From positions 868,001 through 932,000 of the forward strand of contig BQUP01000001.1 in NCBI GenBank assembly GCA_022835595.1: 64,000 nt of DNA. The letters are read 5' to 3'. This document shows positions 1-64,000 of this stretch, in pieces (position 1 is the stretch's first letter; the number at the start of each line of letters is the position of its first letter). This stretch comes from Cystobasidium ongulense. Taxonomy: Eukaryota > Basidiomycota > Cystobasidiomycetes > Cystobasidiales > Cystobasidiaceae. The notes under the pieces were generated by a model, which saw nothing but the letters and a program-made list of their open reading frames with translations, was not told the origin of the DNA and ran no database searches. The translations under genes were made by a program, and so were the position numbers.

Positions 1-1389
1 TACTTGAGCAGGCATCACATTCAAAGCAGATTCATCTCTGCCGACGTAGAAGGATTGACTTAGAGGGCTGTGAAGTCTAGGAACTGAGCTATTGCTAAGG
101 TCTGACCGTTTGAGTGTCAAAGTGAGCGGTCTGCCTAGTTTGTTTTTCCGGCTAGATGCTTGCTCGAGGCTGGCTTCGTCGGATGATGCCATATCGACAT
201 AGGTTCTCTTTTTCTCGTTGAAATATGATAGGCCTCGGGCAGGGTTTCCTTGATAGACAGTTGAAAGAGGATACTGGGCGAGGTGACAGGCAGTACCCAA
301 ATCCTGAGAAACGACAGGCGCCGCCGACCTTCCAGCATCTCTCGAAACAGACAGATCTAGGCTACCACGTTTAGCAGTTTTGCGAGTTTTGCCCTGTTGG
401 GTAGTCTTTACACTTTTGCGAGAGGTAGAAGTAGGTGGGGATTGTGCCTTCTTGTGATGAGGAGAAGGTGGAACATAGCTATCGTCCTCGTCATCTTCGA
501 AATCCTCGTCGCCTTCATCGTCTACTAGGGATGATTCATCTGCAGTTGAAGCGGGTCCGGTACCGGTACTGCTGGTCGAGGGCGATACGAGCGGCGAGTC
601 AACGACCCTCTTCGAGTTCCACGTGTTGATCAGCTTTTCAGGTCGAGATGAAATGGCCTTGTACTCAGGCAGGACCCTGCGAGGTCGGCCTCTTTTGGGC
701 GCCACTGAGGTCGCATCAGCAACAGGAGGTACAGCCGCGAAAGGCACAGCAATGCCAGCTGAATCAAGAGTGGACTCGGCACTTGCTGTTCTTCTTAGTG
801 AAATGTTCCTTTTGACAGCATTCAGAGATTGAGCGGTCGTGCTGGAATAGCTGCGCTTGGGTATAGGCGCATGGACGACAAGGGGAATTGCATTCTGGAC
901 ATCGTCAATGTGAGCGGGGACGCGAGATCCCCTTTTACCGGGAGGAACATATGTTGGAGACCTGGCTTTAGGCAATGTGTTGCGAGGTGGGAGTGATGAA
1001 GGCGTATCTGGCTCTTTGTATGCTGTGGAAGTATCTTCGGGTGTATTTGAGCCGATACGGTCGAGCTTGCTTCGGAGTGCTCTGTCGTTTGATGTGGGTA
1101 TCTTCGCTAGATATTTCCCTAGATCCAGGCGAAAGCCATCGTCTGAAGAGCTAGTGCTGCTCGTTTCGGATGGTGTGGGTGTCGCATTGTCTGAAAGTGG
1201 CGTAGTCGGGCGCTCGGTCGTCCAAATCTGTACTGGCGCATCACCCGCTACAAGCTCCTTCAACGAGAGTGAGATATACCTCGTCTTGCGAGCTTCTGCT
1301 TCTAGTACAGGATCGTTGAATCCCAGGTCAGGAGGAGCCTGGATTGGGTTTGCGAGTTTGCGTTTCGAGATGCGAATAGGGGTGGTCAT
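1..1389 (-). CDS. AT-hook-containing protein, N-terminal part (runs off the left edge)
   Basis: No family name can be given. The frame is open from an ATG in good context (AAAATGACC) at 1389 down to base 1, so about 463 N-terminal residues are seen and the C-terminus lies outside the window. Residues ~232-238 read KRGRPRR, a classic AT-hook core that binds the minor groove of A/T-rich DNA. A second GRP triplet follows a basic stretch (KNKLGRP, ~415-421). An acidic run (DDEGDEDFEDDEDD) lies at about 286-301. The rest is Ser/Pro/Thr-rich and probably disordered. Known biology: AT-hooks with acidic patches occur in chromatin and transcription proteins. Inference: a nuclear DNA-binding protein. 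No intron is needed in the visible part. Confidence is high that this is coding and moderate for the role. Confidence 0.7.
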   Translation of the reverse strand, partial: MTTPIRISKRKLANPIQAPPDLGFNDPVLEAEARKTRYISLSLKELVAGDAPVQIWTTERPTTPLSDNATPTPSETSSTSSSDDGFRLDLGKYLAKIPTSNDRALRSKLDRIGSNTPEDTSTAYKEPDTPSSLPPRNTLPKARSPTYVPPGKRGSRVPAHIDDVQNAIPLVVHAPIPKRSYSSTTAQSLNAVKRNISLRRTASAESTLDSAGIAVPFAAVPPVADATSVAPKRGRPRRVLPEYKAISSRPEKLINTWNSKRVVDSPLVSPSTSSTGTGPASTADESSLVDDEGDEDFEDDEDDSYVPPSPHHKKAQSPPTSTSRKSVKTTQQGKTRKTAKRGSLDLSVSRDAGRSAAPVVSQDLGTACHLAQYPLSTVYQGNPARGLSYFNEKKRTYVDMASSDEASLEQASSRKNKLGRPLTLTLKRSDLSNSSVPRLHSPLSQSFYVGRDESALNVMPAQV

Positions 1390-2547
1390 TTTGGAAGAGA
1401 GTGAATGGTACGCTGGAGGAGGGAAACACAGGATGTCAAGTTGTATTCGGGAGGATCTATCGGGAGCTGGAAAGAGAGGAAACTCACACATGCACAGCCA
1501 AGACGCGCAGTCAAGCCAGACGGTCTGCTTTGGCAAACAGTTGGGCGGTCGGAGTGTGTCCTTGTTTGCGAGTTGTACCAGCCGACGGAGCAGTGCCGCA
1601 CCGCAATTGCAGCCGCACAGGAGTACGAGAGAAGTAAGGGTGTGTATCTGTATGATAAAAAGTGGCTCAAGTGCGAGTCCTATGCTGTACAAGGAGCATC
1701 GCTGTTCTGTCTCGCTCTTCTGTCGCTTTCGCTTGCAGAATGACATTTTGATCGGAACCAGGTACCGTCAAATAGGTGTGAGGATTGGAGAGTTTTCCAA
1801 GAGCTGCAAGTACAGTACGTCATGTGGGTGAATTAGAAGTTGAATTGTGAAGTCGTCGGGTCTTCCTCCCATGATACCGTGACATGGTTGTGTTGTAACT
1901 CGTCCTGTCTGCTCGATGTGCCTGTGTGGCGATGAAAGTACGCGGACATGTTGAAGTCAGAAAAGAGAGAAGCTGGTAGAAGGAACAACATGCTGCGTGA
2001 CCTACAAGAGCAGGGGATGACCTGCTTTGCGTGCATATGGGAGGACCGCAGACTGCAATGAACAAAGGTGAAGATGACGCGAAAGGAAAAGCAGTCGCGT
2101 CTTTTTTTGGCTGCACGTGACTGTTAACGTTTTGGTCGGGACTGCAGCCCTCTACAGTGCGACCCTCGATGTCGTGTTGCAGTGCTTGCACATCGAGGTC
2201 GTATGACAAATCCTGCAGTAATTGTATCTCGCTGTAATTTCTCACTGCTGTGCTTGTAGACCGAGTCGTGCTTCAGTCATACCACTCGATGACCCTCAAA
2301 GCGCCGAACGGTTCCATCTGTTCGACTATTCTACCCTGAGGCGTTTTGCGTGATGACAGTCGACGGTTGAGCGGTTTCACGTTTAATAGTCTGACACCGA
2401 CGAGGCCACTGTAAGGTTCAGTTTGCTACTCTTTTGCGCTTGTTGTCCTCCTTGCTCTTTCGTTTCTTTCCATTTCTTTGAGCAGCACTGAGAGAGTCAA
2501 GCCTCTTCTCTTGAAAATCGTCACCCTTGAAAGAGAAAAGCCCAAGA
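1390..2547. other. intergenic region between divergent genes
   Basis: About 1.16 kb between the start of the AT-hook gene and the TM2 gene, so it should hold both promoters and 5' leaders. Short open frames on both strands lack family motifs and splice logic. The 100 bp before the TM2 start are pyrimidine-rich (runs of ctttcgtttctttcc), common in fungal leaders. Confidence 0.5.
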
Positions 2548-3628
2548 ATGATGAAACTGGATTTCACTAGTCCTTTCACAGGCAGGTATCGTATTTCAAA
2601 TCAATTGCATTTAGCTTGTTCTCTTGCTATTGGTTTCGCTTTCCTCACTTTTGTCGTATTTGTATTTGGAGGCCTCGGTGGTGTATACGATTTCATCTGT
2701 GAGTTTCACCTTTTCCTGTTCTTATTCGTTTTTTAAAAAGCCTCTTGCTGAGATGACTCGATCAATGCCATACATTCCACTTTCATTTGTAATTGGCATC
2801 AGTTGGTTCCCTGACGAGTGGCGTTCCAGCAGGACAGTGTAAGAGTAAGCTTGAATTCAGCCTTTGGCTTTCTAGCGCTGTTGCCCTATTCTCTTGTATT
2901 TTCAAGACTGATGAAAAGGTATGATGGCATTTGTAGACTCCGAAGGCATCACCGACACCTGCCAGGATCGCTTGATTGAGGAAATCGGATGCCCAAGACT
3001 ACTATCTCAAAAATGGATGATTTATATCTCCATATCCTTTGGTTTATTCGGAATAGACCATCTTTACGCGTGAGTCTTTCCAAGGACAACCTCCTAGTCT
3101 TGCGTTGTTGTCAGTCTGTATGAGCTTTAAAGCTGATGTTTTTCATTGACGAAACCCTCAAATTTATATAGTCGAAATTTGCAGCTTTTCTTGCCCAAGA
3201 TGTTCTTGAGCGTCTTCGTACTCCCTTATGTGTTCAAGCGAATGCTCGCTTCTCTGCCTGCCCATACATCACGCCAATCCAAAGTTGGCCTATCGACCTC
3301 TTCTTCTAGTTCTAAACGCAAGTATGACCAACTTGAAGGTGAAGTAGAAAACAGCGATGTTACAAGCGAGGAGAAGGAGGACCTTCAAGAATATGATTAT
3401 GAAGAAGAAGAAGAAATCGACATTACACGCCAATTTGATTTCAAACTTTTAGCTTGTTTCGGTTTCTTGCTCATTTTGACACATGTTTGGTGGGTTATAG
3501 ATATCATCCTCTGGTCGTTTAACTTTTATACTACTGGATTGAATGGAGCGTGGTTTGGAAATCCGGTAGAACAGTGTCCGTTGAAGAGTTGGTTGGTGGG
3601 TCGCGATTCTCCCTCCGACTCAGCCTAG
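2548..3628 (+). CDS. TM2-domain membrane protein with acidic insertion
   Basis: Four exons (2548-2698, 2803-2838, 2937-3069, 3172-3628) give 258 residues in frame. An N-terminal hydrophobic segment (~20-43) looks like a signal anchor. A Cys-containing luminal-type stretch follows (~63-88), then the TM2 signature: a helix with GLFGIDHLYARN (~98-109), where TM2 proteins have G-x-F-G-x-H-x-F-Y. The second helix carries WWVIDII (~213-219), matching the TM2 W-x-I-D end. Between the helices sits a non-standard ~65-residue insert with a poly-Ser run and a strongly acidic block (EYDYEEEEEIDI, ~180-191). Family knowledge: TM2 proteins are small two-helix membrane proteins of poorly known role. Start: ATG 2548, with ATG 2551 as an alternative. 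The role here is unknown. Confidence 0.75.
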
Positions 3629-4203
3629 AAACTTGGCAGGTGCGACGAGGGATGTGGTGAGGCTAGGAGAATGTGTTTGAAAGCTCTCGCTTCATGTTCT
3701 TGCGACCCAGCCATTGCACCAAATAGAGAGCATGCTTGTGACATTCTAGATTTCTTCTTCTGATTTCAAACCTTGTGCTGCAAACGTTTACATTCTTTTT
3801 CTGCTTTGATTTTGCGAGTTTTTCGCAATCACCTTGATTCAGAGCGTACAGATGTAGCCTGTCTTGCCTCGAAGGTGATGGAAGGGTGGAAGAGCTTTGC
3901 CGATGCTTTGTGAGATTGGCAGCATTGATAGCTGCTGACCTGGATAGGTGTGAGGGGGCCAAGGAGGGTGTTAGTGACTGGCCAGTGAGTGAGGGTGGAT
4001 GTTAGTGATGGATGGTTGGTATGTGTGTGATCATCTCAGGATGTGGTAAGAAAAGAAAGCGAGGATGGTTAGTGGCTCTTTCTCTCCAGCCAAGTGAGCA
4101 TGCATGAGGGAGGCCATTGAATCGAGCAGCTTGAGTGAACAGAGCAGGGTCGAGTCGACTGCATTGCATTGGATTGCTAATGATGGTGGGAGAGAAGAGA
4201 GTA

Positions 4204-4244
4204 GAGAAAAGAAAAGAGAAGAGAAGAGAAGAGAAGAGAAGAGA
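4204..4244. repeat. (AAGAG)n purine microsatellite
   Basis: About eight copies of a 5-base purine unit, giving a homopurine tract of about 40 bases on the plus strand. Such mirror-like homopurine runs can form triplex DNA. It lies upstream of the Mei2-like gene. Confidence 0.85.
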
Positions 4245-4308
4245 CGAGCATCCAAACACTGCGACGACGATGATCCAACACGGGGATGGCTGGAGTAGAG
4301 TAGAGTAG

Positions 4309-4331
4309 ATGGAATGGAATGGAATGGAATA
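4309..4331. repeat. (GGAAT)n microsatellite
   Basis: Four to five tandem copies of ggaat, just downstream of a short gtaga repeat at about 4295-4309. Confidence 0.8.
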
Positions 4332-4436
4332 GTTGGGATGAATGTGCTCCTTGTCTCTGCTCTCATCACTCATCCCCGTTCTCTCTGCATCCTCGTGGAC
4401 CTCGTCACCACCATCCACCCATCAACCACGCTGGAC

Positions 4437-4459
4437 CCGCTCGCTCGCTCGCTCGCTCT
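4437..4459. repeat. (GCTC)n microsatellite
   Basis: Five tandem copies of the tetramer gctc/tcgc on the plus strand. Confidence 0.8.
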
Positions 4460-4513
4460 TGGTCTGAACTGCCGTCACTTCCATTCTATCCTTCCTTCAC
4501 ATCTGTCTACTTC

Positions 4514-4538
4514 CATTCCACTCCACTCCACTCCACTC
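4514..4538. repeat. (CCACT)n microsatellite
   Basis: About four copies of ccact. With the preceding purine tract it forms an asymmetric purine/pyrimidine block upstream of the Mei2-like gene. Confidence 0.75.
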
Positions 4539-5130
4539 TCTCCTGCTCACCCTGCAGACCACCCCCCCACCTCCTGCACTGACGGCGAGCGAGAGCTCGA
4601 GGTGATATAGAGTACAAGGGACGCAGGACACAAACAAGCACACTCAGATACACAGAATACACACTTGGACATCCATCATTCACCCAGCTTGCACTCCCCC
4701 TTCCTTGCCGTCTCTACTTGTGCCTTCTTCAGCGCACTCGCTACTATCGCTGGCTAGATGGGAAGTAAAGTCAGGTCAAGGCAAAACACACATCAGCTTG
4801 AATCAAACACAGGCTTGAGTGTAATATAAACACAGCTTGATTATCCCTCGTCTCTCTTTCCTTTACTCCATCCCATCTCATTCACTCCCGCTCTCATAAC
4901 CGGCTACTCCCTCTGCATGAAGAGAGGCACTACGTACGACACACGACACCTCATAGCACGAGCAGAGCTCTAAGCATCAGCTAGCTGCGTTTACTCTGTG
5001 AGTACATGCTACACAACGCCATCCATCGCTCCCCATCTGATACTCCGCCCACCCGCCATCGCAGACCCGCAAACATGGGAACTCCGACGCGACTCCGCCA
5101 TTATCGAGCTCATCCCTCTCCCAGTCACGT

Positions 5131-5155
5131 AGAAGCAGAAGCAGAAGCAGAAGCA
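5131..5155. repeat. (AGAAGC)n hexamer repeat
   Basis: Four copies of agaagc in the probable 5' leader of the Mei2-like gene. Confidence 0.75.
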
Positions 5156-5465
5156 TCTGAAATGACAACAGCAAAGCAGGTAGGCTCCAACCAGAGTCCA
5201 TGATCCTACTTGACTTGCTAAGAAAAATGCTCTCTTCCATCTCTCCGCTTCCTTTCCTTCTTTCCTGCACCTCCCCCTTCGACTTTTCATACTCCTTGCA
5301 TGCTCTTGCTCTTGCACAACGCTCTCTCTTCTATTCCTTCTACTTCTTCACATTCCTCTTCCTCGTTCTTCCTGCTCGTCCTTGCCTCTGTTCCCTTCCT
5401 CCGTTTATCGTGCTTCTGTACCTCTCTGCCCGACCCACCTCTCATCTCTTCAGCCTACTTCAAGC

Positions 5466-8400
5466 ATGAAAAATCTCTCCACACTCAAGACTTCACCCTC
5501 TAAAGAAGCTTCTCAAGCCAGCAGCCCACCTTCTAAGAAGCTTCCTTCCACCCCAACTCCATCAAAGGATAACACGAACAATACTTCCCGAAGAACATTT
5601 GCCATTAATCCAATTGAATCTACTTCCGTGGCTGCATCGTCCACCATTCACAAACGATCATCAAGCAACGATACTTCAATCTCTTCGGATGTCTCTTCCA
5701 TTTCTTCAATTTCAAACGCATCTTCTGCCTTGAAGAATGGAAATGTATCTTATGCTAGTATTGTTGCTTCGAAGAAAGTGATTCCTACTTCTTCTCGTGT
5801 TGATGATGGATTAGCAAAGAAGGAGGGAAGAAAGGATGCCAATAATGAATCTTCCTATCGCTTTTACAAATCTACTATCAATACCGCCAACGCTCCTTCT
5901 CAAGCTGAAAAGAGCAAGTATACAACTGGTGTTACCACCATTCCTTCATCTGCTCGAGACACTCTTTTCTCTTCCCCTTCTCGACCTACTGATAACAGCA
6001 AGATCTCTACCTTTCCTTCATCTTCAAATCGTCCAAACCTAAACCCCTCTTATCAGAGTTATAGTAACAATGGAGGGAATGATCCCTTCCGTACATCCGT
6101 TTCCCAGTCTACTTCTTCAAATAATAGGGACTTTACACCTCTCAGTTGGATGTCTCATTCTTCTTCCACTGCTTCTTCTCCGTTCCGTCAACCTTCTCTA
6201 CAGCCTAATACTGCTTCTGCACCGGAGGAAAATGGACATTCTTACTGGAAGGAAAATCCCTATCGACTACCATCTAATCCAAATTGGACAGGTTCTCCAG
6301 CTTATTTCGCTCCTTTCGTTGCTCAGAGTGGGGTTATTGGAAGTAATAACAGTAGCACTTTTCAACATCCACCATTTGGTGCTTCTTCATCAACCCCTTC
6401 TACCACATTATCATCTTTCAACCGCTCATATGGAGAAGAGCAACATTCCTCTATATCACCCTTGAAGCAGGACCATCGAACAAACGACAGAAGCTTCGAT
6501 AGCTCTACCTCCTCTGATCAAACATCAACTGGAGATGTAGCCTCAGCTCCTTATGGGCTCGATTGGCAGTCCTTTAACAATTCACATTCTAGAAGTCTCA
6601 CTCAGAATACGCACAGCACAAGCAGTACGAACATCGAAGGCAATTCCTTTTCATCTTTCGATCGTTCTTTCAAGGCTGGAAATACCACTGCTGATACTTC
6701 AGCTTCTATGCATTGTGGTCATTCACATGCTGCTCCCTTTGATGAAAAAGCAGCATTTACTAGTGCGCCTACTATACACACAAGGCAGATTTCAAATGAT
6801 GGATCTCTCTATTCTTTTGATGGTCTAGCCGAATTCTCTTCGTCCCGATCTTTCGATGTTGGAGAAATAGACAAATCATTCTCGTTAACTCAAGGGAACA
6901 ATTCACTTTCAAATATATCGGATCTGAACCTTGATGATTTAGGTCATTATTCGGATCCTATCACTACTACTACCAACAGTACACATACTGGAAAGATTGG
7001 AAATGATGGTCAGATCGTATTGGGTCAGAAAGAACAGAGTGACCTTGATAAACTTTATCATAGTTTCAATTTGCAAGAAAATAGTGGTAATTCACTTCTC
7101 CACATATCTTCTTCCACACTTCCTTTAGCAAAAGATGCTTTCCCATCTTCTCCCACTACTTCCCTCGGTCCTTCTACTGCCAAGAATGCTTCAGTGATTG
7201 ATGATGTAAACTTTTCGGAGAGCGTCAGTGATGCTTATAGAGATGTTAAGCTAAACAATGAAAATGAAGAGACTAGATATTTGTTCGTTAGTCGGTTACC
7301 TATCCCCGATGATAATATGGACGGACAGACGCTAGCGAATGAAGTCACCGAGGCTATCAAGGTAAGTTTCGCTTTTCACTTTTCCTCGTGGCAGCAGCAA
7401 ACGGAACTCAGTTCGAAACTAACTTCCCAATCTCTTTTCAATAGATCTACGGCCAGGTAAAAGGTATCTACATCCGTCATCTCACTTACACAGGTTGTCT
7501 GGTACTGGCATTCAACGATTATCGACATGCTACAACAGCTAGAAAGAATATACTACGTGATTCGAGAAGGAATCCCGCTTGGGGTTATCGACAACTTAGT
7601 GCTGATTTCATTGAAAGAGATCAAGTTGTTAAAGTGAGTTTTCTTGCACGAAAGCTTGTTTTACATTTCACGATGACTTGCTTTTGCTTACGAGGGTTAT
7701 TTCTCTCTCTTTTTTGTTCACTCCTTGAAGCTCGCTCAAGGGGAGTTCGGAACTGGCTTCTTATCGCTAGGTGAAGGCAAACTTGTCCTTTCTGCATCTA
7801 CTACATTCCAATTTGATGGTTTAAAGGTAGGTATCAGGAGTATCGAGATGTATACATCAATTTGATGACTGATAGATGGCAATCCAATTCTAGGCCTACT
7901 TCTCAGCCTTAGGAGACGTCAAATCTTTTAGTATTGATCCCACTTCGTCCGCTCAGGAAGGCGTAAATGGTAGAAGATCATACTTTATTGACTACTTTGA
8001 TGATCGATGCGCTTCCAGAGCCTGGGTCGATATCACAGGGGCTGAAGTGAGTAAACATCAAACATCATCCGTATCCTCTTTCATGAGAAGTATACTGATT
8101 GGAAACTGTATAGAATGCGGATCTTCAGATAGGCTGGCGGGATTCTTCTTCTTTGGTGAGCAAATTTCTGCAATGACTGATAGCGGTACTTTGTAAAACT
8201 CAAAGCTTGACTCGTGATTCAAAATAGAACGCGTATCTTGTCGAAGAAATTAGTACTTCTCAACCTGATACAACCAAAACACAAACGTCACGACCACCTT
8301 TACCGTCGTCTTTTCCATCTTATCCAGAAGATAGGTTCACAAGGTACAAGAAGACAGCATGGACTGAATCCTCTTCGAACAATCTTTCTCCCATCAATTC

Positions 8401-9525
8401 TCCTCTACCTGATGGGTTTAAATCTGCAACTACCCTCCCTTCTAATCCTTTGAGGGGCAATAGAAATGGAAATGCTTTGGCTCATTCGGGTTACGTGCCC
8501 AATGATCCTACTAGAAACAATACAGCTCAATGGGGCTTGATTAGAGATGAGTAAGTCGCAAGCACTGGAAAGACCTTCCACTTATAATTCAAAAACTTTT
8601 TTAATGCGTCGTACTTCATCCTTTATCAGTCCGGTCCCTGATAATAACCTCATTCGATTTGACCGCATCATGTCAGGAGAAGACAAACGAACTTCATGCA
8701 TCCTACGAAATTTACCCAATCGCATGACACAGCTGGAGCTTATAGAAGTAAGTTATCTTCTTCATCAGTCCCGCCTTCGGTTTTCTTGCGCCGACTAGTT
8801 CTAATTGCGGTGGCTAATCAATGTATTGCTCTTGTTTTTTGGTGGCAAAAGAATCTAGATGAAGTTGTGCCGAGAGAATATGACTTCGTCTACCTTAGAT
8901 TCGACTTCAACTCTGGCAGTAATTGCTCTTATTCATGTGAGTCTCCTTTCCAAGCGCTTGTTATCGAGTGCTTATGCTAGGTATTGTTTCGTTTTCGGCA
9001 GTCGTTAACTTGTAAGTGGTGACTACCATCTGTTGCATCAGATGTCTAGTATACATGCCGACTTTCAACTTCCCTTACAGCACATCATCCGATGCGTTAC
9101 TGCGCTTCTGGAACGCAAGACTCGGTACTTTCTGGGATAAAGACAACTCAAGGAAGCTTTGCATGGGTGGTATGGCCGCGGTAGGTTGGCTTTGACCGCG
9201 TTCATGCATATCACACTGTTAAAAGGGAATGATTACAGATTCAAGGCAAGCAAGCGCTCGTTGAACGATTCAGAAATTCTTCGGTAATGGATGCGAAGGA
9301 AGAACATCAGCCAAAGATCTTTTACAGTTCTGGACCTATGAAAGGCCTTCCCGAGCCTTTCCCGCTGTCGAACAATGCCCTCAGGAAAGCAAGATCTTCA
9401 TACGCTACAAGCGTATATGGATGTACGCATCTCCTGCAGTGTCTTGCGTGTCTCTCATGCTGATTAACCCCTTTGCAGTGTACGGCAGCAAGCCTAGAGG
9501 CGGTTTCAAGCACGTCCTAATCTAA
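5466..9525 (+). CDS. Mei2-like RNA-binding protein
   Basis: A first exon of 632 codons (5466-7361) encodes a Ser/Thr/Asn-rich disordered region that ends at the start of an RRM-like fold (RYLFVSRLPIPDD). It is followed by about ten small exons. A second RRM-like unit (KLVLSAST... AYFSALGDVKSFSI) lies in the 7.7-8.0 kb exons. The C-terminus has the Mei2-type RRM3 (RNA_recog_2 family): TSCILRNLPNRMTQ, then YDFVYLRFDF, then SYSFVNFTS, split by introns at about 8749-8851, 8940-9000 and 9011-9080. The end is GGFKHVLI and TAA 9523-9525. Known biology: Mei2 in fission yeast binds meiRNA and drives meiosis; plant AML proteins share RRM3. Inference: a regulator of meiosis or differentiation. Start: ATG 5466 is the first in-frame ATG of the long frame. 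The upstream repeats and pyrimidine-rich leader suggest post-transcriptional control. Confidence 0.85.
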
Positions 9526-10230
9526 TCTCTACTTCAGACTTAAAGACTTCAAAAGGAGGCAGTTTAATGCTTCGTCAAAATTACAGAAATTCGCAATATG
9601 TACTAAATATCACAATGCAGCAAAGCATCTTCTGCTCAATTTTCCGATCTTTAAGCTCATGCACAACATAACGCAAAAATAGCAATTCTTCAGGTTTTTT
9701 CTGCTCGAGACATACAATCCAAAGGGGGATTCTCAGCTTTCAGTTTCAGCGTCGCTATCCATTTAGGGGATTATTTGTGTTTACATTCTACGTCGTTTCG
9801 TCAAACATGCTTTGTACTATCAATCAAGTGCTGCAATCCGAATACTGCCATGCTTTAACTGTTCCATGCTGGATCCAAGCATTTGAGCTCAGCGGTAGCG
9901 TACATACGCCGACTGAGTGCACTGTGGTATTGCCGGCTAGACCGCAAGGCATTCCTCTGCATCTTAGGAGTCATCCTGCCGTTGCCTTACAAGGTCTGGT
10001 TTTCTCCTTTTGCCAGTCGGCAGCAAGACCAGACCTGGTAAGCAAGAACGCAATCGCTTCTTGGGAAGCTCGACGTGTTTAGGGGATGCTAGCGTTTGCT
10101 GACTCGAGTAATGGCATGAGACATAGCTAGGAATACAGTCTTCTATCATACAAGATTAGATAGTATCGATACTGAAGTTGAAATTAGGTGTAGCAGGTAT
10201 AAACAATGATAAAAATCAGACAAATTGTAC
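9526..10230. other. convergent 3' intergenic region
   Basis: About 700 bp between the ends of two converging genes. It is A/T-rich just after the Mei2-like stop. No ORF here shows a recognisable motif. Confidence 0.5.
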
Positions 10231-13067
10231 CTAGACCTTATCAGGTAAGGCTTGGAGATCTGGCACGACAATCTCATAACTTGCAAACTGACGGCCTTTC
10301 TCTTCTTTCCGTCGGCTCTCTAGCCACATTCTGATTCTCAAACCTGATGCTGTACTTCTGCTCGCATTACCTTTATCGGCGATATCGCCCCCATGCATTT
10401 GATTGTCATTGTTGCCTTCTTCGCCTTGACCGCCGTCCTTGTCAGATTGGCCTGCACGATGTAGCTTCTTGGAGTTTTTATGATGGCAAAAGAAACCGTG
10501 GTGATGTTTGTGTACCTTTTGGTCTGAGCAAACGCCTGTACCGTCTGGATTACTGACGGGTCCGAGTGTAGATGGGTAACCCTTTTTTCTGTCAAAGGCG
10601 TAATGCTCTCTGTGCCAGTCTAGATCCTTGTCATCTTTCGAATGGAAGTGAGGCCGATGTAAATGGTGATGATGTCCACTTGCGGCGCCGTTGCCGTCTT
10701 CGTTGGCATTGATGCCATGAACATTCCGGGTACTTTCGTCCATGCCACCGTATGAGCCAGCTGTTTCGCCAACTTCTTCAAAGTATGTCCTATGAATCCA
10801 AAGGAAAGCTAGTCAGCAATGTGAAAGGAAAGTAAATACATGGCTCTGAAGAAGACTTACCAATTTCGGTTTGGCATGACCCTTCTGTGACGAACATGCT
10901 TTCCTTGCTCCGGACGACGCTCGAACATCTCTACCAAGCCTTCGTCAGTGTCCTTGATTGGATGCCAGTAGTTAGCAATGTAGTGATATCCAATGCTATC
11001 ATAAGGAAGTATGGGATCAGTAAATGGGATCTCATCATTAAAAAGCCTGACATACCAAGCGTTTGCAGATGGGGCCTGATTGACAATAGCGCTTGAAATG
11101 ACTTGGTACATGAGACGATGATCGTTCTCAGGCTTCAAGTGCAGCTTGCGTCGGACGTGCTTGTCTGACCTAAACATCGAAAAAGCGGCACAGTGCACAT
11201 CTCCCGACAGGAAAGTCACGCGAATGCTGCGTTGCTTGGCGAAGTCTTGCAGACGGCCTAACATTCTGTTTCGTTCTTCGATGTGAGCCTCGTGGCACCA
11301 TTCATCGAGCAGACTGTGCGTAAATTAGCAATTACCGCTGTATTCGCAAAGGTCAAGCAATACTACTCACTCGTCATAGAGCTCAGGCAAATCGAAGATA
11401 CTGTTTTGGCCTTTGAGACCAGGTAGCTTTCGGACCCATCTGAAAGCATATTGTCATTGTCAGCTGGTCGAGCCAATCTTAAGATGAACTCTTAAAAACC
11501 CACGGGTTCTGACTCTTCAAGAAGCCGAATAGCTTCTCAGCCACCTTAACACGGATGAAACTGAACGGTACAGCGAACACCACCACGAGATGCTGTGTCG
11601 TTGGCGGCACAGTTTGCAATCTCTGCATTATCATTTCCTCGCTTCCTTTTTCGCTGACTTGCTGGTGATTTCTCTCTGATCGTCCATCGGGAACAAGGAT
11701 AGATAGACGTGGACCAGCTTGACCCAAGTAGTTCTGGGATTGTACACCGAAAAAGCCATGTTGAGGTGTGTGAGATAATTCTTCGGTAGTGTGATTCTGG
11801 AAGAGCAATCTGAACTTCTTGGCTGTTCGGAAAAGACCAAGCATGACTGGCGAGTCGTGAAGCTCTGGAGGGTAACTGCCGGCTCCGTCGAAGATATCGT
11901 GATCGTCCCACATCATCAAACTTGGCACAGTCTCCAATGCCCTTCTGACTTCTTTCCTCTCCCATGTTTCGTGATAGGTATTGAAGTAGTATTCAGCAAT
12001 GTAGCGAGAATCTTGCTCGGAGAATTCGTGCTTCCACTTGTTGTCCCAATCTAGCTTGAGCCATCTCTTGAGGAAGGGTATGTCTTGGAATATAAAATCG
12101 ATATAGATTTGATCACCTCCCCAAATGAGAAGGTGCATTGGAGTCTCTTCATGTACACTGTTCAAGTGCTTCCATACATTGTCGAAGCCTAGCAGTTCAA
12201 CTGTCTCCTGTGGTACTGTCTCATCGAATCCATTGCAAGAGAAGAAGCCACCTCTGATCTTCTGCTCCCATCTAGCAATGTGGAAAGAGTTGGCTCTGCG
12301 CTCGTTGTTGTGGGGGTAGGTGAGCGTCCACTCGATCTTCTCATCTCCAAACCCTTCGGCAATCGGCATTGAGATATCGAGGCGTACGGCAGTCATATTG
12401 AACACATCTTCGTATAAGATGGTGCTGCTTTGGGAGACGTGGTAGTTGGGAAACTCCATAACAGGCGGCTCGGTGCCTATAGTTGATATATCCAGATCGG
12501 GATCAGCAGGGTCTTTGAGCCGGTTCACAATCAGCTTACCTTTCCTGTGAAGGATGAGAACTGATCCTCGCCATTGCTTTTCGGCTGTGGTGGTCACAAA
12601 GTGTATGTATGGACCGAGAAGGTCTCCAGGTGGTTTGGCTGCGGTGGCGGGAGACAGCACATTTGCGATCGATGAAGAGTGGGTTGCCAAAAGGTTGATA
12701 TGGCATGTTGAAGTGTATCGTAGATAGGTGGTATCAGAAGAGGCGAGGAGACATCGAGTCAGCTTGAGAACTGCCGGGAGCTCCACTCGACTCGGACTTC
12801 TTCCTGGCGCTTGGACCACACAAGCCCGCCACGTGAAAGGCAGGCCAGAAGTCGAGCAAGCAAAGCTATCCATTAAAGCAGCGACGACCTACGTGGTCTG
12901 TTGAGCCCAGGAGACTGAGTCTTTGCAGGCTGAGAGGGTCCAGGTGCTGGATCGATAGGCGAGTCTGGTCTTCTGATGCCTTGCACAGGCTCGCTCATGG
13001 CATCATTTGGCCTGCGAGGGAGCAGCAGCGAAATGTCGGTCGGTCGGTCTTCGGCTTCGTAGGACAT
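10231..13067 (-). CDS. PhoD-like phosphatase, fungal cytosolic type
   Basis: The start is ATG at 13067-13065. The first intron is 12892-12804 (donor GTAGGT, acceptor CAG), then a long exon and three more introns near 11.5, 11.4-11.3 and 10.86-10.79 kb. Metallophosphatase signatures are in order: IWGGDQIYIDF (~12.1 kb), MMWDDHDIFDG (~11.9 kb) and LSGDVHCAAF (~11.2 kb). These supply the Asp/His metal ligands of the PhoD family. A near-C-terminal block (YHYIANYWHP) is also typical of fungal members. No signal peptide is seen, so cytosolic. Family knowledge: PhoD enzymes are Ca/Fe-dependent phosphodiesterases or alkaline phosphatases; the fungal long form has no firmly established substrate. Oddity: the C-terminal ~170 residues are His-rich (GHHHHLHRPHFH, HKHHHGFFCHH) and probably bind metal. 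The upstream region is shared with divergent RPL3. Confidence 0.88.
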
Positions 13068-14512
13068 GGCTGCCAGCTTGAAATATGATGAACAATTGGT
13101 CAGAAACGAAGCTCTTTCCAGTTATCCTGCTCTTGCTGCTTCCAATCGCAGGTTGCCGAGTTCGGAGGCCTCATTTCGATTCTGCCGGGCTGCCTGCAGA
13201 TTTCAGCGAGAACGTACAAGGGGGGATCGAGAAGAGTTAGTGACGTGTTTGGTCTGATTATTTCGGTGACCTGCTTAGTCAGGCGGGACAGGAGGGCTTA
13301 GGTCAGCCGATTCTGAACAATCAGATAACCTGAAAGGTCAATGCTACTTGTACCATAGCTGGATGGTGGATGAAACTGCTGGAGGTACAGATGTAGTGTC
13401 CAGACAACAACTAGCCGTCAAAGCCATCCCGGTAGCGACAAAGTCATAGACCGACTGCTAGCCACCGGCTCTTTCCCTAAAGACCTGATTCAGCAGCGTA
13501 TGACATGCTCCAATAATACCACTTGGCTGCCTGGTGCAGGGCTCAGGAACTATTCAGGTTGCTTGATGCACTTTGCCGCTTTTTAAGCAGGATTTTCATT
13601 CATAATTGATCACTTTACTTTTCCCAATTGTTTTGTATCTTCGAGGTTTGAATTCGAGCCTTCCCCGATCGAAGTTGCGAGGAAGAATTCGAGCTGCAAT
13701 TCTGCGGCGTGGACAGGACGGTACACTTGAGCGTATGCTAGAGTTGCCAGGATAGTGTCTGGATCATCAAGATATCTGTGACGAGGTGAGCATGCAGCAT
13801 GCTCGCACACAAGAGGAGATGGATGGCAGGTGGCTGGCAGTGGTGTTGGTTGAGCTGGGCTAGGTGGTGGTGGAAGGGACAAGCATTGGTGGCTACAAGG
13901 TCGAAGCATGAGCAGCAACACCGTCAAGCAGATTATGCAACAGAAGGAACGAGACAGCCCAGCTCGCAGCAGTCACTGCTTACCTCTCGCTACTCCATCT
14001 CCCTGTGTGCGACCTAGCGTTCAAGCTTTCGCTGACTTCTTTCCCTCCCATCAATTGCAGTTTTCAGCAAGGTTAGTACCACCTTGATCTTCGAGATGGA
14101 AACGAGCAACGCAGCCTAGCAGCCAGCCTAGAACACGAAACCACATCAATGCATGGTGCAAGGTGCACCGAGCAGCGGGGATGAGGGAGGCCAAAGGCAC
14201 AGGAGGAACCAGAAGGGAAAACTGCATGAATCGCCGGAAAAGCTCTCTTAGAAAAGCTGCTTTCGGGGAAAGAAATGAAGCTTTCTCTTGAAGGCTACTC
14301 CTGTGCCTATGGGCTAGAAGAATGTCATTTCATTACTCCCCCTCTCCCTGTCTTCGAGGTCACTGCTTCCTTCATTTGAGATGGTTTGGTGTGAACTGGT
14401 GCCTTCGCGCGCTCGGCTCCCCAGTCGCTCATTTTTAGAGAAGTACCCTCGCTGACTTTGAGGATCCCTTTCTTTCTTTTCTACACTTGGATATTCTTAT
14501 TTGCTTGTATAG
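13068..14512. other. divergent promoter region (PhoD-like / RPL3)
   Basis: About 1.4 kb between two divergent starts. No supported gene. The last ~60 bp before the RPL3 ATG are T/C-rich (ccctttctttcttttctac), as is usual for ribosomal protein genes. Confidence 0.5.
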
Positions 14513-16145
14513 ATGGTAAGCTTTCAGTTCTGGATGTGCCAAGTCGAGCTTTATGCTGATTTATAATGTCTACAGTCTCACCGAAAGGTACATTTAAAAA
14601 AGGGTCTGCCAAGCATTGAAGAGTGGTATACTAACCTTTTCTATCTCTCACTCTTCCCCGGATAATAGTATGGTGAGTAACGCTGCTTTCGTGTCGTACT
14701 GTATCTTTGCAAAATCTGATCTCCTCGCTCCGTAGAACACCCCCGTCTCGGTTCCCTGGGTTTCTTGCCCAAGAAGAGGGCTGCCCGTATGCGCGGTAAG
14801 GTGAAGTCGTTCCCCAAGGTAAGTCGTCATCAAATTTACACTGTCTCGTCTGGCTTTTGCTCACCTCGCCTATCTTACAGGATGACTCCAAGAAGCCTGT
14901 GCACTTGACTGCCTTCCTCGGCTACAAGGCCGGCATGACCCACGTCGTTCGTGAACTCGAGCGTGTTGGATCCAAGATGCACAAGAAGGAAGTCGTCGAG
15001 GCTGTCACAGTCATCGAGACCCCTCCTATGGTCGTTGTCGGTGTTGTTGGATACGTCGAGACTCCCCGTGGTCTCCGTTCGCTCACCACCGTCTGGGCCG
15101 AGCACCTTTCCGATGAGATCAAGAGACGATTCTACAAGAACTGGTACAGATCAAAGAAAAAGGCTTACACCAAGTATGCCGCCAAGTACGCTGAGTCCAA
15201 CGGCAAGTCTGTCGCAAAGGAACTTGAGCGAATCAAGAAGTACTGCTCTGTTGTCCGTGTTATCGCACACACTCAACTCCGCAAGACTCCTTTGACTCAA
15301 AAGAAGGCACACATGATGGAAATCCAGGTCAACGGAGGTTCCGTCGCCGACAAGGTCGACTTCGCCAAGTCACACTTCGAGAAGACCGTTGACATCAAGT
15401 CAATCTTTGAACAGGAGGAGAACATTGATGTCATTGGTGTTACAAAGGGTCACGGATTCGAGGGTGTCACCGCCAGATGGGGTACCAAGAAGCTCCCACG
15501 AAAAACCCACAAGGGTCTCCGAAAAGTCGCCTGCATTGGTGCATGGCATCCAAGCAAGGTCATGTTCTCTGTTGCAAGAGCTGGACAAGATGGCTTGTTC
15601 CACCGGTTCGTGAACATTCTACAACGTCCTGGCCTTTTTATCTTGTACTTTTTTTCTGATTTCTTTTGCCACCAAACTCCTATAGAACTTCCATTAACCA
15701 CAAGATCTACCGCATTGCAGATGGTTCTGACAAGAACTCAGGAGCTACTGACTACGATATCACCGAGAAGACTATCAATCCTCTAGGTGGATGGGTCAGA
15801 TACGGTATGGTCAACAACGAGTATGTTTTCGCATTGTTTTGACACCGGCAGCCTTACATGCAAATACTGATTCGCTACGTTCTTCTTCTCTTCCTTACTT
15901 CTTCTCTCCTCTCTGCTACCTTCTTCTTCTTTCCTTGCAGCTTCATCATGATCAAGGGTTCATGCCCAGGTGTCAAGAAGCGTGTCCTTACTCTACGAAA
16001 GTCTCTCCAGACACACACTTCCCGAAAGCACCTCGAGGTTGCCAACCTCCGATTCATCGACACATCATCCAAATTCGGCCACGGCCGCTTCCAGACCGCC
16101 GCAGAGAAGCAAGCATTCCAGGGTCAGCTCAAGGTCAAGGCATAA
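14513..16145 (+). CDS. RPL3: 60S ribosomal protein uL3
   Basis: Seven coding exons: 14513-14515, 14576-14587, 14669-14672, 14736-14818, 14881-15605, 15686-15820 and 15941-16145. They sum to 1167 nt, 388 residues, the usual length for eukaryotic uL3. The N-terminus [20 protein letters not shown] is the conserved uL3 start, with the conserved GYKAGMTH and [15 protein letters not shown] blocks downstream. Function: it lies near the peptidyl-transferase centre of the large subunit. Oddities: exon 1 codes only for Met, exon 2 is 12 nt and exon 3 is a 4 nt microexon (TATG) needed to keep Tyr-Glu in frame. Introns are 60-120 nt. Three introns inside the first 20 codons fit the pattern of fungal ribosomal protein genes, where early introns affect expression. 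No snoRNA was recognised in the introns. Confidence 0.97.
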
Positions 16146-16498
16146 GTGTCCTGGTCTTTCTCTTCTCGCATTTTCTTGTAGTCGCTTCCTTCGTTCGTTT
16201 GCTTTGAAGGAGAATTGGCAGATCTTACGGTACAGGCTGAGAATACCCCTTGTTACAAGCCCGATCTTGTACCGTTGTCTGTCATAGATTACTTTCTTTC
16301 TACTTCAATAGGGTTAGATAGTTAGCTTACTTGATAATGCAATCTATCTGAGGGTGTTAAAACCATCAATGCTTTGAGCGACTGAACTGTCTTTCTAACT
16401 GATGATTCATTGACTGTCATTTTTAACAACTGATGAAACATACATTTAATCCAGTCATCATCCAGGTCGATCACCATGGTTATTACAATCTAAAACTG
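16146..16498. other. convergent 3' region between RPL3 and methyltransferase gene
   Basis: About 350 bp, A/T-rich, holding both 3' ends. Nothing else seen. Confidence 0.5.
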
Positions 16499-17600
16499 CT
16501 AAACCTTTTGGGCTCTCACCACGTACAGTGGATCTCCGGAGCGTGACGGCGCTAGCACTGTCACGATCTCGACATTATTATATAGCTGGCCTGGTTCTGC
16601 AGCTTTCCCATCGCCCTTTGAGGTACCAGCGAAATGGAAATAATCAGCTACCATATTACACCGCTCATGTTCCTCTACTCTAAGCCAGCGCCCAACCACC
16701 TAAAAGCAATAAATCACTGTAAGAGACTGCAGTGATAGCCACTTGTAAAGCAATAGTGCGAATGACCTACTTTGGAGGGGAAGCAACGATTGCTAAAAGA
16801 CAAGTGAACTCCAGCATCTTTTTTCAGTAGTTTGGCTAGATCGGCCAACATTTCGCGAGGCTTTACCAGATAGTCTACAGATACGCTACAGATAGCGGCA
16901 TCGTATTGCTCTTCAGCTTCTAGAGCTTTAGACAAGCCATCCGGGTTGTTGTTCAGGTCCAATACTAGATAGCGGCTCAAAGCGGGGTTCTTCGACAGCT
17001 CGGACTCGTTCATTCCGACACCGACAATTTCAGCACTTGTGGTGTTCCAACTTTGAGGTAAATGTGAGATCCATGATGAAGCTATGTCTAAGATGCGAGG
17101 CTTTGGTGTTTCAGATGAAGTTGAGGGTTGTGGCAAGACCGATTCGTAGTATGAAGAAAGAGCTGTGCACATAACAATTGAGTAGACGCAAGAGTTCCAT
17201 TAAATAATCTTGCTTCTTACCCTCAATGCATCTATCGTCTATGTGCGTTCTGTGAAAGCATTACTGATCAGTGAAGCTGTTCCCAAGTAGGGATGGTGGC
17301 GTGCACTCACACAAATCGAGGCATGCCATAGAAGCGAGCATCATCAGTTTCATCCATTCTCTGGAAGTCTGCAGGCCTGTATGGCCATGTAGATGGGAAT
17401 CCATCTGTCCGCTTTCGAATACTGTACGAGGTGGAAGAGGGCATCGTGTTGCCGCTGCTAGAGCTTGCAAAGTATCTGGAAGTTGTGAAGATCGCCGAAG
17501 CTGCTGTGAAAGCTGGCAGACCCAGTCGAGAGAGCATGTATTGAAGTGAAGAGATGGGCTTAGCGGTTGAGCGGTTGCAGCAGAGTGTCGCCGGACACAC
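16499..17600 (-). CDS. SAM-dependent methyltransferase, probably mitochondrial or organellar
   Basis: Four exons. The exon 1/2 join gives MPRFVTHIDDRCIEALSSYY, matching the conserved opening (FVTHID.. AI.AL..YY) of a widespread plant/fungal class-I methyltransferase family. Then come motif I-like RILDIASSW, an E/D after the second strand (EIVGVGMNESEL), LVLDLNNN, and motif IV-like YDAAICSVSVDYL. The post-motif block is HLSFSNRCFPSKVVGRW, which bridges the last intron (donor AAA|GTAGGT, acceptor TTTTAG). This places Asn/Arg-Cys-Phe-Pro as usual in the family. The N-terminus is Ser/Ala/Arg-rich without acids (MLSRLGLPAFTAAS), like a mitochondrial leader. Start: ATG 17600 or the internal ATG 17537, which would begin exactly at that leader and is equally plausible. 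The substrate is unknown. The stop is TAG at 16501-16499. Confidence 0.82.
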
Positions 17601-18162
17601 TGTCTGGATTGAGTCGCTTGAGAGGGTGATCGGCGAAGATTAATTGATTGCTGCCTTCTTATCGACCAGCATCTTTCCTTTATCTCAACAACTGACTGCT
17701 GAACTGGTGATGTTAGTCGCGCACCCTATACATGTCAGAAAGCATCAAGAAATCGCAGTCGCTGGTCGGGAGCAGCATCGAGCTGATAATCCCTTCTCAA
17801 AGGTGCAAGGTCTCTCGTAGCGCACGTCTTCAAGTTTGCATAGGTGCAGCTTGGCTCGCGAGACACTCACCGACACACCAATTACACTTAAAAACGACGG
17901 CATGCAAATTCTGCGCTCCCCTTCCCATTTGCAAATTGCAATATCCGCCGGAAGCCTTCTAAATATCCATGTTCTGCTTGGAATTATCCATAAATGAGCT
18001 GTCGGACGCATTACTGCTTCCAAAACACCGAAACGCTGAATAAGCTTTCCAGATATGATGCTTCCACCTGTGCCTTCCATACGGATTAAATTGACAATGT
18101 CGGGAGGGCTTGCATCTTGCCTCTTTAACTAATTGTCGCCACAGCCTCCGGCAGGCAGGTGA
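17601..18162. other. intergenic region
   Basis: About 560 bp upstream of the methyltransferase gene. Small frames on both strands carry no motif. Nothing supported. Confidence 0.4.
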
Positions 18163-19229
18163 CCCCACAATTTACCAATTGATTATACAGACTTCATACA
18201 ACGATTAAACAGCTCGCAACAATCTAAGAGCAAGGGTAATGCGGTTTCTACCCGTGGACAGACCTTATTGGACTCGTTCGTGACCGCTTCTACCTCTGCC
18301 AATTGTGCAGAACAAGTGAACACCATTCTTCGACATGTTTGCAAAATGGGCGAAAGCAGATCTTCGGAACATACAATGACCGATGAGCAAATCCTCGTCA
18401 GACGGCCAAGCACGACAGCAATCCTTTCTGAGAACAATCCAATGTAAGTGTGTGACAACCGCCAGCACCTACCAATGACCTTCCTCGAAAATTGACGGTC
18501 ACACGCGGCAAGATCAAAGGACAGATAAGAATATCAAGTTTCTTCAAGAATAGTGGCATTCCGGCTGCTGCTGAGCCGTCAAACAAGAAGCGAAAGGGTA
18601 ATGGTGGTGCAGAAGATCAACCTTCCAGTTCTCGACGGCATAATGAATCACATTCTAGTTTGTTGCTGGCAATAGGTACTTGTTGTCAGGGCAACAATGT
18701 CCTCTTCCGCTCTTGGCCTTCTGAGAGGCTTCATAGATACGGAAGCCGGGACAAGGGGTCCTTGGAAATCTTGATCAGAGGTCTCCTGCGGTCTACTAGG
18801 GCACGACTACAAGAGTCTGCCATCCACAGCTTGAGCACAGCTAGCCAGAATGCACTTGCCGCTCAATGCGACACTGTTCTCGCCTCCCAGACCGATAGCC
18901 TCCTCCCGACCGTATACATCGCGATGTTCAATCGGAGAGAGGCTAGGACTGGCCTTTTCGGAGACCAGGAATGGACTACATCTCGTTATTACGAAGGTCC
19001 AATCCAGAAAAATACCAACGACTGCGGGGTACTTGTCCTGACAACAATGCAAGTTAAAGCAGGTGTTCAGGGATACCGAGATGAACTGGTACAAGAGGAT
19101 ATAGTCGAGATTCGAGAGCGTATTCTCCGTCAAACCAAGGCAAAAAGCCGGGGTGAAGGGCGACAAGGACACACTGAACGACATTCTCGGCATTCGCAAA
19201 CGTCTGCTGCGTCGGATCGAGGCAAATGA
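18163..19229 (+). pseudogene. Ulp1/C48 cysteine-protease-like fragment, probably degenerate
   Basis: An open stretch 18163-18430 is followed by a second open frame from about 18492 to the stop at 19227-19229. The second frame contains GPIQKNTNDCGVLVLTTM (~19003-19056). This fits the Gln-x6-Asp-Cys-Gly signature around the catalytic Cys of SUMO/NEDD8 proteases (peptidase C48), with a Trp upstream as expected. The preceding catalytic His-Asp half (the HW...D region) was not seen in any frame. The segment before it carries a basic nuclear-type patch (NKKRKG). The likely reading is a broken or strongly diverged Ulp-like gene. An intact gene with unrecognised introns is possible: an intron beginning GTAAGTGTGTG at about 18429 could join the two frames. 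C48 domains also occur in some DNA transposons, but no transposase was recognised. Confidence 0.4.
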
Positions 19230-20841
19230 CGTTATGATTCTCTAGACACAAAGCCCGACAGCCGCCCGTTGTTCCGGCAAAAACGCAAGCAAGCGAGCGT
19301 TGAAAGTGAAAAAGTACGAAGTACGCAATACACAAGTTCGGCCTTTTTATGGTCAGTATCAATTCCCACCAGCAATTAGATCTCATCAAGTAGTGAAATC
19401 TAAGCCCGACAACGTTCCTCTGGCTTCCATTTGGCGTATGTTCTGATATTGAAGGTTGCTTTTCTTCTATACTTCTCAACATCAGGCCTGTTCTACCACC
19501 ACCTCCGAACCTATCCGCCCTTGGTCTCCGCAAGCAGGGTGGGTATCGCTGAAGCTCGATACTTATGCACAACCGACTAACAAAGCTTCATGCAGGTTGC
19601 CATCGTCCACAGCGGTGAGCTACCCTACACGCTAAAGGCTCTGGTGCTGCTCCTCAAGCTGCTCCACCTGCTCATTCGACTATACTAAGATCTTTTGCGT
19701 CTGTCTCAGGTCGCCCAGCTCGCATAGAATGTATTCGTCCCACCGGACAGCAGTTCCTTCAAACCAACAAAAGGCTCCCTGCTCCGACTGCTGTTCAGGA
19801 TACCGATTTCATTTGTTCTTTTTGTGCAGTTATTTGCTGGTAGTCTGCTTAATCTTCCTCTATACTCTGATCACCTGCAGATCATACACACCTTGCTAGA
19901 TCCAGACCGTAAATACTGAGTGTACTTGAATCTGTGAAAAGGCCACGTTTACCTTTAAGCACAGATTGTACAACCCAATGTCTCGGATATGAGCATTCTG
20001 ATCGTGATTGAGCAGTCCGCAGTACTGCTATAGTTTTGTTCAGATTTCTTGTGCTGAGCCTGCACATCGGCTGCTATTGTGACTGGGGGACTGAAGGCCA
20101 GAGTGTACACTGTACAGTAACTTCATTGTCGAATCGAAGCAGAGACATGCTACATAACAGGAAGCAAAGTGAGTCAATTATTGGTGTGCGGGCATGCGGC
20201 GGCGGGCAGTAGTTTTCGCAGGGTCATCAGTACCTGAATAGACGGGATGTGATGTTGTAAGCCCCCGATGCGCTCCGCTTGTATTTACTCCATGCACTCA
20301 GTGACTCCAATAATTGCACCCACCGGGCCTGGGGAAGCAGCTGATCCGAGTTTGATGCAACAGGGAGGATGTGGTTGGCCAATTGCGTCTATCTGCAGCA
20401 CCATGCGACATTGAACGAGTTTGTTGGACGATTTTGAGGTCCCCAACCAGCGAGTGCTGCACTGTATACCGTACCGCGAGAGACACGTCCAGCGTCTTTG
20501 CACGATTTTCCAGGCGTAAAGAGGGAGAGAAACTGCCAGAGGATTGCAACGTAGATGGGCGCGATGCAGAGGGCAGCTAGCCGTACTCGAGTGTTCCCTG
20601 CACAATAGAACCCCGCGACCCTTCTGACACATTCCTGCTAATGATGTCCACGAGATGTATTAAGTGGTCGTGACAGCTTGCTCGATCGCGCCCTTTTGAC
20701 GAGCACATCGACAGGCCAGAGGCTCTCTTCGTTGCTCTTCTGCGCCAGCCAGCCTGTGCACGGCAGACCTCATCTCACCTCTTCGACTGCACACGTCCTC
20801 ACAGGCAAAGAGAGAGCAGACACGCTTGCCCGTACCCGCAG
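19230..20841. other. gene-poor region with one unassigned short open frame
   Basis: About 1.6 kb. A plus-strand frame at roughly 19.62-19.84 kb (about 80 codons, containing ILRSFASVSGRPARIE) has protein-like composition but no ATG and no family match. It could be an exon of an unseen gene or noise. The last ~200 bp form the promoter/leader of the Zn2Cys6 gene. No transposase or reverse transcriptase motif seen. Confidence 0.35.
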
Positions 20842-23800
20842 ATGGCTGGCTTGTCCGGAGGTGTGCGCGGCGAGGTCGTGCAGCAGCAGCAATACACGCC
20901 CGAGCAGCAATATTATGCCATGCTGCAGCAGCAACAGCAGCAGCAACAGCAAGGCATGCACGCTCAGCAGCAACAGCACCCTCAGATGCACACCATCCAG
21001 CCTCAGCAGCTCCAGGGAACTCCTCAGCAGCAGCACTCCATCTCGCAGCCTCGTGGGCCGACTTCCTCTTTAGGGAGGCAGCAGCAGCAGCAAGGCGGTC
21101 AAGCAGGCCAAGCAGACCATCAAGGCTCCACCGACGGCAAGACCAACATCACTCCGACCAGGCAAAGACGCGACTCGATGGACGGCGACAGCTCCAACGG
21201 CAAGGAGGGCAACGGCTCGGGCCTCAACAAGGATGGCCAGCCGCACAAGTTTTCGAGAAGCAAGGGCGTGAGTGTGCTTTCTGGCGGGGCCAGCAAGGCT
21301 AGGAACGCGTTGCTGCAGCTATCAGCAATGCTGCCTGCCTTGCAACTGCCCACCCGTCGCGGGTCCGCCCTGCCGGCGTCAATGGCCAGGTATCCGCCAC
21401 TGACACTTGGCATTTCCTCTCTGCAGGCCTGCCAGCAATGCAGATCAGTCAAGCAGCGCTGCTCTGGTGCATCCAAGCATCCCTGCGAGCGGTGTCAATT
21501 GTGCGTGTCTATTCCTCTGACTGCTTGGACTGGACTTTCCCCCTTCCACGTCCCTCCGGTTGTTCCCTCATCTAGCGCAGACTAAAGACCGTTGCTGACG
21601 CTATCATTTTCCCCCAAATGGCTCGGTCTTATATTATTATCATGTGTCAATCATTTCACACTGGCATCTCGAACGATTGAATTGGTTACCACCACTAGAT
21701 ACAAGCTGGAATGTGTCTTCTCAAAAGATCCTCCGCCAGCAAAAGACCCAGCGAAACAGCCCGTAAAGAAAAGCTCGTCCAACAAGCAGGCTTCCACCGA
21801 CCCGGAAGGTGGTGCGGCGGTCCTTCACAGGTGCGTATTTCCCTGGTCAGACCATCCCATCTGCTAACGCACTTCAAACGTTGGCAAATAGTCTGCGAGC
21901 CATCACCGAGCGTCTTCGCACGATTGAGGACCAGATCGCCACTCAGAACAAGAACATTAGCAGCATGCCGGCATCAAACAATGCATCCCACACTGATTCC
22001 CGAATTGGCGGGAATGCATACGGCTTCGATGCTGATATCTCTCATGCTGCTAACAGCGGTTTGGACGGCAATATCGCTGGGAACGATGACCTTGGGGAAA
22101 TGCACGATCCAGTTTCGACTGTCTCCATTGCTATTAGAGACCTTGATCAAATGCTGAGCAAGGCGGGCAGTAAACTACACGCAGCCAGAACGAGCGGTTC
22201 AGCGAGTCCGAACTCACCTTTCTCGGGTCAAGGCATCGGTTCGGACAAGGGATCCAGCCCCAAGACCGCTGGAAGCGTTTTTAGTGCTGCTGGAGGTTCA
22301 GGAGGCAAAGAACAGAGAGACAAGAAACCCTCGTACGAGCCCGATGTACCCGATGCTATCAGCAGAGGTTTCGTTACTGTCGAAGAAGCACAGCAACTCT
22401 TCGACTTCTACTTTCAACGCTGTGCACAGTGGACGCCGCCCCTCGAATCACACAACGACAGAAACATGTATCACGTACGCAGACGGTCTACCTTCCTTTT
22501 CCACTCGATCCTCGCAGTCGCATCATACTTCTGCTATATACCTCAAGGCGAAAACGGTCTTCGAAAGTATTACGCTATAGTCACCACATTGGTCGAATCG
22601 CTTGCACCGATTGTTGTCTGTCCAAACCCCTCGGAACTCACTGTCGACCTTCTCATGGGACTCTTGATATGCATTCTCTGGAAACCTGTACGATGCGGTT
22701 CGCAAATGCAGCTTGGCCCAGCTGGCTTTTCAGCACTGCAAGCACAATCCAAAATCAACCCTTCCTCGGGATATGTTCTAGGTGGACTAGCCCTCAGAAT
22801 CGCACAATTGCTTTCACTTAACCGCAAAGCGAGCAATCTTAGCTCGCCTTCAAACGACAAGGAGACGCTGGGCGCGTGTAGGCTATGGCTCTGGATCAAT
22901 TTGATTGATAGTCAGAATGCTCTGGCAGAAGGCAAGCAACCGGCTTTGGATGCGAGCGATGCTTTGAGAAACACTCGTCTTTTTGCAAGCCAAAAGAGCA
23001 AAGTCGGTGATGTTCGACTAGCTGCCATGGTGGAGTTATAGTAAGCACTTAGTCAATTTCGATCCCTTTCCCCGATCTGACTTACCGTTCCCCACCCCTT
23101 AGTGCTGCTGTCGTACCAATCGTAGCTATGCACCACGGCGCCCAGAAAACCGATTTCCGTGCCTTGTACCGAGCCAATAGCGTCTTGGACAAGCTCTGCA
23201 CTTACTGGAACCCCCGTATCGAAGAAGCTTATCGAACAGGGGATAAATTGGCCTCTACCTTTCCTAATATTTTTGCTCCATTCGTGCGGCTTGTACTCAA
23301 TGCCGATGTCTTCCGGACATGGCTCATACGGCAGAAACAAGCTTCGCCAGATGGAGAGATTGATACAGATCATTCGAGAGAGTCTCTGACTAGTGAAGAG
23401 GCGCACTGCATAGGCTTTGCTGTACAAGCGGCCGAGGAGATGCTATACTACCTCTCGAGCCAAAGTAAAGCCGAAGGAGCCGCGAGAAAGCACGATTGGG
23501 CACCTAGGGATATGGGCACCGGTCATCGCCCTGGTCTGAACCTCGATCCAGATGTCGGAAAGATGCTTGCTGGCTCGATTGATCAGATCCTTCTAGTAGT
23601 CTTTGCATTTCCACCACTCTTCTTGGCACAACTCAGAGCCTCAAATTTGGTCAACTGTGACCTTGATATGGCACCCGAAATCACGAACGATCTTTGGAGT
23701 GTTGGATTTACCGCTAAATCTCTCCTCCCTGCAACAAAATTCATGCGACTCATGGAGCTTTCTGCCGAATTCTACGAAGCTACCGCACCGAATAGGGATT

Positions 23801-24453
23801 TCCCTTCGATCGAGCAAGCTACCTTGTTGCGAAGCATTGCTTGCTTGTCTGTACCAGCGGATGCAGCTCCAGGGCCGCACGCCATGCGAGGCAATGACAA
23901 TATCGACCTGTCACAGATGGATGGGGCCGTCTGTGCCGTTCCTGGCTTTGGCGGTTCTGACCAGGCTGTTAATTGGGACCCGCTGCAAGGCAGCAAGGCT
24001 CATCAAGAATACATGCAGCAGATCGCGTCCACCCTACCAGCGACCAACCCCAATCTTGGGTACCCTTACAACAATATGGTCTTCGCCAGTGATGGCGCCG
24101 ACAGATTGGAGTCCCTGCTCCAGAGCAACGTAGCGGACCCCACGACTTCAACCTCACTTCTCGGCTCTTTTGCCAAAATCGATGCCGACTGGAACGCCTA
24201 CTTTACACCATCAGGTGGGAACAGTAATTATGGATTTGGGGACCCAGGCAGTATGCCTGGCCATAACAACGGTCAAAGTACGAATCTAGACCTCAACCTT
24301 TTCCGCCACAACTATGACGGTACAGGCATCCAAAACTCTGGCAGACTCACCGGACAATCTCCCGACTCGGCCAACACCTTTTTCGGCAATGGCCAAGGTT
24401 TCGACTCCAATTCGCCTGTCCAGGTGAACTACGGCCGATCCAGACAATACTAA
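20842..24453 (+). CDS. Zn2Cys6 fungal transcription factor with polyQ N-terminus
   Basis: Five exons (20842-21267, 21427-21500, 21699-21830, 21892-23040, 23103-24453) sum to 3132 nt, 1043 residues. Residues 1-85 are Gln-rich, encoded by imperfect CAG runs. The zinc cluster starts exactly at exon 2 (ACQQCRSVKQRCSG, then PCERC) and is completed across the next intron by YKLECVF. The spacing is C-x2-C-x6-C-x7-C-x2-C-x6-C, a standard binuclear cluster. A short coiled-coil (LRAITERLRTIEDQI) follows the fourth exon boundary, as in dimerising Gal4-type factors. The long middle region (22.3-23.8 kb) has the helical character of a fungal-specific regulatory domain. The C-terminal ~200 residues are Asn/Gly/Ser-rich, a possible activation region. 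Function: nuclear DNA-binding regulator. Its targets cannot be inferred. Confidence 0.92.
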
Positions 24454-24855
24454 GGCCATGAGCCACATTCAACTATCGCACTAAAATCATCGTGGGCAAT
24501 TATACACGACCCCGCTTACTTTCACTTGCACCATCTCAATCACACATAGCCTGTATATCGCCTCAGTTCAAATAACTCAATCCGTGCGTTCGCGTACATA
24601 TTCCGTTAGTGGTAGTTCAAGGAGTTACATTTGCAGGGATCGCCCATAGTCACAAGGTCTGGGCAGGGTTTGGTCTGTAACTTGTAATTCAGAACACTGC
24701 AAATCCTTTGTACGGCACATTATTCAATCACAAAATGCGCACTTTCGATTTCACTTATAAGACTCAATCTATGTCTCGATAGCACACTGCTGTTGTTATT
24801 GCTTGCTTGCGAACTGACAGACTGTTCTGCCTTCCGCGATAGTAGACACTCGAGC
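24454..24855. other. convergent 3' region
   Basis: About 400 bp between the Zn2Cys6 and TVP23 stops, A/T-rich. Nothing else seen. Confidence 0.45.
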
Positions 24856-26179
24856 CTTCAGCCCAGGACTTTAGAAATACCGCCACGGACTGAATTTTAG
24901 AAATATCAGCTGTGTTTTGTCCAATTTGTCTTGTTCGAACCCTTGAAACTCACCAAGCCCACTGACAATACTTCCTCCTACGCCTCCAATTGAGCCAAAC
25001 ATGCTACTTGCAGCCATACCGCTTGCCCACTTCCGCTTAGAGTCTCTATCTGCATAAGTGAAGCCAATAACGTTGGTGATGTTGAAGACCAGGGCGAGAA
25101 GAACGATAGGTAAGAAGGAGATATTACTTAGAGCATGTCAAGTGCATTAGCCAAGTGTTTTTTGTGAGGCGAGCTCTAAGCGGAAGCTCACAATTTCAAG
25201 ATGGCTACGAAAAGTAGAGCTATCCACCCCGCTGGATAGGCATATAGTGCAGTCCAGAACATTTTCGCATCGACAGCATTCGCCGGCTGGCTTGGCTGAT
25301 GATGCACACAAGCTTCATCAGTCGTACACGCTTTGTTGTTCCGGAAAGCCAACTTACATCTCTACTCTCAAAGACCCAGTAGCTGCAACCACAAAGTGTA
25401 TTAGTAGATTGCCTTGTGTTAATGGCGAAGCCATTCAACTCACCTTGTGCCGTCATCATCAACTTGGTTCCAAAACCGGAGGCCTACTAACACACGGCCT
25501 GACACGTTCTACATTCAAAGCAAGGGAGAGAAATCAGCTCCACCTTTGCAGCGGCTTATAGTGAGCAACCCACTCTGACTGTCCAAAAGTCCATCGATAG
25601 GAGGACTACGACCAGTACAGTCTGTCATGATGGTCAATGGACACATTAGAATTGACCGATCCATTTACGCGCGCAGCGCTATAGTCCAAGCTGAAAAGGT
25701 GGTACATACCGAGAAGACATCTGTAGAGTAGTTCGCACAGGTCAATGATTGTCTCATGGCGGAGTGGTGTTACAGCTTACATGAACTGCTGAAGAAGCCG
25801 CACAGCAAGTACACCACGATAGCGAGCGAGCGGAAGAAGAGCAGGAAGAAGAGCGCGACAGGATGGCTGCGGGTGTAGTGAGGAAGGGAGAACAGAGTCA
25901 GCATGTGCATCTACAGCATCCATATGCTGGATGTATCACGCACGCCGATTGCTCCCAAATGGACTGCTCGCGCTGAGCAGCGTTCATCTGGCCTTGAGCA
26001 GCATTGCCGCCTTGTGAAGGTGCGCCCAGCTGGTTGCCAGAGGCAGTAGATGCTTTCTTGCTGGGTGCTGCGCCCCTGCCAGCTTCGAGGTCGCTGTCGT
26101 CGACATCTGGCGCTATCGTGTCGCGGTTGCCTGCATTCGACAGCAAGTTCGTTGTCGAAGGCGAGCTCAAGCCGGACAT
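24856..26179 (-). CDS. TVP23: Golgi membrane protein Tvp23 (FAM18 family)
   Basis: ATG 26179-26177; stop TGA at 24858-24856. About nine small exons. The first encodes a ~75-residue disordered N-terminus. Then the family blocks are read in order across short introns: [96 protein letters not shown] and [20 protein letters not shown]. These are the four membrane segments and the conserved VGLRWWN/WVFES signatures of FAM18/TVP23. Family role: late-Golgi vesicle protein that acts with Yip4/Yip5-type proteins in membrane trafficking. Oddity: an 11 nt exon at 25710-25720 (ATGTCTTCTCG) is required to link the second and third segments in frame. The gene is also cut by introns almost every 30-60 codons. 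Confidence 0.9.
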
Positions 26180-26650
26180 TATGCTATTGTGCGTCTTGGA
26201 AGAGAGGTCGTCCAGTCCAAGCTCGTCTTTCGTCTTGTAGAGTCGTGTGGGCAGATGCAGAGCTTCCAGGAATCGTGTTTGGAACGCGTACAGCCGCGGT
26301 TGCACCAGCAATTACAAGGCAGGAGGCGAGGGAGCGAAGGTTGTCTGACTACATACTGTATTATTACGATGGTACAGAGGACCTAAGGGTCCCGCTGCAG
26401 GCCTTTGTTCAAGGCTTAAATACAATGGTAGTGGAAGGATGTCTATATACCGCTAACTTGGAGATGTGCATATACACGTAAACATAGCACGGGCGCCTCT
26501 ATCCTTTCACGAGTAGAACCGAGTGTAAAGACTTTTGTACGAATGATTGATGGGAAGGATAGACCCGTTAAGGGTGGTGGGAACATCTCACAAAATACCC
26601 AGGCCATACGAACCTGCTAACCGTGTCTCTTGTCTGCTTTCGATTCACCC
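26180..26650. other. intergenic region, TVP23 upstream / kinase 3' end
   Basis: About 470 bp between two tandem minus-strand genes. Holds the TVP23 promoter and the kinase 3' UTR. No gene seen. Confidence 0.45.
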
Positions 26651-29600
26651 TTAAGCCGAATCAAAGCCGCTTGCAGCACTACTGTATCCTTCAAGTGATT
26701 CCCATCCTCGCGTGCCAGTCCAACCGACTTTGCCAGAGATGAAGCGATGTTTGCGAAGCTGGACAGCAGGAGGTCTGTCTTTTGCGTGAACGTGTAGACA
26801 CTGATGAACGAAGTCTACCGCATCTTGTGCATCAATGTGAGCTCCTGGTGCATGAACTTCAGCAAAAACTTCCGGAGAATCTGCTTTTGCTTGTAGTGCC
26901 GCCTCAGACCGACACCCTGCATGGAGACCTGCCAGAGATTCTTCGCTTGACCAGAAAGGGCACTGTCGGATGGACAAAGCTGTGTCAATCTTCTGGGTTC
27001 ATGAGAATTTGTCAAAAGCGCACTTACTTCGCCGCAGAGTATCACATAAGCTAGCACGCCGAGGGCCCAGATGTCGGTTTCCTTGCCACCATACCTTTCA
27101 CCGCGCAATACTTCAGGCGATGCAAAGCTGCAAATATTGTGTGTCAGTAGGACATGTAGCAGGAAAAGATCGACCCGACCCACTCTAATGTTCCCGAGAA
27201 AGTATCAAAATAGGGTTTTCCTTCTTTGATGTACGCCGCGGAACCAAAGTCGATGAGTTGCACGCCTCCCTTGCCATCAAGGATGATATTCTCATCCTTG
27301 ATATCTCGATGAACAACGCCATGCGAATGTAAGAACGCGACAGCGTCGACTATTTGCGTCAAGAAGGACTTTGACTCTGTGACAGTCAAGCCCATAGGTG
27401 CAGCATCTACGTAATCGAAAAGATCTTGCCCATTTCCAAAGCATGACATCACGAGATAATAGTTTTCCGTATCTTCGAAGAAATCCAGCATCTGGCACAA
27501 ATTGGGATGACCGTACAGTGTTTGATTGGCGGCTTGGTCGGCTGTGACTGGTGCAATAGGGGTAGGTATGCCATGTAGTCTCTTCAGGTTGCTTATCGGA
27601 TCCCGAGCTGGATGTCCAGGTCCCCTGTAGATGCGCCTCACAAAGTCTAGCACATGTATCTCCATCGGTATCACACCCAACACCTTGTGACGCTTGTAGG
27701 CATCGGCAAGGATTCGTTGCTTGACAATGTATTTGAGCATAAGACCCGGCTATCGTAAGAGCACGTTAGCTGGTTGGAGGGAACAAGACCAACAAAAGAA
27801 GTTGGAGGATACGTACTCCAGCAGGTTGCCCATCTATCCCCTTTTCTCTGACTTTGCGCACCAGACCATAGGCGCCCTTTCCAGCTTCTCCTTGCACTAC
27901 GAATGAATTGATGTCGCGCAAACCAGTAACAGCACTGTACATTCGCGGATCAGCGGGTCCAATGAGCGTCAATGCAATCGGCGACGAAGGTCTTGAGGGG
28001 GAAGATATCGGAGCTTGATATGCAGGTGGTGAACCATTGATTGTTCCATCAAGCGTATGATTGCGTATAGGCTCCGGATTCTGCACGTCGTGATTGCCTC
28101 TTCCAGCGTCACGCCGATTATCCGCCGAAGCTGGTGCTTGCGTTCCCGCTGCCGTGCTCAACGATTGTCGGGACAATGTCGGCAAGCTACTTCTGTTGTT
28201 CTTGTTATGAGAGAGTGTAGGTTCTTTATCACTACTAGAATCGTCATCGAGAGCAGAGGTGGTATCCGCCTCGCTACCGGTGTCTCGAAAGTTGCGCTTC
28301 TTCGGACTGCGACCTAGCGCCCGCGAAGATGACCGGGACAGCACTGGCTTAGAGGACGATCCTTCGCCATTCAACGACTGTTGCGAAGGTGGATCAGGCG
28401 AAGTCACAGCATCGGCGGGTGGCGCTGAGCCATAGTATTGATTGAAGGTAGTGATGGAGCCCAGCCGTGGGCGATATGTGGAATTGCTCGGTTCGGAGCT
28501 CTTCTTAACTTTTCGCAGCCGCGACGGGACATCGTCGCTGTCTTCACCACCGTGACTGGATTGCGAAGAGCTGGTATCAGACTCCGAGCCTGAACTCTCG
28601 GAGCCATTGCGGTCATTCAGCGACTCGTGTAGCCCCAGCAACTTCCATTCCTACAGAAAAAGACGCACGTCCATTAAGCGTTCATCGACAATTAAATGAT
28701 GCCTAACATACCTCAACAGACGGCGTCATGACTACATCGCCCATGCCTCTCAATGCGCGCATTCTAGCCTCTTCGAAGCCATTTGCAGTAAGATTTAGAT
28801 GCAATCCATTAGAGGCAGCCGAATTGCGCCGACTTCTTGCCCTCCGTTGCGCAACCGAATCCCACAAAGGAGCGTCAGAGGGTACGCTTGTCACAGGCGA
28901 TTGCGCCCCACTCGGTATAATCGGAGAGGTCGTTCCCGAGGTGCAGGTAGAGACAGGATTATAAAAAGGAGCAGAAACCATTCTGCGCTTTTCTCTAATC
29001 AATTCCTTGAGCTTCGCACTGTTTGTTGGATGCCGGCTGCCTCTCGTGGACCTGCGCAGAGGCTCAGCCGAGCTGCTGGGTGGTATGCGCGTCGGCAGTG
29101 AAGAAGGGCCCGCTTCCTCGAGCGGTTGGCCTTGCGTGCTCTTCCGCCGTCCAGTCGCTTTGCGTGAACGCGATGCAAAGGATCGCATTATATGCGCAAG
29201 ATCGTTCGTAGAGACAGAGCGCGAGCTGGAGATGGTACGTTTGCTTTGAGGAGAATCTCCACCCGTTGATGCTTCAGGTAAAGTTCGGGAGGAGGAAGCT
29301 TCGGGTAGGGAGTCGGGACTAAATGGAAAGCCTCGACCTTGATCATGGCCATTTCCGACCACGTATGCGTCGAGCGGCGAGGGCAACGCAGACCTTTGCT
29401 CCGGACACGAGGCGGTCACAGCAGCAGAACTCATAGACACGATTGGCGTCACGGGTGACAAACCCAACTCGCTAGCCATACTGCTTCGAGAATGCCGCCG
29501 CACTGGTCGAGAGCCACCATCCGAAGCGCCTGGTAAGTCGGCAGGCTGCTGAGACCGAGGCGACACAGCTGTTGGTGATGCAGACCTTGAGCGACCAGGC

Positions 29601-30400
29601 ATTGGCGGTCGGTCATCGAGGTTTCGAGGAGGCGACGTTGCTCGGGGGTACATCTGAAGCAAGTGTAGAGCAGATCCCATATCAATTGGATCAGCCGCTG
29701 CGTTCGCGGTATTTGTCGTAGACGGATCCCGATTCGAGTGGAGAGGAGCAGTGACATTGTCTGACTGTGTTCTGTACATCGAAGCTGGTCTAGCTTCTTC
29801 AATGCTATTCCTATGCGAGCCGATCGTACTGATGGAACCTTGGCTGTCCCGCTTGCTCATGCTACCTCTTCCAATAACGGTAACACCACTGAGGGCGCTT
29901 ATTGATTGCCGGATAGGTGCATTACGGTCTGCTCGAAAGCGAGAGTTGTACGAAGAAGTACCGCCTCCAGCATTACCATCGTTCGCCACTCCCGCGTCTT
30001 TCCCATCCTCGTCGTCGTCTGACATCTGAAACAAACGTTGTTTGAGTGCTCGATGCGATGTAAAGTATTGTTCAGGGGGTGAAGAAGCAGAAGAGCTGGT
30101 GCTCAATGCTTCCGAATTTGGAGAAGCCATGTCGAGGGGTGGATTAGGTGCCATGTCCTTCGTATCGAGCGAAGCCAGTGATAATGCGGGATGGCTTAGT
30201 GGGAACAACGGAGCAGGCGAAGAAGCCATCGACGACGCTGAAGATGCAGCAGCCTCCTGTTTCATCGATTCCAGCTGCTTCTCGAGCGAGCTTGCGTCCC
30301 ATGGTGTTGCGAGCTTTGCCGGACTTGCGAGGCTTCCATTGTGATAATCTGAAGTGTTCGAATGGCCTGACGGACTGGAGGCTGGGCGAGCAAAGGGCAT
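26651..30400 (-). CDS. PAS-kinase-type Ser/Thr protein kinase (Psk1/Psk2-like)
   Basis: ATG at 30400; exon 1 of 563 codons, then exon 2 (to about 27.81 kb), exon 3 (27.75-27.18 kb) and two C-terminal exons; stop TAA 26653-26651. The first ~800 residues are Ser/Pro-rich and disordered, with no PAS domain visible. The kinase domain is complete: glycine loop GKGAYGLV, Lys in LMLKYIVKQRILAD, alphaC-region LGVIPMEIHVLDF, hinge YYLVMSCFGNGQDLFDYV, catalytic VVHRDIKDENIILD, DFGSAAY, SGTLDFASPEVLRGERYGGK (rebuilt across an intron with acceptor TTTGCAG) and DIWALGVLAYVILCGE. The IPMEIHVLD and DFGSAAY blocks match the PAS-kinase family. Family role: nutrient-responsive kinase that directs glucose to glycogen or wall synthesis. 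The final segment (KDRPPAVQLRKHRF) is the normal kinase end. Confidence 0.87.
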
Positions 30401-33400
30401 GCCTTGGAAGGCCAGCAGTAACTTGAATCTCTTGTAGTCTCCTGTCGACAGACTGCTCCGAGATCTTCAGCAGTGCAATCTTGGTTCTAGTGCTGGAAGG
30501 TGAATCGAGTGTCCAGACAGAGTCTACAAAGGCCCAAAGGATGCAGACGCTGTTCAGCCAGACCGAGTCTACCACGGTATACCTATCGGTCTGCCACGCA
30601 CCCTCTGCTGCGCCCGATGATTCCTGAAATGCTCCCCCCCACGCCAGCTCAACGTTCCAGCTGCAAAGCAGGCTTTCCCTTCAACTGGCTGTGGATATCC
30701 CAGCAGGCAAACGAGCAGGCGCCTCTCCTTTTGTCGCGGACTCTTGAGGCTCTTGAGAATTCTGCTGCTGTCTAGATGCGAGCCGGCGTCATCGTGGCTT
30801 GTCGTCTCGCTGGATGGATCACAGCAGAGTCGCGAGCTTGTAGATAGCCCGCCGATGCAGTTCATCACTCGAAAACAAGCGGGCAACACGTCGGGCCATG
30901 CTGACAACGGCTAAAGGCGGCAAGCGGAGCGTGTGCGACAATCCTGCGGTCCCCCAAGATGCTCTAAAGCACACGAACCACCGCCAGCAAATTCACAGTT
31001 CTCGCTGTACTTGGAGAAGCTTTGATGGAGTCGAAGAGCGTCTCTCTTTCTCGATCACCCTATGAACGCATACACAAAAGCAAAGCTCCATGCATGGCTG
31101 GGAACTAGTCTGAAGGCTACGTGGCATGTCATAGTTTTATAGGTCTGTCTAGCAGCTGAGGTGCTCGCCAACAGCTTTAGTTGCACATGTGATGTGTACT
31201 CTGGTAGGGTGGCGAACCTTGGGAAAAACCAAGGAAGGTGTAGTCTACCATTTGCAGTATTATATGATCCGCTGCGGCACAGGGGGGGTTCATATCTCCC
31301 TCAGTGAAATTGCTGACTCTGCCAGCTGTCTCGAACCCATTTCTAGCAAGCATCGTGAGAGCAGCACGCGACTGTGCATCACAAGTACTCGTAGCAATGC
31401 AAAAACACAATAACATCACTCGCAGCATTTTAGGGTTTCTTGGAATGCCCAGTCATACCGCAAAACCCTCACCATTCAAGTTCTGCAATGCTGCTGATTA
31501 TTGGGGCCGGAACAACGTAATCCAATCATCCAAACCTGGTGCCCCGCCTTTTGTCGTTCGCCACCAGAACTTTCCAAATTCCGGCCATATTTTACCAAGT
31601 TCAAGGGGAATATACAATACTCTCTGCGCCTGGTTACTAGAAGTCTCGGCCAACGATGTGCCTTGCCTTAACACTAAGAGAGCTGTGAGCCGCTACGAAT
31701 TTTTTTTTGCATCCAGCGTGGCCGGATAGGAACAGGTCAACAAGAGCTACAGCTCTGATACGATTAGAACTCTGCAACTCTGCAAGCACCCTGGTTATAT
31801 CCCGTAGGCATCTCTATTGCCGTTCACGCGCACCGTAGTTGTCGAGACACTACTGTCATTCATTGTTTCGTACATCAGTGGAATTCCAGCCGTGTGCCGG
31901 CACCTCCAACTTTGCCGCATCTCCGCTTGCCATGGCTGAAGCGGATCTTTCGGAGGTGCAACTTCGCGCAGCTCCGTACTTTGGATAGCATGACCCGAGG
32001 CGAGTGCAACTAATTACTTTACCTCGTGCTGTACAGCAGAACGCCCGTGCATGTACTATACACAGCGGGAAAGTTCTTCTTGCGAGTCACAGAACTGCCA
32101 ACACAATATACGCGCTCGCGCTTGTGCAGGCTGGGCTACTCGCGTAGGCGGCACAAGCAGCAAGCGACGTTGAAGGGTTCCTAGACGCCTTACTACCACC
32201 TGTGTCCAGTGCTTCTGCCGCTATAGCATCACCATGCCACTAATATGAGGCTTCTCCTTTGCTTTGCCTATCCTTATGAGTACTTTCAAGCCTGACGGGA
32301 GTCACGCTTACGGAAATCATAGGTAAGGTCGAGCATGTTTCGAGAGCCTAAAAGGCCTCTCATCGCTAGAAACTGCAGTGAGTCACATGCACAGATACAG
32401 ATCGATATCCAATTATTGTGCATGTCGCAGGCGAGATGCCCTGCTGCTTGTAATTATCTGTGAGATCGTATCATTGCACTATGCACGTATGAAACACGTG
32501 TTTTCTTTCGATGGGAGCCTGCACGAGAAGAATCGCCAGGCCCTTGCGATTGAACGCAATGTGTTCAACCAGACAGCAATGAATGTGTGCACGTCCTGAG
32601 TTGACCAGGCTCATCAATAACTGCAGTGCAGGCGAGCAAGAATAATTACTGACAAGGATCCAACCCGTGCAAGTTTGCTCATCATTTTCTGCTAGCTTGT
32701 CACAAAGCACGGTAGCGAAGCTTTTTTCGTGGGGAAGAGATCGCAGTTGTAACCAAGAGATACCGGTAGGTACCGAGTACCGGTTACAATAATTGTGGTC
32801 GTGCTATGCCTGCTCTCGAATACTCATAAATTTACTGCAGCAAACCTCAACCAGCAACAATACCGCGCCGTGCATACAGTACCGTATACCTGCACCATTT
32901 CGAGACCGGGCAGACGGCACGTCGAAATTCAGCGAAATCAGTCAAGGGCAAGCGGCAAGAAAGCACCAACAATTTGTCACGGCGGCTTGGAAAGAGAGAA
33001 GACGCTACGATCTTAGCTGGGGTACTTTGCGGCACAGAATTAAATATATATTATTGTGGAAAAGTCAACCAGCAGCAACGAGTCTGCTTTGGACTTTCGT
33101 CTTGGGCAGTCTTTGTCTCTCGCGCATCGATATCGCAACCAAACAAATAAATTGCATTAATCGACGAACCGACAGTCCTGTCAGCTTTCTCTTTGGCTCG
33201 GACAAGTTTCGTCTAGATCAGTGCAGTCCAGCAAGTGCAGTCAAGTACAAGTACACCACTCTACCCACGTCTCGCATCCTACCCTCGCGAGCATCATCAT
33301 CATCATCGCCGTTCACCCACGCCGTCAAATTTAGAGCCTGCAAGCTGAAAGAAAGCTGCGAACCCGCGGATACTGGTCAGATCGAGAGAGTCAACGTATT

Positions 33401-33735
33401 TCGTAGCAAAGCTTGAATAAGTACGTAGCAACCGCAACAGCTCGCGTGCAGCAGTCATCAGCCGTCTCTCCTTCGCATTCTACCTCTCAGTCATCCAGTT
33501 CACTCGTAGTTCAGCGGTACAGCTGTTTGTGCGTGTCCGTACGTGGGCGGAATTTCATGGATGGCTGATCAACGCCGCGATACAGCATAGCATTATTATC
33601 GCAGAGCACACAGGCTGATAGACTCGCTTGTGCTTCCCACAGAAGCATACCCTGGCACAGCTCCAACTCGACAGAGCCACCACACTCCCCACCCGGTTCC
33701 CACTGCACTCGCTGCCTTCTTCGAGTCGCCGCGGA
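30401..33735. other. 3.3 kb gene-free interval between divergent genes
   Basis: The longest empty stretch of the window, between the kinase and cold-shock-protein starts. Many small frames occur on both strands, none with a motif or matching splice sites. There is a short A/T-rich block near 33.03-33.06 kb. The last ~500 bp read as a pyrimidine- and CA-rich leader with a cat-cat-cat run near 33.3 kb. It may hold long regulatory regions or a non-coding transcript. Confidence 0.45.
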
Positions 33736-35544
33736 ATGACTTCACTTGAATCGACATGCTCGCACCTCTCTGCCAGGATGAGTAACCCGCAAGGCTCGCT
33801 GCTCTCTGGAAAGCCTGCAACCAACGGTAGCGGCAACAACAGCCACCATCTGGGATCACACCAGCCTGCGCCTTCGTCCTCGTCCTCGTCGGCTTCCATC
33901 TTCGACGCCTTTGCGCCGCTCCCAGGGGGACCCCCCAACTCGGTTCAGACAGGCAGCATCGGCAACGGCGCTTCCAACCATTCGCACTCTGGGCACAGAC
34001 AGACCGCCTCGATGAACCTTCCTGCACTCAAGTCGCCCGTCGTGGGAGGGCCTTCATCCACGTCCCCGTCGGCAGCTTCCGCTTTCGACTCGCTCGCGAG
34101 CCAATTTGCAAACACCTCGCTCGGTCCAAATTCAGTCTCTCCAGCGCCCCGAATTCCCGGAATGAACGAGTACCCTCCTGTCGCACATGACAACCACTAC
34201 CCTCAACTGGCTCACCCTGGCCACCCCAGCCAGAGAGGTCACGGTGGTCCTCATCATCCTGGTTACCACCCACGCCACGCGAGCCATCCGCCACACCACA
34301 ACCCTAACCCAGCGGTATCTACAATGTGGCCTCGAAGACACGGTGTCGTCAAGTTCTTCAACTCCACCAAGGGTATGCTGAGCTGTTCTCGCCTGACTCG
34401 ACCACACCACTGACCCCCTTGTATCGTGTCCGCCCACTGCAGGATTCGGTTTCATTTGGGACAACATGCCGTCGGAAATTGGTGATGTAGACATCTTCAT
34501 TCACTGGACTACTATTCAAGGAGAAGCGCAGTTCAAGACCCTCGCTGAAGGCGAAATGGTCGAATACGAGCTAGGCAGGGGACCAAAGGTGGGTTTGAAG
34601 AATGTTGTATTGAGAGGGCCAGGTCTAATGTCTTTAAAAACCTAAACGTAGGGCTTCCAAGCTTTGAACGTCACAGGTCCCAACGGGATCAGTGTCCAGG
34701 GTGACCCTCTAGCTAGACTTCCTGTATCCTTGGCCAGGTGCGACTTTCTTGTCAAGCAAGTCCCCTTGTAACCTTCTTACTTGACTTCTTTTTCAGAAAC
34801 CGGATGATGCCTCCTAGCCGCTATAATCCAATGGGTATGCCAATGCGTAGGTGTAGTTGAACAAGTCTTGAATGATAACATTAACTAACCTGTCTGTGTC
34901 TTCCGCAATCGCCAGCTGTCGGACCAATGATGATGCCCGGCTACCCCCATCCTCACCATCACCATCCATCACAAGCCCTGGATCACGGCTACGCTTCAAA
35001 CCCTTATCTTGCTAGAGGTGGCTATGCTCCACCTCCCCCCGCAGCGTACTATGCTATGCCTGGCGCTCCTATGCACTCTGGACATTCCTCCGGCTCCACC
35101 ACTGCTTCACAGACACCGCTTAGCAGCTTCGGTTCCACGCCTGCGTCCACCTCTATCAATGGCAGTCTACGCGGTATGAACGGCAGTGAAGCATCCGCAG
35201 CTACCTCTGCTACACAGCACGCACACCAGTCTCAGGCATCTGCCAATTCTGCATACGCTCAGTATCTCGCAGCAGCTAATGCGCACCAGAGGAAAGCAAG
35301 TTATCCCGGAGTGAATGGCTACGAAAACGGACAAGTCAATGGCTTCAGCGATGCCACTCATGGTGCTGCTGGAGGTCTTCCTCCTTCTTATGGAGCTCCA
35401 GGAGGTGGAAGAAACGGATCAGCTAGACCCGTTAACGGCACTCACCACAGCAACGAGGAATTGTCGTCGTCTCTTGAAAACAACTCAAAGGATTCTCTCG
35501 GTATCTTTGGAGGTGCTACTCCTCCTCTCGGCTGGAGAAAGTAA
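33736..35544 (+). CDS. cold-shock-domain RNA-binding protein
   Basis: Five exons (33736-34372, 34443-34588, 34652-34737, 34797-34846, 34916-35544) sum to 1548 nt, 515 residues. A ~200-residue Ser/His/Pro-rich N-terminus precedes the cold-shock domain, ~200-275. The domain has RRHGVVKFFNSTKGFGFIWD, in which KGFGFI is RNP-1, split by the first intron between Lys and Gly. Next are VDIFIHWTTI (RNP-2), VEYELGRGPKGFQALNVTGP and the end of the beta-barrel. The rest is low complexity: RMMPPSRYNPMGM, a His run near PHPHHHHPSQ, and Ala/Ser/Gln-rich stretches typical of RNA granule proteins. Family role: binds single-stranded RNA and affects translation or mRNA stability. ATG 33736 is the first in-frame ATG; ATG 33778 is an alternative. 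It sits behind a 3.3 kb upstream region. Confidence 0.9.
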
Positions 35545-36552
35545 GGGTGCAATTGTGAAGAGGGAGTCAGTTTCAAGCAAGTTTGGCGCGGTAAATTAGG
35601 ACATTCTGCCGGGTCCATCATGTTTTCATGCAAGCACTCTTCCAGAGAGTACGTGCTCTCGATAGTTATCAAGGCGGCGAGGGTCTCACTCAAGCCTCAT
35701 TTGGGGTTCATCATATACTTCGCAAAATCTCCAGATGTCTTCCGTCAATCCCTTAAAAAAAGCAAAAGTTCAATTTCAGTTTTATCCCCCGAGTAAAGAT
35801 ATTCTCTCGACTGATGCCTGCCATCATTCATAAATAGTTTCGTTATCATCAAATCGTCGTTTTGCCCAGCTTTCCTTGCGTTTTCCTTCTATATATAAAG
35901 TTTCAGTGCAAAGGCAAAAGCAGATTCTCCATTATTTTATTAATATATCTACTTCGTTGTCTGTCTGCGGTTTCGGAGTGAGGTTTATACGAATTAGTGG
36001 ACAGATTCATCAGCTTTCAATATTACCTGCAATATACGAATGAGTTTGCGTTATCACATCTCATAAAAGATGCAATGTGCTGGACGCCCAAGCTTGACTT
36101 TGTTCGACCACGACAGAGGGCTAGGCTGAACAAGGCAGCCGCCGTTGAAACCAGCCCTCTTGCACACCCTCGACGATACTAGGGCCTTCGTCGGTCGCAC
36201 CCAGCATAGTTACTAGGCAGCTTCCATTGACGGGCATGGCAGCTGAGGCTTGCAGTGGTTGGCGTGTGTATAGCGGACGCAGACAGAAGATAGCGACAGA
36301 GCAAGCTCGGCCGAAGAACACGCAGCGGGACCTCGCCGACCAGCTGTGCTATGCTGTACTGGCCGACACACCACTCGCACCGCCCATGCACATCTGCAGG
36401 CATGTCTGACCTCTTGCAAGCAAGTGGATGCTGCCATCTTGTTGGACTGGCAACTACTCTGGCAGAGTACTGCGCTTCAAGACATCCTGGAAGACTGTCC
36501 CGAAGCAGTGACATCTACTTTGCGCATCCACAGGCTTCCGCCTGCACTCAGT
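35545..36552. other. intergenic region
   Basis: About 1 kb. The 3' UTR of the cold-shock gene comes first, with A/T-rich stretches at 35.75-35.96 kb, then the upstream region of the NPF-motif gene. No gene seen. The open frame of the next gene extends upstream to 36346, so its start could lie earlier. Confidence 0.4.
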
Positions 36553-38685
36553 ATGCCATTCGACAACATGCTCCCGCGCGCGAGCAATTCAGGGCAAGCC
36601 CCACGGACGTCCAGACATCGCCCTCAGCTCTCGCTTGACCCTAAGCTAATTCGAAGGCAATTGAGTTGTAAGGACATGGCCCAAGGATCGCCTGTGCAGT
36701 CAAGCGCGGGTCCTCTAGGATCCCAGTCTGCTTCCACAATCCAGCGAGGCGGTGATGCTACACCAGGCACACTCGCTAGACTACGGTCCTTTGTCAAGGT
36801 CAGCGGTTCTGTATATGACTCCGATCCCGTGTACGAGAGTCCTAGCAGTGGTCGTAGAAAAGCGACAACTGCCGATGGCATGAGCTCGCCCAGACACCCC
36901 GGAGCTGCAAACATACCCAATCGCGCTACAGATTCAGGACCACTACTCACATACAGCACCACTGGTGGAGCTAAGATTACCCTGACTTTAGATAGGCACA
37001 TCCAGTATGAAGCCGATCCTGTCGCTGCATCAGCTTGGGACTATCGCAATTGCAAACGTACAATGACGTCGCAAAACCCATTTAGTCCTACCCCGCTACA
37101 GTCCAACCCGTTCAGTGATGCCCAAGAAATGCCAAGTGTTCCGCGCAGCTTGTTATGCTTTACATTGAATCTCGAGCCTTTTCAAGGAGAGACTGGCATT
37201 TTGCCCAGAGAAAACTTTGAGTTTCTTTCTTTGCAGCTTGACTTCAAAGTCCCTTCCATCCCTGCACTATCACAACCCCAACGACATATCTCTTCTCCTT
37301 CCGTAGCTGAATCTAGACCTTTTGGCGACTTATACACACCCGGACGCCAGCAATCCTCGTCTTCAGCCCGATCAGCGGTGGTGCGAGGTTTCGCTCCGAC
37401 CAACTTGATGTCTTCCAATTTCCTGCAAGAATACGGTCCCATCCTTTACCAGACTCTCCATCAACAGGAAGCCGTTGTCAATAAACCTGTAGTCTTGGGC
37501 TCTGGCAAAGAAGCAAAGGGGTATTGCAACTTCGAGCGCCGAATGGCGCACATTTCTAAACCTATTATCACTGGAGGTGACAAATTTACCGCTCGAGGAT
37601 CTCAAGCTATGGCTTGTGCGCCTCCTACGCCTGCTTCAAGTACATACCGTCAGAGCTGTACCCCGTTTACTCCGCTGGATGTAGAAGCTGCAGAATATGG
37701 TACTTCCAGTATCAGGATAATGCTCAAGCGTGATATTGAGTCAGAAGAAAGCTGGATTACACGCAAATTCCCTTTCATCATTCTCTTGGAGCATCCGAAG
37801 GAAGCGCCTCGAATCGAAGTATCCATCAAGGTCGACCTGACTACAGTGCGGAAATCACTACACATGGTCGAGTCACCTATAATGTCCATTCTATCATCCG
37901 GTCTCAGATCCTCAAGGCCTTCCTACTCCTCAATCGAAGGTACTGATCCTGGCTACGAATCCAGCAGTTCCCGCTCTATGCCTTTTAAGCTCCCTGGTCG
38001 ACGACAAGGTATGCATGGGAGATCAATGTCTGAATTTTCCAATCGTTCTTCTTCAATGAGGAATGTAGAGGAGTTTGACAAACGAGTGACGATATTCCCT
38101 AGATCTGATCCAATAAGTGTCATTTCTGCCGGATTGGGGACAGTGAAGGACACCTTGTACCAAACAGGAGGTGCACCAAAAGAAGGTGGAACGCGGGCAA
38201 TGACTCGCTCAAATAGTTCCGGACCTACCGGAACTGGTGCACACCCTCGTACACCTCGTTCGCTGTCGAGTCCGCACCTAAATAAACCACTTCCTGTGCC
38301 AAACAGAATCGCATCTGTACCCGTCCCCTCACTACCGCCCAAAGTGCCGAGAAGACCTTCACCCAGACCTCTGCACAAGCATAGCAAGTCAGCAGCTAGT
38401 ATTCCAAGTATGTTCAATCGCAACCCAAGTTTCGGCAGTCCTCAAGATACAAGACCGTCTCGTTCGTACGGTAGTAGTAGCTCAGACGGAAGTTTCTACA
38501 GTCAAGGTAGCTTTGAAGACTCAGGAAGATTGGGTCAACCAACTCTGAATCCACCTAATCACGGGCATACTCCGCGCAGTGCATCAGTAGGATCAGGATG
38601 GACAAAACACGACGATCCTTCTCTGGACCCTTTACCACTGCCAACTACAAGCAGACCAAGACTAGTAAGGGTGTCCACTAGCTGA
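36553..38685 (+). CDS. unassigned low-complexity protein with NPF motifs
   Basis: Not recognised. A single uninterrupted frame of 710 codons from ATG 36553 to TGA 38683-38685. The same frame stays open upstream to an ATG at 36346, but that part has a less protein-like composition, so the shorter start is preferred. Visible features: two NPF motifs (~175-177 and ~185-187 in QNPFSP and SNPFSD), which in other proteins bind EH domains of endocytic factors. There is a more ordered central part with beta-strand character (RSLLCFTLNLEPF, FEFLSLQLDFKVP, SSIRIMLKRDI, FPFIILLEHP, APRIEVSIKVDLTTV). A Ser-rich tail carries a proline block PPKVPRRPSPRPLHK that could bind SH3 domains. Inference only: an adaptor-like protein linked to endocytosis or cortical actin. 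In this intron-rich window a 2.1 kb intronless gene is itself notable. Confidence 0.65.
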   Translation: MPFDNMLPRASNSGQAPRTSRHRPQLSLDPKLIRRQLSCKDMAQGSPVQSSAGPLGSQSASTIQRGGDATPGTLARLRSFVKVSGSVYDSDPVYESPSSGRRKATTADGMSSPRHPGAANIPNRATDSGPLLTYSTTGGAKITLTLDRHIQYEADPVAASAWDYRNCKRTMTSQNPFSPTPLQSNPFSDAQEMPSVPRSLLCFTLNLEPFQGETGILPRENFEFLSLQLDFKVPSIPALSQPQRHISSPSVAESRPFGDLYTPGRQQSSSSARSAVVRGFAPTNLMSSNFLQEYGPILYQTLHQQEAVVNKPVVLGSGKEAKGYCNFERRMAHISKPIITGGDKFTARGSQAMACAPPTPASSTYRQSCTPFTPLDVEAAEYGTSSIRIMLKRDIESEESWITRKFPFIILLEHPKEAPRIEVSIKVDLTTVRKSLHMVESPIMSILSSGLRSSRPSYSSIEGTDPGYESSSSRSMPFKLPGRRQGMHGRSMSEFSNRSSSMRNVEEFDKRVTIFPRSDPISVISAGLGTVKDTLYQTGGAPKEGGTRAMTRSNSSGPTGTGAHPRTPRSLSSPHLNKPLPVPNRIASVPVPSLPPKVPRRPSPRPLHKHSKSAASIPSMFNRNPSFGSPQDTRPSRSYGSSSSDGSFYSQGSFEDSGRLGQPTLNPPNHGHTPRSASVGSGWTKHDDPSLDPLPLPTTSRPRLVRVSTS

Positions 38686-39165
38686 AAAGCAGAATGATGA
38701 CTCTGTTGAATCGCTGATACTGACTTTTGCCTCTCGGTCCAATCTTGAACTTTTGATGTTTCGAATAGAATACTATTCCCGTGATGCAACAGGAGGAATC
38801 CGATGGTGAAATTTTCGATATGGTATTGACTAACTGGCAGGCTTCGAAGATGGACCGTGAACCTCTATACGCTTTGCCTTTGCCTGGAGCTCCATACGTC
38901 AGAGCATCGAGAGAATCAAGTACAGTTATGCGCTGAGGAAGCCTTGCCTGCTGACGGGTAGTGTAGTGGGCTAGAGCTGCAGGTAAGTACAAGTCAACCA
39001 GGAAATTCAGATGAAATCAGTTTTGTGAAGTATTCTTCCATTCTCCCCTGTACTTCGTTTTCTGCTTGTACACTGTATCGCTATTGCTTGCTCTACATTC
39101 TATGCAGTGCGGACGATTTATTCTTCAATGTGTGCCGAGGTCTCCTGCTTTTACCCTGTCTAACT
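38686..39165. other. convergent 3' region
   Basis: About 480 bp between the NPF-motif gene and the OST1 stop. No supported gene. Confidence 0.4.
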
Positions 39166-41122
39166 TTACTTCAAAGCGATTTTTCCACTTCTCATATTGT
39201 CACCTTGTATACTCCAGCTGATTTTCCTGCTCAATCCGAATACCAAAAAGGCAGACAAAGCGAAAGCAGCTACAGCAGCAGGTTTTTGAATCAGATCCAA
39301 TGTCGTGAATCTATAACTCAACAGGACATCTTGAGCGTGGTTTTCACCACATACTGATCGATGTAATGTCACCGTAGGTCGCCCTGATGTGTCCAGATAT
39401 CCGTAGGTTTTATTTGTAGTCGAAGTCTCTACTTCGAATGGATACGATACTGTGACATCACTGAGAACACCAAAAAGCAAAAACAGTTAGTTGCTTACTG
39501 GAGTAGTTGGCTATGAACAGCACACAACACTCACTGAGCTCCTTCTGGAAGAACGAATCTAACAGTGACATCATCAAACGCAGCATTTTTCAAATCCGTC
39601 AAGAAAGGAATAGCCAGTTTATATTCCCCTTTCTTAGAGTCGTATTTCAGGACATCGGTAAGGGGTTGCTTGTAACCAACAGAGAAAGAATAGTTCCATC
39701 CACCAAGTAAAGGATATCTTGGGGTCAATTGTAAATGTGATTTCGCTAGATTTTGAGGCTTCTTCAATGAAACTGTGGAGGATAAACGAGGAGCTGGACG
39801 GAATCTGGATGTTGATACGTTGCCTATTTCATCTATGAAGTAGGGCGAATAGACATTTCCAGGTAATGAGTAGACTATGTTGTTTGCGGTGTGTGGCGTC
39901 ACAAAAGCTGCTCCTCGACGCTGGTAAGAGAGCGCTTGGTGTGACAGACGGGAGAAATAGCCTTTTAGTCTGTTGATGGAAGAGTAGGCAGAGATGAAAC
40001 ATAGTGTGACCATTTAGCTTAGGTTCTTCAGATCAAAGTATAGGGAATTCGGTGCCTAACTCACTTTGGACCGTCATTGACTAGTAGTATCTCATCTTCG
40101 ATGGCGACATGATTGCCCCAGTGCGATATCTGAACTGTTCTATCCAGTTTGCGAACGGCAAGGACAGGTTCAGGCTGTTCATAGTGAATGGAAGCGATCT
40201 GTGGAAATACGGGTTAAGCAGCAGGTTCTTCCTTTATCATCATTGTAATCAGACAGCGGACACACCTGAGAACCAGAAGTTGCTCCTAAGCCTTCTGTAT
40301 TTGTGAATTGGATAATAGCCGACCCTGGGGTATGTGTCGCTGACCATCCATGCGGTACCAGATCCTCCGCAGCTCTAGGGGTGGGGCATCTACATGAGGA
40401 AGGGGCGAGATCAGCAATAAGGCTTAGCGAAGAGAGATCTGGACTCACTTGACTCTGACTGTTACGCTACCACTGGCTAGCTCATCACTTGGGTTTACAA
40501 TCTGACCGCCTACTAGATCGCGCTCCCAGTGCATGCCTTGATTTGCAGCTTCCTGAGGCAAAGTGGCTGGTTTGGGGGTTGTAAGGTGGTTGTAAGTTGT
40601 ATGTACTGATAGATGAGTCTCTTCTTCTGGTTTGAGGGATGTAGATGGTATCGTAGCTGCGTAGTATTGAGCACCACTGCGCGTTGCGTTTAAAGGGAAA
40701 TGTGCATCAGTGCATCCACCCAGAAGTAGGCATGTACACGATAGCACTCACTCGTCTGCACGCTGGTTCAGCACTTCTACCTTGACTGGCTTCTTCGTAT
40801 TGCCCGTCCTGCCGGTGTATGCCTCTATCCAGCTCAGGTTGGCAGCGTCTCTTCCATCGACAGCGAAGACGAACACCTCGCCGTCGTTGCTACTTGATGA
40901 GGATGGCTTCAATGAATAGACCGTCGTCGCCTTGCTCGTTGCTCCACCGAGCTCTACGGTGCGGGCTATCGATGTGAGGCTCAATGAGGAGCGCGGTATG
41001 GACGAGGATGATGATGAGGCCGAGAAGGTGTTCTGCTGCGCCGAGCAGGCCAGCACAAGGCAGGCCAGCAGCGAGAACAGCAGCAGCATCGCTGGACGCT
41101 GTCTCTTGCTCGATACGACCAT
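39166..41122 (-). CDS. OST1: oligosaccharyltransferase subunit Ost1 (ribophorin I)
   Basis: ATG at 41122; stop at 39168-39166; about six exons. The N-terminus has a basic start and a hydrophobic core ending LACSAQ, a signal peptide. The lumenal domain follows: SLTSIARTVELGGATSK, QYYAATIPSTSLKPEEETHL, HTTYNHLTTPKPATLPQE and VVNPSDE-like turns. Next is the diagnostic block DRTVQISHWGNHVAIEDE, then YFIDEIGNVSTS, RYPLLGGWNYSFSVGY, DVTVRFVLPEGAQ, YLDTSGRPTVTLHR and QDVLLSYRF. A single C-terminal membrane helix follows (AAVAAFALSAFLVFGL) with a short basic cytosolic tail. All match ribophorin I. Function: an ER subunit of the N-glycosylation complex. Length and domain order are normal. The upstream region is shared with the divergent Pst2-like gene. 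Confidence 0.95.
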
Positions 41123-41797
41123 GCTTGCGTGTGTTGGATGCTGAACGCGGTGGTCAGAGGCAGGCCAGCAGCATCATAACGCCAGAGCATCAAGCAGGAC
41201 GGCAGCAACAACGAATCAAAGCAAGAGAGGCATTGCAGCACATGAGCGCTCAATATCAGCAGCACTATGATGCATATCCACGCTGTCCGCACCCTGACTG
41301 CCATAGTTGCACACTGAACAGTATTCGCCACCGAGCAGGACAATCTACATTGTACCAGCTACCGAAGCATGGGCTGAGTGTAGCAGCGACACGCAGGCCA
41401 GTGTGAGCGTCATCTATATCGGTGTGTCCTAGCTAACCGTAGACCGCCTGCCTCGTCTTGTCGTATCTGACTTGACGGCACGTTCTCCCACTATACAGGT
41501 ACAAACTACCACTGAGCGAGTCAGCATACAAAGGTGCAGCACGACAGTCTGGACAGTCAGCATACTACTCATCAACAGCACTACCACGCCCTGTTACGTG
41601 CATATTCCATATTCCACCACCCCCGAATGCTTGCTTGCTGATGCTTATGCGTGTTTCCAAATTCAGAAATCACCTTCCCACGCTCAAGATTAAGAAGGTA
41701 CTCGTCGATAACAACTCGCTCACTCCAGCTTGCTTTTCTCTTTCTTTCCCATCATAACATAATCATAACAGCACCTCCAAGCTCACATTGAACCACC
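41123..41797. other. divergent promoter region (OST1 / Pst2-like)
   Basis: About 675 bp between two divergent starts. The plus-strand end is C/T/A-rich before the Pst2-like ATG (cacctccaagctcacattgaaccacc). No gene seen. Confidence 0.5.
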
Positions 41798-43810
41798 ATG
41801 GCCGCCCAACCCAGAATCGCCGTCATCTACTAGTAGGCTGTCCCCACCTCACCTCGCTGTAAAGCTGCTCGTACTTTCCCTGACACCTTTCTCTCGCTCA
41901 GCTCGACGTAGGCTTGCTTGCATGCATCAAAACACTGTTGGTCCTACTAACCTCTTGCCCGTCTTCTCCCAGCTACGGTCACATCACAAAGTACATGGCT
42001 TGACTATCGCTGCAATCCATGTTGTTGCCCATACTGACCTGGCACGCCATTTCTCCGATCACCGTTATCAACAAACAGGCTCACAGAGTCCGTCCTAGAG
42101 GGTGCAAAGAGCACGTAGGTTGCCATCCGTCCCCTCCCGGTGACATGCCGTATGGTGAAACTGACATTCTACGCTCGTAACCCGCAGTGGCGCTCATGTC
42201 GACCTCTTCCAGATTCCAGAGACCCTATCTGAAGAGGTTCTAGCCAAGCAGCATGCTATCCCTCGTCCTGGTGCGTTCAAATTGTACTTGCATACTTCTT
42301 GTGCTTGCCTGACGCGGAAGCCTCTCCCTATCATCAGATGTACCCGTCATCACCGGCGACAAGCTAGAGGAGTACGATGGAGTGAGTTGGCAGCAATGTC
42401 AAAACAAGAGCATCTATTTCATATTTCGATACTGATGTATCTCCTGCACCTCTCCTGTAGTTCATCTTCGGATTCCCTACTAGATACGGCCGTGCTCCAG
42501 CTCAAGTCTCCGCTTTCTTCGATTCCACCGGAAAGCAATGGGCCTCCGGCAAGCTCGTCGGAAAATGCGCTACAGTCTATACTTCCGTTGCTTCGTGAGC
42601 TTCCTTCCTCTAATGCTATGTTCAGTCGTACCCTCCATAAACTGATACGATCGTTGCCTTTCTTCTCCACCTGCAGCCAGCACGGTGGTCTCGAAACTAC
42701 TGCTTTGACTACCATGCCCTTCTTCATGCACCATGGAATCGCATACGTTCCCCCTGGATACTCTCACCCCGAGTGAGTCATCACTTGCGTACTCATCTGT
42801 TGCAGGTTGCGATACTGACCATTGTTATCGTTTCTGAAAACAGGCTCTCTAAACTCGATGAGATCATCGGAGGGTAAGCATAGGGTGGAAGCACCTATCT
42901 AGATTATATACCTATGCTTATAACACTTTCCCTTACTCGCCAGATCCGCCTACGGTGCTGGTACAGTAGCAGGAGGTGATGGCTCCAGACAGCCAGTCCA
43001 ATCCGACCTCAATGTCGCAAAGCACCAAGGTTCTTACTTCGCTGGATTCGTTGGCAACCTTGTTGCTGGAAAGGCGAAGTAAGCTTTTCTTAACTTTGAA
43101 CCTTGCCTACGGTTAGATATCAGTTCCTAGACGGTAGCGTGCATGCACAGCAGGGGAAAGTCCAGGCAGCAGAAGATTCATGTAGGCTAGAAATACTCCT
43201 GAAGAATCCTTGAATAATTTCAGAAAGTCATCCTGAGTCTTCTATGATGCCTGCCAGTTTCCCTGCCAAGTTGTTAGTCACACATGCATGCGCCGTCTAG
43301 GCTGATTATGTTACCATTCGCCTGTTTTCTAACATAGCAAAGGCTGACTTAACGTGTGACTCGCTTTCGGGAATCGGTACATCTCAGACTAGCTGGTCAC
43401 TCTTCAATGGCGACCACCACCGCTGCTGAAGCCCTTCCTGCCTCTGCTGTAGCTGGTGGAGCAGCACACGGCGCTACTGGTAGTGCCGGTATGTGCCAAT
43501 AATTCACACGACATGCAGTAACATACAGATGCTGACATAGACAACTTCAACAACAGATGCACAAGGCTACACAGTCGACCAGGACAAGCTTCCTGCTTCT
43601 GCAGCTCAGGCCTCACAAGCTGCCCCCGCTGCTAACATGCACACGACCAACACTCCCGCTGCTGTCCCAGCGGCTAATACCACTGCCACAGCTGGCACAG
43701 CTACTGCTACTGGAGAAAAGGCCGCCGCTGCTGCACCACAGGGCAAGGAGGCTAAGAAGGCCTCTATCTGGGCAAGATGCTGCGGCAGCTCCAAAGATTA
43801 CGCTCAGTAG
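41798..43810 (+). CDS. WrbA/Pst2-type flavodoxin-like NAD(P)H:quinone reductase with extended C-terminus
   Basis: Twelve exons: 41798-41832, 41902-41907, 41973-41990, 42079-42114, 42188-42270, 42338-42381, 42461-42594, 42677-42772, 42844-42873, 42944-43078, 43388-43488, 43557-43810. They sum to 972 nt, 323 residues. The protein opens IAVIYYSTYGHITK, the FMN phosphate loop. FIFGFPTRYG and GGLETTALTTMPFFMHHG are WrbA hallmarks. FMN quinone reductases of this family (Pst2, Rfs1, Ycp4) protect from oxidative stress and sit on the plasma membrane or eisosomes. Oddities: 6 nt and 18 nt microexons, and a 309 nt intron after Gly-Lys-Ala. If that intron is kept, the protein ends AAG-TAA at 206 residues, the usual Pst2 length. 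If spliced, it gains a ~117-residue Ala-rich tail ending IWARCCGSSKDYAQ, where the Cys pair could be palmitoylated as in Ycp4. Confidence 0.9.
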
Positions 43811-44351
43811 TCCTTCCAGAGGAGATGCCTTGGAAACTTCATGTTTAGCTTTCAGATACCACTCGCGTTTAAATCAGATTGTTCAGCTTGTTGATAGATT
43901 GTCACTTGGACCGACTCATCAAACCCACTCGTAATCACTCGTAGATCCTTGGTACAATCGCACAATCTAGATAGAGATTCCTGCATTGCGAATTTGTATT
44001 GCATTGGCATGAATGAGCATGAATTGTTCGGCGAATTGCACTACTGACTGATCTGAGCGATGCTGTGCATGATGAACCGGGATTTTCTATAGCTACATAA
44101 TTGATTTGCATTTTGCGAAGTTGTACTTATTTGCATTGTTCTTGTTGGGAGGACCGAGCACTGGCCCGTGACGGACCTAAGAGGACGATACAGCAGACGA
44201 CGATTGCGTTATAAACAGTTGCATGGTCGATAGTGACCTTTACGGTTTGCAGATTGATTGGTTTAGGTTTCCGTAGGGTGGTGCAGCTTGTACCTCTGGT
44301 GAAATTTGTAAAGAGAAGGGCATCCGGGATCTTGAGCATTATAGCTTTGCC
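43811..44351. other. convergent 3' region
   Basis: About 540 bp between the Pst2-like and PUF gene ends; A/T-rich and TTTGCATT-type words near 44.0-44.1 kb. No gene seen. Confidence 0.45.
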
Positions 44352-47300
44352 TTAGTGGCCCCGCCAGGCTCGAGCTCGTTCGACAACGAACCAGATTCTG
44401 CAAATGAATGAATTAGATACGTGTGAATAGACACGGCATATCGTACTTTCTACTCACCGACTACCGTGCTTCGACCCTTTAAGAGTGACTCCGTGTCGTC
44501 TGATAGCTTCAATGAGCATTTCCTTAAGATCGCTCGGAGCGTTTGTGAGGAGAAGCGTGACTATCTGACTTCCATTGGCAGTTTGACAAATAGAAACAAC
44601 GGCTGGTCGACCTCTGTTTGCGTGATGTATACTCAGCGGAGTCTCAAAGCGAAGGACCATGGTAGACATACTGTGTAGCATCACACACCAGGTGAACGTA
44701 GCTCTTGACGGTATCTGAAGACATTCCAGCTGCTTTAATCATCTTCTCGCTGCCAAGGGAAATTGTTTCAGCTCATCACAGGTATGTGGGGGTAAAAGAC
44801 CAGTTTACATTGCTTTTGCACCGAATTGGTCTTGTGAGACTGAAACAGAGGACTCCAACAGGATTTCGAAAACAGCATCCCGGTCTTCCTCCTATGGTGC
44901 TCCGCTAGTCAGACCTGAATTTTCTTTCCAAGGCAGCTGCACTCACCCTTCCATGCTCAATAAGACTGGAGTAGAGCGCTTCAGTATCATGCCCTCAGGC
45001 TGGTGCAAGGGAGCAAACTCACTGGAGAACAACAAAAGTGGCCCATTGGGAACCGCAGAGCGTTACAGTATCCTTGATGAGAGCCTTGACGATGCTTTCT
45101 TTTTCTTCGACCGGCCAATTTTCGAGAACAGCCTGGCAGAGAAGACTTCCAGTCTCATCCATGGCGATACTTGACCAGTCTTTGAGCTGCTTCAAGGCAG
45201 GATAAAGGTTCGCAGGTGGTCTGGCACTCGCTAGAATTTTTGACCATACGTGACCAGCAGATTTGCTGAAGAAAGTCAGACGCGTCAGACTCGACAGCTA
45301 TGGAGAGATATTACGATTCGTTCGCCTACTTTGTGAAGCTCTTCGGATCGCGAGAAAGTCTGGAGAACAACCGGATTAGAAGGATGACAGGGACTGTCCG
45401 ATATTAAGGGGAGTCCTCACTCATTGACCACTAGCTGATCGAAGCCTGGAACCTCATCGAGTGCTCTTTGAACCACGTGCGAGCCATAAGTATCTGCTGC
45501 GAGGATGCTTATATGACCAGACATTGCCTGAGCGATAGCGTTCTTTTGCTGAGGAGTTCCCAGATCGAGGCACCTCGACACGACTGGAAGAACGAGCATC
45601 AGTATGAGACCCACAATCTGAAACACAACACCTACTGAAATTGCCAAATCTATTATAAGGTCAATCAAGTCCCGTCAGACATGCCTTTGCAAGAGCGGCA
45701 TAGGCATAGTCACTGACCGATTACTGATGAGCTGAAAGGCGAATGGTAGCACGTTATCTACGATCTGTTTTCTTTTGTAAGGATCATCGCAGCTTTTGAG
45801 CTTTTGCTGCAGAAAGATGCTGGCTTGTTGATCGTTTCGATCTAAAATCTGCTTCAACAGAGCCTAAACCCACATTGTTCAGTATATGAAAGGACCGTGT
45901 GGAGGTATATCTCCTCACTTGATAGTTCACTGGTGATTCATTGGAGGAATGCTGACCAGGCTGAGCGGGCCCTCGAGAGTTCTAGAATGCAGACTCCCCA
46001 ATCAGCTCTCAGCAAACGGCGAAGATGCGAGCTATACTCATTACATTCTCCGGCAGTAAAACACCAGAAGCAGCTGCTAAGGCATGGAAGGGACCGTTAT
46101 AACCTCCAGAAGCGGAAGCGATCGCGGTAGAAGCATGCTGTAGTCTATTCTGACCCTGGGCTACAGTGAAAGAGTTGGTAGGATTAGTCTGGCCACCGTT
46201 GTGATTAAATTGTGCTGTAGGTGCTCCCGACGCTAGGAATGTTGACGGTGTGGCTGCCATAGAATAGCGCGATTCCTGCTCGGAGACGGTGACTCTGCGC
46301 CTAGGTGGCAGCTGTGGCATCACGAGTCCGGAAGGTCGACTTCCATACTGGTCGACGGGGCTGGAAGAATACAGCGGCCGTACAGGTGACTCCGTAGACT
46401 GGACCGGACTGTAACGTCCATCTGATGGTGAAGGAGGTCCATGTCTCAGCTGCGCAAACGCGTCAGAAATGTGACTTCGTGCATGGCTGCTATTAAGACT
46501 GTTAAGCTCCATGGCTGAGATTTGAGCTTGAAGGTTCTTGATTTCGCGGTATTGTCTGTTCAGTTCATTGCGCTGTTTATCGATGTCCCGCTTCTGGACG
46601 ATCTGTTCGCTGCTCATCAGGCTGATCTTATCAACCAGTCCGTTCAGCACTCGGAGTGCATTTGATGTAGGGCTGGGAAGGGATCGGTCAAGAACCCCAT
46701 TAGGCAACGCAATAATAATGTACTAACCTAGGCGGGGCGGTGCTGGACAAGCGTGGCTCGCCATAAGGAGGGGCCGACTTAAACAGACCAGAAGTTCACT
46801 GCTATCCTTCATAGCTGCCGAGAGGCTAGACTTACCGAATGGGAGTGGCGCAGAACCCTCTCAGGAATCTGATGTTGGCCATAGTAAGGCTCGTCGCCTG
46901 GAACAGTCGGCATACGACGAGCGCTGGTGTTGAAAAGGGAGGCAGTATCTTGATTGCCAGCTCTAGCATCGTGACGCACCTCGTAAAGAGAGTGTGGCAA
47001 GGCATTCGCTTCAGATTGCCAAAATGCTCCTATACGAGGAGTCAGGTTGCCCTGAAGATCAGGGGTAGGACTATAACGAGCGACATTAACGTATTCTCCG
47101 GCTTGAGGATATTCAGAATCAGGCGGGGAATGAGCAACACTGCTCCTGCCAGAAGCTTTGTCGAACGATTGATGTACGGCATCGTCCTGTAGTCGCAAAG
47201 AGGGACGATTTCTGCTTCTCACATGTGTGATTGGAGCATAGGGGTCTGAAGGTTCACCTGTTCGATTGGAATGGTGAGTAGAAGCGGAGGCTGACAGACC

Positions 47301-48203
47301 GTAGCCGGAATCATCTGTTTGATGTGAGGAAAAAGTTGGATCATGCTTCCACTGGAAAGAGAGTGAAGAGTCCGAAGAGGAAGAGGAAAGACTCGACATG
47401 CTGAAATAGTCGTTGTCACTGGTACGGTTTCTGCCATGACCAAAGGATGAAGAAGGCCGGAATTGGCTTTCTTCACCTTGTGTCTGGTGATCCGAAAGGC
47501 GCTGAGCTCGAGCGCGGTCTTCAGTGTTCATGTAAAATCCACCACCTTGACACATGGATACTTTGAAAGCTTGCATTGGATCAGAAGATATGGCAGGTGT
47601 CGAAGTAATATCTCTGGAAGGGCATCTTGTGAAGAGCGAGTCTTGAACAGAGGGGGACTGGGAATTGAAAGCTGAAGAGGATGGAAGGTGTACGAGCGTC
47701 GTAGGTGTAGCAGGCAATGATTCGAGCTCGTATCCCGGTCCAGGTAGCTTCAAGGAAGAGAGTGCAGAAGAGGAATAGTTACGCGACGGTCCGGGTGCGC
47801 GGGTGTCGGAGTTTGAGACAGAGCTGGCGGCATCGTTAGGTTCATTAGTGGCAGTGCCTGCAGATGAAGAGTCGAGTCCAGAAGAGACAAATGAAGCATG
47901 TCTCGAGCTGTCTTGTCCAGGTTGAGACTCGGAGCTGGTAGGTGAAGGCCCAGGGCTAGTAGAAGCAGGCTCAATACGACCTTCTGAGAGGGTTGTAAGA
48001 AGGCGAAGAAACAAAAACAAAGACATCATTACGAAACAGCTCTTGCATTAGTAGCTTGGGGCAAGGGACGAGAGAAGAGAGAGTGGTTCATTGTGTGAAA
48101 GCCTCTCACCCGCAACCGCACTTCCACGCGAGCCAGCATGCGCAGGACTCTCGTCGCCGATATACATGGCGTGAGTGCGTGTCAGTCTTCGTTCAGTCGT
48201 CAT
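44352..48203 (-). CDS. PUF (Pumilio) family RNA-binding protein
   Basis: Exon 1 begins at ATG 48203 (MTTERRLTR); an intron (donor G|GTGAGAGG, acceptor CTCAG) joins it to the ~400-codon exon 48.0-46.8 kb. A small exon (SAPPYGEPRLSSTAPP) leads to the next, which has a coiled-coil (KRDIDKQRNELNRQYREIKN). The C-terminal Pumilio domain is spread over about eight exons. Repeat cores include NRFGNFLVQ, DTYGSHVVQRAL, KSAGHVWSKIL, ETGSLLCQAVLE, QWATFVVLHLIEHG, DQFGAKAIEKMI and ANGSQIVTLLL. Stop TAA at 44354-44352. Repeats 1 and 2 keep the N-R..Q and T-Y..Q type RNA-contact residues; later ones diverge (SAG-K, ETG-Q, SQWA-L), so specificity may differ from canonical PUF. Family role: binds 3' UTRs and represses or localises mRNAs. 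The Ser-rich N-terminus is low complexity. A start at ATG 48167 is possible. Confidence 0.88.
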
Positions 48204-48589
48204 GTGCCAGTCATGCGTTGGTGTGAGGTGATGGGTGAGAGATGAGATCAGTATAGAGAGTGTGTGTGAGAATGAAAGTGGTTGAAGCAGAGGAAAGAGA
48301 GGATTGAAAAGAGTAAACATCTTTGAGGGTGCATGATCGAGGGCATTATATACAGATAGTGGCAATCAAAGAAGCAAGCCATCGCAGACGTGTAATGCGA
48401 CCAAGGCTACAGATTATACCTGGTATATGCAACGTAATGGCTGATGATGCAGTCTACAAGCGATGTACACGGTGAAATAGCCAGGGTACAGAGAATTAGA
48501 ACAGAGAAGTGTGATATAGTAAATGTATGAATCACCCAGAAAGAGCCACGTGTTCTAACTGAAGATGGTATTGTCCGTTCATCACTGCA
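48204..48589. other. intergenic region, PUF upstream
   Basis: About 385 bp between two tandem minus-strand genes. Pyrimidine-rich on the minus strand just before the PUF start. Nothing else seen. Confidence 0.45.
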
Positions 48590-51082
48590 TCAGTGCATGC
48601 CAAGTGTCCATAGTCCGATCCACAACAAGCCCAACAGCATCGCTGTTCTTCCATTTTCCTCTAGCGCCCATAATGACAATCCTCTGCATCCAGATGACGC
48701 AGACATACTAACCGTAGCAGCTTCCTTGCCCACTGGCACAGCTGCTGCAGGCGTACTCGTAGCAGAAGACGATCCATCTAGTGCCGAACCAGTGATCGTC
48801 GAGCCATTCGCAGGCAGTGTTGGGCCCCCGAATACGCCTGATATGAAATGACCATCTGTTGAATTCGAGGTAGGGGTTCCGGTCCCATTCCCTCTGTTTG
48901 AGTCGACTAGAACAGCAGGTGACAACTGGGCGAAGCCGACAGAAGGACCTGGCTCATATCGGTAGATACTAAAGTATTCGGAGATCCAAACAACCTCCTC
49001 AGCTACATAATAGATGCGTGGGACAGAGATGCAGTACTCACGAGTACACATTCTTCAAGAACGCTCCTCCTATAACCCAGCTGATAACTGCAGCCGATCC
49101 AGAAGAGAGTGTGAGATCAAAGAAAGCACCCAAACATTGATTTGTAGCAGAATTAAAAGTTCCCAGATTCAGGTCATCTGCGGTCATAGGATATGTCTGT
49201 AGAATTAGACGAAGAGGGAAGAAGCTGGTTTAAGAACGGTTTCGGATGGGGTCGAAACATGCTTGAAAACATACCACGTTGCCAAAAGTGAAGGAGATAT
49301 CAATTTCCGCATCACAGGGATAAGTATAGTATCCTTCATATTCTTGATCTAGCGCATACGCCCCTCCTATACTTTCGTAAAAGTTCTCTACGACTTGACT
49401 TGGTCCTCCTATGAGTGTAGTCCCGGAATCAATCGCTACGTTTGGCGTTCCCAAGTCCGTTATATTCGTTCCGTTGAGCGTGATAGCGGCCATTGGGACG
49501 ACCCAGTATGATTCGCTCCCTTCTGGTACATCGACGTAGTTGATCTCGCCTGTGTAGGATTCATTCGCCAGCGTTCCTAACGTAAAGAGACCGCTGAGTG
49601 AGGAAGAAAGGTTAGCGGGTGCCTCAATAGCTAGATGTTCCACGTTGCTCACCCGTATTCGGTGTCGGAAGAGTTAGTAGCATTGATGAATCTAGTGAAC
49701 CAGAACGAGAAGCCATCGAAATCGAGATCCGACGTATTGCTCTCCATCAAGTTCATCCAGAAAGGCGCTGCACCAGTTACTGAAAGGCGAGGGAACCCAA
49801 GTCCTAATACACAAGTCAAGTTAGCCGTCGATTGTCGTGCCAGGCGCGTCGTTGTGAGATGCCATCTCACCCATGATGCCTGAAGCATTACCGCCCAGCA
49901 ATGCGCCGCTGACTTCGTCGCACAATGCTACAGTTTGATTATCGAGTGAATGCCCTGCTAAGGACACTGTATCATTCCAGAGCTGTCCGGAAGCGGAGCC
50001 CTGCATTCATGGTTTCGTGTAAGCCGGGATCTGCACGAACGAATCTGGCAAAGCGTTGCCAGTTGAGGCTGCTGAACTTACCATTCCATATCGTATTGTG
50101 AAATCTCTCGCTGTTGTGGTCGATGAGCTAGATACATTGGCAGCGAATGTACGAACTTGAGCACAGTCCACTGAAGTGCAATTATTGTCGACGAGCCAGA
50201 AGTCTGAGGAGCCAGTATCCAGAATTACGTTCTGATGGGAAAGTTTGTGAGATCATTGCTTCGAACATGGGCCTGAGAGACCATGAAGACATACGAAGGT
50301 CTGAGCTGGTGTTCCGACGTGTATAGCAGCCTGGAAAGAGGAACAAACAGTCAGTCCCACTGTCCGCTTGACGATGTCATATCCTGCATGTATAGACCAA
50401 CGTAGTATTCTCTACGAGGGCAAACACACGTTCAAGATAATCAGCTTTCTTTCCCAGCTTTTCGAAGGTGGCTGTCCGCAGCAAGCATAGCGGCCGGTGT
50501 TTTGACTGCGGCCAGTGCACTATAGCATGACAGGACAGCAGGATACGGAAGATGAACGCACAGGTCTGACTGGTAATTGGTCAAGTTTGTCCTTCCCAGC
50601 GTTGTATTGATATTGCCAGGTGATTGTCCACCGCCGAGGCCAGTTGTACTTGGAGGTGCAGAGGCGCTATTGCGAGTTGTCGAAGCGCCGGTGAGAGTCC
50701 CACTGTTTGAGCGTGCAGAAGTACTTGCAACACTGCTCTGCCTCTTTATCTTGCCATTGCTGCGTCTGCTATTGCTGCTGCCCTCTTCCAGCGACGAGGT
50801 GCCAGTTGCAATCCCGCCGTATTTCTCATTGATCCGGAGTCGCTCATTCGCAGCCCATGTCTTGAGATGGTGAGATGAGCGTGCTCTGAGGCGGGGTCCC
50901 TCTCCTCGAGCGAGCGGAATCCTCAATCCTCGTCCGCCATGCTGTTGCTGTTGCTGCTGTCCTTGCCCATCTCGCACGCAGCATGCCATCAACAGCAGCA
51001 CCGTCGACAGCAAGGCGGGCAACGAGGGCCTCGACGGCACTCCAACTCTGCTCTGCCCATTTCCATCCTTCGAGCTGCTCAT
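48590..51082 (-). CDS. pepsin-type aspartic protease, GPI-anchored (yapsin-like)
   Basis: ATG at 51082; stop TGA at 48592-48590. The N-terminus has a hydrophobic signal (ALLSTVLLLMACC). A pro-region with a Gln run and basic pairs (KIKRQSS) follows. Then a 10 nt exon (50402-50411) leads into YYAAIHVGTPAQTF and the first catalytic motif ILDTGSSDFWLV. The second, NVAIDSGTTLIGG, is at ~49.42 kb. The flap-like RYGMGSASG and MGLGFPRLS blocks fit family A1. The C-terminal Ser/Thr/Gly-rich stem ends with a hydrophobic GLLWIGLWTLG tail after SSSGC-like residues, a GPI-attachment pattern. Both catalytic Asp are present, so it should be active. Role: cell-surface processing of wall proteins, by analogy with yapsins. 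Many N-x-S/T sites support secretion. Confidence 0.9.
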
Positions 51083-51872
51083 GCTCCCTTCCTCCTGGCC
51101 GTCTCTAATCAACCAGCGTAATGTTGCTCGTTTGGGAAGTCCGAGCGAAACCAGCAGAGCTCGAGTGTGCGGCTGAAATGCAGGTTGAAAGTATCAGGCC
51201 GCCTCCGGAGAAGCAAGCCCGTCGAATGGTACAGTCAAACACAAAGCAACAGGTATGATGTGTGACCTTTGACAATTGCAAAGATTGCACCTGTTCAAGT
51301 CCAATATGCAGTAGCGTAATGAACCGCCCGCCACATTGAGCATTTCATATAACAATGCCAATCAGTATATACGCCCCTTATATCATTCTGTGACTTATTA
51401 TTACGATATGAGCTGATAAGGGTTATAAAGGCTAAGGTAAATGCATTGGTATGTGAAGGGTTGAGTGCAGACAGATGGTGGTGGGAGATCCCTGAAATAG
51501 CCAAGGGAAAGGGAGTGAGAAAACTAATATTAAGCACAACTTTGGGTTGATGGGAGCAGAAGGAGATGTCAAGACAGGTTTGACTGGCGGATTTTGTGTG
51601 GGAGAACTGCGTAGAGGTGTCTGCTTACGCAGTCACGCAGAAGATCTTGTTCGAGAGATATTAGCGGGAGACTCTATGACAAATTCCATTCTAACATCTT
51701 TTGTTCGGCTCAGATGGAGCATTATGTATTATTGCTGCTTCCAGCATAGCTAGTTCTGTTTATTTGCTAGGAGACAAGGCACTCTTGATTTTACGGAAAC
51801 TGTCAAAACCAAACATGAATCAGCTTCTGACTGCTCTTTCGGCTTCCCGGTTTTCGCCAGATAGATTGCTAC
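51083..51872. other. intergenic region
   Basis: About 790 bp between tandem minus-strand genes, holding the protease promoter and the 3' end of the CBM48 gene. It is A/T-rich at 51.3-51.55 kb. No gene seen. Confidence 0.45.
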
Positions 51873-54792
51873 TTACATGCTTGATTTTCTTTTGGTGTCA
51901 GGAGTAGCAGCTGATGGTGTAGTGGGTGCAGTATTGTAACCTTCTGTTTTAGGAGTGGCTGGTGTAGCGGCAGAGCTTGTTGCCCCAGGGACGGCAGCTG
52001 TCTTCTTAGGCGTTGCAGGAGGACCAGCGGAAGAAGAAGCAGTAGCACCGGAAGCTACTCCAAGAGAAGAAGCATCCTTCTTATTATTGTTGATCAAACC
52101 ATGCGAATCGTGATCTGCGACAGCGGCAGGGCCGAGCATGCCTCCTGTAGGAGCAGTTCCAACAGGAGCTGCAGTAACAGAAGTATGATCATGCGCCTTG
52201 ACACCTTTCTTGAGGTCATCAATGATGCTAGGTTGCTTCTTATCGTGTGCATGTGAGCTCCCGCCTGTGGTGGTGGCAGCAGCAGCAGTTGCAGAAGCAG
52301 CGGTTGCTTGAGTAGCATTTGAACCGGTAGCAGAAGTACCAGCGGTGGTAGTTTGTGTAGGAGCGTTATTTCCGGTTGCACTAGTAGTGGAAGAACCAGC
52401 AGTGATATTATTACTGTTCAAAGCGGGTGCATGAGCTCCTGCTTTAGCGGATTCAGCTTGAATATCCGAAGTATTTGTCTTTGGTGTTTCAATTTTGATC
52501 TCTTTAGGGGCTGATTGGCCAGTAGGATATAAAGCTGGTCCACCAGTTACTGGTGGTAAGGTAGTTGCAGAAGCAGAGCTTCCATCTGTAGCTTTCGATG
52601 CCGTGTTTCCGTCCCTGGAAGCGGTGGTCGAAGCACCAGTAGAAACGCCAGCAGGAGGGGCTCCATTGTTCGCAGGCCAAGCAGCAGCGGGGGAAGAGAA
52701 GCTAGAGAGTCCACCGAGGGGTGTAACACCATTTTGGCCTGTCGTTGTAGTATTGTTGGTAGGTTCGATATCGTGTATAGATTTGCCAAAAGCAGAAGTA
52801 ACGGAAGCAGATCCTTTTTTAGCCCAGAAGTCAGATATAACAGGTGATTCCCTACCCTCGTGAGCTGCTCCTAGACCGCTTAAGCCTCCAGCTATAACCT
52901 CTCCTAGTCTCTCTACTGCATGTACGACTTCTTGTTTAGTGTGATCAAAATCGACAGCTGCGAATTCCTTGGTGATCTTGCTGACCCCGGCATTGGTAGC
53001 GATAGGATCTAGAGCTGCGGCTGGGTTCTCCTTGTGGCTAGTAGTGGCGGATGGAGAAGGAGAGATGGCTGAAGAAGCCCCGCTGCCTAGAGTGCCTGCG
53101 TGAGCTGTAGTGATCACTGAATGACAAGAAGGGGTATCAGCAATTGGATCTGGATTAGCTGCTAATTCTCTGTTTGCATGTTCAGTTAGAAGAGACGGTG
53201 GGCAGAACGCACTCTCCTCATTTGCCGTAGGTACTACATTAGATGTGTGCGTAGTAGACTTGGTTCCCTCGGTTGATCCAAGGATGTTGGACGAAGCAGA
53301 CGAGGTAGGGTGAGAGTCGCCGTTGAACTTCTCTTCAATCTTGTGCTCGAGATCATAAGCTGCTTTGACAGCGGCTCCTGCGGCTCCTGCAGCTAGACCG
53401 CCAATGACGGAGAAGAGTCCCTTGTGCTCGATTTCTCCTGTAGCTGATCCTGGTGCGACTGGTGCGTCGGCAGTCGAGGCAGGTAGAGGTGCCTTGGAGT
53501 GTGTACTGGTGCTGGACGAACCAAGGTCTGGCTTGGCTAGGTCTGCCAATATATTATTGTCAGTATTGCTGGCTACTATTATTGGAAGGCCTCGGGCGAA
53601 TGCTCACCCTTATCGGACCCAAGACCACTGGCGGAAGAAGTTGATGTAGCCTGAGTGACATTAGGAGCAACCTTTTCGACACCAGTAACGCCATCAGCCT
53701 CACTCTTTCCGAGACCATAAGCAGCTGCGCTTCCAGCAGCGGCAGCGGCGATACCAGCTCCAGCTAATCCAGCTCCAACGGGTACTCCAGCTGTCTTTGC
53801 TTCTAGAATCTCCTCGGCACCGGTGGATGCGGTTGACTTTCCGAGACCATGAGCTGCTGCGGTTTCAGCTGCTGCTTCGGCGATGCCGGATTGGGCTGTG
53901 GCAGCTCCAACATTGACACCGCTTTCCTTTGCTTCTTGGATCTCCTCAGCTGCACCAGATGGGGCGGAGGATGAAGAGGTAGCTTGTGCAGAGGTACCGG
54001 AGTTACTTGTCAATGGGGCGGTAAGGCCGGAGGACTGGTGAGCGGCGGGAGCGACATGGGCGGTAGCTTCAGCTTCGCTTGGAGCTGTGAGCAAGCAGAT
54101 AGAAGCGTCAGCATGATGATCAATTCAGAAGTGCTATCCCGCCTCTGCAGACAGAGTGCGAGGCTTGCTCTATCTCCGACGGGCAGAAGAACGGGAAAGA
54201 CGAGACGAGACGACGAGACGCACTGGTGAAGACGTTGTTGGTGTTGCCGGCAGCGTCTGTCTCTGACTGCTCTTCGGGGTTTGTCATCCAGGTATCGTTG
54301 ACAATGTACTGCGAGTGTAGCTTGTCAGTATTTGAATGCCTTGCCGCAGCATTGATGGCATGCGGGATGTTGAGATATGCTTCTCTCTCACCTTGTATGC
54401 GACCTTTGTGTTGTATGGGAGGAGCTGCGATAGGGCAAGTATGTTAGCTGCGTTATTGAGAGTGTATTCAGACTGCTGCGTTGTGCTTTGTGCTTGTGCT
54501 TGCGCTTGTGCTTGCTCTTCCTGCCTCTTTTCTTCTCCGCGGGCTCCACCGACAGCAAAGCCACTCTGCAGCAGCAGCGAAGCGCACTCACCACGGTCGC
54601 GATAAAGTACAGGTTGGGTATCTTTGTCATCTTGATGGCGTTGCTGGTGGTGCACGATGCTCAGCTTGACCACTGCGTCTGCCCGAGTCTAGCTCCCACT
54701 CACGGCTTCCAGTCGCACCACGAGCCAGTGAGGTAGACCTGGTCGTGCGAGACATCGTACAGGATAAAGTCCTTTGCGTATTCATGTGCCAT
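51873..54792 (-). CDS. CBM48-domain protein, Crp1/Mdg1-like, with Ala-rich repeats
   Basis: ATG at 54792; stop TAA at 51875-51873. The first ~88 residues form an AMPK-beta-type carbohydrate-binding module over four exons: VYLTGSWCDWKP, NAIKMTKIPNLYFIATV, LLPYNTKVAYK (a 33 nt exon) and YIVNDTWMTNPEEQSETDAA, then GNTNNVF. These match the CBM48 of yeast Crp1 and Mdg1, including the terminal Asp-Ala-Gly-Asn-Asn-Val turn. The following ~130 residues contain two near-copies of a ~42-residue unit (AEEIQEAKESGVNVGA ... AAAHGLGKS and AEEILEAKTAGVPVGA ... AAAYGLGKS). The remaining ~560 residues are Ala/Thr/Ser-rich and disordered, with one hydrophobic Gly/Ala stretch (GLFSVIGGLAAGAAGAAVKA). Family role: Crp1 binds cruciform DNA and Mdg1 acts in pheromone signalling; glycan binding is inferred. 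Intron near 54.48-54.52 kb carries a (TGTGCT)n repeat. Confidence 0.82.
54480..54521. repeat. (TGTGCT)n-like repeat in an intron of the CBM48 gene
   Basis: Imperfect tandem tgtgct/tgcgct units on the plus strand, inside the second intron of the minus-strand CBM48 gene. Confidence 0.7.
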
Positions 54793-55431
54793 GGTAGCAG
54801 GATGTGGATGGGCCTTGAATGAAGGTGAGTCGTGCTGTCCTTGTTGATGGGACAAGAAGCAAGAGCTGCTGATGGACTTCTCTCAAAGGCATCTCGTGCT
54901 TGCATGACGATGAAGGTGATCGATATGGGAGCTTTTTAGAGAGAACGGGAAGTAGGTATAGTCAGGTATGTAGGTGATTGCACGTCAGTAGTAGTGTCAG
55001 TAGGGCACGCTGGGGGGATGCTTCGATGTACAAGCTCGTGTCCCAATCTCCAGTCTTCCACTGGCTTTCTGTCTACAATCAGCCAAAAGAGAGACGACAT
55101 CTTCCCTGTGTCTATGGCTTGCATGTAGATGGTGCAATCCTGTCTGCTCCGACCAAGCATGGCCAGTTGTTGATGATTAGGAACAGTAAATTCGAGCGTC
55201 CATCGATCCGCTAGATAGTGCAATGGGCATACATGACTTTCCGCAATGAGGACAGCTGTTCACACACGAGTAAGAGTTTGGTGTCTGACTGGCGAACGTC
55301 TAGAGAAAGCATCGCATAAACAACATGTAAACCAACAACATCATCGAAAGTTGTGGTAGAGCAACGAGCTTCCTGCTTCATCGTCTTTCTCTCCAACACC
55401 GACCCGACTGCTGGAGCGTGATCGAGAAAAT
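54793..55431. other. divergent promoter region (CBM48 gene / uL14m)
   Basis: About 640 bp between two divergent starts. Small frames on both strands lack motifs. No gene seen. Confidence 0.45.
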
Positions 55432-56140
55432 ATGCTAGGCCTCAAGGCGACGATGAACATTATCGACAACAGCGGGGCGAGTGAGTGGATGGTTGTCGTG
55501 TTCCTAGAGTGGCTCTGTCCATGCTCATCCCCTCCTTGCAGCGCTGGCCCAAGTCGTCCATGTTTTAAAGACGAAAGTCGGCCATGGACATGGTAGAATC
55601 GGTCGGTCGGAGATTGATTTGGTATGGCTGAATGGCAAGAGCTGATGCTTATCTATGCCTTGCTTGTATCGCGTGTCCGGTCATGGTCATCAGGCGATGA
55701 AGTAGTCGTGGTCATCAAGAAAGCACGCCCTATCGCCGCCAACGTCGGTGCCAACTCTCTAGCAGCAGCTAACAAGGGCAAGCGCATCATTCCATCCATC
55801 CATCTATCAGCATCTCACTAACCACACCCACTGCTCTTCCCCTGTTGTCATTTCGCAGTCCGAAAAGGAGACGTGCGACATGCCATCATTGTACGAACCA
55901 AGAAAGAAACACGTCGGCCTGATGGACGATACATTCGATTCGACGATAATGCAGGTGTTCTACTGAATAACAAGGTAGCTTCTTCATCTTCATTTCATAG
56001 CCATAGGTAAACTATGCTGATACTGTTGATCATGCTTGCAGCGCGAACTCATGGGAACAAGAGTCAACGGTGTCGTAGCTTCTGAACTGAGACAGAAAGG
56101 ATGGAGCAGGATATGCAGTCTAGCCCCTAAAGTGGCATGA
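55432..56140 (+). CDS. MRPL38: mitochondrial large-subunit ribosomal protein uL14m (Mrpl38)
   Basis: Five exons (55432-55480, 55542-55601, 55694-55777, 55859-55974, 56042-56140) sum to 408 nt, 135 residues, close to yeast Mrpl38. The opening [13 protein letters not shown] and later [62 protein letters not shown] and ICSLAPKV are uL14 blocks. It lacks a long presequence, as does yeast Mrpl38. Role: component of the mitochondrial 54S subunit near the factor-binding site. Oddity: the third intron starts with GC (AACAAGG|GCAAGC, intron 55778-55858), a GC-AG intron. An upstream GT donor (GTGCCA at 55748) would also keep the frame but remove ten residues that have a counterpart in the yeast protein, so the GC site is preferred. 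The second intron has a weak donor (GTCGGT). Confidence 0.9.
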
Positions 56141-56845
56141 GATCATTTCATCATCAAAGTATCCTATTGTTCTCGTTGCTCGTTGACTTTGTTATAGTTT
56201 CGCAGATCGTGTATACCCCGTCATCCTTGTTGTTCGTATATCCTTCGAAATGTCCTTGTTGCGGCAATAGTAGCAGTATTATCTCTATATCACGTCCACT
56301 GACGAAAAGCGCACAACACTGTGGCTCAACTGACTCTTTTGGCCCATGCCATGACTACTCTTTGCCACGGATCATGCGAACCACACATCAGAAACCGAGT
56401 ACTTTGGCATTGCAACATCGTAGTTCTCAGATCGAGCATATACACCGACATATGCAGACTATGCAGATACAGAGCATTGGTTACTCACAAAGCCGCCAGG
56501 TGTTGCCTTTGGTAAAACTCGACCTGCACCTTGGCGATCACGGCTTTCCCCAATTGTGCAATCTGAATCCTGCATTCATGGCTTTTAGAATGAGGCACAC
56601 AGCTCTCTTTCGTCCCAACGATCCTTCAAGAAATCTGCAGTGTAGTGCGCCTGTACTATATAGAGGAGAGTCTTCCGTCGGTGGTCTCGACGGCCAAGCT
56701 GGTGCTCCTCAATCTACACGTGCGGCGGTACAGCTGAGCGCGACGAACAAGAACGACAGATGCAGTCTGCAAAGCCCACGCTCACAGAGTGGTAGCGAGA
56801 CATACACACAATACATCTGGTTCAATTCACACGACATAGCTCGCC
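56141..56845. other. intergenic region
   Basis: About 700 bp between uL14m and the MFS start. An open frame spans most of it on the plus strand but shows no motif, and it overlaps the MFS start in another frame. Treated as non-coding. Confidence 0.4.
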
Positions 56846-59469
56846 ATGACAGTAGCCTCAGCGCTGCCTGGCCGGCTGGTCGTGTACCGGGCTCCCCGTC
56901 AGACGACTCATGATCACGAGCCTGTAGAGGTTGGGCATGGAATCCAGCTGGAAGAACCAGCATCAAGGCCTTCTTTACAGAGAGCGAGCAGCGAACGAGA
57001 CGATGCCGCAGGTGCTAGTCAGCGAGAAGACCACGAGTCAGGCGGGCTGCAAAGCCAGCAACAGATCAAGACCGATGGCGAGCTTGCTAGTAGTAGGGAG
57101 GCAGGTTCACATTCTGGAAATGAAGAAGATTGTTAGTTCACGAGAATCTATTGAAGCAACGAAGAGATTTGACTAACATTAAAGGCCTTCCTGTCTTTCT
57201 GTAGATACACCCGATGAATTCAAGCATGTTCTAAAGAAGATAGATAAATACGTTATACCGCTTTTCGGTCTCATTTATATGCTACAATGTAAGCTCGCTG
57301 GTTTATTCTGTCCTGCCATATCGCCCATTTACTGATTCAATGTCCGTTTGGCTGCAGATATCGACAAGTCGGCTATGTGTAGGTTTCAGCCATAGGATTC
57401 GAATGATGCATGATGAAGCTTACATTTGCGATACAATAGCCTATGCGGCAGTATACTCGTTTCGAGAGGTGAGGACATTCTTTCATATCCCAATTTCGAG
57501 AGGTAGCACAGCTAAGCCTGATTATTTACCTATTAGGATCGAGCTTTGGACAGCCGACAGTATTCTTGGCTAGGGAGTGCTTTCTATCTTGGATACCTTG
57601 CGTTTGAGCTACCGGGAAGGTAAAGCCTTGTTACTTTGTATGCATCCTGGTGCTATATCAGCTAACCACCTTTATTCGTGCAGTTGGCTGTTACAGAAGT
57701 TGCGGACGAATCTATTCATGGGGGCCTTGGTCTTGATATGGGGAGCGCTAGTGTAAGTCGTCTACTTGCGATCAAGTTCGGGACTTGTAACTGATGGAAC
57801 TTACTACAATACATAAACAGTATGCTCATGGCTGCCCCCGAGGGATTTGGCGGTCTAATGGCAGTCCGGACGCTGCTTGGCGGTGCCGAATCAGTAGTAA
57901 CGCCTGGATTCGCACTTCTCACTGCTCGGTTCTACACTCGTCAAGAACAGCCTTTTAGATTCAGTCTATGGTACAGCTGTAATGGTCTTGGCTCATGCAT
58001 TGGTGGTCTCCTGGGTAAGTCCGACTATCCCATGTTTCACAGGGCTCTGTCCCGCTTTTGGCCGTGCTGATAAGAAACTTCCGACAATAGGGTACGGTGT
58101 AGGACACATCAATATCACCGGATACCCGAATTGGGCTTGGATTTTCTTGCTCAACGGAGCATTGACTATTCTAGCGGGAATAGTGTTCTTGATCGTATCT
58201 CCCAACTCACCTGATACTGCCAAGTTTCTCACTCCTGCCGAGAGGAAGGTTGCTTTAGAAAGGGTACGAGGGAATCAGTCCTCTCTGGAGAATCGAACGA
58301 TGTGAGTTTACTTTCATTACGCGGCAGGGAAGCTTTTCGCTAAGCATCGATGTTGTCTTGAATTAGCAAATGGTACCAAGTTAGAGAAGCACTCAATCCA
58401 CTTGCAGATCCACAAGGCTGGCTCCTCTTTTTCGCCGTTCTATCATTGACAATTCCAAATGGTGGTCTGGGCAATTTCTTTCATCTCATCTTGAAAGAAT
58501 ACGGTTACAATGCCTTCGAGACGATTTTGCTCGGATTGCCTACTGGTGTCGTGCAGGTTATCGTCGTCATAGCAAGTGGTTATATCGCTAGAAGATTTAG
58601 CAACAAGCGGGGTAAGTTTCCTAGATCTGAGAGGTCTACAAATTTGGGCGATTGCTAAAGTCATGCTCCTTGTTCTACAGTTTATATATCCATTTTTGGG
58701 GTAGGTCACACTTTGTGATCGAATAGGACTTGCGAAAATCAGGATACTAACGAATAGTCTTGTTCTCAGATAACATGGTCGCTTTTGGGCGTTACTATAC
58801 AGTACTGCACAAGCAATAATGGTGCTCGCCTGTTCGGATACTACATCATTGTGGGCTTTACCGGAGCGCTGTCCCAGCTGTTCGCGATGCCTTCGGCCAA
58901 CGTCACGGGCTAGTGAGCAGCACTCTTATCTTTATAGTCCCTCTAAAGCCTAACAGATTCACTTTTCCAGCTCAAAGCGTATCACCGTGCAAGCAATGGT
59001 GTTCTTGGCATATGGTGGCGGCAATGCAATGTAAGTCTGGCTTCATCATTGATTTCCCATATCAATCGAAGCGGTTCCTAAATCACTCTGTTCTTTTCAC
59101 TGTAGCGGTCCACAATTCTGGAAATCGAATCAAAGTCCACCTTACCGCGATGGTATGCTTGCTTGTATTATATGCTTTTCCGCCTCGATAGGATTCCTCT
59201 GTATTCTAAGGTGGGTGCAGCTCCACTCATCCTTTATCAGGATGCTCACGGGCTGATCTTTATTGTACTTTGTGCATGTGCTACTAAAGACTGTATTATA
59301 AGCGCGAGAATCGCAGGCGAGATAAGCTGGAATTGATAGAAGGTAAACGGCAGTACCCTGACTTTGCTGATATAACGGACGTCGAGGTGAGTCCCAGGGA
59401 AGAGTTGAGGAGCGAATAAAGCTGATATGACATTGTTGTCAGAACACATCGTTCAGATATGTCATGTAG
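56846..59469 (+). CDS. MFS transporter, anion:cation symporter (allantoate-permease) family
   Basis: ATG 56846 begins a ~95-residue charged, cytosolic N-terminus. A small donor (T|GTTAGTT) links it to DEFKHVLKKIDKYVIPLF. Family signatures: YMLQYIDKSAM in helix 1 (the IDK/LDR motif), SWLGSAFYLGYLAFELPG, WGALVMLMAAPEGFGGLMAV, RTLLGGAESVVTPGFALLTA and RFYTRQEQPFRFSLWYSCNG. These are classic Dal5-type ACS-family blocks. NWAWIFLLNGALTILAGI follows in helix 6. The second half is complete to IGFLCILR and a cytosolic tail ending RYVM, TAG 59467-59469. Twelve helices are expected. Substrates in this family are carboxylates such as allantoate, nicotinate, pantothenate or biotin precursors; none can be assigned here. 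Exons of 21 and 29 nt are joined near 57.36 and 57.44 kb. Confidence 0.9.
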
Positions 59470-59801
59470 AGAAGCGTATGAGTGCCAGATTGAGTTATGA
59501 GTGATTCAGTGCAGGGGACGAGGAGCAGAATAAGTGTAGCCATTCAGAGATTGCAATGTACAAATTAGTGACTGCGGTTCTTTGTGTTTGTGTTATCCAA
59601 GTATATAGTACCAAGTTGCATCGATGTCTTCTCGCCACTGAAATCTCAGCATCAATTCTTTCCAGCCTTCCCTCGCTGGCGAAATCGGAGGGACGAGAAG
59701 TCGACTTCTTCTAGCCATCCGTCCAGCTCTGCTTTCGCTCCACAACAAAGCAAGCAAGCAATACTTACTTTAACCTACAACACCTACCAACAAACTACAC
59801 A
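59470..59801. other. promoter and leader of CNBP-like gene
   Basis: About 330 bp. The last ~100 bp are C/A/T-rich leader sequence (acttactttaacctacaacacctacc). No gene seen. Confidence 0.45.
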
Positions 59802-62017
59802 ATGGCAGAAGGCTGGGGCAACTCTGGCAACGGCGGCGGTGAGGGTGCCAGGATGGCGTTGTGTACAGCGCGCGGGAGACAGTCGCTGAGTGGAGCAAGT
59901 CTGTATTCTCGATCCTTCATGCTTCTTTCGTCTATGCTGGTCTCGACCATTGCAAAACGCACTGCTGCACCACCTCTCTCGACGGCCGTGTCGCTCTCCC
60001 TCCGCCCATACTCTTCCCGCCCTCCCCGCCGCGATTACGATTCTTCCTCGTCGTCGTCGTCTTCTTCGTATGGCAAACGACATGGTGGTGGTGACTCCTA
60101 CTCCTCCTCCCGAACTCCTGCTCGGACATACGAACGCGGCAATCGTCGAGTAGGCAACAACTGGGGAGGAAACAGCGGCGGCGCTTCATGGGGCGGCGGT
60201 GATGGTGGATTCCAGCAGTCTGGTGGTGCCGGTGGCTACGGTGGTGGTCAGCGATCTACTGCCTGCTTCAACTGCGGTCAAGGTTAGTCTCGCTCTCGTG
60301 TACTTTGGATATTTTGGGCAGCTTCTGATCATGTTCTTTCACCTTTGATTTTGCGCTACACAGAGGTAAGCTTTTATCATCTTCCTCTCCACCCCGTCCA
60401 CCCCTTCCTCCACCAGTCTGCTACAGTGTCTTCAGGCGAGAAGCTGCAGGATGTGTGTCCGTGTGGTGCATGTCCTTGTGTGCGAAGATGGCAGTCAGAG
60501 AAGAGCGAAAGAGAAGAGAGAGAGAGACTTGCAATGCACTCCCGCTTTTTCAAAGTTTTCGTCGAGCGGACGTTGCCTTGCCCCGATGGCGCGATGCAAG
60601 CAGAGAAGATTGCAGAACGGACGAAGAATGAAGTGAACGTATTGTTCTTTGACCATCGAAGGCGAGCAAGTGAAAGAGAGGACCATCCAAGTCGACAGCA
60701 GGGTAGAGCGAAGCGCGCGAGAGAGTTGGATGGTACAAAATGCATGGGACAACGGTTGGGGTGTCCACTTGACCATTTTGAGTTCACTGATGTGCATCCT
60801 CTGGGATAGCTTACCTTTTCTTCTTGCTTCTCCTTACCCTACCACATCTCTTGCTTCACATGCGTTGGCTTGCGAATGGCGTGCTGACATATCTTCCTTC
60901 AACCTTTCTTCGAACTCTTCAAACCATATAGGGCCACAGATCCGCAGACTGCGATCAGCCACGAAAGGCTCGCGCTTGCTAGTGAGAATGCTCGTCAGTT
61001 TGAGCTGTCGTGTTGAATGCTAACCTCGTCACCTGACTTTTCCAGCAACTGCGGTGAAGAAGGTGTGTTTGCCACCATCCCACAAGACTGATCTTAACTT
61101 ACATGTCTGCACCAAGGACACATGAGCCGAGAGTGCCCTACTGGTGGATCCGGCGGTGGACAACGCTCCGGAGGTTTCGGCGGGGATAGGGCCTGCTAGT
61201 AAGTTTCCTTTATCGATTTTACATCGATTTTGCTAAAAGTCACGTGATCTTTTAGCAACTGTGGCGAAACTGGGTGAGCCTGCCTAAGCTCGTGCCATTC
61301 CATCTAGATTCTAACAGTAGTTTATCAGACACATGAGCCGAGACTGTCCTACAAGCCCAACTGGAGGCCAGAGATCCGGAGGATTTGGAGGCGACAGGGC
61401 CTGCTACTCTTGCGGTGAAACCGGGTTAGTCTCGCGTACTTTCGTTTCACCCATCTGGTCTCTGATAATAATGTCTGATCTGAAACAGCCACATGAGCCG
61501 CGACTGTCCTACCAAACAGCAGCAGGGCGGCTACTCTTCATTCGGAGGCGGCCAGTCCGACCGCTCGTGCTACAACTGTGGTCAGCCAGGGTACGCCACC
61601 AGACATGACTTCTCACTGTAAAAGACTCTCAACTAACTTCATATACGATACAGCCACATGAGCAGAGACTGCGACCAGCCTAGACAGCAGTCTTCGTACG
61701 GAGGCGGCGCTGGTGGAGGCTATGCAGGTTCTTCCGATAGATCCTGCTACAATTGTGGCCAATCCGGGTATGTATCTCAGATCTTTTACAGAATTGAGAG
61801 TCTTTCTAATCCTACGCATATCACAGCCACATGAGCCGAGATTGCACTGAGCCTAGAGCTGAGAGATCCGGAGGCGGTAGAGGGGGCTCGGATTCGCGCT
61901 CGTGCTACAACTGTGGCCAGACCGGGTAAGCCTTTGTTCTATGACGTCGAGGGAACCAGCCTGACTTGTTTTATGCTTAGCCACATGTCTCGAGACTGCC
62001 CAGGCGCTGCCCAGTAA
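59802..62017 (+). CDS. CNBP/Gis2-like zinc-knuckle RNA-binding protein
   Basis: Best model: exons 59802-59838, 60154-60282, 61117-61198, 61256-61273, 61329-61424, 61489-61590, 61654-61767, 61827-61925, 61981-62017; 714 nt, 237 residues. A Gly/Asn/Trp-rich start (MAEGWGNSGNGG, GGNSGGASWGGG) precedes six CCHC knuckles: CFNCGQ..HMSREC, CYNCGETGHMSRDC, CYSCGETGHMSRDC, CYNCGQPGHMSRDC, CYNCGQSGHMSRDC and CYNCGQTGHMSRDC, with Gly/Ser-rich linkers. Family role: CNBP/Gis2 binds G-rich mRNA regions, associates with ribosomes and stress granules, and supports cap-independent translation. Oddities: in five knuckles an intron falls at the same codon just before HMSRDC, and the second knuckle has one more. 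The first knuckle is one residue short if spliced simply, unless a microexon is used. The 315 nt first intron is open and in frame. These three are described among the findings. Confidence 0.9.
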
Positions 62018-62821
62018 GCGCTCGCCGGTGTTTCCGCATGGGGACGCTACAAGCTTCACCTGCTCTCCCTTGACTCCACCGCGAGGGGTCCTTCCTACAT
62101 CACAACTTCACAAACCACTCAAAAACGAGCAAGCTATTGAATCAAAATTTCTTACTTCTTTGAAAACAAGTCTATTTTCATCTGGGTTATGGACAAGCGG
62201 GGGTGTCGCAAGAACCTGCTTGGTTGGCGTACTTTTCATCTAGATAGCTATGCAAGTCTTCCTCGGAGGATTCTTAGCGGTCATTAGAGAAATTTATACC
62301 ACCATTTCCTGGCTTTTTACTCTATGTTCTCCGGATATCGGAATCCTTCTCTAGTCTTTGTCCTCCCATCCTAAAATACTCTTTCTGTGTCTATCTGCTT
62401 TGCTCTATCAATAGTCGTAGCTAGGTAACCAATGAAATGCACCAGCTTTCGCAAAGATCCCCGGACAATGACCATTGCCTCGCTTTTTTGTGTTAATTGC
62501 ACCGACATGAAGTGTTGCTTAATGTGATATTGCAAAATCTTGCCGGTCCTGCAACAGGTCAGGCTTTGAAGGTGCCCGCAGCAGGACAAGCAAGATTTCA
62601 GCAATACCACATTAACCAGCACTTCTCTCCTCGTCTACACTGTACCAATGTGCTACTACTTCATTGAATGCATATTCTGAATTTTCACCTGCCAACTTTT
62701 TTGCCACATCTCCAAGTTGAGCCTTCCTCGAGCTTCCTTCCGCGAAAGCTGGCTGCATGGCCTAGCGACGACGAGGAGCAGCCGACTCCCGACCTATTCT
62801 GCACCAGAGTCGACTTCAAGA
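62018..62821. other. intergenic region between CNBP-like gene and RPS25
   Basis: About 800 bp with the CNBP 3' UTR and the RPS25 promoter and leader (pyrimidine-rich, cttcctcgagcttccttcc). No gene seen. Confidence 0.45.
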
Positions 62822-63662
62822 ATGCCTCCAGCACCAACGAGTAGGTGTACTCTTCTGTACACGCACGCGCGCTCGCTGCGTCGCTGTGCGATGCCCGGGA
62901 GAGAATGGATGGACAAGCTGACGATTGGCGATTGTGTGCTTCCTCGTGAACAGAGACAAAGGCCCAGAAGGCGGCTGGTGAGTCTCCCGCGACATCAGCA
63001 TAGACGATACACGAACGCATACTGAGTCTGCGCTTCTCTCTTGCAGCCGCTGCCTCGTCCGGCAAGGGAAAGGTCAGTCAACGATCACGCAAGCCGCAGC
63101 TACGAATTCGCAATTCGCAATGCAATGCGATGCAGCAGGGAGACGATGAGATAGAAGGAACAGATTGCTGAGTGCCATGCCTATTGTGCAATCTTACTAT
63201 CCGCAGAAGAAAAAGTGGTCCAAGGGCAAAGTAAAGGACAAGGCGCAAAATGCCGTCTCCGTCTCACAAGAGACTTATGACAAGTGAGCATCAAACGCAA
63301 TACCGCAAGCAAGCTCTCTAGCCGCATGTCATCGCAAGACAAAAGTGCAGGATGGCTAGAGGGTATTTGAATGGGCAGCATATTGAAGCATGTCTCTTGC
63401 CTACTTCCGCAGGATCTTCAAGGAGGTCCCAACCTACAAGCTCGTCTCCGTTTCCGTCCTCATCGACCGAATGAAGATCAACGGCTCGCTCGCCCGCAAG
63501 GCTATCAGAACACTCGAGAAGGAGGGGTACGTGAAGCTCGACGCGCCATCAGATCGCAACAACAGGTGCTAACAGTCATTCGTCTCTTTCCACAGCCTCA
63601 TCAAGCCAGTCGTTCACTCGCGCAGCCAGATCATCTACACGAGAACAACCGCCGCCGAGTAA
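62822..63662 (+). CDS. RPS25: 40S ribosomal protein eS25
   Basis: Six exons (62822-62840, 62954-62977, 63047-63072, 63207-63283, 63413-63526, 63596-63662) sum to 327 nt, 108 residues, the usual size. Exon 1 codes MPPAPT; the 24 nt exon 2 gives KTKAQKAA; exon 3 gives AAASSGKGK; then [17 protein letters not shown], the eS25 core, [33 protein letters not shown] and [17 protein letters not shown]. Role: small-subunit head protein near the P/E sites, needed for IRES-type initiation. Oddity: the basic N-terminal tail is spread over three exons of 19, 24 and 26 nt, and the reading only works with all three. Stop TAA 63660-63662. Confidence 0.96.
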
Positions 63663-63889
63663 ATTTGTCTCGACTTTTGGGTTACTGTCATGCGTTAGCA
63701 AGCTGGTCTGTAGGACGCAGTGCAAGAGGTGGATCACATGGACTCGCAGCATAGCGAGTGTCAATCAATGTAGCACTCTGGCTGCTTTTCTCTCAGTCTA
63801 GTCTGCAATTCAAGGCTTTCTGCACATGATTTTGGTCTTATTGCTACCTCGCCGAAAGGTCATCAAACGTGGAATTGGTTGATACATTG

Positions 63890-64000
63890 CTATGATATCA
63901 CTGCTTGCAGCTTCTGTGCCAGCACCCGGGAGCGCCTCTTGGCTTCGCCTCGGACTCCCATGACCGTCAAGCGGACCTCTACACCTTGTTCTTTCAATTG
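63890..64000 (-). CDS. C-terminal end of an unknown minus-strand gene (partial)
   Basis: From the right edge a frame of 36 codons reads to TAG at 63892-63890 and ends MGVRGEAKRRSRVLAQKLQAVIS. The composition (basic, amphipathic helix-like) is protein-like and the frame is continuous to the window edge. The rest of the gene, and therefore its identity, lies outside. It converges with RPS25, leaving ~225 bp for both 3' ends. I do not recognise a family. Confidence 0.4.
   Translation of the reverse strand, partial: QLKEQGVEVRLTVMGVRGEAKRRSRVLAQKLQAVIS

Follow-up and report, generated by a model that had tools for sequence, protein, structure and literature searches.

A stop-carrying splice donor and a predicted intron hairpin between the enzyme domain and the tail of a quinone reductase gene in Cystobasidium ongulense

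A long intron of a quinone reductase gene in Cystobasidium ongulense begins with an in-frame stop codon, directly after the enzyme domain and before a C-terminal tail. Does this arrangement mark a switch between a short and a tailed enzyme, or does it follow from where the intron happens to fall? The gene lies in a stretch of 64,000 nucleotides (contig BQUP01000001.1, positions 868,001 to 932,000 of the forward strand; hereafter the window), which has a GC content of 49.6% and is dense in small introns. A first-pass annotation had proposed that regulated splicing or intronic polyadenylation gives both a soluble and a membrane form from this one gene. The parts of the gene that bear on the question are:

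41798 to 43810, + strand: coding region, 12 exons, 323 amino acids with all 11 introns removed (gene model with profile and PDB matches)
42944 to 43078, + strand: final exon of the enzyme domain, ending ...GNLVAGKA(K), phase 2 (gene model)
43079 to 43387, + strand: phase-2 intron of 309 nt, donor GTAAGC with in-frame TAA at bases 2-4, acceptor TCTCAG (gene model and gene finder)
43388 to 43488, + strand: tail exon 1, coding log-odds +7.3 nats in frame against -13.6 and -7.5 out of frame
43557 to 43810, + strand: tail exon 2 including the stop codon, encoding ...KEAKKASIWARCCGSSKDYAQ, coding log-odds +14.7 nats in frame against -20.7 and -9.5 out of frame

Splicing of the 309-nt intron at the modelled junctions (GAA/GTAAGC ... 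TCTCAG/A) adds a tail of 117 residues and gives a 323-residue protein ending ARCCGSSKDYAQ; if the intron is kept, the frame reads Lys-TAA and ends after 206 residues. The intron is several times longer than the other ten of the gene, which measure 65-88 nt. In its boundaries, the AA/GTAAGC context, both product lengths and this contrast in intron length, our model reproduces what the first-pass annotation had described.

Judged by its sequence, the gene product is a WrbA/Pst2/Ycp4-type NAD(P)H:quinone reductase, which bears out its earlier description as Pst2-like: the 323-residue protein scores 220.1 bits against NF002999 (cut-off 141) and 209.6 bits against TIGR01755 (cut-off 132.5), and the best of 14 matching PDB sequences is 5mp4, "Protoplast secreted protein 2" (E 7.1e-51, residues 5-194). 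The 206-residue form contains the whole enzyme domain ahead of the 309-nt intron, as both NCBIfam quinone-reductase profiles reach their end at residues 196-198. Saccharomyces cerevisiae Pst2 (5mp4, 198 residues) and bacterial WrbA, whose entries also align over the domain, have the same enzyme domain but no tail, whereas the present protein is tailed. A pattern search of a non-fungal genome contig collection matched 29 stretches and gave two relatives from bacteria, aligned to query residues 6-173 and 69-115, neither of which reaches the tail; there were no relatives among the six pattern-matching stretches from viral contigs of the non-fungal collection. As both collections exclude fungi, this absence carries no weight for conservation.

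The C-terminal extension past the flavodoxin domain has the Ala/Thr-rich character originally noted (Ala 32%, Thr 12%; A, T, G, S and P together 66%) and no match to a Pfam family. Its two exons look clearly coding, with a signal above chance: The log-odds given above were obtained with an exon coding model trained without this gene's codons, and as a control for the 254-nt exon, the best of 2000 random overlapping placements outside the window's predicted genes reached 5.5, a comparison that fits the longer tail exon only. The 309-nt intron, in turn, comes out as non-coding in each of the three phases (-15.6, -24.8 and -40.7); with -3.1 under the intron model, it is not a typical intron sequence either. 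Since the tail exons look coding, the tailed 323-residue enzyme is probably the main product.

A small, self-trained gene finder was run on 264 kb of sequence, comprising the window and 20 stretches of 10 kb from contig C1. It predicted 92 genes, and the 72 that scored above 15 contain 345 introns; these calls are unverified, an open-frame finder may favour stop-containing introns, and the sample comes from one contig. At the present gene it misplaced the 5' end by merging unrelated sequence onto it, and it reproduced the 43078/43388 junction, both tail exons and the stop codon at 43810. The donor and acceptor of the 309-nt intron are of average strength, lying at the 51.5th and 63.3rd percentile, respectively, of the predicted introns.

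The in-frame stop itself turns out to be ordinary. In a phase-2 intron, bases 2-4 of the donor take the place of a codon when the intron is read through, and the beginnings GTAA, GTGA and GTAG thus read as TAA, TGA and TAG. Seven of the 11 introns of this gene have a stop at the donor (in one of the seven, a TAG is completed by the first G of the donor), as do 89 of the 345 predicted introns, this gene included, all of them belonging to the 125 phase-2 introns. Excluding this gene, donor-borne stops are found in 83 of 332 introns, distributed over 39 of 71 genes, and in 15 of the 66 introns located 55-75% of the way along the coding sequence. The donor stop of the 309-nt intron is therefore ordinary for this genome and no more than chance would give. 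It had been taken as a sign of an isoform switch, a role it loses because it follows from arithmetic and is common. A general caution follows: about a quarter of introns in intron-rich fungi bear a donor stop, and a whole domain followed by such a stop is weak evidence of a switch.

The length of the intron is unusual though not unique: the predicted introns have a median of 67 nt, and 10 of the 345 reach at least 300 nt, some of them possibly gene-finder errors. Two further features of the intron may bear on its splicing:

43329 to 43348, + strand: branch-point-like CTAAC (43329) and CTGAC (43344), the nearest 41 nt from the acceptor
43111 to 43315, + strand: long imperfect hairpin with arms at about 43111-43188 and 43226-43315 (folding and inverted-repeat tests)

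The distance of 41 nt is unusually large, close to the upper end of the range seen in predicted introns (median 22, 95th percentile 43.7). The intron folds with -93.8 kcal/mol (z -3.17), a stability matched by none of 100 shuffles, and among the 14 predicted introns of at least 200 nt it has the lowest folding z (-2.6; the next is -1.18). In larger comparisons its folding energy was equalled by 2 of 400 shuffles, 21 of 500 GC-matched genome segments, 16 of 219 segments below 50% GC and 102 of 400 random segments unmatched for GC. The inverted-repeat score of 66.5, from a test picked after the fold had been seen, was matched once in 400 shuffles and three times in 500 GC-matched segments. The hairpin is thus backed by its shape more than by its energy, as equally stable segments occur in the genome with GC matching as well as without. 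When 50-nt flanks are included, core pairs have probabilities of about 0.9-1.0 at both 25 and 37 °C and the outermost pair tested 0.18-0.32, with about 55 base pairs expected in the hairpin in all. Such a structure may loop out about 175-205 nt, leaving an effective length nearer to that of ordinary introns. Other aspects of the predicted fold might make splicing slower. When the intron is folded alone, the donor pairs with the branch-point region in the best single structure; once flanks are added and the ensemble is considered, this contact becomes rare, with 0.1-0.2 pairs expected, and the donor hexamer has a probability of 0.83 of pairing at other positions.

We favour, with a probability of roughly 0.65, the reading that this is an ordinary intron-rich gene in which the fully spliced 323-residue form is the main product. 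The 309-nt intron would be removed constitutively, with the hairpin taking its 175-205 nt out of the way and so bringing distant splice signals nearer to each other; the tail would probably anchor the enzyme at a membrane by means of the Cys pair close to the C-terminus; and any 206-residue form, from retention or premature polyadenylation, would be minor at most, in line with many other introns of such fungi. Of this reading, the gene structure, the family, the coding tail and the hairpin are computational results, and constitutive splicing, the membrane tether and the role of the hairpin are inferences. This reading is favoured because the tail codes in the frame that splicing sets, the gene finder picks the same junctions, donor and acceptor are average and donor stops are common; it also gains from the hairpin, from the existence of a tailed Ycp4 and from the small proteome gain ascribed to intron retention in Cryptococcus neoformans. 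It is weakened by the far branch points and the donor pairing of 0.83, both of which could favour retention, by the lack of a CAAX box in the tail, and by hairpin energies as low as this one being common in segments unmatched for GC.

What the tail does can be approached through its known relatives. The protein ends CCGSSKDYAQ, which places cysteines 9 and 10 positions from the C-terminus and lacks a CAAX box; the position of this Cys pair beside basic and aromatic residues suggests S-acylation of the tail. Ycp4 of Candida albicans and S. cerevisiae belongs to the same enzyme domain family; according to an excerpt of PMC4556627, the C. albicans protein is likewise tailed, with a C-terminal extension of about 90 residues that ends in a CAAX box. 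The present tail differs in having the Cys pair, in lacking the CAAX box and in being split by introns, and the two tails are likened by description. In the source excerpts S. cerevisiae Ycp4 is cited as palmitoylated, so that the earlier characterization of Ycp4 as tailed and palmitoylated stands, the first half for C. albicans and the second for S. cerevisiae. The distinction that had been built on it, with a short soluble form and a long membrane form, finds no support in the excerpted literature: C. albicans Pst1, Pst2 and Pst3, about 8 kD smaller than Ycp4, give plasma-membrane GFP signal as Ycp4 does (the authors consider that free GFP may account for some additional cytoplasmic signal), and in S. 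cerevisiae the eisosome proteins listed include Pst2 and Rfs1 as well as Ycp4. A short form would hence not be expected to be simply soluble, given that tailless yeast relatives are likewise reported from the plasma membrane or eisosomes. Our literature search found nothing joining a Cryptococcus flavodoxin-type quinone oxidoreductase to palmitoylation, and a paper on palmitoylation by C. neoformans Pfa4 (PMC4430228) mentions none of quinone, flavo, Ycp4 and Alt a 7 in its main text.

The strongest competing explanation, which we nevertheless consider unlikely, is the one first put forward: that regulated retention of the 309-nt intron, or polyadenylation within it, yields 206- and 323-residue enzymes in place of the separate paralogues of yeasts. 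The enzyme domain is indeed complete at the retained stop, and the intron is long and structured with a donor predicted to be mostly paired. This is also the only gene of its family that we found in the 19.8-Mb genome, where all seven matches of a protein search and all three of a TIGR01755 search are the gene itself. A PF03358 search missed the gene in the window and found an ArsH-like locus; exon-by-exon searches can therefore miss genes, such as a chopped-up paralogue, and a single WrbA/Pst2/Ycp4 gene in this genome is likely on these matches. This locus, an FMN_red match on contig C3 (L001, 1501-1710), was considered as a second family member and read as ArsH-like: a piece of 70 residues scores 135.5 bits against TIGR02690 (ArsH), whose cut-off for the whole protein, 292.25, it does not reach. 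There is precedent for one gene giving two proteins: in the excerpted text of PMC3597508, one alternatively spliced SKI7/HBS1 gene in fungi does the work of two duplicated yeast genes. That case, in most of the fungi described there, uses alternative 3' splice sites, and the excerpt claims no stop-carrying donor or retention switch. Against such a switch in the present gene stand the arithmetic of donor stops and the plasma-membrane position of the short relatives in two yeasts, which means that losing the tail need not solubilise the enzyme.

Polyadenylation within the intron would be a further route to the short form, and one motif there recalls C. neoformans:

43284 to 43289, + strand: ATGCAT, one variant of AUGHAH, the poly(A) motif of Cryptococcus, within the hairpin stem (motif match; chance possible)

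Poly(A) sites of C. neoformans carry AUGHAH, with AUGCAU the commonest form, and 194 of its genes have poly(A) clusters in introns between the start and stop codons, as an excerpt of PMC3990503 reports. The 309-nt intron contains two AUGHAH matches (ATGCAC at 43143 and the ATGCAT at 43284), a number not far above the expectation of 0.77 for that length; for ATGCAT alone, one is found where 0.13 are expected, and this copy is fully paired in the stem of the predicted fold. Per 309 nt, AUGHAH occurs 0.94 times after predicted stops versus 0.65-0.77 times elsewhere (0.72 in coding sequence). As the motif is only slightly commoner past predicted stops, it can count only as a putative poly(A) signal in this organism. 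C. neoformans resembles the present fungus in being rich in small introns and in that a kept intron truncates the reading frame (excerpts of PMC3990503 and PMC5006051); its authors, in the excerpted text of PMC5006051, see intron retention as expression control with little gain for the proteome, and it is a different species that serves as an analogue only. A thymidylate-synthase peptide of the present genome matches PDB 2aaz, the C. neoformans enzyme, at 215.7 bits, ahead of 175.6 bits for the next entry.

We think it quite improbable that the hairpin acts as a gate, with donor pairing setting the ratio of tailless to lipid-tailed enzyme from one gene, where yeasts use separate Pst2/Rfs1 and Ycp4. 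If two forms were made, splicing would allow this one fungal gene to put an antioxidant enzyme into two states, a case like that of SKI7/HBS1.

The tail could also be a later acquisition by exonisation, an explanation to which we give similarly little credence. The gene would once have ended ...AAG TAA GC, its stop doubling as a good donor and the intron being the old 3' UTR. The sequence AAG-TAA-GC does read both as a last codon with its stop and as an AA/GTAAGC donor, the family profiles end just before it, and the intron has the length of a short 3' UTR; yet any phase-2 GTRA donor looks alike, and the tail of C. albicans Ycp4, as described in the excerpt cited above, means that the present one may be old. 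Very improbable, finally, is a separate small gene that starts at an in-frame ATG in 43388-43488 and is unjoined to the enzyme: the ATG lies near the exon start (the M of LAGHSSM), the tail matches no Pfam family and phase agreement by chance has a probability of 1/3, but the good acceptor at 43387 (63rd percentile), the matching frame, the coding signal, the joining of the exons by the gene finder and the existence of tailed relatives all speak for a tail.

Other candidates for the content of the 309-nt intron were considered as well. A small RNA was rejected, since Rfam gave no match in 41500-44500 even at E values up to 5 and none at gathering score in the window, as was a transposon or repeat, the intron DNA being found at a single place, itself. 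Fifteen frame-keeping candidates for a hidden cassette exon, of 3 to 45 nt, had no support, and the intron scores as non-coding. The intron could be a decayed single-copy foldback element.

The constitutively spliced gene that we favour has a second uncommon feature, near its 5' end:

41902 to 41907, + strand: micro-exon CTCGAC, 6 nt, supplying the S-T of the FMN-loop motif YYSTYGHI (frame and PDB alignments)

The micro-exon lies in a 140-nt gap between 41832 and 41973, with an intron of 69 nt before it and one of 65 nt after it. Joining 41832 straight to 41973 gives VIYYYGH, in which the FMN loop is partly lost, while inclusion of the micro-exon gives VIYYSTYGHI; the intact FMN-phosphate loop motif (Y-S/T-x-Y-G-H) is present only when it is spliced in, and in all four PDB alignments listed this motif aligns without a gap. 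Of the two micro-exon candidates listed, CTCGAC alone leaves the frame open and the other introduces 12 stops. A model lacking the micro-exon still has profile scores of 199.8-210.8 bits. An exon of 6 nt is unusual yet precedented: exons down to 1 bp are reported for C. neoformans in the excerpt of PMC3990503. The micro-exon and the intron hairpin are the new points here, and automatic annotation could miss both. The gene has neighbours on the opposite strand on either side, a piece of a gene for ribophorin I, an oligosaccharyltransferase subunit, upstream (39531-40013, - strand; PF04597, E 8.1e-42) and, downstream, part of a gene for an RNA-binding protein with Pumilio repeats (45417-45668, - strand; PF00806, E 7.4e-8).
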